From Polychytrium aggregatum (taxonomy: Eukaryota; Chytridiomycota; Chytridiomycetes; Polychytriales): a DNA stretch of 64,000 bases. Position numbers and translations under genes: made by a program. This document shows, piece after piece, positions 1 through 64,000 of this stretch; the first letter of the stretch is position 1, and each line of letters begins with the position of its first letter. The stretch spans positions 434,001 to 498,000 of the forward strand of contig NW_026516220.1 in the NCBI RefSeq assembly GCF_025602895.1, written 5' to 3'. A model generated the notes under the pieces. It did not search any database. It was not told the DNA's origin and was given only the letters and a program-made list of their open reading frames with translations.

Positions 1-811
1 GCCTGACCGAGGACAGCGAGATGCAAGGCAGGGCGATGCAAGACAGAGCGGACCGACCGGCGACGTTTCGCACCTTCGGCGCACACACACACGGGATTGG
101 GCTGTGCTGCGCACGCGGTGTCAATAGCGGGCTGTGGAAATACGGGTGTCCTCGCTTCTCGGCGAGAGCCGTCTCGCTGCCGTGGCTCTCGCCGAGCTCG
201 TCGCCAGTGCCCTGCATGCCAATGCAGGGCTCGGCATCGGCGAACAGCGTCCTTTGGTGTCGCCATGGGCAGCGATTCCCATTGCACACCGACGCTCAGC
301 TCGCTTCACCGCCAGTTCCACAAACTGAGACGCCCAAACATAGCAGCCACATTGGACGCGGCGAGCGGCGTCTTGGTCAGGCTCAGGCTGTGTGCCTGGG
401 CATCATATCGCTTGCATCGAGTCGCTTTTGCCGGGTCGCAGGCAGAGCAGCCACAAAGACAGATGAACCACAAAGACATATGAACCACGAAGACAGCAGC
501 CAGATATCTCCGCATCCCCCGGCAGCCAAGCAGCACCAAACAGGGCGCCCAGGAGTGCAGCCATGCGAGTTGATTTGCGGGGGTTCGCGTCGCGTCGACA
601 GGAAACGAGGGGAAAGCGGCGTGTGTACGAAAATCAGCAGACAGGAGATACACACTGCCGACTCGAACAGACTCAGCAGGCAAGGGACTCAGCTGAAACA
701 AGATGCGTACTGGCACAGGAGATCAAACAAGGGGTGGCCCACTCCAAGTGATGGCCGATAAAAGCAGCCCCGTCGCCCCTCGTTTCTCCCGTCTGTCGAT
801 CGCCCTCCAAG
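1..811. other. upstream stretch, no supported gene
   Basis: Several overlapping frames are open here on both strands, but none shows a recognisable domain, signal peptide or consistent codon pattern, which is typical of GC-rich noncoding sequence. The stretch probably holds the promoter and 5' leader of the adenylation-reductase gene that starts at 812. The left window edge may also cut the end of another gene, but I cannot see one. Confidence 0.4.
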
Positions 812-3800
812 ATGGTCTTCAAGATGCTTTCGTGCTGCTTCGGGTCGTCCGACGACTCTCCCAGCGACAGGGGTATCCCTGGAACCGCCGCCCCTCCAGT
901 CTCGGCTCCAGCCATGACAACCTTGCTCCTGCCCGATGGTGAGCCTGCTGCCGCTGCTGCCGCTGCCGTCGAGGCTGGCGCCGAAGCTGATGTGGATGCT
1001 GCAGCCGAGTCAGCCGCTTCTGCCCAGCAGCCCAAGCCAGCCATGGCTGCCTATGACCCCTGGATGCATCCTGTCGAAGCGATCATCAAGATGGCCCAGA
1101 ACGAGCCCCATGTCCTCGCCGCCATCACACTCGAGAACGGCAAGGCTGAGCGCTATAGCTACCTCCAGCTCTGGGAGAAGGCTTACTCGATTGCCCAGGG
1201 GCTCAAGGCTCTCCCGGGCTGGAACGATGAGGGCCACGACGTCGTGGCGACGTTCTGCGAGCCCGAGGTGCACTGGATGTTCTATTCGGTTGCCCTGTGG
1301 ATCCTCGGCAAGTGAGTGGCCGCGGCAATCGCTCGCCTCATGCTGTTGCCATGCTGCTGCCATGCTGTTGCCATGATGTTGCCATGATGTTGCCATGCCG
1401 GAGAACACTAACCCTGGCCCACTCCGACTTGCTGCTCCAGGAAAGTCATCAACTTTGCCCTCAACTGGCCCTCGTCCGTCCGCAAGGCCATCTGCGACAG
1501 GTTTGTTCTTTGACAGCATGGCTCGCCCGTTGGCAACTCAGCGATATCCAGGGCACGAGCGATACCAGCAACACCAGCAACATCAGGGACGCCCACACAT
1601 CTGACAACCCACCCTCGACAGGCTCAAGATCCGATATGTGCTCTACCACCACACCAAGCCCGGACGAGTCGAAGGACTCGAGCCTATCGATGCTGGCGCC
1701 TTCCCTCTCCTGGACAGCGTCCCGGCTCCCTCGCTCGAAGCCTGCGAGCCCCTGAACGACTACATTGTCTATCTCAGCACATCCGGCACAACTGGTCAGT
1801 ATGTCCATGGTCTGCGCCATGGGATACACCAATATGGCTTCTTGGGTTCCAACACGAGTGTCTGCTGCCATAGGACCAGCATGTCGCTTTGGCGAGCTTT
1901 GACTGACCACCGACCTCTCGCTTCACAGGAATCCCCAAGACGTGAGTTGTGTGGTCTCTTGTTGCTGCCACCAGCATGTTTTGCTCTAACGCCAGAATAC
2001 TCGCCGAACAGGTATCCAGTGCCCCATCGGTTTGTTGAGCCGAGCCGCGGAGTCAATGGACTCGAGTACACCGGAAGCGGTGTGCTTCAGGTAATGGTGG
2101 TCTTGATGATGCTATTCATATGTATGCACGGCGGTGGATATGGCCGTTGGTGTGCCTGGCGATGGCCAAGGACTGAGCAGTTGCTCTCATGCGGCACCGC
2201 CCGCTATTTGGCGTGCTCTCTATGTGGATTGTAGTTGGGCCATCTGACGCTCTTTCTTTCATCCTTAGTCTCCCTCGTTCACCACATCGATGGGTCTTAT
2301 TTTGGGAATGCTCAATACTCGAGGCTCCCTTTGGTTTACTCGGCCAACCCCAAACCCGCAAGAGAAGGCTCAGGGCATCATCGAGCTGCTGGACGAAGGC
2401 ATGACGTCGATGTATACGGTAATGCTTGCCTCCCGCGTCGATATCATATTTCACATCTCAACGCCACCGTGACACATTTCCAATGCTCATCGCACTGTAC
2501 TCCTCAGACCCCTTCACTCTGCAAGCTCATCTTCAAGACTGCTCAATCGAAGAAGAAAACCGTCCAATGGAACAACGTCCTCGTTGTGGGCCTCGGCTCA
2601 GAGCTTGTGTCTGCCTCCCTTGTCAGCCAGACGAAGACTCTCTGCCCCAATGCTTTCGTCCACCTCATGTATGGATCCAGCGAGGTCAGTTTCACCGCAA
2701 GTCATATCCTATAATTATGCGATTTACGCTCCAGATCGTTGCCCACCAAATCTAATCATTCCGATTCTCCTTCAGACTGGCGTTATCGGCGCCATGTCCG
2801 CTTGTATCCTTCCCTCGTCCGCCCCCAGCCCGTCCCAGGTGGTGTACAAACAGCCAAAGCCAAATGTGCGATGTCTCCTCTTTGACGAGGAGGGCAACAC
2901 TGTTGACCAGAGCGTCTCCAAGAGCGGCATCCTCGTTCTGGCTGTCGACAAGGACGACCCTATCAAGGACCATCCCAACTTCACCACCGCCAATCCGAAC
3001 GACAAGTTGGCTTCGTTTGGCTTCCTCAGCGACGGCTCGCCCCGTGTCTGCACCATGGACTGGGTCGAAATGACTGGCGAGAGCGAGTTCACTGTCATTG
3101 GGAGGTAAGGCCAATGGCTGGGTGCTGCATCTCTCATTGATGGCGAGTGCATATCTGGCATCCCGACGACACATCCCACTCCTGCATCCCGGGTACCCAT
3201 GCCATCCATTCCCTCACTCCATACCATCACATCATATCATTGCCAACCACAGATTCGGCCAGAAGGTCAAGGTCAACGGCGTCTATGTCGACCTCAATGC
3301 CCTCGAGGAAATGGTCAACCAGGACCTCAGCGAGCACGTCGCCGACTGCATCTTCATCCAGACCTCCGAGCTCAAGATCGTGATGCTCTATGTCCCCCAG
3401 AAAGGCTCCACCTTCAACGCGACGCCGGGAGAGATCATCCAGATGACCGAAAACCTGTTTGCCCTCAAGAACGTTGCCAAAGTTCCCATTCGCAACTGCC
3501 TGGAGCTGGAGGCGTTCCCCTTCAACGACTCGGGCAAGCGCGATCTCAAGAAGCTCAGGCACATCGCCGAGAACATCGATAGCTATGGCAAGTCGGTCCA
3601 GTACCCATCTCTCATCATCGAGGACACTCCACTGTCCCGCACGGCCGCCAAGATATCTCAGATCGGCAGTCAGATCCTCGACAACCCCGCCCTCGACGGC
3701 CGCAACTACTACATCGGCGGCGTCGGCTTTGACTCGCTGAGTGTCGGCCGTCTGGCCCTCGCCATCAAGGACGAGTTTGATGTCGAGATCTCGCCTCTGA

Positions 3801-5395
3801 TCTTGCTGTCGAACGGAATGACACCGACTGATGTCGCCCAGTTGGTTGTCGACATCCTCGACGACAAGCCCCTCATTCCTCCGACTGTTGATCTGGCTGC
3901 CGAGGCCGCCAAGCTCGACGATGCGAGTGTGACGGCCGAGGGTCTCCCTCCGTTTGTCTATCCCAAGGACCCTCGCGGCATCGTCCTGACCGGTGCCACT
4001 GGCTTCCTCGGTGCCTTCCTGATCTTTGAGCTGGCCCACAAGTTCCCCCGTGCCAAGATCTACTGTGTGGTGCGAGCCCAGAACGAACAGCTGGCATTTA
4101 CCCGGATTTTCGCCAATGCCTCCAAATTGGTGATTGCATCGAGAAAGGCTGGTGATCCGCGGTACGATGTGCGCGACCGATTCATCGGACTGTGCGGCGA
4201 TCTGTCGAAGGACAAGTGGGGACTCTCGGACGAGCGATGGAAGGAGATCAGCGAGGAGACCGACATGATTGTCCACAACGGCGCCGAGGTCCACTGGCTG
4301 TTTGACTATGACAGACTCAGGGGACCCAACGTCCTCAGTACGGCGACGGCCCTGAGACTGGCCACAACCCACCACCTGAAGCCGCTGCACTACATCTCGA
4401 CCATCGGCACGATCCCGATGGCCAAGAAGGCAGACAAGCCGCTCGAGGAGAAGATCTACTCGGCCTGGAACATCTCTGGCGGCTATTCGCAGACCAAGTG
4501 GGTCTCTGAGCAACTGATCAACAAGGCACGATCAAGGGGAGTGCCGGTGACGATCATTCGCCCAGCCGTCATTGCTGGTGACAGCAAATACGGAGGTGAG
4601 TCGAGTGTGGTGTGGTGTGATGTGGTGTGGTGTGATGGAGATGTGGTGTGGTGGAGTTGTCTCATTTGTCCCATGGACTGGCCATGAATCGATGGTCTCG
4701 ATTGTCAAGTGCCACTCACCCACCAACTGACACCAACTGACACCTTCACACCCTCCATCGCTCTAGTGTCCAACTCTGATGACTACATCTGGCGATATGT
4801 CAAGGGATGCATCCAGCTCGGCGTTGCTCCCTCGCACGCCACTCCTGTCACGATGACCATGGATCCCGTCGACCATGTCGCCAAGGTGGTTGCCGAGATT
4901 GCCGGCTCGGAGGAGTCCCTGTCCAAGTTTGTGTTCCACATCAGCGACTCGGAGCACAGGTGAGGAGTGTGATATGGTGTGCGATGTGTTGTGGTATGGA
5001 TGGTGGATCCCGACTCTATGATTACTCACTCACTCACTCACCACAGTGCCCTCACTGAGACCAAGCTGTTCGAGATTGTCAAGGCTTTTGGCTGGACTGT
5101 GCTTTTCGAGTCCCGCGAGCAGTTCAAGTTCCTTCTCACCTCCAATCCCTCTGCCGCAAACAACTCGCTGTTCCCGCTCATGCACACCATGATGGACATG
5201 TCTGTCAAGCTCGACAACGCCAACACCCGCTCGATCTACCCGACGCCCGGTGTCTCCACCACGGTGCTCGCTAAGAAGTGCCTCAGCTACCTCTACCACG
5301 TCGGCTTCCTCCCCAAGCCCGAGAATCCGTCGAGCGAGCTCAAGGACGAAGAGTATCCCGAAGTCAGCATCTTTGGCCGCACCGGCCGCAACTGA
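812..5395 (+). CDS. NRPS-like adenylation / carrier / thioester-reductase enzyme
   Basis: A spliced gene of at least ten exons. It encodes an AMP-binding (adenylation) domain, a phosphopantetheine carrier domain and a C-terminal NAD(P)H thioester reductase. The adenylation core reads STSGTTG (about 1777-1797). The carrier site is GFDSLSVGRL (about 3726-3755), with Ser as the expected pantetheine attachment point. The reductase opens with the Rossmann motif TGATGFLGAFL (about 3988-4020) and carries YSQTK (Tyr-x3-Lys) near 4485. The family activates a carboxylic acid with ATP, loads it on the carrier and releases it reductively as an aldehyde or alcohol; the substrate cannot be read from sequence. 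No condensation domain is present. Exon 1 ends at 1311. A 13-base microexon (1929-1941) joins in frame to complete GIPK. The last three introns lie near 3105-3251, 4593-4766 and 4961-5045. The start at 812 is the first in-frame ATG; a later ATG at 915 is possible. The N terminus (MVFKMLSCCFG) is Cys-rich, then Ala/Glu-rich low complexity. Confidence 0.88.
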
Positions 5396-5662
5396 TATTC
5401 AGGATCCCACTCTGGCTTTGCTTGGGCGATCGTCCGAACATTGATGCAGTTCCCCTGGAATCGGTGTGCTCTTAAACAAAAATGAGGGTATTGTCTGCTT
5501 CTCCGGATCCTGAATACACGTAGCCGCCCATTATCCATAAGGACCGCCACTAAACTCCTGCTGCGGTGCTGCGTTTTGAACATGCTGTATTATGAATCAA
5601 AGGGCTGGCCCGAACACTATTGCTCAGGCGTCCCCGCCAACTTGTGGTGTCCCCCGCTGACA

Positions 5663-6916
5663 TCAGTGTCCTGTGAGCCCGATGTACTCAGCCACAAAGA
5701 CCCTGAAGATCCTGGCAAAGTCAAGGATCACATCGGCGTCGAGATGCTTTGCGTCATCGTGGACCGTGTGCCAGCCAGGCGGGAACGGCTGGGTGATCAG
5801 GTGGACGATGGATACGCCTCGGGTCTGAAATGGGAGGTGATCGTCCTGGATGGAGTTGCGGGACTGCCAGTGTTTCATGCCGCTCATAAAGTAGCCATGG
5901 CCGTTTCGCTTCGCCTGAGTTACGAGCTTGTTGGAGGCATGGCCCTCGGCAATGAGTCGCTTCTGGATGTCGACCAGCCGCTCAAAGGCCCAAGCCGTCT
6001 GGCCGTTGGTGTTGAAGATGGTCGGCTCGGGCGCTCCAAGCAGATCCAGTAGCACGAAGAGCTCGATGCGAGAGAGTGTGCTGTAGCTCGAGCCGCCTGC
6101 GCCGACAAAATACTCCTGTTCCCATTTACTGGCCAGGTGGCGAGATCCGTAGAGCGAGTCGGTCGCTGTCCAGTCCTTGAAGGCCTCCTCTCCATCGAAA
6201 AAGACAAACTGCAGGCTGGGCATGTCGTTCTGGGTCTCCTGGTCGGCGCGGCTGAGATGGTCGTCCAGTTCATGCAACAGCGGGTCCAGTGTCTTGGCAA
6301 TGTCGACCAGGATGGCACACGGCACTGACGAGTCTGTCGCTCCGACAAAGTCAAAATCCTTGAAGTATTTGGAGTCAAAGTGGGCAGCCAGCACCAGCCG
6401 AGAGAGCGCCCGCGGGTTCTGGGTGACGACGATGTTGGTGAAGGATTTGTGTCCATACGGCGTCGATGCGTTGAAGGAGTCTGTTTCGACGTCCCAGCCA
6501 AGGCCCCGGAAGGTCTGAATGATGTACTCTTGCACCTTCTTGTTTTCCGGGGTGCCCGATACCCGCGGCGTCAGAAACGGAGCTAGGCTCGAATCCAGGT
6601 GGCTCTCGGCGGTGCCGCCGGCCTTGAGAAAGTCAAGCGACAGCGACGATTCGAGATGATAGTCGACAACGACCGCGGCAAGCTGCTTGGACGTCAGCCG
6701 AGACGAAAGCCGCGGCTGGAACTGAGAGCCCGCATGCGCTAGCGTCGGGATCGGGCTCAGCGTGATCAGGCCCAGCAACAGAAACCCGACAGTGCAGGCA
6801 AACAAGCAGGAGAGAGTCGCCCTGGGCTTCCACTGGCCAAGGCAGTAGCGCAGACGGCTCTGGCGATGGAGCACAGCGCTGGGTCCATCCATGGCGGTGC
6901 CGAGCTCGAGGTTCAT
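5663..6916 (-). CDS. glutaminyl-peptide cyclotransferase, membrane-anchored
   Basis: A single-exon gene of 417 codons. It matches the M28-type glutaminyl cyclase family, which turns N-terminal Gln or Glu of secretory proteins into pyroglutamate, normally in the secretory pathway. Expected metal and catalytic positions are visible: AAHFDSK (zinc-site region), the GATDSSVPCA segment with the metal Asp, FFDGEEAF with the catalytic Glu pair, and a late WHTVHDD with the last zinc His. Near residues 35-55 a hydrophobic stretch (LFACTVGFLLLGLITL) follows basic residues, so I expect a type II signal anchor as in Golgi-resident isoforms. I chose the ATG at 6914-6916; the frame stays open upstream to 7219 only through a CA repeat translated as Cys-Val, which is unlikely to be coding. 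The gene converges on the adenylation-reductase gene, with 267 bases between the stop codons. Confidence 0.9.
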   Translation of the reverse strand: MNLELGTAMDGPSAVLHRQSRLRYCLGQWKPRATLSCLFACTVGFLLLGLITLSPIPTLAHAGSQFQPRLSSRLTSKQLAAVVVDYHLESSLSLDFLKAGGTAESHLDSSLAPFLTPRVSGTPENKKVQEYIIQTFRGLGWDVETDSFNASTPYGHKSFTNIVVTQNPRALSRLVLAAHFDSKYFKDFDFVGATDSSVPCAILVDIAKTLDPLLHELDDHLSRADQETQNDMPSLQFVFFDGEEAFKDWTATDSLYGSRHLASKWEQEYFVGAGGSSYSTLSRIELFVLLDLLGAPEPTIFNTNGQTAWAFERLVDIQKRLIAEGHASNKLVTQAKRNGHGYFMSGMKHWQSRNSIQDDHLPFQTRGVSIVHLITQPFPPGWHTVHDDAKHLDADVILDFARIFRVFVAEYIGLTGH

Positions 6917-7163
6917 ACAGCAGGAGTGTGCTCGGCGGGATCGATCGGCTGCAGTGTCAGAGCAGCTGGAGGGAATATCGGTGTTGCTGCAGGAGGGAGG
7001 GCGGGCGGGAAGGCGAGATGGACGGGCAACCAACACTATGAAAAAAATTCTTGTTAATAAAATCAGCGAGAACGAAAAAACACGCTCTCGGAGCCACCTC
7101 GGTCGGCGAGAAGAGCAGTCTCTGGCGAGAGACCCCCGAGGGAAGGCGAGAAGCCTCTCGCCG

Positions 7164-7164
<1 letters not shown>

Positions 7165-7198
<34 letters not shown>
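7165..7198. repeat. (CA)17 microsatellite
   Basis: An uninterrupted dinucleotide run of about 34 bases upstream of the cyclotransferase start. It lies in the 410-base gap between that gene and the truncated transposon. I see no other feature in this gap. Confidence 0.95.
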
Positions 7199-7201
<3 letters not shown>

Positions 7202-7332
7202 TGCAAGGGAGTCAACCACTTCCCATCAACCATCCCAAGAGGGATGGCAACCCCGAAGTGGACTGCCCAGAATATGGGCGACCCGGCATCCACTGTCGAA
7301 ATGCACAAGGAACAGTGCGAGATACTTACAGT

Positions 7333-8199
7333 CTATCCAGAAAAAAAACGGGACACTTCCCCTTTCTGGCTTCTGAAGCCCGCTGACTGACTTGTAGGCC
7401 CAGCGGGCAGGCCATGGCATTGCACTCCTGTCTTCGTTGGCAATCGAGTGGTTTTGGTTGGTTTGGGAAGCATGGTCTTGAATGCACTCGGTCGATCTCC
7501 TGTGGCGATGATCGACTGGCATACCGAGATCATATTCCTCGAGGCATTGATGTCTCGATCCCACAGCGTATGGCAGCTTGCACAGCTCCGGACAAAGTGT
7601 GGTTTCTCGATATCAAGATGCTCGGGTGACTCGAGTCGCTTGGCTTCCCGACAATGTGAGCACACCTGGGATGTGTTGAACCCGTTCACAGAGCACACAT
7701 GGATCTTGGAGATGGATCGGTCTGGTGGGCGTCTCTGGTGGTGGTGGAACTGCTCAAAGTATTTGGCGAACCTGAGTCTCCTGGGACTGGATGCGTATCC
7801 CTTCCCTTGCTTCCAGGAGGCATTCCCAAAGGCAATCACCACTTCGGTCTCCCTTGGTGCCTGGTCGATGACTCGCTTGCACATCTCGTGAACAGTGCGC
7901 TGTCGCTTGCTGTGGAGATCGAATCGCTTGAATCGCCGTCGCCGGGTCAGGCTGAAGTACAGCTGTTTGTCCAGCATGTCTCCATCGAACACATGGCGAA
8001 TGTATTGCAGGAAGGAAGCCACTCCAGGGATCTTGGGACTTGGTGTGGTGCTCATCCACTGCTGCAGATCAAGGATCATGTGGGTGTTCTGGATCCACTT
8101 GGTCGCCTGGGTGGTGTCTTTCGCTTGCGGGGAGCCATCTGCGCGAGAAAATAGCGACGATGGCTGGTTCTGCCCTTGGGGAAGAAAGAATCTCCTCAA
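7333..8199 (-). pseudogene. truncated Fanzor (TnpB-like) nuclease
   Basis: The open frame reads as the last ~200 residues of a Fanzor with a fused leader. From WMSTTPSPK onward it is collinear with residues 592-790 of the intact Fanzor at 46880-49252. It shares VVIAFGNASW, GKGYASSPRR, YFEQ, FNTSQVCSHC (zinc ribbon) and the third RuvC motif WDRDINASRNM. The first RuvC Asp and all upstream sequence are gone, so it cannot be an active nuclease. Where the intact copy has NEFNTSQ, this copy has NGFNTSQ, so a Glu that may be catalytic in this family is Gly here. The frame has no internal stop but runs into the terminal repeat, 40 or so codons past where the intact protein ends. Its first ATG is probably an accident of the deletion junction. 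Confidence 0.85.
7357..7408 (-). ncRNA. candidate omega-RNA hairpins of the truncated copy
   Basis: Just inside the terminal repeat lie two perfect inverted repeats: GGCTTCTGAAGCC (7368-7380), and an 8-bp stem GCCCGCTG (7378-7385) pairing with CAGCGGGC (7401-7408) across 15 bases. The stems share three bases, so they would be alternatives. Fanzor guide RNAs (omega-RNAs) are known to come from the 3' end of the nuclease gene and the adjoining transposon end, which is this place. That this segment is transcribed as a guide RNA is inference. Confidence 0.35.
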
Positions 8200-8302
8200 A
8201 ACCAGCGCATTTTGGGCTGGCAGAGATACTGCGCAGTGGCGTCCTTGATTCAGATCCAGAAACGCATCGCTCGCTCAATCAGTCGTGGGAAGACATCTTG
8301 TC

Positions 8303-8741
8303 AAGGTGAGTCTTGCCTGATAGCCAAACGATCATGTCATCTCGCTGACACACAGCCACGCTTGACTAGGCTTCCAACCAGAGAGATTCAGATGGTGGTG
8401 GTTCTTGTCCGCAGTCGGAGTGGAGCTTCCAACAATGATACAATTGGTCATTCCTCAACACCAATTGCCCACTACCACCGTCAATTGGCTCAAGGTGATA
8501 CCAAATGCCGTCAACCGACCATGGCCGGATTCCAACTTTTGCTGCGCTACATACAACGTGACTTTCGGGTGACCGAGATGAGCAGCCGCGAGGGGGCCGG
8601 AAAAAATTGATAGTGCAAGTCGTCGTCGGCCCGGCTCCAGCCAGACACTCGCTTCTTCTCCAACCCTGTTCTCTCGCGGAGCTTGCGATCGCCCGCCGTG
8701 ACAACTTACTCCCCCGCTCGTTCCTGCCGCTTGCAGCGCAC
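8303..8741. other. gap upstream of the ASNSD1-like gene
   Basis: It contains no recognisable coding sequence on either strand. It should carry the promoter of the gene starting at 8742. The truncated transposon ends only about 440 bases upstream of that start, so transposon-derived sequence may sit within regulatory reach. Confidence 0.4.
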
Positions 8742-11700
8742 ATGTGCGGCATCCTCTGTGGGCTTGCCCGGTCGACTGGCCCGGTCGACTTACGATCGTC
8801 CAAGGTTGGTCGTGCTGTCTGTCGTCCACAGCATGTCGCAACCACCCAGAAGCAGATCCAGTCGAGGCTCGTGAGTGTAACTTCCAGCATTTGCATCACC
8901 GATAGTGGGCCCCGATGTGGGAGGCACTGCTGCTGAAGAACAAGAACAGAGGTAGCTGTCGTGTGGAGGGCATTCACACCTGTGCGTGAAATGAACTTGG
9001 GCTTCGGATCGTACCCAAGGACTCCAGAGATTGCTGCAGCATACCACCGGCCACATGCCCTCAGCCATTCGAGTCCACAATTGGTCGACCGACACCGTCG
9101 ATTGATCTATACCAACAGCTGCACAATGCCGATAGCTGCAAAATGTCGATAATCAAACTCTGCTCCTGCAGGCCCCGATCATCAAGGCTCTCTGGTGTTC
9201 ACTGCCAACTCGCTCGCCCTAACGATGCATTCGACCGTCCTGCACCTGCGAGGGAGCCAGGTCACACCTCAGCCGTATCAACCCCACTCGGAGTGTCCCG
9301 CTCCTCTGCTCGACAGAGTCTCTGCGTGCTCCTCGCCCATAGCACTGTCCTTCAATGGCGAGATCTATGGCGGACTCGACGGGATTCTTGACGACAGCCA
9401 TCTGGACACGAATGACACTGCGGCAGTGGCCGAATTTATCGCCCAGAACGTCGGCGATTCTCCAAGCCTGCTCAAAGGCATAGCAAAACTCAAGGGCGAA
9501 TGGTCCATGTGCTTCTATCAACTCGATCGGCGGCGGCTGTGGTTTGGTCGCGACTGCCTCGGCCGGAGATCGCTTGTGGTTCACTACCCGAGTCTTGCTG
9601 GCTGGGTGGCGGGTTCGGATCTCTTCTTGATATCCTCGGTGACGGCCGGAACGGAGATGGACCCGCCGGGCTTTTGGACAGAGCTGCCTGCAGATGGGAT
9701 GTACTGTCTGGACCTGCGCTCGCTGGATGAGGCGGCTCAGACCCTGAACCAGGCTCTGGAATCAACCCCACAAGGACCCGACGCCAGCAGCTTTTCAAGC
9801 CAAGTAAGCGCCGCAGATACAGATTCCAGCATCGGATGACGAAGCGTTGGTTATTGTGCAGTGGCATACCGACAGCATCTAACCGCGGCTGGATTGTCAG
9901 TTCAAGGAGCATATCCGCCACTTCCCATGGAGCTCAGCGGTATCCCAAGTTGGCTCTGAGGACTTTCTTGTAAGACCCAGCGGCTGATTGCATTCATTTG
10001 GAAGCTGCTGCCTCCGTCTTTATGGCACTGGGCTCGTTCGTGGATGGCGGCTGTCATGCGATGAGACGGTCCTTGATACCGGCGCTTTCTGCGACTTCCA
10101 GGCCCTCACGCCCATGGCCCTTGCATCCCCAGCCAAGCCCGCTGCAGGACATCAACAGTACCCTTCCCTCGGTCTCAGAATCGGATCAAGTTGTGGACTA
10201 CTTGCTTGCGACAACTCTGCCAAACGAATTCCCGGTCTTGCCCGAGCACACAACGGCTGTGCTCAGGCGATTCGACGAAGCCTTGAGCAATGCAGTCCGG
10301 CGGCGAGTTCAGAGTATTCCAAAACTCATCCAAAGGTGGGAAGCCAGACACCCATCCTGCGCCGTGTGTTTGTTGATATCGTGCTTCTGCTTCGCTCGCC
10401 ATCGATTGGTTTCCGTAGCGAATGGGCCACCTCTGTCGTTGCTCGATCCTTGGCGTACTCACCCGTGCCGATCGATGTATTGGTTGCCCAGCCCAAAGCC
10501 ACATGCCGCCCGTCTTGGAGTTCTGTTCTCGGGTGGTCTGGATTGCATTGCCCTTGCTGCCCTGGCGCACCGCCACTTGCCGCTAGATGAACCCATCGAT
10601 CTACTCAACGTTGGGTTTGAGAATCCTCGAGTTCAAAAGGCTCAGTCCGCCAAATCCAGCAGAGGCAAGAAGCGAGAGAGCGCTGCTCTCGACAGCGAGT
10701 GCGACAGCCTTTCGGGTGCTCCCATCAAGCCAGTTGATGCAGCCTCGGCCACTGTTGACGATGAGTCAGTGTACAACGTCCCTGACCGCTTGACCGGGCT
10801 CTCGGGGCTCGCAGAATTGAAGGAGAGCTGCCCCGGTCGGCAATGGAACTTTGTCAAGATCAACATCACTTACAAAGAGGCCATGGAGAAGAAGGACTAC
10901 ATCGCGTCGCTGATGATGCCGCTGTCGACTGTGATGGATCTGGTGCGTCCGCATCTCGGGCTGCCGCAGCACGCTGCTCCATCAGTGGCTTGATGCATTG
11001 ACCATCTCTGTTTGGATCGGGACAATCGTGGTGACTTTGCAGAGTATTGCCATGGCATTTTGGTTTGCCTCTCGCGGAGAAGGTATGCATTGTGTTCTCC
11101 TTCCGAAGCATAGCTTCCGCAGCGCCGTATCTGTGGTGCCTATGCTGACCCAGATCTATCGATTCATCCCGACAATTGCTGGAGCTTAGGCGTGCTCCAC
11201 GATGTAAGTAGGCAGCCCCAGCGTATGTGGCATGTTTGGAGCACCTTGTTGCAGGCGTCGCCGTTCTGATTTGTGCCAATGGATGGTTCCCTGCAGGACA
11301 ATCGACCGTACAGCTCGCCGGCCAGAGTTCTGTTGAGCGGCCTTGGTGCGGATGAGCAGCTCGGAGGATATGGCCGCCATAAGGTCAGGTTCGATACGGC
11401 GGGGTGGGCCGGCCTCTACGAGGAAATCAAGATGGACCTGGGGCGCATCTCGGAGCGAAACATGGGTCGCGACGATCGCATCATAGCCGATCATGGCAAA
11501 GAGGTAGGCTCTGATGCTGTGGAAAACAGGCGACGCCCGATGCTTGGAGGGTATTCATAGCGATGGCGAGACGGCTCTTCAGCTTCCGCCGTGCACTGGA
11601 TCGCATCCGCAACGCTCGAGCTGACTGACGTCCCGATCATCTGGCGCGGGCAGGTGCGATTCCCGTTCCTGGACGAGGGACTTTGTCAACGTTGCGTCGT

Positions 11701-11891
11701 CGTTGCCAGTGTACCACAAAGCCGATCTGCGCTTCCGCAAAGGCATTGGCGAGAAGCTGGTGCTGAGGATGTACGTCCAGCGCGAGCTGGGGCTCACAAA
11801 GGCGGCAACGGAGCCCAAGCGGGCGGTGCAGTTTGGTGCGCGGACAGCAAAGATGGAGCACGGACGCGAGGCAGGAACCGATCGGATCTGA
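8742..11891 (+). CDS. asparagine synthetase domain-containing protein (ASNSD1-like)
   Basis: A spliced gene. It starts [11 protein letters not shown], with Cys2 in the position of the Ntn-type glutamine amidotransferase nucleophile. It continues with the glutaminase-like fold (SFNGEIYGG near 9350, [13 protein letters not shown] near 9535) and then an ATP-pyrophosphatase domain with the P-loop-like SGGLD near 10533 and [16 protein letters not shown] near 11332. The C-terminal part reads VRFPFLDEG and then [12 protein letters not shown]. The order and these motifs match the ASNSD1/YML096W family rather than true asparagine synthetase. The family's biochemical role is not settled. Several introns are visible (for example about 9804-10150 and 10945-11290), but I did not fix every border. 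The low-complexity insert between the SGGLD core and the next motif is long, as in relatives. Confidence 0.85.
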
Positions 11892-12427
11892 AGCCGGCAC
11901 GGCATTGACCGAGGCAAGAAAGCGAGAATACACCCAGAAAGGCCCGGCATGGACATGGGCCGCGCGCGCAACACATGGGAGATGATGCTGATTTGAAATG
12001 CAACCGGTGCGGGGTGGGCTGTGGCACGCAAGTCGCAAGAGAAGGCTGGTGGTGGCAAAACAAATTGCGACTCTGGCATGGGAAGCCACAGCAGTGACGA
12101 TGGAAGTGAGAACGGACGGAGGTATACGGCAACCGCACCAGCAACCACGTCGGCAACTACACCAGCAACCACGTCGGCAACTACACCAGCAACCGCACCA
12201 GCAACCGCACGAGTAACTGCGCGGCAATACCCCTGTCGATCCCGCGCAGCCGGCCCATCGGAGCGACATCGTGCGCCACCCGACACGTGTCGTCTGTGCG
12301 ACAAGGCGCGTGCCGTCATGGGAATTCCCCCCGGCGCAACGGCGCGGGAAGAACGACATAAATCCATCTCCCCTCTCCCATCGCCGGCCCGGCTCTCCAT
12401 CCCTTTCTGTCGACACCCATCCCAGCA
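11892..12427. other. intergenic region with ACC/CAGCAA-type repeats
   Basis: Between about 12130 and 12215 short units of the type CCACGTCGGCAACTACACCAG recur imperfectly. This open stretch (translated Ala-Thr rich) probably precedes the amidohydrolase start. A few ATGs in the later coding frame exist here (for example 12318), so part of it could be 5' coding sequence. Confidence 0.35.
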
Positions 12428-15400
12428 ATGTCCTCCAGACGAGCCGAGCGCGTCCCGCTCCTCGACGACGACGAAGACGAGGACACCCGCTCTCCCTCCA
12501 TTCGTCCCGCGACATCGCCCTTGGTACACCCAACGCCGATCCCAGCTTCTGCTGGCCTTCCTGGCTGCCCTGATCTTCCTCGCCATCACCCCATTTGTGC
12601 TCCATGCCCATCTCGACTCGATCGACCATCCTCCGACCCTGAGCTCGCTCGGTCTCCCCGAAGAGGCCTTCGAAGCCGGCCTGCGTCGCTGCCTTGCTCT
12701 TGATCCTGCCCAGAAGCAGATCCAGGACAGGCTCGCCGAGCCCCGTGCCTCCAACCCTCGCTTCCCGGCCGACAGCAAGCCCACCTCCCCCAAGGATGGT
12801 GGCGCCCTCGTCATCAAAAACGCCCTGATCTGGGATGGCGATGGCAACGTCATCCATAACGCCACCCTGGCTCTCTACCGTGGTCTGATCCAGGCCGTCA
12901 ACCCCAGCACCGACGAGCTGCATCACTTTGTCCAGTCCCTGCAAGACGACGAACCCGTTGCTTATCTCGATGTCGAGGGTCGCTACGTCACCCCGGGTAT
13001 CGTTGATCAGCATTCCCACATTGGCACAGACTCGTGGCCATCGCTCTGGGGTCATTCCGACACCAACGAAATGAGCGGACCCACGCTGCCGCAGATGCGC
13101 TCGCTTGACTCGTTCAACTCCTTTGACGACGCCATCGGCGTTGTTCATTCGGTAAGGCGTCCGGCTCCTGAAGGGGGCGACTCGTAAGGGTACATCTCTA
13201 GTCCGATCAGCAGGTGCCTAGCCACGAGCTGGTTTGATCAGATCGGTGCGAATACAGCCATCCAGATCGCATGCATGGGGAGGCGTTGCTTGGATTACCG
13301 CCACCGATCGGGCTGGCGCAGTATCGTCAGAGCGAGCGAGCGGCTGCCGAGACGTGGATCTAACGAGGCTTTGGAGTTCGGTATCGCAGCTGACGAGTTC
13401 CGGCCTGCTTCCAGGGCGGTGTCACCACCTCGCTTGTCCTTCCTGGCTCCGGAAACCTCATGGGCGGCGAGGCATACGTGTAAGTACGGAGCATCGGAGC
13501 CATAGCCATAGCCATAGCCATAGCCATAGCCATAGCCATAGCCATAGCCATAGCCATAGCCATAGCCATAGCCATAGCCATAGCCATAGCCATAGCCACC
13601 GAGACTGCTCCTGGACCAGACCCCAAATCCCAGGGCCCAGAAACTGTTCCGCTGACTTTGTGCAACTTTTCTGCCAGCTTCAAGCTCCGCCGCACTCCCA
13701 GCAACAACTCCGAGGAAATGCTCATCAACTACAATATGAAATCCGGCGACGGAAAGCAATGGCGATGGATGAAAATGGCTTGCGGCGAGAACCCCAAGCG
13801 CTCCTATGGCCCGCGCACCATGCCCTTCTCCCGTATGGGCGAGGCTTGGCTCTTCCGTGAAAAGTTCGAGGCCGCCCAAAAGCTCAAGGATGTCCAGGAC
13901 GACTGGTGCGCTGTTGCCTCCGAGGCTCGCCGCCGCTTCGGACGATCGGCCCACCGCGTCGTCAGTTCGCGCTTCCCCGAGGACCTCAAGCTCGAGAGCT
14001 TGGTTGCTCTCCTTCGCGGCGATGTCGGCCTCAACGTCCACTGCTACGAGGTTGGTCTCCTTTCCCGATGCCTTGTGTGGTCGAGTTCGCAAACGCTTCA
14101 GACAACAAAGCTAATCTCCTGTGCTTGCTTGTTTGGGCGTTAGACTCATGACCTCCAAATGATGATTCGCAACTCGCACGAGTTTGGCTTCAAGATCCGC
14201 ACGTTCCACCACGCAACCTCCGCCTGGCTCCTCGGCACTGAGCTGGCCAAGGAAAACATCTCCGTGGCTATCTTTGTGAGTCTTGAGGCTGCAATCGAGT
14301 AGCAGTGGAGAGGGGGGGGAGCAGGGACTTGCTAACCACTGTGGCCATCCCTGCCTGCGGTCGTTGCTTGCTGTTTTCTTACGTCGTCCTCTCTGGACCA
14401 TGCTCGGTTCGTTGCTCTTTCTGTCTCGCTCGTGCTGTCACTGCCAGTCTGATCACTGGGCATACAAAACCGAGGCGTACCAAGGCTCGCTCCACGCCGG
14501 CAAGATCCTGGCTGACCACGGCGTCCAAGTCGCCTACAAGAGTGACCATCCCGTCCTCAACTCGCAGGTTCGATGCCGCCTGTTGCTTTGGTGTTGAGCT
14601 GGGTTCACCCCGGTCCCGCGCAGAGGCTTGCTTGCATCGTCAGCGTGCATCTCACCCCACCTGGCAAGGCAGTCCTCTAAACGGCCATCCCCCCCGGTCC
14701 TCTTCAGCACCTTCTCTATCAAGCTGCCAAGGGACACCACTTTGGCTTGCCCGCACACTTGGCCTTTGCGGCGGTCACTTCGGTGCCGGCCGATCGCCTG
14801 GGTCTTGGCTGGCGAATCGGTCGACTCAAGCCCGGATACGATGCCGATGTTGTTGTCTGGGACAGGTATGCCCTCTGCCGTGCGTTGCTGAAGGACCAAA
14901 ATCTCGCTCGCTGAGCAAGCTGTCTGCTCCGCCGCTGCTTGCCTCCTCGTTCTGGCTCAGGACGCCCTTCACTGGCACTCTGCTCCCTCTCTACCGAGGC
15001 TTCTAATACCTCACCATTTCATTCCAGAAACCCCCTGGAGCTTGGCGCTCATCCTCTCAGGGTCTACACCGATGGCTTCGAGACTTTCTCGCTCGACTTT
15101 ACTCCTCCTCCGAGCTCCCTCGAGGTGATCAAGCCCCAGATGACGGTCCGTCCGTCTAGCACCTCGTGCCAGCCCCAGTCCTCCCACTACAGCTTGGTCA
15201 ACATTGGGCGCCTCTATGCCAACGAATCCACTGTCCTCCGGGATGCAGTTGTGGTGACTGTGGATGGAGTCATCACCTGCCTCGGCCGCAAGAACGACTG
15301 CAAGCTCGAAGGCGATGTCTACGATCTCAAGGGTGGCGTCGTGATCCCGGTGAGTAAGCTTGTTCGATGACGCAGCAGGCTCCGACGGCAAAAATCGAGC

Positions 15401-17087
15401 CTGAAGCGCAAGGGTTGGATGACGTTATTAGCTCAAGCACCTCGCGGCGATTGCCTCCCCCTCCCCGCTCGTGGCTTTGTCGTGTCCAAAGTGCTGCTTG
15501 TTTCTTACCATGTCGTTTCCATCGCAAACCAGGGCATCATTGCCGCAAACGTCCGAACTGGCTTGGAGGAGATTCCTTCTGAGAGCGATACCAAGGATGG
15601 CGAGTCGACGGGCTACCCCTTCGAAGAGCGATCTCAGTGGCTCCGCGCCGTTGACGGTCTCACACTCGGTGACTCCAAGGTTAGGACGGTCTTGCGGAAC
15701 GCTGGTACGTGTGCAGATGACTCCATGTCCCAAATGCCATATACGCCAATCACCGACACTGATGGCAGCTGAGCAACCGAACAGTCGAGCGTCTCCTGCG
15801 ATCCTGGCTAATGCAAGAAAACATTGTGACTGCCGCCAGGCATTTTGACTGCCGTTACTGCTCCGGAGGCTCCCGGTGTCTTCCAGGGCCTGAGCGTCGC
15901 CTATCGAACCACAACCGAGAGTAAGTTTACTGCTCGCGTAGCTGCTGCAGCTCCATGCCCACCCCGTTGCTGCATCGCATGCGCATCTGTACTCTCTGGA
16001 TCCAGCTGCGGCGGTGTCGGGCCATCGAGCCATCGAGATTGAGTTGGGCGTTAACATGAACTGTTACTGACCAATCTGGGATCTCACATGTGCTTGGTTC
16101 TGATCGTGCAATAGACCTTGTTGGCTCTGTTGTTCAAGAGGAAGCTGCTGTCCACGCCCGCATCGGCAACGCAGCCAAGGTCGACGGGCCAGAGGGCTCT
16201 GTTACGGGACAGATTGCCAAGTTGCGTCGCGTTTTGGAGAAGGGCAACAACCCACTGGAGCGAGTCCAGAGCGGCCAGCTGCCGTTCCTCATCGAGGTGA
16301 GACTGATGCCGTCGTGCTCGCAGGAGACCAGTGCTCAAGAGGAGGGAATTGTGTGAGCGCGGTGCTGGATCTCAGGGAGTGCCAGTGACTGAAGCAGCCG
16401 GGGCAAGCCAGTATCAAGAAAGCAGTGCCCCGCAGGTAACTAACGGGTATCGCTGTGTCCCGTGGCCACAATCATGGCTTGGGGAAACAATTGTGCACCT
16501 GCTGTCTATGCGATCCATCTGGTCAGGCGCACTCCGCGAGCGACATTCTCCGCATCATTGCTCTCAAGAAGGCCGAGGAGACCAAGAAACCCGAAGCACC
16601 GGCGATCACAAACTGGGTCATCGTCGGCGGTGCTGAGGCCTGGTCTGTTGCCGCCGAGCTTGCCGAGGCCCAGGTCAGCGTGATCTTGCAGCCCGCCCGC
16701 TGCACACCCGGCCAGTGGGAGACTCGCAAGTGCCGCCCAACCGGCAGCCGCCCGACGGGGCCCGAGATCCTCAAGCAGCACCAGGTCAACTTTGTTCTCG
16801 CTAGCGTTGACATGGCGCACGAGCTCATCTGGGAAGCCGGCTGGGTCAAGGGCGACTCGACCCTGAACCTCTTTAGCGACATTGACGCCATCGGACTGGT
16901 CACTTGGAAGGTTGCCGATGTCTTTGGCCTCGGCAACGCCACAGCTCTCAACCAGAGCGTTGGCCGCATTGTCCCGGGCTTCCGCAACCAGCTCATTGCC
17001 TTCAACGGCGATCCTCTCCAACTCAAGAGCGAGATCCAGATCATTGCCGACGGCACCTCTCTGCAGTGCTTCCCCCAGCAAGTCTGA
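12428..17087 (+). CDS. large membrane-anchored amidohydrolase (CE9-like)
   Basis: A multi-exon gene of the metallo-dependent hydrolase (amidohydrolase) superfamily. It resembles the ~900-residue fungal proteins usually called carbohydrate esterase family 9. A membrane anchor ([19 protein letters not shown], about 12546-12602) precedes the catalytic part. [19 protein letters not shown] (about 12988-13045) holds the HxH metal motif. Downstream are [46 protein letters not shown] with the active-site Asp, and [15 protein letters not shown] second beta-domain half follows ([14 protein letters not shown]). Introns include about 13151-13415, 13482-13676 (filled by a hexamer repeat), 14050-14143, 14275-14451 and several after 14570. 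The N terminus is unclear. [19 protein letters not shown] from the ATG at 12428 looks like a type II cytosolic tail, but it is one base out of frame with the anchor. An in-frame alternative starts at 12318. A 22-base GT-AG gap at 12524-12545 would restore the frame but is too short for a normal intron. Confidence 0.8.
13501..13596. repeat. (CATAGC)16 hexamer array inside an intron
   Basis: Sixteen perfect copies of a 6-base unit fill half of the intron between GGEAYV and [11 protein letters not shown] of the amidohydrolase gene. The array reads Ser-His on one strand and Tyr-Gly on the other without stops, but it sits between clear splice sites (GTAAGT at 13482, CCAG at about 13676). I treat it as noncoding. 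Confidence 0.9.
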
Positions 17088-18222
17088 GGACTGACCCCCC
17101 CCCTCGGGCTTTGTCACAGGCAAAGACAAAGCAAGGGGAGAGAGCAGAGGAGAGCATTTCCGCTGGTTGTCGAGGCACTATCTTCCTGTGCTCCTCCTGG
17201 GTTCACTCTCTCTCTTTGCACGATTCAACGGCCTCGTAATTTGGGTACAATACTCCCTCGCCTACCGCCTGCACCCCCCCCCCTCTTTACACACAACGAC
17301 AATACGAAATAAACCCCTGCAGACGGCAATTGAGACACATGAAGGAACTGGAATCTCTCAGACAGAGCGAGTGGAGGTGGGTGATGCGAATCACAACCGG
17401 GTCCCCCCTCGAGCTGGAGGTAGAGAATCCCTCGAGTCGGAAGCAAAGAATCCAGGCACGCCACCGGGCTTTCATTGGGTACCACCATAGGGCAGAACGC
17501 ATATGGAGACTCACAGACTGACAGGAGGAATCCCTTCCTCCCGCCACCTCCAAAAAGCTGCATCCATAACACACAGGACGCACATACATACACATACATA
17601 CATACATATAGACACATCGAAAAGTACATACAACAATTCAGGAATTGTGAGCAAAACACGATGCTGATGGACAACGAAGCGCTGCTGCTGTCCATCAGCG
17701 GACAAGGAAGTGCTGCTCACAGATTCCAATGAGCGCGGAGTAAAAAGAGAAACAACGAGATGAAAGAAAAAGCCAGCAAGATCAGAATAGCATCAAGAAA
17801 GAGAGAGAGAGAGAGAGAGCAATGTGAGCCATATCAGCAGAAAAGTAATAACAACAACGGAGAACAAAAACAGCAGAGCAGCGAAGAATGAAACTGAGAC
17901 AAATCGTGCAAGAGTGCGAGTGCGAGGATACTGGGGGGGGGGTCATGCGTGTGCGTGTGCGTATGGGAAACGTGCAATCAGAGAAACCGAGATGACCAGA
18001 TGGAGGAGACGATCGTGCAGGGCGGCACGGGTATGAGACATCCCAGGCCCATGCTCATTGCCCAGACCCAAGACCCAAGGACCCACGATCTGCACAGCCA
18101 GCTGAAGCAGAGACAAGGCCATCACCACCACCATCACCACCATCACCACCACCGACAGTTAGGGCAAGTGGGCAAGAGGGGAGGGAGAGAGCGGCCGTTG
18201 CCGCACGGACGGCCTTGCTTGG
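17088..18222. other. convergent intergenic region with simple repeats
   Basis: It lies between the amidohydrolase stop and the stop of the minus-strand zinc-finger gene. It contains (CATA)-type repeats near 17580-17613, a (GA)9-10 run at 17800-17819, a G8 run near 17932, and CAC/CAT triplets at about 18123-18153. No gene is supported. It probably holds two 3' UTRs. Confidence 0.5.
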
Positions 18223-19783
18223 CTACCGTTGGTGCTTGTGCAAGAGTTGGGATATGGAGTGGTTGTTGACATGGCGGTTGAGGTCGGCCAGCCTGCAGAC
18301 GGTATCGTTTCGTCGAAAGAACCGGCAACACGAGTCAGTATCCTTTGATTCGCATCAGCAGCAGCATGATGCACGAATGGAGGGGAGGGAGCAAACAGCA
18401 GCGCCATTGAATCGAGTTGAATACGGTCCAATTTCGTCCAAGATAGTGCATAGGCTCCTACCTGAAGAACGATGCGCCGCATGGCCGGCACCAGAACTGC
18501 TTCTCGCGGCCGGCATCGTGGATCTTCAAGTGCTGATCCCGGTTCCAGCGACGCGTGAACTGGCGGTTGCAAACGTGGCAGTTGAACTGGGGTGGCTCGG
18601 CTATCTTGGGCTTGCGGAGCGCTGCATCAAAGCCTCTGGCATGCAACAGATGTGGAGGCGGCGGCGGCGGCGGCGGCGGTGGAGGTGGCGGATACATCCG
18701 AGGGGCCCCGCCAGGGCCGACATCGAACGGCGTGCGAGAATCAGGGGACAGCAGCTGGGATTGGGGTCCAGGGCGATTGCGGTGTCCGTGGGAATAGGGC
18801 AGATCCAGTCGACGGCCATCGGCAAAGCCCGAGGCAGAGAGGGGCAGCTGGTTCGCATGGCCGCCCAAGAACGAAGCGCCAGGCATGCCGATGCCGGGTC
18901 TGGGTCTGGGCTCAGAAAGAGACATGGATCTGGATCGGATGGGCAGCGTCGGTGACGGCGAGAGCGGCAGCGAGCGAGACCCACCCGGTGGAGGCAAGAT
19001 GGGCATCGACGGGCGCCGGCGTTCGATAGAGGCTTGTGGAGGCTGCGGATGAGAATGGCCCGGGTGGTCTATGGGGCGGCCGATTCCGGGCTGGCCAGGC
19101 GGTAGCTGCTTTGCGTGGACCGCGGAAGTAGATCCCGGATAGGCACCCGTAAAGTCTCGGTTGGAAACCGACGAGGGCTGCGGGGCGGGCTGGCGATTGC
19201 GTGGCGAAGGGGGTGACAGCCTCTGTGTCGATGGAGGGTGTGCAGGCACAGTGTGCTTGAAGCGTTTGGCAGAATCCCAGTGCGCCGGGAGATGCTGGGG
19301 GTCGCCATGCGGCGAGTCGAGCTCGTACTTTCGCTTGAGCAGGTCCTGTTGGGGGTGGTACTGCGACGAAGGGTACTCGGGCGATCGACGGGGGGGCTGA
19401 GGCGGCTGGAGATGGCCATGGCCGAGAGTGGTCAGCGGCCGGGACGCAGGGACAGGAGGGGAGACTTGCGAGGCAGGATGAGGAGGACGAGGGTGCTGAG
19501 ACGGGTGCAAAGGCTGTGATTGCTGAGGCGGGTGCGACTGTTGAGATGGGGCCGGCAGAGCCTGGTCCCGACCAAAGATGGAGGGGAGCGATATCGAGCT
19601 GGGTTGGGCCTGGGGCGGGACCTGGGGATGGGTGGCAGGCGGCATACTGTGCCGGGCCGAATACGGCGGCGATGTCACCGACAGAGTTGCCGGTTGCCGG
19701 GGCAGACTGGGAACAATCGATGACAGGGGCGGGAGCGACTCCATCACGGCAGCATGGGCTGGTGGGGGAAGCAGGCGAAGCAA
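18223..19783 (-). CDS. C2H2 zinc-finger transcription regulator
   Basis: A two-exon gene. Exon 1 runs from the start down to 18462, the intron covers 18293-18461, and exon 2 ends at the TAG at 18223-18225. The long N-terminal part is rich in Pro, Ser, Gln and His with a run of 13 Pro, typical of a disordered regulatory region. The only folded part is at the C terminus: finger 1 FNCHVCNRQFTRRWNRDQH (ending H-x3-H) and finger 2 FWCRPCGASFF. Finger 2 is completed only by splicing, which gives a textbook C-x2-C-x12-H-x3-H spacing ending in NRHVNNH. This agreement is my reason for the chosen splice sites. A DNA-binding regulator role is inferred from the fingers; no specific orthologue is recognised. 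The start may be the Met at 19783 or at 19744 (MESLPPLSS). Confidence 0.75.
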
Positions 19784-20862
19784 GCTGGTGTTGCGATCCA
19801 GCAGGAGGGAAGGGGGTGGGCAACGACCGGATTAGGGGCGGTGCAGCTGGATACAGGAAGCCGGCGATACGGAACCGAAGACACCAGCCAGGCGACGGTT
19901 GTTCTTGAGGAAGGCAAGCGCTATGGAGTTTGGCCGCGACGAGGGGGCAACGGCGGTGTGTCTGGGGAGGTTGTGGGAAGGGCGAGGGCTGGCCGAGGGC
20001 TGGCCCGTGAAGCAGGACACTGGCGGGTGGGTGAAGGACGGGAAGAAAGAGAGGGGCCAGGAGAAGGAGGCACAGACGAAGGAGGGGGAGAAGCGCCAGC
20101 GCCGGATGCTATATACTGGGAACGAAGGTGGGAATGGCCAGACCAGGGCCGAGCGGGATTTGGGGGAGCGAAAGGAAGGAGAAATCCGCGAGAAGATATG
20201 CGGGTCGGCGCGGGATGGGAAAGAGCCGACCAGGCAAGCAGAGCAGGGCAGAGCAGAGGGAAGAGCAGAGAGGGTAGAACAGAGGGGACGAGAGGAGAAA
20301 AAGAGAAAGGACACGGACGACGGATGGGTCGTCGCAGATATGGAGCCAGAGCAAAGGGGAGAAAGGCAGCAGGACGGCACAGGCGAGAGGGCAGCAGGGC
20401 GGTACAAGCGAGCAGCGCCGCCACAAAATAAGGAGGCCGATGAGAGGCCGATGGGAGGGGGAGAACAACAGAATCACGGCGGACGGACAAGCAATTTTCA
20501 GGCTGAGGGCACCGGGGCAGCCCAGCAGCAACACAACGGGAAAATCGGGAAAGGGCAGCGCAAATGGGAAAGGCAGTGGCCCAGGGAGACCCACCACCAA
20601 ACCGGGCAGACGGAGAACGTGGGGGGGGGGAGGCGTTGTGCTGAGTGCGGCGGGAGCGATGTTGTATGTTGGGTGGGAATGGGCGACGCGGAGGGATTTG
20701 GGGCAGCAGACCCGAAGGCGAGCCCGAGAGGAGCGATGGCAAGAGGAGCGACGGCGGTGTGGGCAGTGGTGGTGTGGGCAGTGGTGTGGGATGGTGGTGT
20801 GGGATGGTGGTGTGGGCAGTGGTGGTGTGAGGAATGGCACCCTCGAGGGCGAGTTCAGGCGA

Positions 20863-20976
20863 ATGGACAACATGGACAAGCAAATGGACAACATGGACAA
20901 GCATATGGACAACATGGACAAGCATATGGACAACATGGACAAGCATATGGACAACATGGACAAGCATATGGACAGG
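20863..20976. repeat. 21-bp minisatellite, about 5.5 copies
   Basis: The unit is ATGGACAACATGGACAAGCAT, repeated head to tail with almost no divergence. Each unit itself holds two ATGGACAA half-units. The period is a multiple of three, so one frame reads Met-Asp-Asn-Met-Asp-Lys-His repeatedly, but the flanks show no gene. Confidence 0.9.
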
Positions 20977-22007
20977 GCAGCGCTCCTGATGCAGACAAAC
21001 AGAGCGACGAGCTTGGTCGCCGTTACGACAGAACACGACAACACGAGCCGGCCGAGCAAGGGAACGGGCAGGCCGCGTGCTGGATGGGTGCGGGTGGTGC
21101 TGGAGGAGGGCAGGCAGGGTCGAGTGGAGTGGAGTGGGTGATCCGGCCGAGGGACATGATATGATGTGATGTGATGTACTGATGTGATGTGATATGATAT
21201 ACTAATGTGATATACTGATGTGATGTAGTATTCAGATGTGGTATAATATGATGGCGCCTGGCGTCGATGGCAATACGAGTTGATTCGCACAGCGCGGCCC
21301 ACAGAACAGAGCCAAGATGAAAATTTGCGACATGCGCTGTGCATGCCCGGCCAGGCGCACAGGCCGCGTGGTTGGTCCGGGTGGCTCTGCGGCCGCTGGG
21401 CAATTGGGGCTGGGCAGGGCCGGCGGCGCCACAAGGCAGCCATGTCGGCACCGGTCCAATCGCGGGGGCCGGGGGTCAGGAACGCGGCCAGGACAGGGGG
21501 ACAAGGGGCCACATGACGGACGGCGCGGGCGAGTGGCGGCATGGGCGCCTGTACGCCCGTGCTGTGCGCTGTGTGAGCCGGGCGCTGCTGAGCTGAGCTG
21601 AGCTGTGCTGTGGTGCTTTGTGCTGCACTGTGTGGTGCTGCAATGTGTGGTGCGCTGTCTCGTGGTGTTGTGTCATATTGGGCCGTGGTGCTGCACTGTG
21701 TGGTGCTGCACTGTGATGTTGTCAGCATGCTGTTGCTTTCTGGCCGCATCACACCACTCCATGAAGCCCACACACTCCATGATGCCCACAGCTCCATGAG
21801 ACCGCTGTGTATCGCTGTGGCAACCCGCCCGGTGCTGGGTCCTCGGCTGCTCGTGACTGCCTTGTCCCGCGACTCTGTCGGCGCCTGCACAGAGGTGCGC
21901 ACCAAGTGCCCAGGCCGATGCAGCAGTTTTGTCGCCCGGATGTCCACTCCTCGACACGTTCGCATCCGCACCATCTCAATGCTCGCCCGTGTCCCTCGCG
22001 CCTCTGC

Positions 22008-22008
<1 letters not shown>

Positions 22009-22044
<36 letters not shown>
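22009..22044. repeat. (CTG)12 trinucleotide run
   Basis: Twelve uninterrupted CTG units in the noncoding stretch upstream of CSN5. A shorter (CTG)7 lies near 26702-26725, inside the first intron of the CWC16 gene. Confidence 0.9.
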
Positions 22045-22045
<1 letters not shown>

Positions 22046-23910
22046 CATCGCAGCGTCCCCCCAACCGCACAGCAGCGGCCACCCGAGTGCAAGCCGTCCC
22101 CAACGCGTCCGGCGGCTCTGCCCCCCCCCCAGCCCAGTTCCACAGCTCCCCTCCCCCATGCCGCAGTCCGCACCCGCCCCATCGCGCTTTGTTGCTTGTT
22201 GCTTGGCCGCGCCCGTGCGGGGTGCCCAAATTGTGGTGTCACGGCGTTATTTGCCGCCGTGTCACGCGCGCGTCCACCGCATGTCCAGTGACCCAACCCC
22301 GCCAGCGGCTCACCACCAACAGACAGCGGCGCCGGGTGCAGGCGGCTGTGTGACCCGTCACGCCGCGGCCGCTGACTGGCCGAGCGTCCCTGGTCGGCCG
22401 CCACGCGTGGTGGCTTGGTGGTGGCTTGGCAGTGGCTCGGTGTCGTGCTTGCTTGGATGGGTGTGATTGTGCCCAGCCGTGATGGGGTGGGATGGGTGTT
22501 GCCGCAGCAAGCTCGATCGTGATCGCCGCGTCCTCCATCCGTCTCTTGGCTGTTTCGCCATGAACGCGATCGCTTTCGGCTCCCTCTTTGCTCTGGATTC
22601 TTGCTTCGCTCTTGGATGGAAATTGCTCACACATTCCTCCAACATTGAACACCGCACAACATCGTCCGCCTGCGACAAACAGTGCCGCACCTCACACCCC
22701 GGGGGATCGATACGACCCGCCGCACCACCGGCCGCTCGGGCGCTCCGCATCCGCGACAAACCAGTGCCGCCGTGCCTCCTCCGCTCGCACCGCTCGCACC
22801 ACTCGTCCCGGACTGGATGCTTGTCGCCCTGGGTCCACAAATCAGCTGCTCGTTTACGGCTCTGCGCGGCCAAGGCTTTGCTCCTCCGGAAGTTCATCCC
22901 ATTCATTCCACCGCAGTCCACTCCAGCCCGAACCACATCTCCATTTCAATCTTGCCCGGCTCAGTTCGATTCAATTCAATCCATCCAACTCCATTCTGCC
23001 CTGCTCCACTCACCTCTGCTCAAATATACCCCCATTCCGAATCATATGTCCAGTCCAAACCGCATCTCCCATCCAAAACCACATCTCCGGTCCAAATGGC
23101 CTTGCACCGCTCGTCTCCCCGCCCGCTCCAGGACCCCATCATCCGCTCTTGCTGCATATTGGACATGAGGTCATGCCAGCGCTTTTCTTGTTGCCGGCCC
23201 GGTCTCGCCATCAACGGCCCGACAGACCCCCGGCAGAGGTGCTGCTCTCCGATCGTCAGTCCAAATGCCCTGCTCGCCCCGTGAGCACAAACTGCCCCGT
23301 GGACACAAGCCGCTGCCCATCGGACTCTCCGTCTGCCTGGACTTGGCCAATGCTGCTCGGATTCCGCCATGTGGGAACCTGCTGGGGGGACGAACAAGAA
23401 AGCATGAGCAGCCGGGTGGCATCGTGGAATGCCAGCATGGCCTTCCGCCATCCGGCACGGTCGTCCGCCATCCAATATCGTAGTCGCTTCCCACATGACA
23501 GCCGCACATGCTGGATGTGTCTCCAGCATCCGCCAGCTCCACATCCTGGTGTCCGCCAGGTCCACTTGGTCTTGGTCGCTCGCCCGACTTCCCACGCCAC
23601 ATCCGCTGCTTCGCTGATTGGGCCGCGCTCCGGTGGCGACGCATCACGTGTGACTTGCTTGGCTGGAGCCGGATGCATCCAGGGTCGACCCACCCAGCCC
23701 TAGCAAGCCCTAGCAACCCCTAGCAACCCCGCCCAGGCCCTAGTCTCCCCTGGCCAGCAGCCCTGGTCTGTTTGGCTCGGCCTCTGTTCGTCGTCTGCTT
23801 CTCCCAACCCAGCATCATACCGGCTCGACAACAGCACCAAATCAACCACAGCACCAAATCAACCCCCGCCACCAAAAGCATCGACCCCCAGGGCATTCCC
23901 CCACACCAAC

Positions 23911-26248
<2,338 letters not shown>

Positions 26249-26639
26249 ACGAGGGGCGGGTGGAATTCGGATCGGATTGGATTGGATTGGATTGGATCGG
26301 CGAGGACCTGTTCTGTATCAGGAGCTTTATCGTTGAACAGCGGCCAGATCCTGCCACATGGCCATATCGATCATTCATTTCATAGCGAGAGCGACTGACG
26401 AGCGGGCAGACGGCCAGCGTGAGCCCGGCATGATGTGGTGGGATGTGGTGGGATGTGGTTTGGTGGGATGTGGTTTGGTGGGATGTGGTTTGGTGGGATG
26501 TGGAGGCGAGGTGCCCGTGATCCAGTCAACTCGCCCCATTGCCAGAACCGCATGCGACAGCCCTGTCCGCATCTGCCCTCTTCCCCCTCTGGCGGATTGC
26601 TGGTCTGTCGCTCCTCCAACCAGCTGCAAACGCTTCGCC
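26249..26639. other. short intergenic region with pentamer and GGGATGTGGTTT repeats
   Basis: It contains (GGATT)-type repeats at about 26270-26300 and five to six imperfect copies of GGTGGGATGTGGTTT at about 26432-26505. It lies between the CSN5 stop and the CWC16 start, so it must hold the CWC16 promoter. Confidence 0.6.
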
Positions 26640-28460
26640 ATGGCCGGTAACCATCTCCCGCACCCTTCCTGTCTCGGTGGAATCGCCTGCCATTGAGTCC
26701 CGGCTGCTGCTGCTGCTGCTGCTGCCGGTCGACTGCATTCCTCGGCTCGTGCTGACGACCTCCTATCGCCTCGCTGCTCGATCCTTGCGTCGTCTCATCC
26801 TCTTCCCCGGCATCGGGCATACGCTCTCAGAGCGCCGTGCAACCAACAAATACTACCCCCCTGACTGGGACCCATCCAAGGGCTCGATCAACAAGTTTGT
26901 CGGGCAGCACCCGTTGCGGGACCGGGCTCGGAAGCTCGACCAGGGCATCCTCATCGTACGCTTTGAGCTGCCATACAACATCTGGTGCCTCGGCTGCAAC
27001 AACCATGTTGGTATGGGCGTGCGCTACAATGCCGAGAAGAAAAAGATCGGCAGCTATTACTCGACGCCGATCTGGCAGTTCCGAATGAAGTGCCACCTCT
27101 GCAGCAACTGGATCGAGATTCACACGGATCCCAAGGTATGCTCGCTGTTCCCGGCTGGCCGCCACCGATCTCTCTCGATCGGTGTAGGGTGGAGGCTATT
27201 GCCGGTATATCCAGCTCGTGCCGATGATCCCTGCCTATTGCTCTCATACCGTCATCGGCCCATTAACTGTTGATGGAATCGATGCGTTGGCGCATTTGTG
27301 TTATGGTCAAACTGCCACGGACAGAACTCGGCCTATGTGATCGAGAGCGGAGCCAAAGCCCAAACGACGACCTGGGATCCTGCCGAGAACGGAACGGTGG
27401 TGTTGCAATGTAGGGGACCTACTGTTGATCGAGCAGCACTCATTGGTCATTTGCGATTCTGCCAGTGTCGGATGGAGTCATGGAGACCCCCCCTGCTGCC
27501 TCTGAGCTGAATGCATGCTTCTCAGCTGCGGTCGGTGCTCGCCTGCCATTCGAATGATTTGACCTGACCCGCTCCGATCCGACCCGATCCGATCTGACGA
27601 CGCTTCATGTCTCTGCCTGCTTGTCGAATTGCTGGATTCGTCCATCCGCAGCCGAAGAGGTTTCCGAGAAGCTCAAGGCCAACCCGCTCTTCCGTCTGGA
27701 GCACCAAGCCGTCGACGAAGCCAAGGGTGCAAGCGCTAAAACGCAGCTAACGCAGCTGCAAGAGTCTCGCGACAAGTTCTGGAGGGACCCGTATACCATG
27801 TCGCAGCGGCTCCGCAAGATCTTTCGGGTATGTGGCCCTGGCCGGTGTGGCGAGCGGCAAGGGAGGCGATGGGACGATCGTGCGCTTTGACCATGAGCCG
27901 GGCCAAATACTCGCAGTGTCTCATGAGAGTGCGATTCCCTTTGGCCGGAACGCTGACCAAAGTGCGACTCGACCGATTTGCAGACAGAGAAGCGGGCCCG
28001 CGAGGCTGACGAGAAGGAAGGCCAGGACATCAAAGACAAAAACTCGCTCTCGATCGATATCCTGCCGTCGCGGCCTGAAGACTCGCTTGAGGCACAGCTG
28101 GTCGAGTTCCAGAATCCTGCCCTGCAAACGATGGAGCGCAAGCGCAAGGCCATCGAAACTCGCTCGATCTTCCAGGGGCAGAGTGCTCTGGGCTCGGCTT
28201 CCAAACCCGCCCCGGGGCAGACCTTCAAGGCATTCGAGAAGCTCAAGAAGCTCGGAGGCGATCCATTTTCGATCCGCGAGTCGGTCGGTGTCGTTGTGAA
28301 GAAGCCCAGGCTCACTGGTCGTGATGGCGAAGGCAGCGGTGATCATCCAGCGGAGACAACAGCAGAAACAGCGAACGGGCCAGCGACTGGAGCCATCTCC
28401 CAGACCGCGAGCCTGGCTCTCACAGGCCTGACAGCGTATGCTGAAAGCGACGAAGACTGA
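26640..28460 (+). CDS. CWC16/CCDC130-family spliceosome-associated protein
   Basis: A spliced gene for a CWC16 (Yju2/CCDC130) family protein, nuclear factors associated with the catalytic spliceosome. The conserved core is easy to see: RRATNKYYPPDWDPSKG, RARKLDQGILIVRFELPYNI, then two CxxC pairs (WCLGCNNHVGMGVRYN and MKCHLCSNWIE), which bind zinc in the family. NSAYVIESGA and NPLFRLEH follow, then a charged C-terminal half with likely coiled coil (TEKRAREADEKEGQDIKDK). WDPAENGTVVLQ points to the CCDC130 rather than the Yju2 branch. Exon 1 is only 7 bases (26640-26646, ATGGCCG). The intron 26647-26830 joins it to AGCGCC so that the protein starts MAERRATNKYY, matching the family N terminus. 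Further introns lie near 27136-27325, 27407-27650 and 27828-27983. Confidence 0.9.
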
Positions 28461-29680
28461 AGTTCGAAAGCCGTGCATATTCCCTGTGGACACTGACGTC
28501 CAAAATACTCCGACTTCAACGCGCTCTGGGCCCGATGAAGCCCAGGATGATATCTGCTCTCCCGCGATACTGCTGCTACCATTACTGCTGCACTAGCGAA
28601 TGTCCAGCGATTTGTGCGCCAAAGCAGTGCACCACCAGATACAACACGACCGTGCAAATCGATGCCACGAGGCGATCGTCCGAGGGCATTCTGGCGCCCA
28701 CGACACCATCGCAACTTCATGCACACGAGCCTCCAGCAATGCTGTTGTCGGCCGTATCCCGCCGCCTCCCGTGATTCACATGGTGTCTGCTGACGGCTTC
28801 TTTGGGGCGAGGGAGACAGGAGACATGATTGGGAAGCTCCCAGCCGCCTGAAAGTGCTGCTGTCGTCACTTGGCCGGCCTCGCTTCCAACCGACAGTTTA
28901 TGAATACACTGTGCAGCTAGCCTAAAGAGCGCCGCCGCCGATGCCTATGACCGCTTGCCTCACGATTCAGCAGCAAGCGAGAAGACCCCGCAGCTGCAAC
29001 GGTAACTGTGGCTGTCTGCAGTCCGGGCTTGATGCTCGCCACCGGGGATCGGAAGATAGGTTGCAGGCAAGCCGCTGAGACGGGGCTTTTCGTGTCTCGA
29101 GATCTTTCCCAAGAACGGCACCCACTACTGCAGCACCGGCATATCTCCCTATTCTCCTTTGTCGATTTGTAGGTGTACCCGCCCGGAGCGAGAGAGAAAG
29201 CAAGCACCCGCATCGCCCTTTGTCCCTGCCCGACTGCTCATCCGGCAGAAACATTCTTCGTGGCCAGTGTTCACAGCAGGCTCCACACTCCACTCGGCAC
29301 ACATTCCGCTTGTGCTTTGAGTTCTCTCTAGCATTGTTCTCGTCTTCCACACAGCCATTTATCCGCTTTATATTTTGTCGGCCTACCTCGACTCTCAGCA
29401 CCGCCTCCAAAGCCTTCCAAATGATCTCCCGAGGACACCATAAGCATGTTTGTATTGGGCCGTGGGAAAGCAGTCTGGGGAGTCGTCGCAGCAGACTCTG
29501 GCCCGGCGCTACCGCACAAAGGCTGGCCGATTGCGATGTGATGTGCGGCTCTCCGTCTCGAGTCAATTAGCAGCAGTGTACGTGGGTGGCATAAACAGCA
29601 GAGGCTGGTGTCCGCACCGGTCATCGAGTCGCTCTGGATGTCCTCCAAGTCATTATTGGACGCGTTGGAAGGGAGCTAAA
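28461..29680. other. 1.2-kb stretch without a supported gene
   Basis: Open frames on both strands (for example minus strand 28967-29566) are Cys/Arg-rich and show no domain or sensible splice pattern. I see no RNA gene and no repeat of note. Confidence 0.4.
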
Positions 29681-30776
29681 ATGTCGTCAGTGTCGCCAAC
29701 GGCCGCTCCCACCGAGCACAGCTTCTAACCAGCATGACCGTCTCTGACGTTGTCGGCTCAAGAACTCCAACGAGAAGATCAACCCCAACTTCTCGACGGC
29801 GACCGATTCGTACAAGGCGCCGGATGTAAAGGAGCTGGTAACGAGGCGTGCGACCCACTCCGTGCTTGTTCTCCTCTCCCCGATGAATCCGGGTGTCCTC
29901 TGCTCGCGTTAATGATCTTCTGGTCGTCTTGAGAAGGGCTGGTGGTGAAAAGGCCATCTATCGGCCGACAAACTCACGAGCTCGATCTGATACCACAGGT
30001 GATGAGCTACAATATCGAGCGGGTCCAGTACACCAAAAACAAAAACCGCTCGACCCAGAGCGGCGATTGGTGGGGCGAAAGCGCTCCGGTCGAGATGGCG
30101 GTAAATATCGGTTGGCGCAGCGAGGCGAAGAGGGATGGGAAGAAGGGGTGGGAGTGAATGCAGAGGCGAAGGACTTTGGCTCAACTACCAGCTCGCACAT
30201 TTCGTGTTCGAGTGCTCTCCCGGATAGCGCATGCCACTCCTTCGATCTCTGCCGGACCCCTTCATGCCCCGCTAAACATTGCGCCATCGAACGGCTGCGA
30301 CCTGCTTCCGCCTTGTGCATCGAAACCACTACCAGAGCATCGAGCCACAGCCCAATCGAAAAACTCCGCAAAAGGTCCTGAGCAATTACGGCATGAGCTT
30401 TGGCGAGGAGGGCCATGGCAAGATCGATATTGCAGGCCCAGAATGGTCGCTCCACCGCCGAAAGAAGAACATCCAGGGAGCGCAAGAAACTGGAAGGCAC
30501 TTTAATATCCTCACGGGTATGTGGATGCATGACGATCTAATCGCGAGCGCGGGCAACAGGACGCCCCCAGATGAGAGGATTACTGACGCTTTGTATATCA
30601 CTCCTTGTGTTTCACACAATCGCCCCCATCCGCCAGGCAACGAGAGCAGCGATTCCTCGTACGGACGATACGACCCGAACCGATCCGCCAGACGCATCTC
30701 GTTCGACAAACTGCAGCGACACCAGCTCCAGGAGGAACACGGCCGCTACAACATCATCTCAAACACGCAGTCTTAG
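29681..30776 (+). CDS. small conserved-looking protein of unknown function
   Basis: I do not recognise this protein. A consistent gene model can be built. A short first exon (ATG at 29681, giving Met-Ser-Ser) is spliced to NSNEKINPNFSTATDSYKA. Then come VMSYNIERVQYTKNKNRST, VLSNYGMSFGEEGHGKID with GRHFNILTG, and a last exon ending GRYNIISNTQS before the TAG at 30774. Splice sites are GT-AG in phase (donors near 29838, 30100 and 30514). The product would be about 150-190 residues, basic and hydrophilic, without signal peptide or membrane span. A short motif occurs twice (GRHFNILTG and GRYNIISN). It lies just upstream of the axonemal dynein chain gene in the same direction, so a flagellar role is conceivable, but that is only context. 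Confidence 0.5.
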
Positions 30777-31569
30777 TCGATGTGAACAAATCCGACAACG
30801 AGCCAGCCAAGTCCCTGGCGCACGCAAACCTGCAGTCCGCTTCTACAGTTGCCCGTTGTCACACTTGCTTCGCTTTCGCACTTGTCCGTCGTCGCATTCG
30901 CTGCTGTCTCATTCGCGCTCTCTCGCATGCACTCGCTTCAACCGCCGACCAGCACTAGCCCGCACCCTCGCAGTATCTCATGTTCACCGACGCTTCACAA
31001 ACAACTGTCCATCTCGCCCGATTCCCACGCCCGTCCGTACCTGCATTCACTTGCTGTCGTGTCGATCCCTCTGTGCTTGCCATCTACGTTCGTCCGTGCA
31101 TATTGCTCAACAGCACTGTTGTATAGAATGTGTGTCTGCCCGACCCAACCCCGGTTCTTGCGATCCATTGAGGGTCAAAGAGTCCCAGAGCAAGGACATT
31201 GCCGCTCTCAGTGAGTCAGTCGCTAGTACAGCTCGACCGGCGCAACTCGACTATGGGCGGACGCTCTTGCGCTGCTGTCTCGATCCAGCGGGCTAAATCG
31301 GGCTCGAAGCGAGCAAGCAGATCGATTGCGAGTTTCCCGCCCAAACGGCGTGGGTCTGGGCATGGCCGCATGCTCGATTTGCTTCCGCCCGCATCGCAAG
31401 GCGGGACGCTCCTTCTCAGCCTCTGGCAAGAGAGCGCCATTTGATCAGCGTTTACTCCTGCCAGAAAGTAAACACTTCTTTCGAGATTAGACTGCGGGGG
31501 GTTTCTCATAGCCATTCACTCAGCTAGCCGTCCAGTCGCCCCCTCCATATTTCTATCCATCCAGCAAGT
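30777..31569. other. intergenic stretch upstream of DNAI3
   Basis: There is no coding feature I can support. The frames are Arg/Ser/Cys-rich and unlike the neighbours. It should contain the DNAI3 promoter. Confidence 0.4.
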
Positions 31570-34500
31570 ATGTCGGACCCCCAAACCAGCGGATCGCAGA
31601 CCATCGCGTCGAGCAAGCGCAAGGAGTCGGTCAAGTCCAGCCAAATATCGCTGAAGAAGGATCCTTCGCTGTCGGGGACGGCCGATCATCTTGACGCCAA
31701 CCAAGCCGCCGATGGGAAGCCCAAGACACCATCCAGCGGGCTCGCCAAAGCCGAGTCTGTGAGTCTTGGCCAAAAGTCCGAGGCGAGCACGGTCCATCAC
31801 GGCCTCGAGGAAGCCGCCTCCACCGATGTTCAGACGACCGCTGGCCAGCCAAGGCTGGTTGCAGGTGGAGAAATCCAGGTCGATGGCATCATGCCTCTGT
31901 TTTTGACGGGCACCACCCAGGAGATGTTTAAAATCAAGGGCGGCGAGGATCTCACCCTCGAGAACCCCATGCGGATGATTCCCAAGGCCGATCTGCTGGC
32001 CGATATCCACGCCCGTGCCGCCATCTCGGACTTTTCCCCGGCCAAGCAGATCATCAATGTGAGGATGCTTTGATTTGCTGCCCCCGCCCAACGAGCCTGG
32101 TCTTGCGCCGAACTAACCAGACGAGCTTGCTGTGGCTTTGGTCAGGAATATCCGCAAGAGGAGCTGCTCGTTCACTGGGATCCCGAGTTCAAGTATGGAC
32201 AGAACTTTTTCCTCTTCATCAAGCCGGAGGCTGTGGAGATTCTGTTGAAGGTGGGTCATCGGAGAAGGAGCCTCGGGCCCAGAGGCTTGGGTCGGTCCTC
32301 TCATGGAACGCGTGCTTGATGCCAAATGACGGACCTTGGTTGGTCCTGGTGTCGATTGGTTCCTGGTGTCGATTGGTTCCTTGTGTCGATTGGTTCCTGG
32401 CTGTGGCTGACCGACCTTCACTGCAGCCGATTGTCGTCGAGGCCGCCCCGGAAGAACTTCAAGCCTCTGTTACGTCGGCAAAGAAGGAAAAAGAGCGACA
32501 CAAATGGGAGTGTCTGGGGAGCGACAAGGAAATCGATGCCGAACGAATGGAGAACACCCGTCCGTTGGTATGTGGGAGCGCGACGGCGACCTCTGCCATC
32601 CACCTCGTCCGTATGCTGCGTTGGCTACGGTTTGGACTGGGCACTTTGTCTGCTGCTACTTGGGATCGTTGGCGAGTATTTTTCTATCTGACCCTATGGC
32701 TCTATCCAACACCTCGACCAGATCAACATCCGCATGTCCAGGAAGCGGAGGGACTTTCTTCTCTCGTGCAAATTTGGCGATCGCGATGCCAGCGACGGAT
32801 TTCTGGAGTGCAAGCCGTTCCGAGACCCGACCTACGATATCACGCGCATGGAGCTGCCAAAGTGCATACAAGTAAGGGCTTTGTCGTCAGCGCTACTCGA
32901 ATCGATGTTTGGCTACACCATGACTGGGCATGCATTCTCACGCTCGTACTGACGTTCTGATGGCGGCACCACAGGCCGTCGCCCAGCTGATTGACGCCAC
33001 AATCCAGACTACGTGGTGAGTCTGGAAACTATGATCAAGAGCGATGGCAAATGGAAGCACGGATCAATGGCGCCCGTGTCTGGTGCCAGAGCCTTACCAT
33101 GCCGCAACGAATGCCTTGCTGGATGTGCCGACTTCTGACCTTGCTCACTGCCCAAGGTCGCGAGCCACAAATGCATCTGTGCAATATGAGCCCGCGATGA
33201 TGAACAGCGAAGAACAGGAGCTTCTGTTTGGATCCGAGTCGTTCTACCAGTTCATCCACGAGTCGTCTCCAATGTAAGTTGGCGCCCTTCATGGCTGTCT
33301 TTTGGCGCTGACGAGCCGCTCGATAGCTAACGGTGTCTGTTGGATAGGTTCGAGCACGCTATCCAGCAGAACGAGATCATGGATATATTTATCGATGAGT
33401 ACAAGGAATTGGGTGAAGAGGACGCTACCATTGAGCAGGGTGCACACGCACAGCTCCAGGTATGTCGACGGGCCGACGCAGCCCCACCCAGCGACCAGCG
33501 ATTGGGTGTGTAGAGCGAGGTTGGTGTCGACCGTACCGCTGCATTCTGTTTGGCTCGCTACTCGGTTTGCCAGCCGAAAGGTGCTCACCAACAATCGTTG
33601 TTGCATATGCGTGCTCCTCAGGAATACCAATCATTCACAGACCTGAAGCATAGCAAGGACAGATCCATTTCGTGTGTAGACTGGCACCCAATCCAAACAG
33701 GTACGGCAACTACCATTCATCGCTCTCGACTACGCCGGAGGCATATACAGATGAAACCCAAAGCTCAAACACCTCGGGTGCACTCGAAGTGAAGCTCATC
33801 GATGCGGAACCGGCTATTTAATCCATAATCACGTCAGGCGTTGTTGCTATTTCATGCGCGCATCGACTCACGTTTGACGATAGAGTTGAGTCTGGACTCA
33901 TGTTCCGCGCACACAAGTCGCTGCTCTTAATCTGGAGCTTTCACGACCCTATCCACCCACAGGTAGATTTATGCTTGTGTCTGTGCTGCCCGCCAGAACG
34001 AGCGCTTGAGCAGCCATCGCAGCTGCAGCGAACGAGCCTTCGTGCTATGCTCGCTCATTCCATGGTTTGGATGGATCTGACACTCTCGATCACACAAAGC
34101 TTATCCTTGAGGCGCCGGACGATATAATGTGTTTCAAATTCAATCCTCGCGATACCAATATCATCGCTGGAGGGTGCATCAATGGGCAGGTGCGGTGCGG
34201 TGCGGTGCGGTGCATAGTGCCCCATGCAGACATGTCTTGCTACATGACATGCAACCAAGTCTGTGTCGCTTCGGACCATGTATCTCCGCTATTTGCTGCT
34301 CGGACTAATGCTTCTCAAATGATTGCCCAGATCATTCTGTGGGACATTGCTGAGTATGAAGATAAACTCAAAACAAACCGCAAAGCCAAAAGTGCCAACG
34401 AAGATACCTCTGGCAACAAAGTCATCAGCAACCGCCATGTCGAGATGGCCCCTATCAAATACTTTGCTGTTTCCTCGATTGAACTCAGTCACAAGGGTCC

Positions 34501-37182
34501 GATCTCGGACTTGCACTGGCTTCCCAAGAACATGGAGGTGAGTGAACTGCCGTTTTGGATGTTGCAGCAGCCAACGTGCTGGAAAGAATTTAAAGTCGCC
34601 GAGACTGAGTCGATTCTCCTGCCGCACTATCTTGAGTCGGGCCCTGCACGCTCCTAATTCCGTGCTCTCTCTATCCTCTGGTACCTGTGTTTCGCGCGTC
34701 GACTTTGACTCCCACGGCTGCGTGCAGCTCAACCACAGCGGCGAGTTTGCAGAGAGCGCCGAAAACGGACACAAGCAGCTCATCACTGCCTCGGTTGACG
34801 GACATGTTGCGTTCTGGGATACGCGCGCCAAGAAGGAGCTCAAGGCCCTTGATCTCGTGTGGAAGCCGTTTCTTCGGGTGCGTTAGTCTGACGGCGGGCA
34901 TGAAAATCGACTGTGTAACGATATGCAAGAAACACCGCCGAGACACTCTGACCCTCGATCTATCCGTAGGTACCGTTGAGTGCCATGGACAACACCTATG
35001 ACTATGGTTTGACAAAGATCAGCATCCGAACGCAAATCACGACTGAGAAGAGCGGATCAGGTGGGCGGACGTTCCCTGGAACTCTCTTCCTCTCTCAGCA
35101 CCCCAGCGGAGAAGCGCACTCGGCTCGTGTGGGAATATCGGATACTCCCCCATTCAAACGACTCGTTGATGTGTGGCTTGCCGTTTCTGAGGGCTCGTGG
35201 AGGTGGATTAGCACTGGAGTGCGGCCTCATTACGACAGTCATAGAGCAAGCCTTACGCCTCTCGGTCCATCCCTTGATTACCGACAGAGGCGGATCTCAC
35301 ACAGGCATCCGAGTCCAAGGACGGAGATCAGGCGAGAGCCAAGAAGGCGACTCCAGGCAACGGGTTCAGCAGCAAATTTTACTGTGCCACTGAGGTGGGT
35401 GCGGCATTCGGAGCGATGCTGTCGTGGTGCTCTAGCTGTGCTGCAAGAATATTGACTTCTCCCGCTTATTCAGGAGGGTGATCTTATATACGCCGACTGG
35501 GTCGCCGAAAAGACAACCGAAGAAAAAGGTAGGGGACGACTTTGTGTGCTGGCACGAGAGCAGTAGTCAGCACGAATTACGAGGGACAGTGAGGTGTGGC
35601 AGGGTCGGATCGCTTCAGCATGCTGAGGCGCCACGGTTTGATGTTAAATGGTGACATGCATCGGGCTTAATGGAGCCCGGAAGACGATACTTACGATATG
35701 GGGTAATCGCAGCCTCTCGGGTGGAGCATGCATTCAACTGCCACTTTGGGCCGATGAGCGACGTGCAGCGCTCGCCGTTTTTCCCCGACGTTGTCCTCAG
35801 TGTTGGGGGGTGGTCTTTCCACATCTGGAAGGAAAAAATAGTGGTGAGTTCTGCAATGGACGCCGCCCGCTGCTTTCAGTCGGTGGCAAAATGCCTCAGA
35901 AAGCGGTGTGACGTACTGAGCACCCTGCGAATATCAGATCGGCCCTCTCCTCAGTTCACCGCCATCTCAAGCGTACATGATCTGCGGAAGATGGAGCCCG
36001 ACAAGGCCCGGCGTGTTTTACATATCCAAGTCGGACGGCACGATCGAAATCTGGGACCTTCTCGACCAGTAAGCCGCTGTCCTGAATTGGCTGTGCTGAT
36101 CAGCAGAGGGACAGATGTCATAAATTCAGTCGTGGATCAAGCGATGGACCGGTTCATGGTTCAAGTCGTAGATATAGCGACGCTGGGGCGCATCTCATTC
36201 CCGGGCTCTTTGCAACTCACGACCCGTTTACCTCCTGAATCAGGTCGCACTTGCCGATCACGGTCCAAAACGTCTCGTCGATTGCTATATCGTATATGAC
36301 AATTCACCAGTACCCGAGTGAGTTGCAGCAGCCACTTCCTCAGCCCTTCAGCTGCAGAATTGGTGTTGAGTGCTACTGGAACGTTGAATCGGAGCTATTG
36401 ACTGCTGGTCGGTGTTGTTTGCAACAGACAAATCGCAAATGAACTCGCAGTTCATTGCTGTCGGAGACGACGAAGGCACGCTTCACATTCTCGAGGTGCC
36501 GCGAAATCTGTCCAAGCCCGTCAAGAACGAAGTGAGTCTGGTCTCTGCGATTGGTGCATGTGATGCACTTCGGATCAACGATCGTCGGAGAGTTGGGGGT
36601 TGCTGGTCTCCTTTAGCTGACTGGCTTCGTATATCACACTTTCCAGCGATCCATCATCCAAACCTTCTTTGATCGGGAAGTGCGGCGTCTGTCGTACGTC
36701 AAGGGACGCAAGGAAATCCGTATAAGTGAAAAACCAAAATGGGAGCAAGCCGCAATCGAAGCCAGTTTGGTAAGCCGTAGTCGTCGAGAACACGAACGTG
36801 CTGGTGTAGTGCATGACCATACTGGAGATGGCTGGCTGTCGACATTCGGTTCGATGGCTTGGTTCATCCTTACACTGATGTTCCTTCGTATGGTGGTTGA
36901 ACAGGCACAGAAGCGCAGCGAGGAGAAGAAAGTGGAGGAGAAGAATCCTGAGGAGGAGGAGGAGAAAGCGGAGAAGGAGTATCGTGCTATGGAGCGCAGG
37001 TAAATGCCTGATTTTTGCACGGGAACACATCAGTGCCGCCATCTTCGAGTGGGCCTGAAGTATGCCGGGACAGATTTATCTGACTGACGACCATGAATCA
37101 ACCGCACTTTACTGCGGCACTCAGCTTCTTGGAAGCCGAGGGACTGCTGCCACCTGAGGAACCCGAAGCGCCTCCCGCATAA
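31570..37182 (+). CDS. DNAI3: axonemal dynein intermediate chain 3 (WDR63 family)
   Basis: A gene of 15 or more exons. It encodes a WD-repeat dynein intermediate chain of the DNAI3/WDR63 type (IC140 of inner-arm dynein I1/f), which tethers inner-arm dynein to the axoneme of motile flagella. The N-terminal half has MPLFLTGTTQEMFKIKGGED, EYPQEELLVHWDPEFKYGQN and FRDPTYDITRMELPKCIQ, family-specific segments. WD-type blades follow: SISCVDWHP, LLIWSFHDPIHPQ, CFKFNPRDTNIIAGGCINGQ, IILWDIAEYEDKL, QLITASVDGHVAFWDTR, GVFYISKSDGTIEIWDLLDQ and QFIAVGDDEGTLHILEVP. The C terminus is a charged coiled coil rich in Glu/Lys (EEKKVEEKNPEEEEEKAEKE) ending PEAPPA. The start at 31570 gives MSDPQTSGSQ. Some mid-gene exons (34880-36100) are less certain because the introns are dense. 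The gene shows that the organism has a motile flagellated stage. Confidence 0.88.
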
Positions 37183-37407
37183 GCCTCGAGCGATTGCAAT
37201 CTCCACAGCCTGAGTCGCATGCAATGAAATGGTTCGGTCGTGGTGCACGAATCGCGTTTGACAGTGTCGGCCAACATGAGACACATAAGATGAGGAGGGC
37301 TGATGCAACTAGTGAACGGCGCTCATCTATCGGGATCCATTCAAGATGCCGTGCTGTTGCCGCCAGTTGTTGCAGCCAATTTCATCTTGGCTGAAATGCC
37401 CATTACT

Positions 37408-37545
37408 CTGGTGGCGGTGGAGCTGCTCGAAATACATGGGGACTGCTCGAAATACATGGGGACTGCTCGAAATACATGAGGACCTGCTCGAGTCCATGAT
37501 GCATCTCAAGCGACGGGAACTCGGCGCATATCCTTTGCACTGTGC
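37408..37545 (-). pseudogene. decayed Fanzor fragment
   Basis: One minus-strand frame reads AQCKGYAPSSRRLR and, after an insertion, MYFEQLHRHQ. These align in order with GKGYASSPRRLR and KYFEQFHHHQ of the truncated Fanzor at 7333-8199 and with the same region of the intact copy. Outside about 46 codons no similarity is visible. The segment between the two blocks is expanded by three copies of a 20-base unit. No terminal repeat is seen nearby. The short match makes this less certain than the other two copies, but two collinear blocks in one frame are hard to get by chance. Confidence 0.6.
37423..37482. repeat. 20-bp unit, three tandem copies
   Basis: The unit CTGCTCGAAATACATGGGGA is repeated three times with a change in the last copy. 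On the minus strand each copy carries the codons for MYFEQ in rotating frames, so it looks like a local tandem duplication inside the Fanzor relic. Confidence 0.85.
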
Positions 37546-38069
37546 TCACAGAGTTAGTGATGTGCACTCTATCCAAAGGAGCGGACAATCTGCATCAAGA
37601 GCGCGAGCAACTCTTCTAGAAGCTGGCGGCAGTCATGCTGCTTTTTGAATACACACGCGATAATCCGGTGGTTGCAGTGGTTCCTGTGCTTGCACCGTCC
37701 CCCGAAACAGCACTGTCATACAGTATGAAAGGGGTTATCGTGGGCGGGTCAATTATCGCCCATACAGAGCAGATGTGTCTATTCAAAACCACACTGGCAC
37801 AGAGTTTGCCATCGAGGGCAGACCATCCAACAGTGGGGGCCTTTGGCGAACGCTGCTCAACATTATGGCGATAGCCAGCCGGTCCTGGGTGCCTTGCGAC
37901 TCTCGGGAGAGTAAGGTACATGATGTGGGAGAGACTATGACTGTAACTATGACTATATCAACTGGAGTGCAAGTGGAGATATCATATGTATATCAAAATA
38001 CATGGTCTGATGCAGTTGCTGTAACCGAGGGCGGCTATTAATTCAAAGGGCCCTCCATAGCGCATCGGT

Positions 38070-38814
38070 TCAACTGTACGATTCCTGCACCGACTTGGAG
38101 CGGAGAAGCACCTCGACGTCCAGCGAATAGCAGAACTCGCCAAAGTCGGCCGTTTCCTTGAGGCATTTGTAGTACACGAGATCGATCACTTGCAGACAGT
38201 TAAACTGTTCCTGGGACCTGAAGCCAAAGACAAAGCACTTTTCTCGCTTCAGGGTCGGCTGGACGAGCTCGCACTGCTCCGGAGACTTTGCCACTTTGGA
38301 AGATCGGATCGTGGGTCCAGGTGGAATCGGGCAGAGTCGAAGCGCGGAGGAATCGTGGTGGAGTTGTGTCCCGGGTGGTCAGGCCGAGCGGTGTTGGTTT
38401 TGGAGTGAGGGGCGTTGTTGAGATACCAAGCGATAGGCAGCGTTGCGGCATTGGAATCCAACAGCGGCGGTTTCGTCACGGCAACGAATACGGTCGTCGA
38501 ACAGCGCAGCGTGACAATGGGAGACCAGCGATGGCGGATGGTTTTTGTCAACACGAAGCATGAAGTGTCAAAGTAAGGACACCGATGTCAGCCTTGATCA
38601 GTGAGCATACACTGATGCACATCGTTCAACTGAGAACTGAACTATCGGCGCAAATGCTGGTCCTGGACGGCTCGACGGGAGCAGACAGACAACGAGACCA
38701 CAGTCATTTGATCTTACAGTAATGGCAGCCAATGTTGGGGCGGGCGGGAACACCCTGGACCAGGCCGAGCACCGCGAGCAGGCAGCTCAGGACGACAAGC
38801 CAATTTGAGTGCAT
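38070..38814 (-). CDS. small secreted protein, unknown
   Basis: I do not recognise the family. Exon 1 starts at the ATG at 38812-38814 and gives a clean signal peptide: MHSNWLVVLSCLLAVLGLVQ followed by GVPARPNIGCHYC, with a donor GTAAGA right after. The middle exon (about 38270-38570) reads TKTIRHRWSPIVTLRC and then CxxxxVFVAVTKPP-like text. The last exon carries KREKCFVFGFRSQEQFNC, VIDLVYYKCLKETADF and GEFCYSLDVEVLLRSKS before the TGA at 38070. Even-looking Cys spacing suggests disulfides in an extracellular protein. The junction between the middle and last parts (about 38260-38300) changes frame without an obvious normal intron, so there is either a missed splice or a small frameshift. Confidence 0.5.
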
Positions 38815-40122
38815 TACGATGGTTTTGGCTTGCTTGCGTACTTGATATAGCGGCGGAGATGCGCTGTTATGTCGCAAAGATGGTGGGCCAAAATCGTTGC
38901 TTCAGCAGTCAGCGGAAGTGATCGCGGCGTCAGATAGTGAGGCTCTTGGCGAAATCAAGGGCCGGCATCGACAAGCCGTCTCAGGGCAGTGGAGGCTGGC
39001 TCGCTGACGAGCGACCGGTGCGGGCGAACCACCAGGGCATTTATACTCCACTCGGACTATCGATGCAAGCGCAGCAAAGAAAGTGTGTGTTGAGGAAGCG
39101 GACGCAACTGTAATCCCGGCGTAGAGCCCAGATGCGGTTCGGAATCCCGACATGGTCCCTCAGAGTGTAAACACTGGAATTCGACCAACATCGGAGCAGT
39201 CAGAGCACCAGTGCTGCTCTAGCGGAGGTCAGTGAACGTGGACAGCCAAGTGAGGATAGGTGCAATGACGGCGAAGCGGACGAGCGAGGTCTGTTCCAAG
39301 AAATCGCTGGCCGAAAGGTTCCACCGGGTCGATAGTTACTGTCGCCGCACCAACTCTATCACCACGCCGCCGTCAGCCCTGGAAGGCACCGTGGCTCGAG
39401 GACCATGTTGCGACGAGAGGGTTAGAGTTGCTTTGGAGAGAATTCGCGGAGGCTCTGACCCGAGTCTGACGCATGATCCAGTGGCGGATAGAGTTGTGAT
39501 TCTGGAAGCATTGGCAGGATCTGGACCGCACCGACGAGAATATCGATGCCGCGCACGCATGAATGGCATCGCAAGCCTGGCCTGCGATAGATGAATAGCT
39601 CTCAGACATGCATGTGTGGCCGTGCTGAGGGAAACTCGCTGCCAGGAACGGGTCCGGTGTCGCCCACCATGAACCGGCCAGATGGAATACGAACAGGAGT
39701 GCTGTGCGGGGAGCTAGACCGATGCTCTGCTACGATGAGAACCACAGACTCGCCGCCACAGTTGCTGTCATTGACCATCCGTCTTGGCCGTAGTGCCCAA
39801 TGGTGTCGCATTTCACAATTCCCATGGTTGATATACATGAACCATGACCGACCCGCAAATCGCGACGTGTCCCTGGCTGCATTGAGATGGGATGATGGAC
39901 GGTGTGTATTCCCATCCAAAATGTGGACATTTGGAATTTTGAGGCAGTGCCAACTGATCTCTGCCTACGGTGGGTAGGCCACCGATAGTTTCCGATCAGC
40001 CGAGCCGCTCGTTTGGCCAGCATCGCCCTGACATAACTCCGACTTGTGCACGGCCGACAGCAAAGTGGAGATGAGAGGATGAGCGGGGTCGGTGCCGCAG
40101 AGAGGATGGGAGGCACTCTTGA
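38815..40122. other. 1.3-kb stretch without a supported gene
   Basis: Short frames on both strands (for example 39232-39594 plus) show no domain, signal peptide or repeated structure. It includes the upstream region of the secreted-protein gene and the 3' side of RPB7. Confidence 0.4.
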
Positions 40123-41515
40123 TCACACTTCGGGTGTCGGTCCAAGGAAATCCTCCTTGATGGTCCCGATGGCAAACTGAGACAACAATGCGGCAAGTGT
40201 TGGAACATGGTTAGCAACGCAGCGCGAGCATCTCTGCAATGCATATGCCCGAATCCCTCGTCCAGCCAACAGCATGGCCGATTTGTAGTGCCAGATCCTC
40301 TCGGTTGGTGCCGAAGAGCCTTGGTATATCCCACGCCCGTATCAGCCAGCTCGACGGCAACTCACAATATCAGCTGCATCTGTGCGGATGCCAACGATGC
40401 GCATTCGTACACCCTCGCCCTTTTCGATCCTCAAGTCTTGTGCATCCTATCAGAGCAAGCGCCGGCCAAGTTTGGGTTGGCGATATCGAGCTTTAGCTCA
40501 AGCAGACAGGATATTGCGTCGCATCGGCTCGGTAGAAACGACGCTGGTTTGGCTTTCAGAGGCGCTCTCGCCGTAATTGCCGAATCAGCTTCGGCCGCTC
40601 ATTCAGGATCGAGCCTTGCAATCCAGGGCGCGGTGCATTCAACCCTCGGAAACGAGGCAAGCATACCTGTCCTTCGCCGATATACGCTGGCGGATTGGAA
40701 GTTGGGTCGAACTTGAGATACGAGGGGATCAACTGGCAGCCGGAGTGACAGCCGGAGTGACAGCCGGAGTGACAGCCGGAGTGGCAGCCGGAGTGGCAGA
40801 TTGCGGAAATAAAGCTTCAGCAGCTTGCCTCTGGAGGAGAAGCGCATGTTCTGCCAAAGCACCGAGCCCTCTTTGACGACGGACGACAAGGACCGGCACT
40901 CGATCTATGGTATGCAATCGTCGCCGCGACAGGGACGGCCGACTTACATGGTTGGAGACGAACACTTGCAATGGTCCAACATCGGCAAAGAAGCCCATCT
41001 GTGTGCCATTGACGAGAAATTGAATCAGATGCGCTGATCGTTGCAATGGAACGCCGGACATACGGCGCTTGCCGGCCCAGCGGATGGCCATTGTGGCGAA
41101 GAGTCCGATGGTCATCAAATGCCAAATGTGCGCCTGGGAGTCTGGCGTGATGCGTTGGAGATCTTGCTTTCGGCCACGCAGGCTCAGAGGATCCATTATA
41201 CATGAGCTTAATGCCATGACGTCGAAATACCTTGTTGACAGTGGTGACGATGCCGTCAAAAACTTGGTTCTTGAAGGGCTTGAAGACGATAGCTTTGTAG
41301 GTGATGTCGAACTCGGCGTATCCGGACGAGGCCTGCAGGACGCCCTTGCCGTAATCGTGCACATCGATGACCGAGATAATGTATCCATAGCGACCCGTGC
41401 ACGTGCCCTCAACCTCTTCGTAGAGCCTCCGGGTCAGGAACTGCCGCATGTGTGGTCCAAAGTGCTGGGGGTGCAGCTGGATGGTGTGGTGCAGTACTTT
41501 TACAAAGAAGCCCAT
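40123..41515 (-). CDS. RPB7: RNA polymerase II subunit Rpb7
   Basis: A spliced gene. Exon 1 (41231-41515, 95 codons) gives MGFFVKVLHHTIQLHPQHFG, then EEVEGTCTGRYGYIISVIDV and YKAIVFKPFKNQVFDG, the N-terminal tip domain of Rpb7. Later exons give QMGFFADVGPLQVFVSNH (near 41000), FDPTSNPPAYIGEGQ (near 40700), EKGEGVRMRIVGIRTDAADI (near 40400) and FAIGTIKEDFLGPTPEV before the TGA at 40123-40125, the OB-fold half. The protein pairs with Rpb4 on the polymerase II stalk and binds emerging RNA. The length (about 170 residues) is normal. The gene is divergent from the Kelch-SH3 gene, with about 460 bases between the starts. Confidence 0.93.
40739..40798. repeat. 12-bp tandem repeat in an RPB7 intron
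   Basis: Five copies of GCCGGAGTGACA, the last two with one change (GCCGGAGTGGCA). It lies between RPB7 exons just upstream of the FDPTSNPPAY exon, so it is intronic. Confidence 0.85.
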
Positions 41516-41974
41516 GATGCAGAGCGGCGCAGATGAGTGTGTCAGCGGAGCAGAATGGGCGAGCGAGGCTTGCGGAGGAGCAGGCGAGTCTGGCCGGGCT
41601 TGACGGATGTGCGGATGGACGGATGGATGATGGACGGACGGGCGGATGGGTGAGGAGATCGCGCAGGAGTCGGGTTGGGTTGATCGGGTTGGATCTGGGT
41701 TGGGTGAAAGGTCCTGGTTGAAGACCGCACAGCCCTTGGCCGCCCAACCCCAGCCCCAGCCCCAGCCCTGCGTCAATGCGGCGGTGTCGCACACACACGC
41801 CACTCGTCCCGGTAAAGGCTGCCGCCGCCTCGCCCCCATCCTGCTTCCCTCGCTCCTCATCAACTCCATCGCCTGCATCAACTCCATCGCCTGCATCAGC
41901 TCCGTCGCCTTTACCACCCAAGTTCCTATTCATCATCTGGTGCTGGATCACAGCCCCGCGCCCTGCATCAACAC
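41516..41974. promoter_or_regulatory. shared divergent promoter region of RPB7 and the Kelch-SH3 gene
   Basis: The two genes point away from each other across about 460 bases. The left part carries GGATGGACGGACGGGCGGATGG-like repetition and the right part CAGCCC repeats (41742-41772) and CATCAACTCCATCGCCTG repeats (about 41855-41900). No TATA box is obvious. Confidence 0.45.
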
Positions 41975-44900
41975 ATGAGCCGGATGCCGCCTTCTCCGGA
42001 CCATCCGGGCTGGTGCCGGACCCAATCTCGAGCCAGTTCGGCGTCGCAGCCAATCACATCGACACAACGCCCTGCCCTGATACTGTGCTGCCTGTTGTTG
42101 TTTCTGCTGGCTCCATCGCCGTCTTTCTCGCTCCCGGTGTCGACGGTGACTGGCTCGCCGCCGCCTTCGAACTCAACCAAACAAACCTCAAGCGTTGTGC
42201 CGTCGCCCGTTCCAACTGCTTCCCTCCAGAACTCGAGCCTGCCTTCTTTATCTTCGCCAACTCTCTACAGCCCGGTTGACTCGCTGCCATGGCGAGACTG
42301 CCACGCCTATGTGCAGACCAAAGACTCCTTTTTCATTATCGGAGGCCGTGCAGCAATCGGACCTGCACCCATCCCAGGCGGCGGCCCTATCATCCCGGTG
42401 CTTCCCGTGCTGGCCGCCACCCTGAACTCGACCTCGACCTCGACCTCGACCAGCCGACCAAATGCGAGCACCACGCAGCAACCAGCTGGCCCAAGCCCCA
42501 TAACCAGACTGTCTGAATCGTCCAACACAAGCGCCCTGCCGGGTGATCTGGTTCCGGTTCAGTCTCCGTTCGCTGGCACCAACTCGATTTGGTCGGTGCG
42601 GTACATCGATCTCGATGTTTCGAGCATTTCCCACTCGGACGCCTTCCCGCCGCTCTTTGGGCTGTCTTGCGTCACTGACGACTCCAAGTTGAAGATTTAT
42701 TGCACTGGCGGATTCCCGACCCCAAACTTGACGGCGGTTCCCCCTGGCCAGGCTGGTCCGACGTTGTATCCTTACGAAAGTCTGGTCATCGTCGATGTTC
42801 CCTCGGGCGTGGTATCAACCCACAACCTCACCTGGCCTGTGGACCAAGATGGTACCTCAGTATCCCGAGGCTTCCATGCATCGGTCTTCTACAACAACTC
42901 AATTTTCATGTTCGGTATGGCTTTGGCTTGATGCTGCTGCTGTTGATGTCTCAGCTGCTACCCAGCAGGCTCACCCCGACGAAGGACCGAGGGTATTGTG
43001 AGGGCTCTGGTTGGATCTACTTCGCTCGGTGCTCGGGCATGCGCTTTCGTTCTGTCGGCTGTTGAACTCACTTCCTGGTGTGGCTTGCATGGGCACCTGT
43101 GCCTTCGCTTCGCTTTACTCTTTCAGGCGGAATCCCTTGCTACCAGTGCCCCGTACCGACTCTGTCGTGGGGGAGGCAGCACATTGCCGTTCTGGATCTC
43201 GCCACATACAAAATCAAGACCATCAGCAGTGCGATCGGTCCAGCCGAGCTCTTTGGACCCTGCGCAGCGTTCATACCTCCAAGCAGCACCTCGAGTCTAT
43301 TTCCCAGCACCAGTAATTTCGGAAGGAATGGCTCCATTCTCCTCATTGGCGGCGCTTCCACCAACATCAGCGCCGACGGCACGAGAGCTTACCCGGCCGC
43401 CAACCCGCAGCTCCTTTGGTCGTTTGACATTGCCACTCACAACATAACGCCAATTGCTGTTGGGAACGCGGATCCCGGGTCAGTGCCATCGCCACGATAC
43501 GGGCACTCGTGTGCTGTCTCCAATGACGACAGCTCCACTATCTGGGTGCAAGGCGGAGGTGCACCGGGCTTTGATCCCGTGGACCGGAATCTGTGGCGTC
43601 TCAACATCAGCAACCCCGCCAACTACACCTGGCAGCTCATCGTCCCCAGCAAATCGGACCAGAACTCGCTCTTCTCCGCCAACGCCACATTGTTTGGCTC
43701 CTTGATCTCGTACTCGACTTTTGTCCTCGTCTTTGGCGGGCGCATCCCTGGCATGATCGGGGCAGACGGGCGCACGGGGTTCGTGAACGTCTCATCCGGA
43801 GCGACTCTGGCGTCCTTTGGCAACTCATCGGCCGTGCAATCGTCTGGGCCCTTTACAGTCTACTACGACGGCTCAGCGCTCGGAAGCTCTCTGGGATCGC
43901 TGTGGTCTCGAGCCAATCGGTTCGCTCGGCGCGTACTGGCGCAGCTTCCCACGCCCCGTTTGCTCCGTCGGTCGGCCGTACAGGAATCCGGCACAGACAG
44001 CGACCAAATCCAATCACCTCGACGTGTAGCCGGTCGTAAATCTGCTCTGAGCACGGCTGCAACGGCTACCGCCAGATGCGACTCCTCAATGAGGCACTTG
44101 TCGACCTTGACCGGCCTCACCTCGGTACCATCCGTATCTGCGCTATCGCCACCCTTGGCTGCGACACTGCCCTCGTCCCACCGACCCTCGAAGCCGCTGA
44201 CCATAAGTACAAAAGCCGCCGTGCCTTTGGTACTTGCACAAGTGGCGCAAACCACACAGGCCCCACCGATCGTACAAACCACACCAGCCGCACAAACCGC
44301 AAAGATCAGCAACCCGCTCAAAGCAACTCCATTCGAGCTTGCGTCTGAGCCCTTGGCAAGCGCAAATCAACCGTCGGATACAAATGCAAGCACGGTACCT
44401 CCTGGACTGCCCCTGCGCTATACGTTTGTCTTTGACACTCGCTTCGACACTTGGTCTCCTCAGGCACGGACCTTGGTGGCTAACTCTCCGTATGACGTCG
44501 ACAGCCAAACCAGCGCGAGTGACTCGGGTCCCCTAATCGCTGGCATTACCATCGGGCTGGTTGCCCTCTTGGTCGTTGCCGGCATTGCTGTGAACCGAAT
44601 GAGGTATCAAGCCAAACCCGGTGCCAGCGAAGACGGCGCGACAGATATCAACAAGAGCACAGCGCGCTCTGCAATTGAGATTGCTCGTGGCGCGGATAGC
44701 CGCAGCAACGATAGTGCAGACAGTCTGCCGTTCATGCTCCTGTTGAAGAAGAAGCACCAGTCGCTACTGCAGCCACAGCAGAGTGCCAACCTCGAGATGA
44801 ACCGCCTTGTGGGCCGACAGCTGGCAAACCGACCAAAGGCGCACTTTGCTCCTTCATCCACGCCCGGTCCATCGACGCACGTATCCGGTGCTGCTGGTTC

Positions 44901-46358
44901 CAGCGGCTCAGGTCTCCAGCTGCCCTCCTTGATCCCCAACAGCCGGCCGATGCATTCATCGCCGCTCGCGCCACCGCCCGTGGCTCTGTCGACCTTCATC
45001 CTGGATCCGCGATCAGGACTGCCGAAGCGCCTTGACTCGATTGTCAAGAAAGCCCCGGGCGCAAATTCAGTCGATTTCGACGACGACGAAGACTTTGGAT
45101 TTGAGCCTGACGAGACCGATAGCTCCGGTGCCGATGAAGCCAGCGATCCGGCTGCCGTGTCCGACCATCAGACTCCCTCTCCGCGCGAGGCCCATAACAG
45201 GAGTCCGTCGTGGGCGACCTCTGCCGCGGTCGACGATTCCAGCGAGTACTCTGCTGCACGGTCTGATGACCCTTTGATCGTCGCTACCAGCTCCCTTGAT
45301 CAGGCATCGGGCACCGCAACCCCGTGCTCGCATACGAGACCAACAAAGGTATCGGAATCAATGCAGTCGATCGAGCACTTCCAAGTCCACAACCGCCCAA
45401 GATTCATCATGTCCAAGACCACGCCGAACGCATCCACGGGTTTTACGGCCGGCGAGATGGACCGCAGCAGTCAAGTTTATTGTGGTTGCGGGTCACCAAC
45501 CAAGCGAGGACCACGACGACGAAATTGACCTGCGGACAGGCGAGATTGTGACAATTGCGTAAGTTTGGCGAGCCGCAAGGCACTCCCCACAAGCACCAGC
45601 GCCACTGCATTTTCTGGCTGCTGGCCCCGGGCAGCCGATTCCGCTCAGCCCACCGAACCATGCCCTGAAATTCGTGCTCACATATGGCTTCTCGCAACAG
45701 ATATCTCTACAACGATGGCTGGGCCAAGGGCTGGAACTTAACGTCGGGCCGCATCGGCGTGTTCCCGTTCCTGTGCGTCCAGCAGATGATGACGCGGTCC
45801 GGCAGCCGGCGCTCCAGCCGCACGGTGCATTCCGAGAAGCGTCTGAGCAAGCTCTCGATGGCCCGCATGTCCTCGTACAACAGTGAGCTGTCGACAGGCC
45901 AGCCAAGCTTGTACCAGACTCACATTCTCGAATTCGATGAGAACGCAGACGAAGAGGGAATTGATATGATGCCGCTTGCAAGCAGCTCCAACGACGCCAC
46001 AACATTCATCTCTGGAGGCACGGACCTGGGATACGAAAGCCAGAAGAGCAGCTTTGTGGACGCTGACATCGAGACGGCTGCGAGTCCAGCGAGTCCACTC
46101 GGCTCTGTTCGTTCGCTAGCAACACACGATACCGTCTTGGATGAAAGTCGACCTGCCGACGCCGCTGGCATGGCTGATGAGCCCGTGGTCGCTGGTGCAC
46201 CGCAAAGTGCCGCTGCTGCCGCCGTCGCGGGGCCCCCGCAATTGCCTGCGTCCCAGCCCACACCAATCCAAGCCGAACCTCTCGACGACGATTTCTCCGA
46301 CATGGGTGACAGCATCGGCTCGAGCGAGCTCGGTGACTTTGATGACGACGAGGAGTAG
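41975..46358 (+). CDS. Kelch-like membrane receptor with cytosolic SH3 domain
   Basis: A type I membrane protein. The N terminus has a hydrophobic signal (LILCCLLLFLLAPSPSFS). A Ser/Thr-rich extracellular part follows, with many N-glycosylation sites. Kelch/galactose-oxidase-like blades are visible (FIIGGRAAIGP, ILLIGGASTNISADG, IWVQGGGAPGFDPVDRNLW, FVLVFGGRIPG). Then come an S/T-rich stalk, one membrane span (LIAGITIGLVALLVVAGIAV, about 44536-44595), a disordered cytosolic tail and an SH3 domain near the C terminus. The SH3 is split by an intron: AVKFIVVAGHQPSEDHDDEI and RTGEIVTI end at about 45560. A junction to YLYNDGWAKGWNLTSGRIG follows at about 45702, with the Trp-rich core and the final GVFPF. 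The C-terminal tail is acidic. The intron 42915-43126 is clear. Between 45330 and 45480 the reading frame must shift to enter the SH3, and I could not find a matching intron phase, so that joint is uncertain. Role: probably a surface receptor or adhesion protein coupled to Pro-rich partners. Confidence 0.75.
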
Positions 46359-46779
46359 AGCCCAAAGTCACCGAAAGAGCCGCTGAAAGCCGTCAGCCAT
46401 TGACGCGCCGCACCTCGCCCAGCCCATCGCGTGTACTTTTTTTTTGGTAATTTCATGAAGCGATTTGCGGAGAAGGGTTGATACCCAACCCGTTATCGCC
46501 GCTCCCCACCCCATGGCGCATCTCCATCTCCTTGCATCCAGCACACGTTATACCGCTAGGGTGCGGATAGAAACCCCCTGAATATACGTTTGAGCCACCG
46601 GAAGAGTCGTTGCCGGCATTCGTGTCGGGTCGAACGTCGATACAGCCCTGCGGACAGCAGAGACACGCGGTACATCCTTGGCCCCAATCTCATGGAGCGA
46701 ACGGCCATTGTGAATGACAGATGTGTTTTATTTCCACCCCTTCTCCTAAAAGGCCGAGTGTCCCGTTTCGTGAGCGCTA
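46359..46779. other. gap between the Kelch-SH3 gene and the Fanzor element
   Basis: No gene is seen. Near the element (46758-46769) it carries GTGTCCCGTTT, the same core as the inner part of the element's terminal repeats, in opposite orientation to the adjoining end. Confidence 0.45.
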
Positions 46780-46806
46780 TACACTTTATTCAGAAAAAAA
46801 CGGGAC
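46780..46806. repeat. left terminal inverted repeat
   Basis: TACACTTTATTCAG, seven A, then CGGGACA. It pairs with the reverse complement of 50494-50522 with a handful of mismatches. The outermost TA (46780-46781) is the presumed target duplication. Confidence 0.8.
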
Positions 46807-46879
46807 AACATAGCCGTTTCCATGAACATGTAGTATGTGCTGTGCTTGCGTCAAGCAAAGCCACAAGAAATAAAACAGA
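46807..46879 (-). ncRNA. candidate omega-RNA scaffold of the intact Fanzor
   Basis: This is the only noncoding stretch between the nuclease stop codon and the element end. It has a perfect 6-bp hairpin with a 3-base loop, TGCTTG-CGT-CAAGCA (46843-46857), and the short palindrome CATGAACATG (46821-46830). In known Fanzor and TnpB systems the guide RNA scaffold lies here and the guide is read from the flank just outside the end. That this copy makes such an RNA is inference; no promoter or transcript can be seen. Confidence 0.45.
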
Positions 46880-49252
46880 TCACTTTGGCAGCCTCCGAGT
46901 GAAGACCGCCGATCGCTCTCCGATCTCCACAATCGACCTGCATACTGTGATCATGTTGCGCGCCGCATTGACGTCGCGATTCCACACTGTCCGGCAGCTG
47001 GGATTCTTGCAGCTCCTGACAAAGTGGGAATTCGCAACACTGGGCGCTTTCAGATCCCCCAGCCGAGAGGGCTCCAGGCACTTGGAGCACACCTGCGAGG
47101 TGTTGAACTCGTTCGTCGAGGCCACCTTGACGCTTCCATGATGGTGATTGGGACGGCGACGGTGGTGCTCGAATTGCTCAAAGTACCGAGCGAACCGCTG
47201 CCTCCGAGGGCTGGATGCATAGCCCTTGCCCTGTCGCCATGACGCATTGCCAAAGGCGATCACCACATCGGTCCGTATCGGGGCGTGCTTCAGGACGGCC
47301 TTGCACATCCTGTCGACGGCCACTTGGCGCCTCTTGTGGCCCGTGAATCGATGGTGACGGGCCTTCTTGCCAAGGTGAAAATCGAGCTGCACTCGCAGCT
47401 CCGGTCGCAGGACATGGGTGAGATGGACCTTGAAGGCCTCCGAGGACGACACCTTGGGCGAGGGGGTGGTCGACATCCAGGTCTCGATGTCGAGGCGATA
47501 CTTCATGATATTGTGCCACTTGGTGTTGGACGTATGGCCACACATTTGCTGGTAGTGGCCATTGGAGAATGAGACCACCTCGTCTTGGTGACCCGGTGCT
47601 TGGATGACCGCCGTGAAGATGGAGCCGACTCCAGGATCGATGCCAATCCAAGTGGTGCGGTTGGGGTCTGGGTCGCCGATGTGGGCCTGGATACGCTGCT
47701 CGGCAGTCGGAGGAGGCTCGATGGTCTCGGTGCGATCGGTTCGACGCACAAACTTGACGAGGCCGATGGTGCATCCAATGCCATCGGTGCTGATCTCGTA
47801 GTTGAACAGCTTCCTGTCCCTGACCCGCTCTTGGAAGAGGGAACTACGCAGCTTGAAGCAACTGCGCCAGAGACGATCCTGGTTGTTGACACCGTCCTCA
47901 CCTTCTTCCTTGAGCATGTCCCTGGTGAGTCCAAGGCGCTTCTTTGGACCCAGGAGATTCCAAAGAGTGACCGTGTCAATCTTGACATACTTGGCCCTTG
48001 CAGTGCATAGAGGAACTATCGTGCACACGGCCGGAGGAGTGTCGACGGCGAGCTGCTTGAGTGCCCACTTGATCCTGGCGGCCAGCTTGTTGATCTTGGA
48101 CTTGGTGGTGCCGAGCTCAGACTTGGCCGTGGTGAACCTCTTGTCGTCGGAGGGAATGCCTTGGGTAGTGAGCTTGTCCAGCTTGGCCTGGCGCTGCAGC
48201 TCGGTGACTCGGAGGGCGGGCATGTCACAGTCGATCCACTTGTGGACATCGTCGACCATCTTGTCCCGGGCGAGGATTCCCACATGGTGTGAGAGGCGAT
48301 GGAGGGCCCGGAAGTGGTCCTGGTCGTTGCTGTACCGAAACTCGTCCAGGACGTGGCCAAAGTCTGGATAGAGGAACTCGAGATCGGCCTTGGGTGGTGT
48401 CTGCCCTGGTTTCTCGAAGAGCTCGAGACAGGCCTCGATGGTTTCGTGCTTATGCTTGTTGGCTGGGAAGACGGCAGCACAAAAGCGACGAAGGAGTCGC
48501 CAGTAGGCCAGGTTGAGGTGGGTGGTGCAGTTGGTGGCATAGGCATTGACAGCCAGGGTGAGAAGCTGACTGTGAGCGCCATCAGGCAGACGAGGGGCCG
48601 GAGGCAGGTCTGCGTGCCGAGTGGTCTGGTAGTCGCGAAAGGAAGCGACCAGATGCTCGTTGTATTTCTTGGTATCCCTGGTCGGCGAGAGGGCACCGTC
48701 CTGGACGATCTTGAAGCATTGGCGGATGAATGCAGGGGTGGCCCTGGAGATGACGGGGACGGGAAGATCCTGCTCGATGCACCGGAGGATGTGCAGGTTG
48801 AGCAGCCTGGATGCCTCGAACTGGATCTGGGTCATGGCCTCGACGGTGGCCTGGATCTTGTCGCGGAGAGCGGGATTGAGACAACAGCCATCCATCGTCT
48901 GCTTGAAGCAGCTGAACTGAGGGGCGGATGACCTTCCATCCACGAGAGGGACGACAGAACTCTTGAGGGGCCGGTATTTGGGACATTTGCTGGTGTTGCA
49001 ACGTTCGTGATCGGTGCCATCGCACTTGGGACATCGCTTGCCAGTACTCGAGGAAGTAGATGGACCAGGCTCGGTGGGATCGACATCCATTGGATCTGCA
49101 GAAGCAGTGGTGGTGAGCGACGGAGCAACAGACGAACAAGCATGCGTGGGGTCAGAATACGAACCAGAGACAGGCTCCGACTGTGACTTGGCTTTCTTGG
49201 GCCTGGGTGGCCGAGGCTGGCCATCACCGGTACCCTTGCGCTTCGGAGGCAT
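46880..49252 (-). CDS. Fanzor, TnpB-like RNA-guided nuclease homologue
   Basis: A single-exon gene of 790 codons with no interruption. Fanzors are eukaryotic relatives of bacterial TnpB; studied members are omega-RNA-guided DNA endonucleases carried by transposons. Residues 1-25 are basic (PPKRKG, RPPRPKKAK), a probable nuclear localisation signal. A Cys/His cluster CPKCDGTDHERCNTSKC sits at 74-90. The middle (about 120-480) is helical without clear motifs. The RuvC-like part starts at WIGIDPGVGSIFTAVI, with first catalytic Asp at 539. It continues with VVIAFGNASW (664-672) and NEFNTSQVCSKC (714-725), where Glu715 may serve as the displaced catalytic Glu of Fanzors. The zinc ribbon is completed by C748 and C753, and the final Asp760 is in WNRDVNAARNM. 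All three acidic positions are present, so activity is plausible. It sits downstream of the transposase on the same strand. Genomic Fanzors are known from chytrid fungi. Confidence 0.9.
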   Translation of the reverse strand: MPPKRKGTGDGQPRPPRPKKAKSQSEPVSGSYSDPTHACSSVAPSLTTTASADPMDVDPTEPGPSTSSSTGKRCPKCDGTDHERCNTSKCPKYRPLKSSVVPLVDGRSSAPQFSCFKQTMDGCCLNPALRDKIQATVEAMTQIQFEASRLLNLHILRCIEQDLPVPVISRATPAFIRQCFKIVQDGALSPTRDTKKYNEHLVASFRDYQTTRHADLPPAPRLPDGAHSQLLTLAVNAYATNCTTHLNLAYWRLLRRFCAAVFPANKHKHETIEACLELFEKPGQTPPKADLEFLYPDFGHVLDEFRYSNDQDHFRALHRLSHHVGILARDKMVDDVHKWIDCDMPALRVTELQRQAKLDKLTTQGIPSDDKRFTTAKSELGTTKSKINKLAARIKWALKQLAVDTPPAVCTIVPLCTARAKYVKIDTVTLWNLLGPKKRLGLTRDMLKEEGEDGVNNQDRLWRSCFKLRSSLFQERVRDRKLFNYEISTDGIGCTIGLVKFVRRTDRTETIEPPPTAEQRIQAHIGDPDPNRTTWIGIDPGVGSIFTAVIQAPGHQDEVVSFSNGHYQQMCGHTSNTKWHNIMKYRLDIETWMSTTPSPKVSSSEAFKVHLTHVLRPELRVQLDFHLGKKARHHRFTGHKRRQVAVDRMCKAVLKHAPIRTDVVIAFGNASWRQGKGYASSPRRQRFARYFEQFEHHRRRPNHHHGSVKVASTNEFNTSQVCSKCLEPSRLGDLKAPSVANSHFVRSCKNPSCRTVWNRDVNAARNMITVCRSIVEIGERSAVFTRRLPK

Positions 49253-49503
49253 GGGAACAGAGGATGCTGGATGCCTGCCAGTGGTACTGGTCAGAGCAGA
49301 GACTTTTTTTATCGTACAATGGCGCGATGGTCAGATCAAGGCGAGATGAGGGAAGAAAGCAGCAGGACGAAGGTGTGGCATTTATACCCGAGAGCAGGAG
49401 CCCGTCTTTGCGGGCTGGTTGGGGAAGTGACCCTGTTCAAAAATCGCCGAGAGGTTGAAGCCAGGGATGTGAACGTGAGAACGGCGGCTTGATTGGAGGG
49501 AAC

Positions 49504-50436
49504 TCAACCCCAGAAGCGCATCGCTCGCTCAATCAGCCGTGGGAAGACATCTGGAAGCACCCTCCGCACGACGGACTCAAACAGGGTCACCATCCCGACC
49601 CTGAACCCCTCGGACGCATTCAGCGCTGCTGCCTTCCTGTACTGATGCTTCACAACCCCAAAGAAGTTCTCGATGGGATTGAAGTCGGGTGAAGCAGGTG
49701 GGGTGAAGATCACTGACCATCCTCGGCGCTCGATGCAGTCCAGGACAGCCCGTGTCTTGTGCATGCTGACATTGTCCATCACAATCACAGAGTCGTCTGG
49801 GAAGCTCGCTCGCTCAAAGAACTCGACCATCGAGTGTGTCTTGAATGATGTGGGGATGTACATGCGATGCAGCACACCAGAGTGGTTGATGGCAAATGCA
49901 GCCGAGACAGACTTGTGCTTCATGTGATTGCGCTGGCGAAGCGGAGCACCCTTCGGTGAGTATCCGTAAAGAGGGAAAATGGATTTCCTGATCCCTGTCT
50001 CGTCGACAAAAACGAATCGTCGTGGGTCGATGGAACGGACCTGGTCCCTGAACTGTGCCACTCGCTCATCCAGTCGCTTGGACTTGTAGAGGTGTGTTGC
50101 CCTCTTGTGTGAGAGACCTGCTCGGTGGATGGCAGTGTGGCAGAGTGAGAGTGATACTTTCCTCTGGAGGATGGACTCGAGCTTGCATCGCAACACAGGA
50201 CCAGTCTGGAACGGGTCCTGTTCAATCAGGGTGCGAATGACTGGACATGCCTGCTCGAAGAAAGTGGATCTGCGAGCTGGGACCCGGGATGGGTCATCCA
50301 GCTTGCATCCTCGGTGCCATCGATGGATGGTGCTCTTGGACACACTGAATATGGAGGCAACCTTACGCAGGCTATGGATGAGGGCGTAGCATCGCAATGC
50401 GGCGGTGCGAAAGTCGGATGTGTGGCGAATGGTCAT
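49504..50436 (-). CDS. IS630/Tc1/mariner-type DD34E transposase
   Basis: A single-exon gene of 310 codons. The N-terminal part holds a helix-turn-helix (SLRKVASIFSVSKSTIHRWH, about residues 22-41) for terminal-repeat binding. The catalytic triad is complete: Asp145 in FVDETGIRKS, Asp221 in VMDNVSMHK and Glu256 in SPDFNPIENFFGVVK, with 34 residues between the second Asp and the Glu (DD34E). This fits the IS630-Tc1-mariner superfamily and the TA flanks of the element. The first ATG is at 50434-50436; the frame is open further up but without ATG. It lies upstream of Fanzor on the same strand with 251 bases between, so the pair could share a promoter near the right end. No inactivating change is visible. 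Confidence 0.92.
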   Translation of the reverse strand: MTIRHTSDFRTAALRCYALIHSLRKVASIFSVSKSTIHRWHRGCKLDDPSRVPARRSTFFEQACPVIRTLIEQDPFQTGPVLRCKLESILQRKVSLSLCHTAIHRAGLSHKRATHLYKSKRLDERVAQFRDQVRSIDPRRFVFVDETGIRKSIFPLYGYSPKGAPLRQRNHMKHKSVSAAFAINHSGVLHRMYIPTSFKTHSMVEFFERASFPDDSVIVMDNVSMHKTRAVLDCIERRGWSVIFTPPASPDFNPIENFFGVVKHQYRKAAALNASEGFRVGMVTLFESVVRRVLPDVFPRLIERAMRFWG

Positions 50437-50493
50437 GGCCAGCACGCGATAACATTGGGTAACAAAATATTCGATCAATGGTCAAAACCTGGG

Positions 50494-50522
50494 TGTCCCG
50501 TTTTTTATTGGATCGCCTGTAA
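50494..50522. repeat. right terminal inverted repeat
   Basis: GTGTCCCGTTTTTTATTGG followed by ATCGCCTGTA, ending in the TA at 50521-50522. Its reverse complement matches the end of the truncated copy (7327-7356) nearly base for base: TACAG, then ATCCA, an A run, and CGGGACAC. Confidence 0.85.
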
Positions 50523-50772
50523 AGTGATGGTGCCGAGCCGCTGGGCTCGCAAAAAGGAGGAATGGACAGGCAGCGCGTCGTCTCCTGCCCATTGCAGGCA
50601 AGCTGGCGATGATGCTCAGACGGCCAGGTGATCGAGGGACAGGCAATGGCTGTCCTTCAGAGTCAATTCCAATGTCGATTCCAATGTCGGTGTCGATATC
50701 AATGTCGATATCAATGTCAATGTCGGCAAGATGGGACAGTAGCCGGTTCCGGCAGTGGGGTTGGGTGGTGCA
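50523..50772. repeat. degenerate AATGTCGATNNC repeat downstream of CK2 alpha
   Basis: From about 50665 to 50730 short units AATGTCGATTCC / AATGTCGATATC recur in tandem with changes. It is probably part of the CK2 3' UTR, next to the transposon's right end. Confidence 0.6.
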
Positions 50773-52929
50773 CTATTGGTTGAGCAGACGTCCACGAACA
50801 TCGAATCCCTCATGCTCCCTCACGATATCAAAGTAAGGATGCTGCATTGCCTCGACTGTCGTCAGCCGCTCGGCGTGGTCGTAGCGTAATAACTTGTCCA
50901 AAAAGTCCAGTGCCAAGTCGTTGACGTATTTTTCGTTCTCAGCAGTCTTGAATCGAATCCACGGCCTGGGGGCGTGTCTGCGAGGATTGGAGCGACATGT
51001 GAGCGGGGTGTCTGATTGCAAAGCAATAGGTCCAGCATGAAGCGGGTACTGAGCAGAGCCTGATCTGCCGACATGTACGCGCGCGGCAAAGCCCATCGAG
51101 TAAGAGCGTCTGGTGTTCCTACCTTCCGAGGATCTCATCATACACAGGATCCAGCTCAATGTCGTACTTTTCAATGTACTCAAAGAGACGATCTGTGCCC
51201 AAGACCTTGGCGATCTTCACCAGCTGGTCGTTGTTATCGTGTCCGTGGAAGAACGGCTCCTTACGGAAGATCTGTAGCAGCGTCGGATGTCACGGGCAAG
51301 GTCGAGTCTCTGGTTGGTAAAACCCAGCATCCATCAAGCTGTACTGCGACGACGCTGATCGCGCCGGCGGACTGTTGTTGACAAACACTACTGACCATGC
51401 TGGCGAACATGCATCCCAAGCTCCACATATCCAGAGAGTAGTCGTATTCCTGGAAATCAACGAGCAGTTCGGGTCCTTTGAAGTATCGTGAGGCAACGCG
51501 GACGTTGTACGAGATTCCGGGATGGTAAAACTCGGCCAGACCCCAGTCGATCAGGCGGAGCTTGCGTCTCTCGTGGTCGATCATGACATTCTGGATGGGA
51601 CAAGCAGGCCGAAGTCAGTTGCTGCCTCGCAACTGGCGACCAAACCCTGTCGCGGAACCGGCAAAGAGGCAGGGGCTTGTGATACGGCGAGATGGAGTGG
51701 CAAGGCAACGCAATACGGAGCGCAGTTGCACGGCAAGCCGGGAGCTTACATGAGGCTTGACGTCCCGGTGCATAATGCCATGCGAATGGCAAAAGTCCAG
51801 AGCCCGGATCAGCTCAAAGATATAGAACCGGATGTCGTATTCGGTGAGTTTTGGATAGAGGACTTTGAAGTCGGTATTGTTGACATACTCAAAGATCAGG
51901 GCAGGGGTCTTGGACTAATCGATAAAGGATGGCAGCAGCATTGCAGAGCATGGGTGAGACAGCCAGAAGCACATGTGGATATCAGTAAATGCACAAACGA
52001 GCTACCAGTACGTCGCGGATATGGAGCGAGATGGGCGGATCAGGGACTGGACATTTGTCATCCCGCCGCGAGGCTTGTTCACATCCTCGGGAATCGGGCG
52101 CACCTGAGGATCTCTGACGACGTCCAGAAGGCTCACAACGTTGACGCCTCCGGACAGGTTCTGCAGAATCTTGATTTCTCTCTTGATCTTCTTCTTCTTC
52201 ACGGGCTTCAGGACCTTGATGACGCACTTTTCGTTGTTTTCGATGTTGATTCCCTCAAAGACTTCACTGTACTTGCCTCGTCCGACCTTTCGAACGACTT
52301 CGTAGTTGTCCTGGCCTCTGTGAGCGACATCGGGCAGATGGCAAAGCAAAAAGGGTATCAGCATCAGCCGTCGGAAATCACAGGATAGGATCGCATCGAT
52401 CCACGATGATCGGGATTTCAGAATTGTCGTGGGGCGAGGGCGTTTGCAGCATCGGAGACGATTTAAGGGGCAGCCGAGGGAGTTGGACAAGACAGAGGGG
52501 TATTTGATCGCCATCGCGTAGCATCGGCAGCGAACCGGCAGCGAACCGGCAGCCAACGCCGGCAGTGAACATCCGCTGCGGATATCGGCTCCCAGACATT
52601 GTCTCGACACGCACACGGATGCGTGGCGCCGGTGTCATTCGGGCCAAGTCAGCACGCTGCCGGCATCTAGCACTTGTTGATTCCGACAAACAGCAGCGAG
52701 CCACGGCTTTCTGCTTGGAGGAGCGCTGCGTTGGCCGGGCTGCGCTCGCTGCCGTCGCATACAGGGGAGTAAAAGGCGGTCGAGGGGAGCAGCACAAAGT
52801 GATCGGCAGGAGCCAGGCATACCCCCATTCGATAACCATGTTGTCGTAGTCCCAGTACTCCTGGGGCCGTTCTTGATTGGCGGTGGCATAGATGCGGGCG
52901 ATCGATACGGGTGGGGCTGGTGCGGACAT
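50773..52929 (-). CDS. CKA1: casein kinase 2 catalytic subunit alpha
   Basis: A spliced Ser/Thr kinase gene. Exon 1 (start 52927-52929) reads [20 protein letters not shown] and [12 protein letters not shown]. The following exons give [20 protein letters not shown] (glycine loop), [20 protein letters not shown] (VxK lysine and the basic CK2 stretch), and [19 protein letters not shown]. Next come [31 protein letters not shown] (DWG instead of DFG, diagnostic of CK2 alpha), [20 protein letters not shown] and [10 protein letters not shown]. The C-terminal lobe ends [22 protein letters not shown]2 is a constitutive acidophilic kinase forming a tetramer with the beta subunit. Introns include one with donor right after DVVRDPQ (about 51916-52083) and one between HRDVKPH and NVMID. 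All catalytic residues are present. The Fanzor element lies only about 250 bases beyond its stop codon. Confidence 0.95.
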
Positions 52930-53360
52930 GATGGCAAGGGCTCTGTCTGGAGGCCGGATGGAGCGAAAGCCGTCTGCCAGCGAGATGGGAGCCAAGTGCG
53001 GCCGGCCTGAAAAACAGCAAATCGGATGGGCGACAGCGAGGACAGCGAGGCACGCCGAGACACGCCGAGACGCTCTCGCCCGGTCTCTCGCCAAGGGCGC
53101 AGAAAAAAAGTCACGTGGCGTGTATCACGCGACCGAGCCCTCCTGGCTTTGGACGGGCTGGCCAGGAAGTGGCCATGGCGCAACGCACACACACACACTG
53201 GCATGGGTTCGACCCCGGCATCATCGCCACCGCCATTGCATCATCGCCATTGCCATTGCCATCGCCATCGCCCCAGCCCAGCAATCACCGATTGTGCAAG
53301 CGGGTCCGTGGGAAGGCTCATCATACAGCGCAACAAGTGCATTGATTCAGACTGCCATCG
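52930..53360. other. CK2 alpha upstream region with (CCATTG/CCATCG) repeats
   Basis: It holds the CK2 promoter and the 3' side of the next gene. Short CA repeats (about 53185-53200) and GCCATT/GCCATC repeats (about 53225-53275) are visible. No gene is supported. Confidence 0.45.
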
Positions 53361-54371
53361 TCACAGCTGTCGGCGGCCTCTTGTCTTCCAGCCCGCCATC
53401 CACGAAAGCCAGCCGCTGCCTCGCACCGCAATCAAGAGCACTGCGAGAATGGCCGGGATGAGCCAATGCGCCCGCCCCACGACGAGCCTGTATATGAACG
53501 CAGCAAGACTGCCTTTCCGTTCGATACGGCTCTCGGAAGCCTCGGCTGCCTCACAGGGAGACGTGCACGGCAAGACTGGTGCGGGTGCAGATGCATTCGA
53601 GAGCTGCTCTTGTGCGAGCGTACCCTGGACAAAGTCGAGAATGCCCTTGGCAAATTCGTTGTCTTGAGCAGAGCCAAGTTGTATTGACGGGGCGGTAGGG
53701 TCCGCTGCGTTGGCGTTGACCAGGGCGGTGCCGGTGGTTGAGGGGCCGGAGCTGGGCTGGGCCGTTGTGGATGTGTGCCTGGACGAGTCTGCAACTGGCG
53801 GACGGGTTGGATCTGACGAGGGCCCGCCAGTCCTGAAATTGTGTGAGGATGCTGATGCTTCGACCGCGGAGGTGGGCTTTGGCAGACCGTCCTCTGGGGG
53901 TGAGGCAATCGACCCAATAGCGGGCTCGACAGCGGGCTCGACAGTGGGCTCGACAGTGGGCTCGACGGTCGCCTCGGTCCAGGCCTCCTTGGCCAGCGAC
54001 CGGGCCAGGTCAAAAAGACGGTCGTCCGTCAGGCTGGGCTGTTGGGTCTGGCTCTTGCGTGCAAGGAGGTCGAGGATGGCATCGTCTTCGTGCTCGTCGT
54101 CGAGGCTGCTGGGATGCCTGCTGAGGGTGTCGGTCATGGGCTTTGGCTGGCTGGTGGCTGCAGGCTTGCTTTCGCCTGTGGTCTTACTCTGGGTCTGTGA
54201 GGGCTCTGGGCTGTGTCGCGGGGCAGGACGAGATCCAAGTCGTCGCTGCCGGTTCGTGGTGTTGGTTCTGGCCATTTCACGCTCCATGGCCCGGAGCTGA
54301 GCGAGCGAGCCCCCACCAAGCCGAAGCTCGCCCGAGGTGAATCGCATCGGGGCGGATCTGGAGGCCAGCAC
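53361..54371 (-). CDS. unknown protein with C-terminal membrane segment
   Basis: An open frame of 336 codons without recognised domain. Most of it is hydrophilic and disordered (Ser/Pro/Thr). It includes an acidic patch (SSLDDEHEDDAILDLLARKS) and a Glu-Pro-Thr/Ala-Val repeat (TVEPTVEPTVEPAVEP) encoded by a 15-base tandem repeat at about 53930-53985. Near the C terminus a conserved-looking stretch (NEFAKGILDFVQGTLAQEQL) precedes a single membrane span (WLIPAILAVLLIAVRGSGW) and a basic tail. This is the layout of an ER-membrane protein with a long cytosolic N-terminal part. A GET2/CAML-type receptor is one guess from the layout and the Arg-rich start (NRQRRLGSR), but the defining motif is not convincing. 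The start may be at 54371 or at an inner Met (MEREMARTNT, at about 54288). Confidence 0.6.
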   Translation of the reverse strand: MLASRSAPMRFTSGELRLGGGSLAQLRAMEREMARTNTTNRQRRLGSRPAPRHSPEPSQTQSKTTGESKPAATSQPKPMTDTLSRHPSSLDDEHEDDAILDLLARKSQTQQPSLTDDRLFDLARSLAKEAWTEATVEPTVEPTVEPAVEPAIGSIASPPEDGLPKPTSAVEASASSHNFRTGGPSSDPTRPPVADSSRHTSTTAQPSSGPSTTGTALVNANAADPTAPSIQLGSAQDNEFAKGILDFVQGTLAQEQLSNASAPAPVLPCTSPCEAAEASESRIERKGSLAAFIYRLVVGRAHWLIPAILAVLLIAVRGSGWLSWMAGWKTRGRRQL

Positions 54372-54895
54372 GCATCACCACAATGTCAGCATCAGTGCGA
54401 CTGGGCCACTCTGGGTGATAGCCGCAGCAATCCCTCATGTTGGAACGGATGCTCACCAGCAAACAACGGGGTTGCTGGGATGCCGGGTCCTGGTCGACAA
54501 ATATCAAAGCCAGCAGCTACCAAACCTGCATCGGCCCGGAGACTTTTGAGGCGAGCATCGCACATGCCGAACGGACACAGGGAGTCCATCTGCAAGTGAT
54601 TGGGGCGCAATGCGCTTCACAAATCTCGTCCTCGCAGCAGCCTCGGAACGACGACAGCACACCCCATTGGCCTCGATACTTGCGACACATTGGTCCCACG
54701 CATACTCCAGTGGTGCTCGGACGGAAGGATGCCATTATTTTTCCTATTTGCTTTGTTTGTTTGAACAGACTGTATAGGTGTACAGGCCTGAGACTGCTTG
54801 TCCGGAGCGCTTCCCTCCGTTATCGACGGTGCGTCCCTTGGCCATCTTCGACGATGGCGCCAATCACTCGTCGCTCGCACAAGTCCACGAATCGT
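54372..54895. other. intergenic stretch without a supported gene
   Basis: It covers the upstream region of the C-terminal membrane protein and the 3' side of cytochrome b5. No convincing coding sequence or RNA gene is seen. Confidence 0.4.
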
Positions 54896-56340
54896 TTACT
54901 TCTGGTTAATGAACTGGTAAGCCAGGTAGGCAACGACGACGACGATGGGGACCAGGGCAAAGAGGAGGCTTGAAAGCAATGGGTGAAAGTAGCGTCAGTA
55001 CGTTCCTGATCACGACCGCGGCAGATTCAAGCTGCGAATGTGGCTATATTGCTCGCAGCGGGAACAACAGGCAAAGTAGTATAGATCCAGCGAGAAGCAG
55101 GCATCACTGATATCAGAAAATCGAGAAGAGGCTAGGAACGCAGCGCGGTGGGAGAAGGAAGAGGGGGACTGATGGGAAGGATAGCTCAAATCAAACCGCA
55201 CGGACATAAAATAGAGGAAATCCAGGCAACGGCCAAGCGTGTCGGGACAAAAGGAAAGGAAGGGAATCCATCGCAGCCAAGGCTGGCTGGATAGGACGGC
55301 ATCGCGATCGCAGGGGATTCGAACGCCGCCCGAGACCAAGCCGAGGGTGCCGGGCGGTGCAACAGGAGGAGTGTTTCCATGCAGGCTTATTTTTTCAACC
55401 AGCCAAACCATCTGGAACCAGAGATATGGGAGAGGAGAGGTTGGTGAAAAAAAGTACCAGCGGCGGCGAGCCTTCGCATGTGAGACACATCCTCCTGGAA
55501 AGGGGCGAGAGAAACAAAAGGGGTCAGAAGCAACAGGACAGAAGGGTGGCGAACTTACGAGTTGTTTCCAGCGGCCTTGGCGGCAGCATCACCGCCATGG
55601 GAGGCGGGAGTGGCAGCGGAAGCCTTGGAGGACTTGGTCTTGGCCTGGAAGAGTCAACACAGCGGCACCATCAGCACCAAGACCAGACAATTCCTCGCAC
55701 AGGCGGTGGCTGGATCGAGGAGCCGATCGCCGCTTGCAAAGAGGGGCGCACACAGCTCGGTCTTACCGAAGCGGGGTTCAGGTCGCCGATGTACAGAGTC
55801 TTCAGGAGCTCGCGGGCATCGTCAGAGTGGCCGATCTCCTCAAAGGCATCGGTGGCATCCTGGCCTGTGCATTGCCCACACACACACTGGCGTCAGCGAT
55901 CGAAGGAGGCGCACGATCATATTTGTTCTGCAACAGAGTCGCCGAGCGTGCGGGTACGTACCAGCGACCTCGAGGAGGACTTCCTCACCACCGGGATGCT
56001 GGTTGTCGGGGACGCCAGCAGGAGCACCAGTCGATATAAAATGGTTAGGATACGAATTGCCGCCCGAGCTCAAGCAGGCTGAAGGGCGGCTCTCTCCGGA
56101 GCTGGGCCAAGCGCAAAAGCAGCGCTGCGCCTACAGGGCAGACGTGCTCTGCAGAAACGCCCAGCAGCGACAACGTCCAGCACCCAGGACCGGCGAAACG
56201 AGCAGCAGGCGACGAGGACAGGGCCGTACTTCATCCAGGAACTTGGAGCAGTCGTAGACCTTGCCGTCGATGACCATCCAACAGTCATCGCGGGTGTTGT
56301 GCTTCTCGACCTCGGACCACTCAAAGATCTTGACAGACAT
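54896..56340 (-). CDS. cytochrome b5, tail-anchored
   Basis: A spliced gene of about five exons. Exon 1 gives MSVKIFEWSEVEKHNTRDDC and WMVIDGKVYDCSKFLDE. Exon 2 gives HPGGEEVLLEVAG with the first haem-ligand His. Exon 3 gives DATDAFEEIGHSDDARELL with the second haem His in the GHS motif, then TLYIGDLNP. A Lys/Ala/Ser-rich linker (TKSSKASAATPASHGGDAAA) follows, and the last exon gives the C-terminal anchor LLFALVPIVVVVAYLAYQF with INQK before the TAA at 54896. Cytochrome b5 passes electrons to lipid desaturases, sterol enzymes and P450s at the ER. The last exon is separated by an intron of about 570 bases (about 54985-55560), long for this locus. Confidence 0.93.
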
Positions 56341-56700
56341 GGCAGGCGGATTGCAAGCTGGGGGTGGTGTTTCTCGGGGGCGGTTGCAGGGAGGCGGGCG
56401 GGCCAGAAAAACGAAGAGGCAACCATTCTTTATATACTCGCGGTGCGAGGCGGCCTGCCCGATTTGGCAGCGCGCCCCTGTCTCGTTCTGGGAAATCGGC
56501 AAATCAGGGCTCGAATCCGCAGCCACAGTTCGAATGCGTCCGCGCGGATCCAGCCACGCACCCCTGAACGACATACACCGCGCACCATGCACCATTACCG
56601 CCATTCACACTGCGGGGCTAGGTCAAGGGACGGAGCTCGAGCTCCCTCTATATATTCTGACAGCACCCGTGATCGCGAGACAGGCTCCATCGCCGCTGGC
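56341..56700. other. gap between cytochrome b5 and the myosin tail gene
   Basis: About 360 bases holding the cytochrome b5 promoter and the 3' end of the myosin gene. No separate feature is visible. Confidence 0.45.
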
Positions 56701-59700
56701 TCACGATGAAGCAACGGCCTCCTGCGAGCGGGGCTGGCTGCTGGCCTTCTTGCCGTCGCCATAGAACGAGAGGCATTCGATGTAGTCCTTGATCAGCGAT
56801 CCGATCTGGTGCGCCTCCGTTGTCTGGAATACATACTTTTCGCCTGCGTGGAGCAAGTTGCAAGTTCTCGTCAGTGCCCCGCTCAGCAGCGTCTCCTGAT
56901 CATCATTCCATCGTCGCTGGGTGCTCACCTGCGCCAGACTTGTTGTCCATAACAAAGAGCATTCTGTCGTCCGATGGGCTGTAGCTCACGATCTTCTTGA
57001 ACTCATATGTCGCCAAAGGAACCTGTTCAAGAGCACCATCAGTTGGACATAGAGTGCCATGTTCAGCAACGCCAGCCTGGGGCCATCGAGACTCCACGAG
57101 CGTACACCCGCCTCGACCCCGACCATTTTCGCTCCTGTACCGCCGGCAACCGACCTTTTCGTGCTTTGGAAGGATGTGCACACCTCCCTTGTTGACCGCT
57201 AGCCAGCATCCACTTGGCAATTGGTTGGTGTATGATTGCTGACGACAACGAGTGCATGCCCAAATGTTAGCTCTCCACATGGGTCCATGTCATCGTCCAA
57301 GCGCCCGTGTGCGCAATTGCTTACCGTGACATCAAAAACGGCACTGCCAAACAGTGCCCACGAGCGAACAAAGTCCATAAGCAGACCAAGTGCCTCGGTG
57401 CGAGATAGCCCCGCAAGAGCTGCATGTTTGAGAGCGATACGCTCGGTCATATCTTGCTCTCTGAGCCGAGCTGGGACGTGAGCTTCGATCAGCGGCCAGT
57501 AGCTGATGGCCTGCTGCGTGCTCTGGCTATCGCCGTAGAGGGCCTGAGCCTGCATGGCAACAACCTCGGCCGCCTCCTGGACGGTAATGGGGAACACATC
57601 CCGGCGAATGTCTTCGGATGCCTGAACCAGACACCAGCAGATGCCGTGTGCGAGGCCAAGGGTGACAACATCCCCGGTTGACAGCGTTAGCCACCGGAAG
57701 TGAGATCGAGTCGCACAGCCCTGTTTGAATGGTTACCTGGTACATGAGCAGCTGCTCCTCGAACTCTGTGACGACATGTCCGGGCGGGTCCACAAATACT
57801 CGTTTCTTGAAGATGAGACGGACGCGGTCCCGCTCCCCGCCGGCCTTGCGGCCCGTCTTCTCCCAATTATAGAGAATGTCGGCCATCTTCTCGTCTCCGC
57901 GCAAGCTGCGCTCTGTGAACATTGGTGCAGATCCATCGGATCGAAGCCGTGATGCGAATTTCACCAGCCGGGCTTGTCAGTACTCGCATCCAGTGACTCG
58001 GGGTGTCACTTTGGTTGGCTTACACTGACACGCATAATCATCAATGGCTGTCCAACGCAAAGCTCACCTGTTCCGGCATATTCTTCATAAATCGAGAAGC
58101 CAGTGGCATTCTTCAGCTTGATTTTTTCGACCAGTCCCGCTATTGTACGTGAATCTGGGTCAATGATGGCGCAGCAGATGATGCAACCGGTAGATCCACT
58201 GAGCCCGAACACCGCTAGAAGCCTGGATGCATATCACGCTCGGCCTATTGGGTTCGGCATATCGTCGTGCTCACCAAACATTTGCTGCATCGTGTCGACA
58301 GAGCCAACAGGAAGAGCGCGGAACTGTCCATCGAGGAAGTAGATGCGGATCCTCAGCGGGGCCATTCTCTAAGAAGCGGAATCGAAGCGCCGCGGTTCTG
58401 GGTAAGCAAGCGTGAAAGTGGACCCATGGAGCTTGGCCGTCAGAATCGAATGCAATGCAGGCAAAAGCTACGTGTACCTCCGACGACTGCATCTCTTCGA
58501 GTGACGGGGGGCATCTTCTTGGACCTTTGTGGGTTTCAGCCCAAAGTTTGATTGTCAGACGATCAAACCGTCATTTTACCAGTGCGGGCAATCATCGTGG
58601 TCGTCAATGCCCAGCAATTCCAGTCTCAATCCAGATTGGCTCACCGGCAGAGGCCGTCCTGAGCACCGTCTTGAGACAGTGCTTGGCATATTCAGACTCG
58701 TTGGACTTGGTGCCTTTGTCCTTGGACTCGGCAAACGAATACCGACGGAGATGTGCTTTCAGATACTCGAACACCTCGGGGACAGTTGGAGCGGCAACGC
58801 CTGTGACCACGGCCATCAGTTTCCAGAATGCCAAGGTGTGTTGCTGGTCGAGGTCGATATGGTTGGTGGTTTGCTTGATCAGCTGCAGATACAGCTCATT
58901 GATCAGGATGGGCGTATCCAGGCAGTTTTCGATAATCGACTGGATAGTTTCTGCCACGGGGGCGCGCTGGTTCTCGGATGGGTCTACGGCAACCTTTAGA
59001 CCGCCATATTGCAAGATGGCTGGATATGAAGATGATTCCGCGACAGATCAGCGTGTGCGATCATCCTCGGACCGTTCCACGATACGAGTCCCTCCGTTGA
59101 TAGACCAGCCAGCCTTCAGCTATCACCGCTCGATACTCGGTGTCCTGTTGCATGTCAACTCCAGCTCGAACATTCCGTGCACACAGTTACCTGTGTTGAC
59201 CATGAGTGCCCATTCGTCATCAACCTCCTTGAAGGTACTCAAGGCCGAAATGATTTTGTGCTGTCCGATCGAAAGGATGTCGGTACATCAGAGTCGTAGT
59301 CAGGGTCAGTAGCGAATTGTGATGCATTCCAGACATATGCCCGGCGTAGTAGCACCGCATTCTCAGATGCTATCAGATCCCAAGGTCTTGATATCGAGCG
59401 CCCGTTGGCGCCAGCTCACCCACCTTGCTGCATTCCCATTCCTGAACAGCATACTCCGAGGTCTCGGCCGCATTTTTAGCTTGAATGCCCAGGTTCTCCA
59501 TCGACTTTGTCACTCGTTTTTCTTCCGGCTTGGTGTTTGCCTGGCTCGGTTCGTCTCGCAGGGCATCCGAAGATGCAAATCGCACCAACCCTTCAGCACC
59601 GCCACATACGCTGCTAGAGCGAGAGTCAGATCGCATGTTGATCGACATGCGCGAGGACATGCGTTTCTCCTTCTTGAGCATCTTGGTGAGGTTCTTGAGG

Positions 59701-62700
59701 CTGGCCTTGCTTCCGTGGCGACTCAGGATGGACATGGTCTCCGATTTGTCCGTGCGCTTCATGATCTTTCGCGCCAGGAGGGTTGCGCGGGCCGCCTCGA
59801 TGTCCTTGAGCAACGACTTGAGACTAAGCTCGACCTTGACCTCGATTTTCTGCAAAGCGATATAAACAAGCCATGGCACCAAACATAAGCCGCAGTGTTT
59901 GGCTTGCAGGATCTGGCTTGACGCAGTCGCTGGACACCACACGAGCAGTCTCGGCCTGAAGAGCCAGAAGAAGCATCGGCTGCGGCCATGGCTGAGTCGC
60001 CAGGTCAACAGAACTCACTCGACCGCCCGCTCGGCACTGCCTACCTTTTTGGCGATTGTCAGGAGGCTCGTTGGTGCGTACTCGCGAATGAGACCGACAA
60101 TCTCCTCGCTCTGACTTGTGACAAACTTGTACACCTCCAGCGTCTCAGCATCGCCATCCTCCTTGACACGAGTCAGAGATAGTGTCAGCAGATCGCCTTC
60201 CTGGTCAAACCCTTTGATATGCTTGAAATCGAATTGCATCAGGGGCTGCTTGGTCTTGATGTGGATAAAGTCGATTCCCCTGAAAGAGACCGCCAGCTGG
60301 ATGTTTTCGGCGAACGACCAGAATCCCTTGTACTGGGGGGATGTAAATCGCAGTTGGGGTCAGCTCTACTATAAAAGTGTCGGCTTCGAGGCACCATGAA
60401 CGAGTCAAGTTGCTCATGAGTCAAGTTGCTCATGAGTCGAGACGCATGTCTTGCCAAACTTACCCTAACGTTGAAGAACGCTGTGGCAAACGCCCTGAAG
60501 GTCTTGCAGGTCTCCAAAAACAGGACCTTCGCTTGGATCGAGGATGTACCGCGAATCTTCTCATAGTTCGATACGATGCCGTCGATCCACTCGTCGCGCG
60601 GCAGGTTGGCGACCAGTCGCGGGACAATCCACGACTCCACATCGGTGCTGCGAAGGCCAATGTATCCATCCAAGCAGGAAGTCACCGTGAGCAAGCGCAC
60701 ACTTTTGGCACGCCCGTCTCCCACCTCCCGTCTCGCAGGCAACGACCACCCATCGCGGATGATGCTGTGTCTGGAGCGCACATGCACTTGATACCTACAA
60801 CTTGTCTCGAGCGGTCTCTTTGTCGCAATCGCCCATCAGCGCCTGGGCACGACATGCAGCAAGTTGCATGGCCGTCTTTTCGTTGACTGGATACACATCC
60901 TTGGTGTAGTTATCCACGGCCTGACAGTACAGCAAATTATACTCGACCGGATCCAGGATCGGTTCGTTAATGTTCTTGAAGATGCGCTTCTTCAGAACAA
61001 TGTTTGAATCGACATTGAACACTATGTGGCCGGTGAGGACACTGCGCATGAGTTGTGTGACTGCGTTGCTGCTGGAACTGATCGAGACAGCATCCACATC
61101 AGAGTGTAGAGAGGAGACCGACCCTACCTGGCTTCAAACCGGCATCCTCGGAGACCTTCATTTGGAAGACCTTCTTGCTGTCCTTGGACGCCGAGGTACC
61201 CGTCGGTGAAGTGCTCGATGAGCCACCATGTTCCCAGCCGGCCAGAATGTCCATGATATAATCACTGGTTCTGACAGCCCGCTCTGTTTTGGGATAAACA
61301 AACGCTGACCATCAATCAGAGCACACACGGCACTCCGGTTCTCGGCATGAGTCAGCGCGGTATGCAAGCGCTCGCAACAAACTCAAATCATTCGCGACTG
61401 ACCGCTCTTCCAGGAGACTTCATAGAGCGACCATCCTGCAATCTCTTTCAGGTCTATTGTCTTGGCGATTTCCTTGATCACACCCGAGGCAATCTCGGTC
61501 AAAGCAATCTCAATGTTGTGAGACTGCCCGTCGATAAGCTGGATCGAACAGGGAACTGACGTGGCATTCTGTAGAAGTGAGACAGTCATATGGGGCATCC
61601 ATTTGGATCAGAGCTGGGAAGTACTGGAGACGGATAACGTGGCCCAGTTTGGTTGGAACAACACGAAACTGCACTGTCCAGAGAAAGCAAGAGCGATTGA
61701 TGACCAGACTTGCCTTGACGGCGTTGATTTCGATCGAGGAGGGCGAGTATCGGCGCGGTCCGTTCATGAGGCAGTTCTTGACCGATTCGCCGGCCATGAT
61801 GCACAGCTTTCTGATAGTCTTGCTCTCTGTACCCATCGATAGCATATCAGCAACCAGGGGCCAAGGAGAAGGCTGAGCTGCAAAGTTACAGTATGCAGCA
61901 GTAACGACGGCCATGCTTGAGCCACAATCTTCAGCTCGCCTGCTTCGTCCGTGTCCAGACTTACCAGGACCCATGGGAATGTCCTCCAAGCTTCGTTGAA
62001 GAAATGAATTGAGATATTTTGCCAAAGCCTGCACATGGGGAAAGCTAATCAGCATTCCAATCTCCAGGTGCATCAAGAGTGAGCATCATCTCAGCGCGTG
62101 CAAATGTACCTTTGTGGGCGGAAGCGAGGCAGTGGCATGGACCATGGCTCGCCAGCCCAAAGTTTGGATCTGGTCCCAGCTATCCTCAAGAGGTTGGGCA
62201 AGAGAAGGACTGTCCATCAGCCGTGTCCAAAGGAGACATATACGATTCCCCAATGGCAGCAAGTCTGTCGCGGCTCCCCACATCATCCCAAGCATACCCG
62301 GACGGAACTTCCTTTGGCACGGAAACCTGCTTGCAGATCTGCACCAAGATTTCGTCGCGGAGCTCTGGGAACTTGATCCCGTATTCCATGATAGCCTGGA
62401 TCGAGATGGAAAAGTCGTCTTGCTTCTTGCTGGACGGATCGAGGCATTTCAGGAGCACTGGATCAGACGAAGTGACGTGGACGAGGTCAGTCTCCAGAGT
62501 GAAATATGGGCTCATTGGCTCCCTGTTTGGCCAAGTGGATTTCGTTTCGTTTCGTTGGCACTATATAGTGCTACACTGCGCTGTACAGTGCTTCATTCCC
62601 TGGCTCGACTCCACATACGCTTGAAGCACTCGATCGCAGCATTGACGAGCAGATCGCTTCGCTCCGGCATTTTCGTGAGACTCATTTGGATGGGTGTCTG

Positions 62701-64000
62701 CAAGGAGAACGGTGGTCGCCATCGTATGAGTGGGCCTTGAGCGCCATAACGGGACGATGAAAAGATGTGCAACCAGCGATTGGGGGCTGTGTCCGAGCCC
62801 CATCCAACCCATGACGCCGATGCCATTCAGCCCATCATTGATCGGCCCCATCCAATCTGCATGGCATATGTGTTACGGTGGATGTCTCAACCAAACAAAC
62901 CCACTTTGGAGTACTTGAGAAGTTCAGAGAGCTCGATTGGGACCATTTTGATCTTCTTGCTGATCGTCGCAAACGCACTGAGTGGCCTGTAGTGAGTCTG
63001 GAGGCAGGCGGTCATTCAGTGGCGGAATACATGTGGCACTATTCCGCTCAGAGCGTCGCTGTAGCATGCGACATCAACTTTTAGCGTCACGACATCACCA
63101 CTCAGCATCAGACACGCACCTCAAAGTTTTTCTCGGCAAAGATTTCGAGCAGGTAGTCGTCCTGAACCTTTCCTTCGAGGCTGGTGAGCGATCCCTGGAT
63201 AGCATTACACCGAGTCAGCATCCAAATTGCAGAGGGGAAGAGTACTGGCCATGTGCAATATGTCCTCGTTGGCGCCGGAAGCAGTACGTGATGTGCGAGC
63301 GCGGAGGGGGGGTACGTGTGCTCACCATTTCTTCGTTGGCTTTCTTGGCCAGGGGGTTGGACCTCATCTGCTTGGGAGGCGGCGGTGGCGGTGGAGCTAA
63401 AACAATATCAATGGGCTCGGCAGCCGGCGGAGCACCCGACTCGATAGTATCCGCAGCCTGGATGTTGGGCGCAACCTGACTGCCCTTGGACAAGTCCAGC
63501 TGGCTTCCGATCGACTTTGACGACGGTATGGCCTTGACCTGCGCTGGGGGTGGAGCGGGGCGCTTGGGAGGGCTGGTGAAGAGAGAGTCGATTTCCGAGC
63601 TCAGCTCGGCCGCCATCTGAGCCAAAATATCTGCCCCTTGGATCCGCGACTGGGCAAATGCATTGTCGTAGTCGCCAAGGAACGAGAACAAGTTGTCGAG
63701 AGGGGCAGCCTCCTCGGACACTGCTTGAGGTTCGGCTGTTCCAGCGACAGCAGAAGCGGCAGCACCCTCCTTGAGCGCTTCGGGTCGTCCGGCCTTGGCT
63801 ATGTTGGGTGCTTGAGCAGGTTTGGGCGGCACTCCCTCCTTTGCAGCGGGTTGTTTGGAAGTAGCAGCAACTGCAGTCTGGTGCTCCTGAGAAATCAGCA
63901 GAATCAGCGGCCGATGCTGGAGTGCTCTGCATTCGCCTGTATCCTTGACCAAATCACAAGGCCTCTATGCAACGGAATCATCTTTCGCCCCAGCTACAAC
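56701..64000 (-). CDS. MyTH4-FERM myosin heavy chain, tail part (5' end outside window)
   Basis: The 3' part of a large intron-rich gene; the motor domain lies beyond the right edge. The first visible exon (63326-63886) is a Pro/Ala-rich linker with LFSFLGDYDNAFAQSRIQG and a poly-Pro run before KQMRSNPLAKKANEEM. Then comes MyTH4 number one (IMEYGIKFPELRDEILVQIC near 62370). A FERM follows (KKRIFKNINEPILDPVEYNL, WIVPRLVANLPRDEWIDGIV, FWSFAENIQLAVSFRGIDFI). After a basic linker, MyTH4 number two (LDTPILINELYLQLIKQTTN, AFWKLMAVVTGVAAPTVPEV) and a second FERM (GLVEKIKLKNATGFSIYEEY, LIFKKRVFVDPPG, EAAEVVAMQAQALYGD, SGCWLAVNKGGVHILPKHEK, HQIGSLIKDYIECLSFYGDG) complete it. The order MyTH4-FERM-MyTH4-FERM is that of class VII/XXII-type myosins, which act at filopodia and actin-rich protrusions. 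A motor is expected but not seen here. Confidence 0.85.

Follow-up and report, generated by a model that had tools for sequence, protein, structure and literature searches.

The window, a 64,000-nt stretch of Polychytrium aggregatum contig NW_026516220.1 analysed here, contains a TA-flanked element on the minus strand (46780-50521) with 26-nt terminal repeats and two uninterrupted open reading frames (ORFs). These encode a 790-aa Fanzor and a 324-aa transposase and were read directly from the window's ORFs, as an earlier sequence-only reading had reported. The left-end TA, on the upstream side of the transposase, lies at 50520-50521 and is preceded on the minus strand by a T (50522); the right-end TA lies at 46780-46781. 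The TA at the element ends is presumably the duplicated target site. The left (50494-50519) and right (46782-46807) terminal repeats, both on the minus strand, were located by inverted-repeat and end-pattern searches. They share an inner AAAAAACGGGACA block, and their outer halves are unlike each other. The segments 46777-46807 and 50494-50524 form the longest of the inverted repeats detected in 46600-50750 (31 nt, 74% complementary).

These boundaries were found again in 39 of 40 loci, which were fetched as the best Fanzor matches and are therefore biased towards intact Fanzors. The left end of the remaining locus (L015) lies outside the fetched stretch, and the position of the element's first few bases was extrapolated in two others (L007 and L036). 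Terminal inverted repeats adjoin the TA in all 39 loci with both ends. Genome-wide, patterns allowing up to 3 mismatches identified 276 right and 414 left ends, and reversed control patterns identified 0. The earlier description of a complete element, with terminal inverted repeats and a TA at both ends, is borne out by this recurrence and by the empty controls. The TA-flanked element is a complete DNA transposon with its own transposase and Fanzor.

The transposase and the Fanzor nuclease

The transposase (49504-50478, minus strand) is an IS630/Tc1/mariner DD34E enzyme with the full triad D159, D235 and E270, the last two 34 residues apart. It matches DDE_3 at 86.4 bits (cut-off 28.6) and the NCBIfam IS630 transposase model at 126.5 bits (cut-off 100), in agreement with the initial assignment. 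The listed start codon is TTG, and an in-frame ATG occurs at residue 15. In 19 of 39 copies, including several shortened ones, one reading frame stays open all the way from the N-terminal motif to the end of that around the third catalytic residue, on a motif-based test that may miscall copies with changed motifs. The idea that every transposase deletion equals a loss of function was dropped on the basis of this count.

The Fanzor (46880-49252, minus strand) carries its RuvC residues D539, E715 and D760 and a zinc finger CxxC from C722 where they had first been placed. D539 is part of a DPG motif, E715 is shifted to a position beside the zinc finger, with six residues before C722, and D760 lies in an RD motif (R759-D760). 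The DPG motif and the shifted glutamate are Fanzor fingerprint criteria according to the available text of PMC10711439. The protein matches PF07282 at 36.2 bits, above the cut-off of 26.3, in keeping with a TnpB-like zinc ribbon, and scores far under the cut-offs of the NCBIfam TnpB models. A PDB profile search returned SpuFz1 (E 0.0029) and GtFz1 (E 0.089) as its two best matches, both Fanzor1s; the same search from the lone sequence gave nothing significant (best E 0.61). Foldseek, queried with a low-confidence model, likewise ranked SpuFz1 first (E 2.9e-7), and all four of its matches at E <= 0.001 were SpuFz1. The profile and fold checks proposed with the first reading thus came out in its favour, the latter from a weak model, and the PF07282, DDE_3, IS630 and SpuFz1 matches together uphold the placement of a Fanzor within a Tc1/mariner (IS630-like) DD34E element. 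The protein is likely an RNA-guided DNA cutter, and it is provisionally treated as Fanzor1-type in the overall explanation given below.

Genomic copies, coding constraint and mosaic structure

The genome contains at least 57 Fanzor copies of the window type, 48 of them uninterrupted. Among the scored copies, which are the best-scoring ones, identity is 94-96%; strong divergence throughout, which would have spoken against the initial reading, is thus not seen in this set. Base divergence from copy to copy is 2.6-5.8% (mean 4.1%), and the copies are therefore not near-identical. That the pair may still be mobile, as first suggested, is therefore no more than a possibility: the genome search gave many copies, but they lie 2.6-5.8% apart, and the 42 joined flanks of the tested insertions matched no empty site (40 of 363 candidates scored). 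Similarly, 17 doubled sites had no empty counterpart. Two end-pattern matches were obtained in the search for viral-contig relatives, neither of which was confirmed.

The Fanzor is under purifying selection. Its pN/pS falls from 0.573 for singletons to 0.336 for variants in 2-3 copies and 0.345 for those in 4 or more, and among the latter no stops occur against 12.4 expected. The transposase is likewise constrained, with a pN/pS of 0.374 among its common variants, and the Fanzor is thus not alone in being under selection. These data support an element family kept in coding condition. In at least 7 of 53 scored copies, the same transposase is followed by a second Fanzor type, 43% identical to the first.

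The variation inside the element is mosaic: variants are no longer linked beyond about 30-50 bp, and in five pairs of loci whose flanks are near-identical, the elements themselves differ by 2.6-4.4%. Single copies might accordingly be consensus mosaics of many copies, in which case assembly error would account in part for the differences at shared sites and for how intact the window copy looks. We take this possibility seriously while considering it somewhat less probable than not, given that the frequency spectrum of variants declines smoothly (382 singletons, 128 doubletons and 77 tripletons), whereas mixing by majority would be expected to deplete rare alleles. Moreover, uninterrupted identity extends over 497 and 578 bp in two same-site pairs, compared with a median run of 212 bp among 736 other pairs. 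Elements at the same site can also differ in size class, a ghost of 312 or 1114 bp lying opposite a full-length element, which base-level mixing would hardly produce. Ectopic gene conversion would also fit the mosaic pattern. The base-exact state of any one copy is nevertheless less certain than it looks. RIP-like hypermutation was also considered and is unsupported, since transversions make up about 39% of shared changes and no one neighbouring base dominates at the C>T and G>A changes.

The right end and the insertion-site mark

The right end of the element is a candidate source of the Fanzor guide RNA. A predicted omega-RNA scaffold (46780-46925, minus strand) would span the end of the Fanzor ORF, the 3' UTR and the right repeat, an extent suggested by its fold, its retention in ghosts and its lower diversity. 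In all eight short ghosts read, 168 nt or more of this end survive, and diversity is 0.0247 in the last 100 nt versus 0.0408 in the Fanzor ORF. The RNA is predicted to fold only moderately better than shuffled sequences (z -2.92 over the full 146 nt and -1.87 over the terminal 101 nt). Adding 15 nt of flank brings z to -0.95 and abolishes the terminal GUGUA pairing. Rfam gave no match in the window at the gathering score. By analogy with SpuFz1, as described in the accessible part of PMC10432273, the guide would be the first 15 nt of the right flank (46765-46779, minus strand). An AATAAA poly(A) signal, seen three bases before the terminal TA of the window type's right end, had suggested itself as setting guide length; this was dropped because the right end of the second type has no AATAAA.

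The left end carries a one-sided mark. Of 214 exact left ends, 204 have a T immediately before the TA, as do 36 of 39 read loci, against a background of 12.9% of TA sites in the window, and a G precedes the right TA in all 40 loci. This mark is read here as the predicted target-adjacent motif (TAM), 5'-TTA. It could instead reflect how an asymmetric end complex of the transposase selects its targets, with no Fanzor TAM involved and the rest of the element as described: the unlike outer repeat halves mean that the two ends need not be equivalent, and seven of the eight read ghosts that lack the Fanzor ORF also bear the left T. We consider this unlikely, as the mark would be expected on both sides after symmetric strand transfer, and an A follows the right TA in only 8 of 39 loci, near background and with no mirror preference. 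Known Fanzor1 TAMs also overlap such left-end marks in what is available of PMC10432273, where Spu-1 has CA outside its left end and a TAM of CATA, a precedent for a mark that matches the TAM, and GtFz1 has TTAAN. The T in ghosts does not decide between the two readings, because ghosts keep the right end and could use Fanzor in trans.

A Fanzor role at excision scars or homologous sites, as originally proposed, would fit the one-sided TTA and the missing empty counterparts, although the lack of empty sites is also compatible with old, fixed insertions. The latter is part of a different account, in which the Fanzor cuts rival elements or regulates transposition. The mean copy divergence of 4.1% suits that account, as does the right flank of the window copy (46754-46779), which is itself an end of a related element and would direct the guide to such elements; the biological role of Fanzor is left open in the available text of PMC10432273. 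However, most guides would derive from unrelated flanks, given that the shared repeat core occurs within 50 nt in only 5 of 42 joined flanks, and the left mark together with the G before the right TA suits discrimination between empty and occupied sites. Such another role is judged distinctly improbable.

Proposed retention mechanism and relation to known systems

The explanation to which we give a slight preference is a self-contained Tc1/mariner-type transposon whose putative Fanzor1-type nuclease, guided by the right flank, would cut unoccupied sites and trigger copy-back repair; the guide RNA, TAM, cutting and repair steps are inferred. The transposase, by its family, would cut and paste the element into TA sites. 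Fanzor would bind RNA from the right end, with a scaffold that takes in the right terminal repeat, and SpuFz1 and the fold together suggest a guide of about 15 nt of right flank. The complex would then cut 5'-TTA followed by right-flank sequence, i.e., the unoccupied site, and would spare the occupied site because the right junction there reads GTA. Repair from an occupied copy would restore or spread the insertion, and ghosts with a right end could provide further guides.

A stronger version, which we regard as quite speculative and improbable as it stands, is that cutting by Fanzor ensures the occupancy of both homologous sites and that repair from any family copy turns the family into one recombining population. 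This would jointly explain the missing empty counterparts, the same-site differences in size class, the decay of linkage and the exchange of Fanzor-plus-right-end modules behind one transposase.

Fanzors in mariner elements are known, and literature searches for Fanzor with mariner or a TA target site, or with a polyadenylation signal, gave nothing closer among the matches listed than the papers cited here. PGv-1 and PUl-1 (PMC3627910) are, like the window element, TA-flanked with terminal inverted repeats, a Mariner-type transposase and a Fanzor, a Fanzor1 in PGv-1 and PUl-1 and a putative one in the window element. PGv-1 and its three relatives are reported there as single-copy, whereas Fanzor copies of a single type number at least 57 in this genome, where ghosts also occur and the transposase is paired with a second Fanzor type as well. 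The TnpB of IS200/IS605 and IS607, described as a gene drive in plasmids (PMC11870625), is likewise an element-encoded nuclease, believed to obtain its guide where the element is inserted and to guard against loss; unlike the window element, these elements use another transposase, lack terminal inverted repeats (PMC3627910) and reside in bacterial hosts. A proliferative advantage from Fanzor has been suggested (PMC10711439, available text).

This one genome brings together the nuclease, a transposase with an open frame, ghosts and hundreds of ends. The mark at the insertion sites yields a testable TAM prediction (TTA), and Fanzor modules are swapped behind a constant transposase. This combination makes the question of retention or homing testable with a native enzyme pair. 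Spu-1 of Spizellomyces punctatus, in the accessible sections of PMC10432273, is likewise multicopy with inverted repeats; its ghosts retain the RNA region of the right end, a conserved mark lies outside its left end, and its SpuFz1 is the top PDB match here. The systems differ in that no transposase is reported inside the Spu-1 repeats in those sections, whereas the window element has an open one; in the left mark, T-TA here versus CA in Spu-1; and in protein length, 790 aa here versus 638 aa for SpuFz1.

Anatomy and affinities of the element

The element lies at 46780-50521 on the minus strand and comprises, in order, a TA, the left repeat, a transposase, a Fanzor, the right repeat and a second TA. 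Inverted-repeat comparison placed its 26-nt terminal repeats at 50494-50519 (left, minus strand) and 46782-46807 (right, minus strand); they share an inner AAAAAACGGGACA block and are unlike in their outer halves. The transposase contains a DDE_3 domain (86.4 bits) and scores 126.5 bits with the IS630 model (cut-off 100); its triad is D159, D235 and E270, the last two separated by 34 residues. The Fanzor matches PF07282 above the cut-off (36.2 bits) and carries a DPG at D539, E715 six residues ahead of the zinc-finger cysteine C722, and D760. A DPG with a shifted glutamate is a described Fanzor fingerprint (PMC10711439), and Fanzor1 structures show a catalytic triad arranged in the same way (PMC11423790).

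A PDB search with the single Fanzor sequence returned nothing significant (best E 0.61). A profile was then used, made from 17 Fanzor proteins of this first type and two of a second type found behind the same transposase; of its three matches at E ≤10, SpuFz1 of Spizellomyces punctatus (8gkh) came first (E 0.0029), then GtFz1 (9cer, E 0.089). The AlphaFold model of the Fanzor was weak (mean pLDDT 52.9, pTM 0.39), and in a Foldseek search with it SpuFz1 accounted for all four matches at E ≤0.001 (best 2.9e-7; TM-scores 0.19-0.25). The profile and Foldseek matches to SpuFz1 are taken as homology, the model itself not being reliable.

A Fanzor1 and a Mariner transposase within one TA-flanked element have already been described (PMC3627910). 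Spu-1, the S. punctatus element, has no transposase inside its repeats (PMC10432273), whereas the element here contains an open one. Literature searches yielded no paper recognised as describing this element. It is unusually complete and useful, and belongs to an already known Fanzor-in-Mariner kind; RNA-guided cleavage and an omega-RNA are its predicted functions.

Copies, ghosts and possible exchange between copies

The genome searched comprises 64.68 Mb in 418 contigs. The Fanzor was present in all 57 places scored (the best 57 of 1241 candidates), namely the window's own and others 94-96% identical. At least 48 were uninterrupted, eight had stops and one was split into two matches; these counts are lower bounds biased to intact copies, since the scored set was the best-scoring. 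The transposase search scored the best 123 of 642 candidates. Searching for the end patterns with up to three mismatches gave 276 right and 414 left ends (reversed controls, 0). Exact end matches among those listed (100 right ends and 90 of 100 left ends) formed 58 pairs. Of these, 44 measured 3177-3790 bp; the 14 short ones comprised a single copy of 283 bp, six at 311-312 bp, three at 383-385 bp and four at 1113-1114 bp. The eight short copies read retained 98-664 nt of the left end and 168-450 nt of the right end. They resemble the ghosts of Spu-1, whose right region matches the stretch bearing the omega-RNA (PMC10432273). Fanzor elements can reach hundreds of copies (PMC10711439). A recent burst is not supported here, because the copies are not near-identical.

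Five locus pairs have flanks 99.3-100% identical; their interiors differ by 2.6-4.4%, against an all-pair mean of 4.1%, and in four pairs the lengths are at least about 100 bp apart. Of 34 Fanzor-element sites, 17 have a counterpart on a different contig, none seen empty, with occupancy at L019 and L030 judged solely from a match ending at the junction. The three counterparts read were ghosts opposite longer elements: 312 bp in L052 against 3633 bp in L009, 1114 bp in L053 against 3739 bp in L029, and 1114 bp in L054 against 3638 bp in L036. The joined flanks of 42 insertions gave no genome match across the junction (best 40 of 363 candidates scored). The failure to find an empty site is consistent with insertions that are old and fixed. 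A GGGACAC core lies within 50 nt of the junction in 5 of the 42 joined flanks and occurs eight times in the rest of the window (about 60 kb). The element's own right flank (46754-46779) is the end of a related element (TAGCGCTCACGAAACGGGACACTCGG, minus strand).

Linkage between variants (r2) was 0.64 at a spacing of 1-2 bp and dropped to 0.026-0.047 at spacings above 50 bp (1/39 = 0.026). The 39 copies (L001-L040, the best Fanzor matches, without L015) sit at different places, yet their variants are nearly unlinked beyond about 30-50 bp. The mosaic pattern would be accounted for by ectopic gene conversion, which would have to be extreme; consensus mixing in the assembly might also produce it. 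Base-level mixing hardly explains the size-class differences. Two same-site pairs contain identical runs of 497 and 578 bp, where the median of 736 other pairs is 212; the runs of L004/L014 (378) and L010/L017 (350) were borderline, and L021/L031 (211) was not outstanding.

Constraint, insertion mark and right end

Selection was analyzed in 39 aligned copies from loci picked by Fanzor score, L015 being omitted because its left end was not recovered. For singletons, variants in 2-3 copies and variants in at least four, pN/pS was 0.573, 0.336 and 0.345 in the Fanzor and 0.682, 0.596 and 0.374 in the transposase. No stop variant occurred in four or more copies (12.4 expected), and seven occurred over all variants (30.8 expected) in a second count, which retains a few variants dropped by the first. 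At threshold 2, Fanzor pN/pS was 0.37 in the 20 copies whose transposase frame was called broken by motif, compared with 0.353 in the remaining 19, groups that are not independent because exchange between copies gives them a shared history. Constraint is thus not confined to the Fanzor: the transposase is constrained too.

The base before the left TA was T at 204 exact left ends genome-wide and another base at 10 (5 A, 3 C, 2 G), same-site pairs included; outside the element, 12.9% of the window's TA sites are preceded by T. Among the loci that were read, with one member of each of the five same-site pairs removed, T preceded the left TA in 31 of 34. The right TA was followed by A at 8 of 39 loci, close to background (p 0.15), so the mark is one-sided; a preference with mirror symmetry would show on both sides. 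In PMC10432273, a CA stands outside the left end of Spu-1, and the TAMs (target motifs adjoining the guide match) of SpuFz1 and GtFz1 are CATA and TTAAN; we infer that the outer CA and the TA of Spu-1 make up CATA. From the one-sided T and these precedents, TTA is predicted to be the TAM of the window-type Fanzor. A polar target preference of the transposase could instead leave the one-sided TTA, an explanation we consider less likely. If TTA is the TAM, the G found before the right TA in all 40 loci would spare the occupied site.

The right end folds with z -1.87 over its last 101 nt and -2.92 over its last 146 nt, and the left end with z -0.36. In both minimum-energy folds, but not in the centroid folds, the terminal GUGUA is paired with a UACAU upstream of it; with 15 nt of flank added, z is -0.95 and the pairing is lost.

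A second Fanzor type behind the same transposase

In two further loci (L055, L056) the left end and the transposase match those of the window element at 96-97% nucleotide identity to about element position 1013, just ahead of the transposase stop codon (1018). The Fanzors of these loci share 43% identity with that of the window, and their right end also differs; it has 352 genome matches with up to three mismatches, in many variants. A transposase lies directly upstream of at least 7 of 53 second-type Fanzors (the best 53 of 1433 candidates), a lower bound because neighbours were taken from the matches scored in the transposase search. The simplest reading is that a Fanzor-plus-right-end module was exchanged behind one transposase. 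In the predicted fold of the second-type right end (119 nt), its own, different outer repeat pairs with an upstream strand; when 30 nt of coding sequence are included, the predicted pairing alters in detail.

At L059, a second-type Fanzor with no neighbouring transposase among the matches scored is preceded by 43 bp left over from the 3' end of the transposase (558-600, 95% identical), so this lineage, too, may once have had the transposase. The window itself holds a second-type right end at 7327-7355 (TACAGTCTATCCAG...ACGGGACA, T before the TA). Its flank (about 7235-7326) matches the right flank of L059 by eye, and it looks as though the long second-type element of L059 and the window copy occupy the same site. 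Three more TnpB/Fanzor2-like ORFs in the genome match PF07282 at 59.6-70.5 bits, with DPG in L057 and DRG at that place in L058 and L060.
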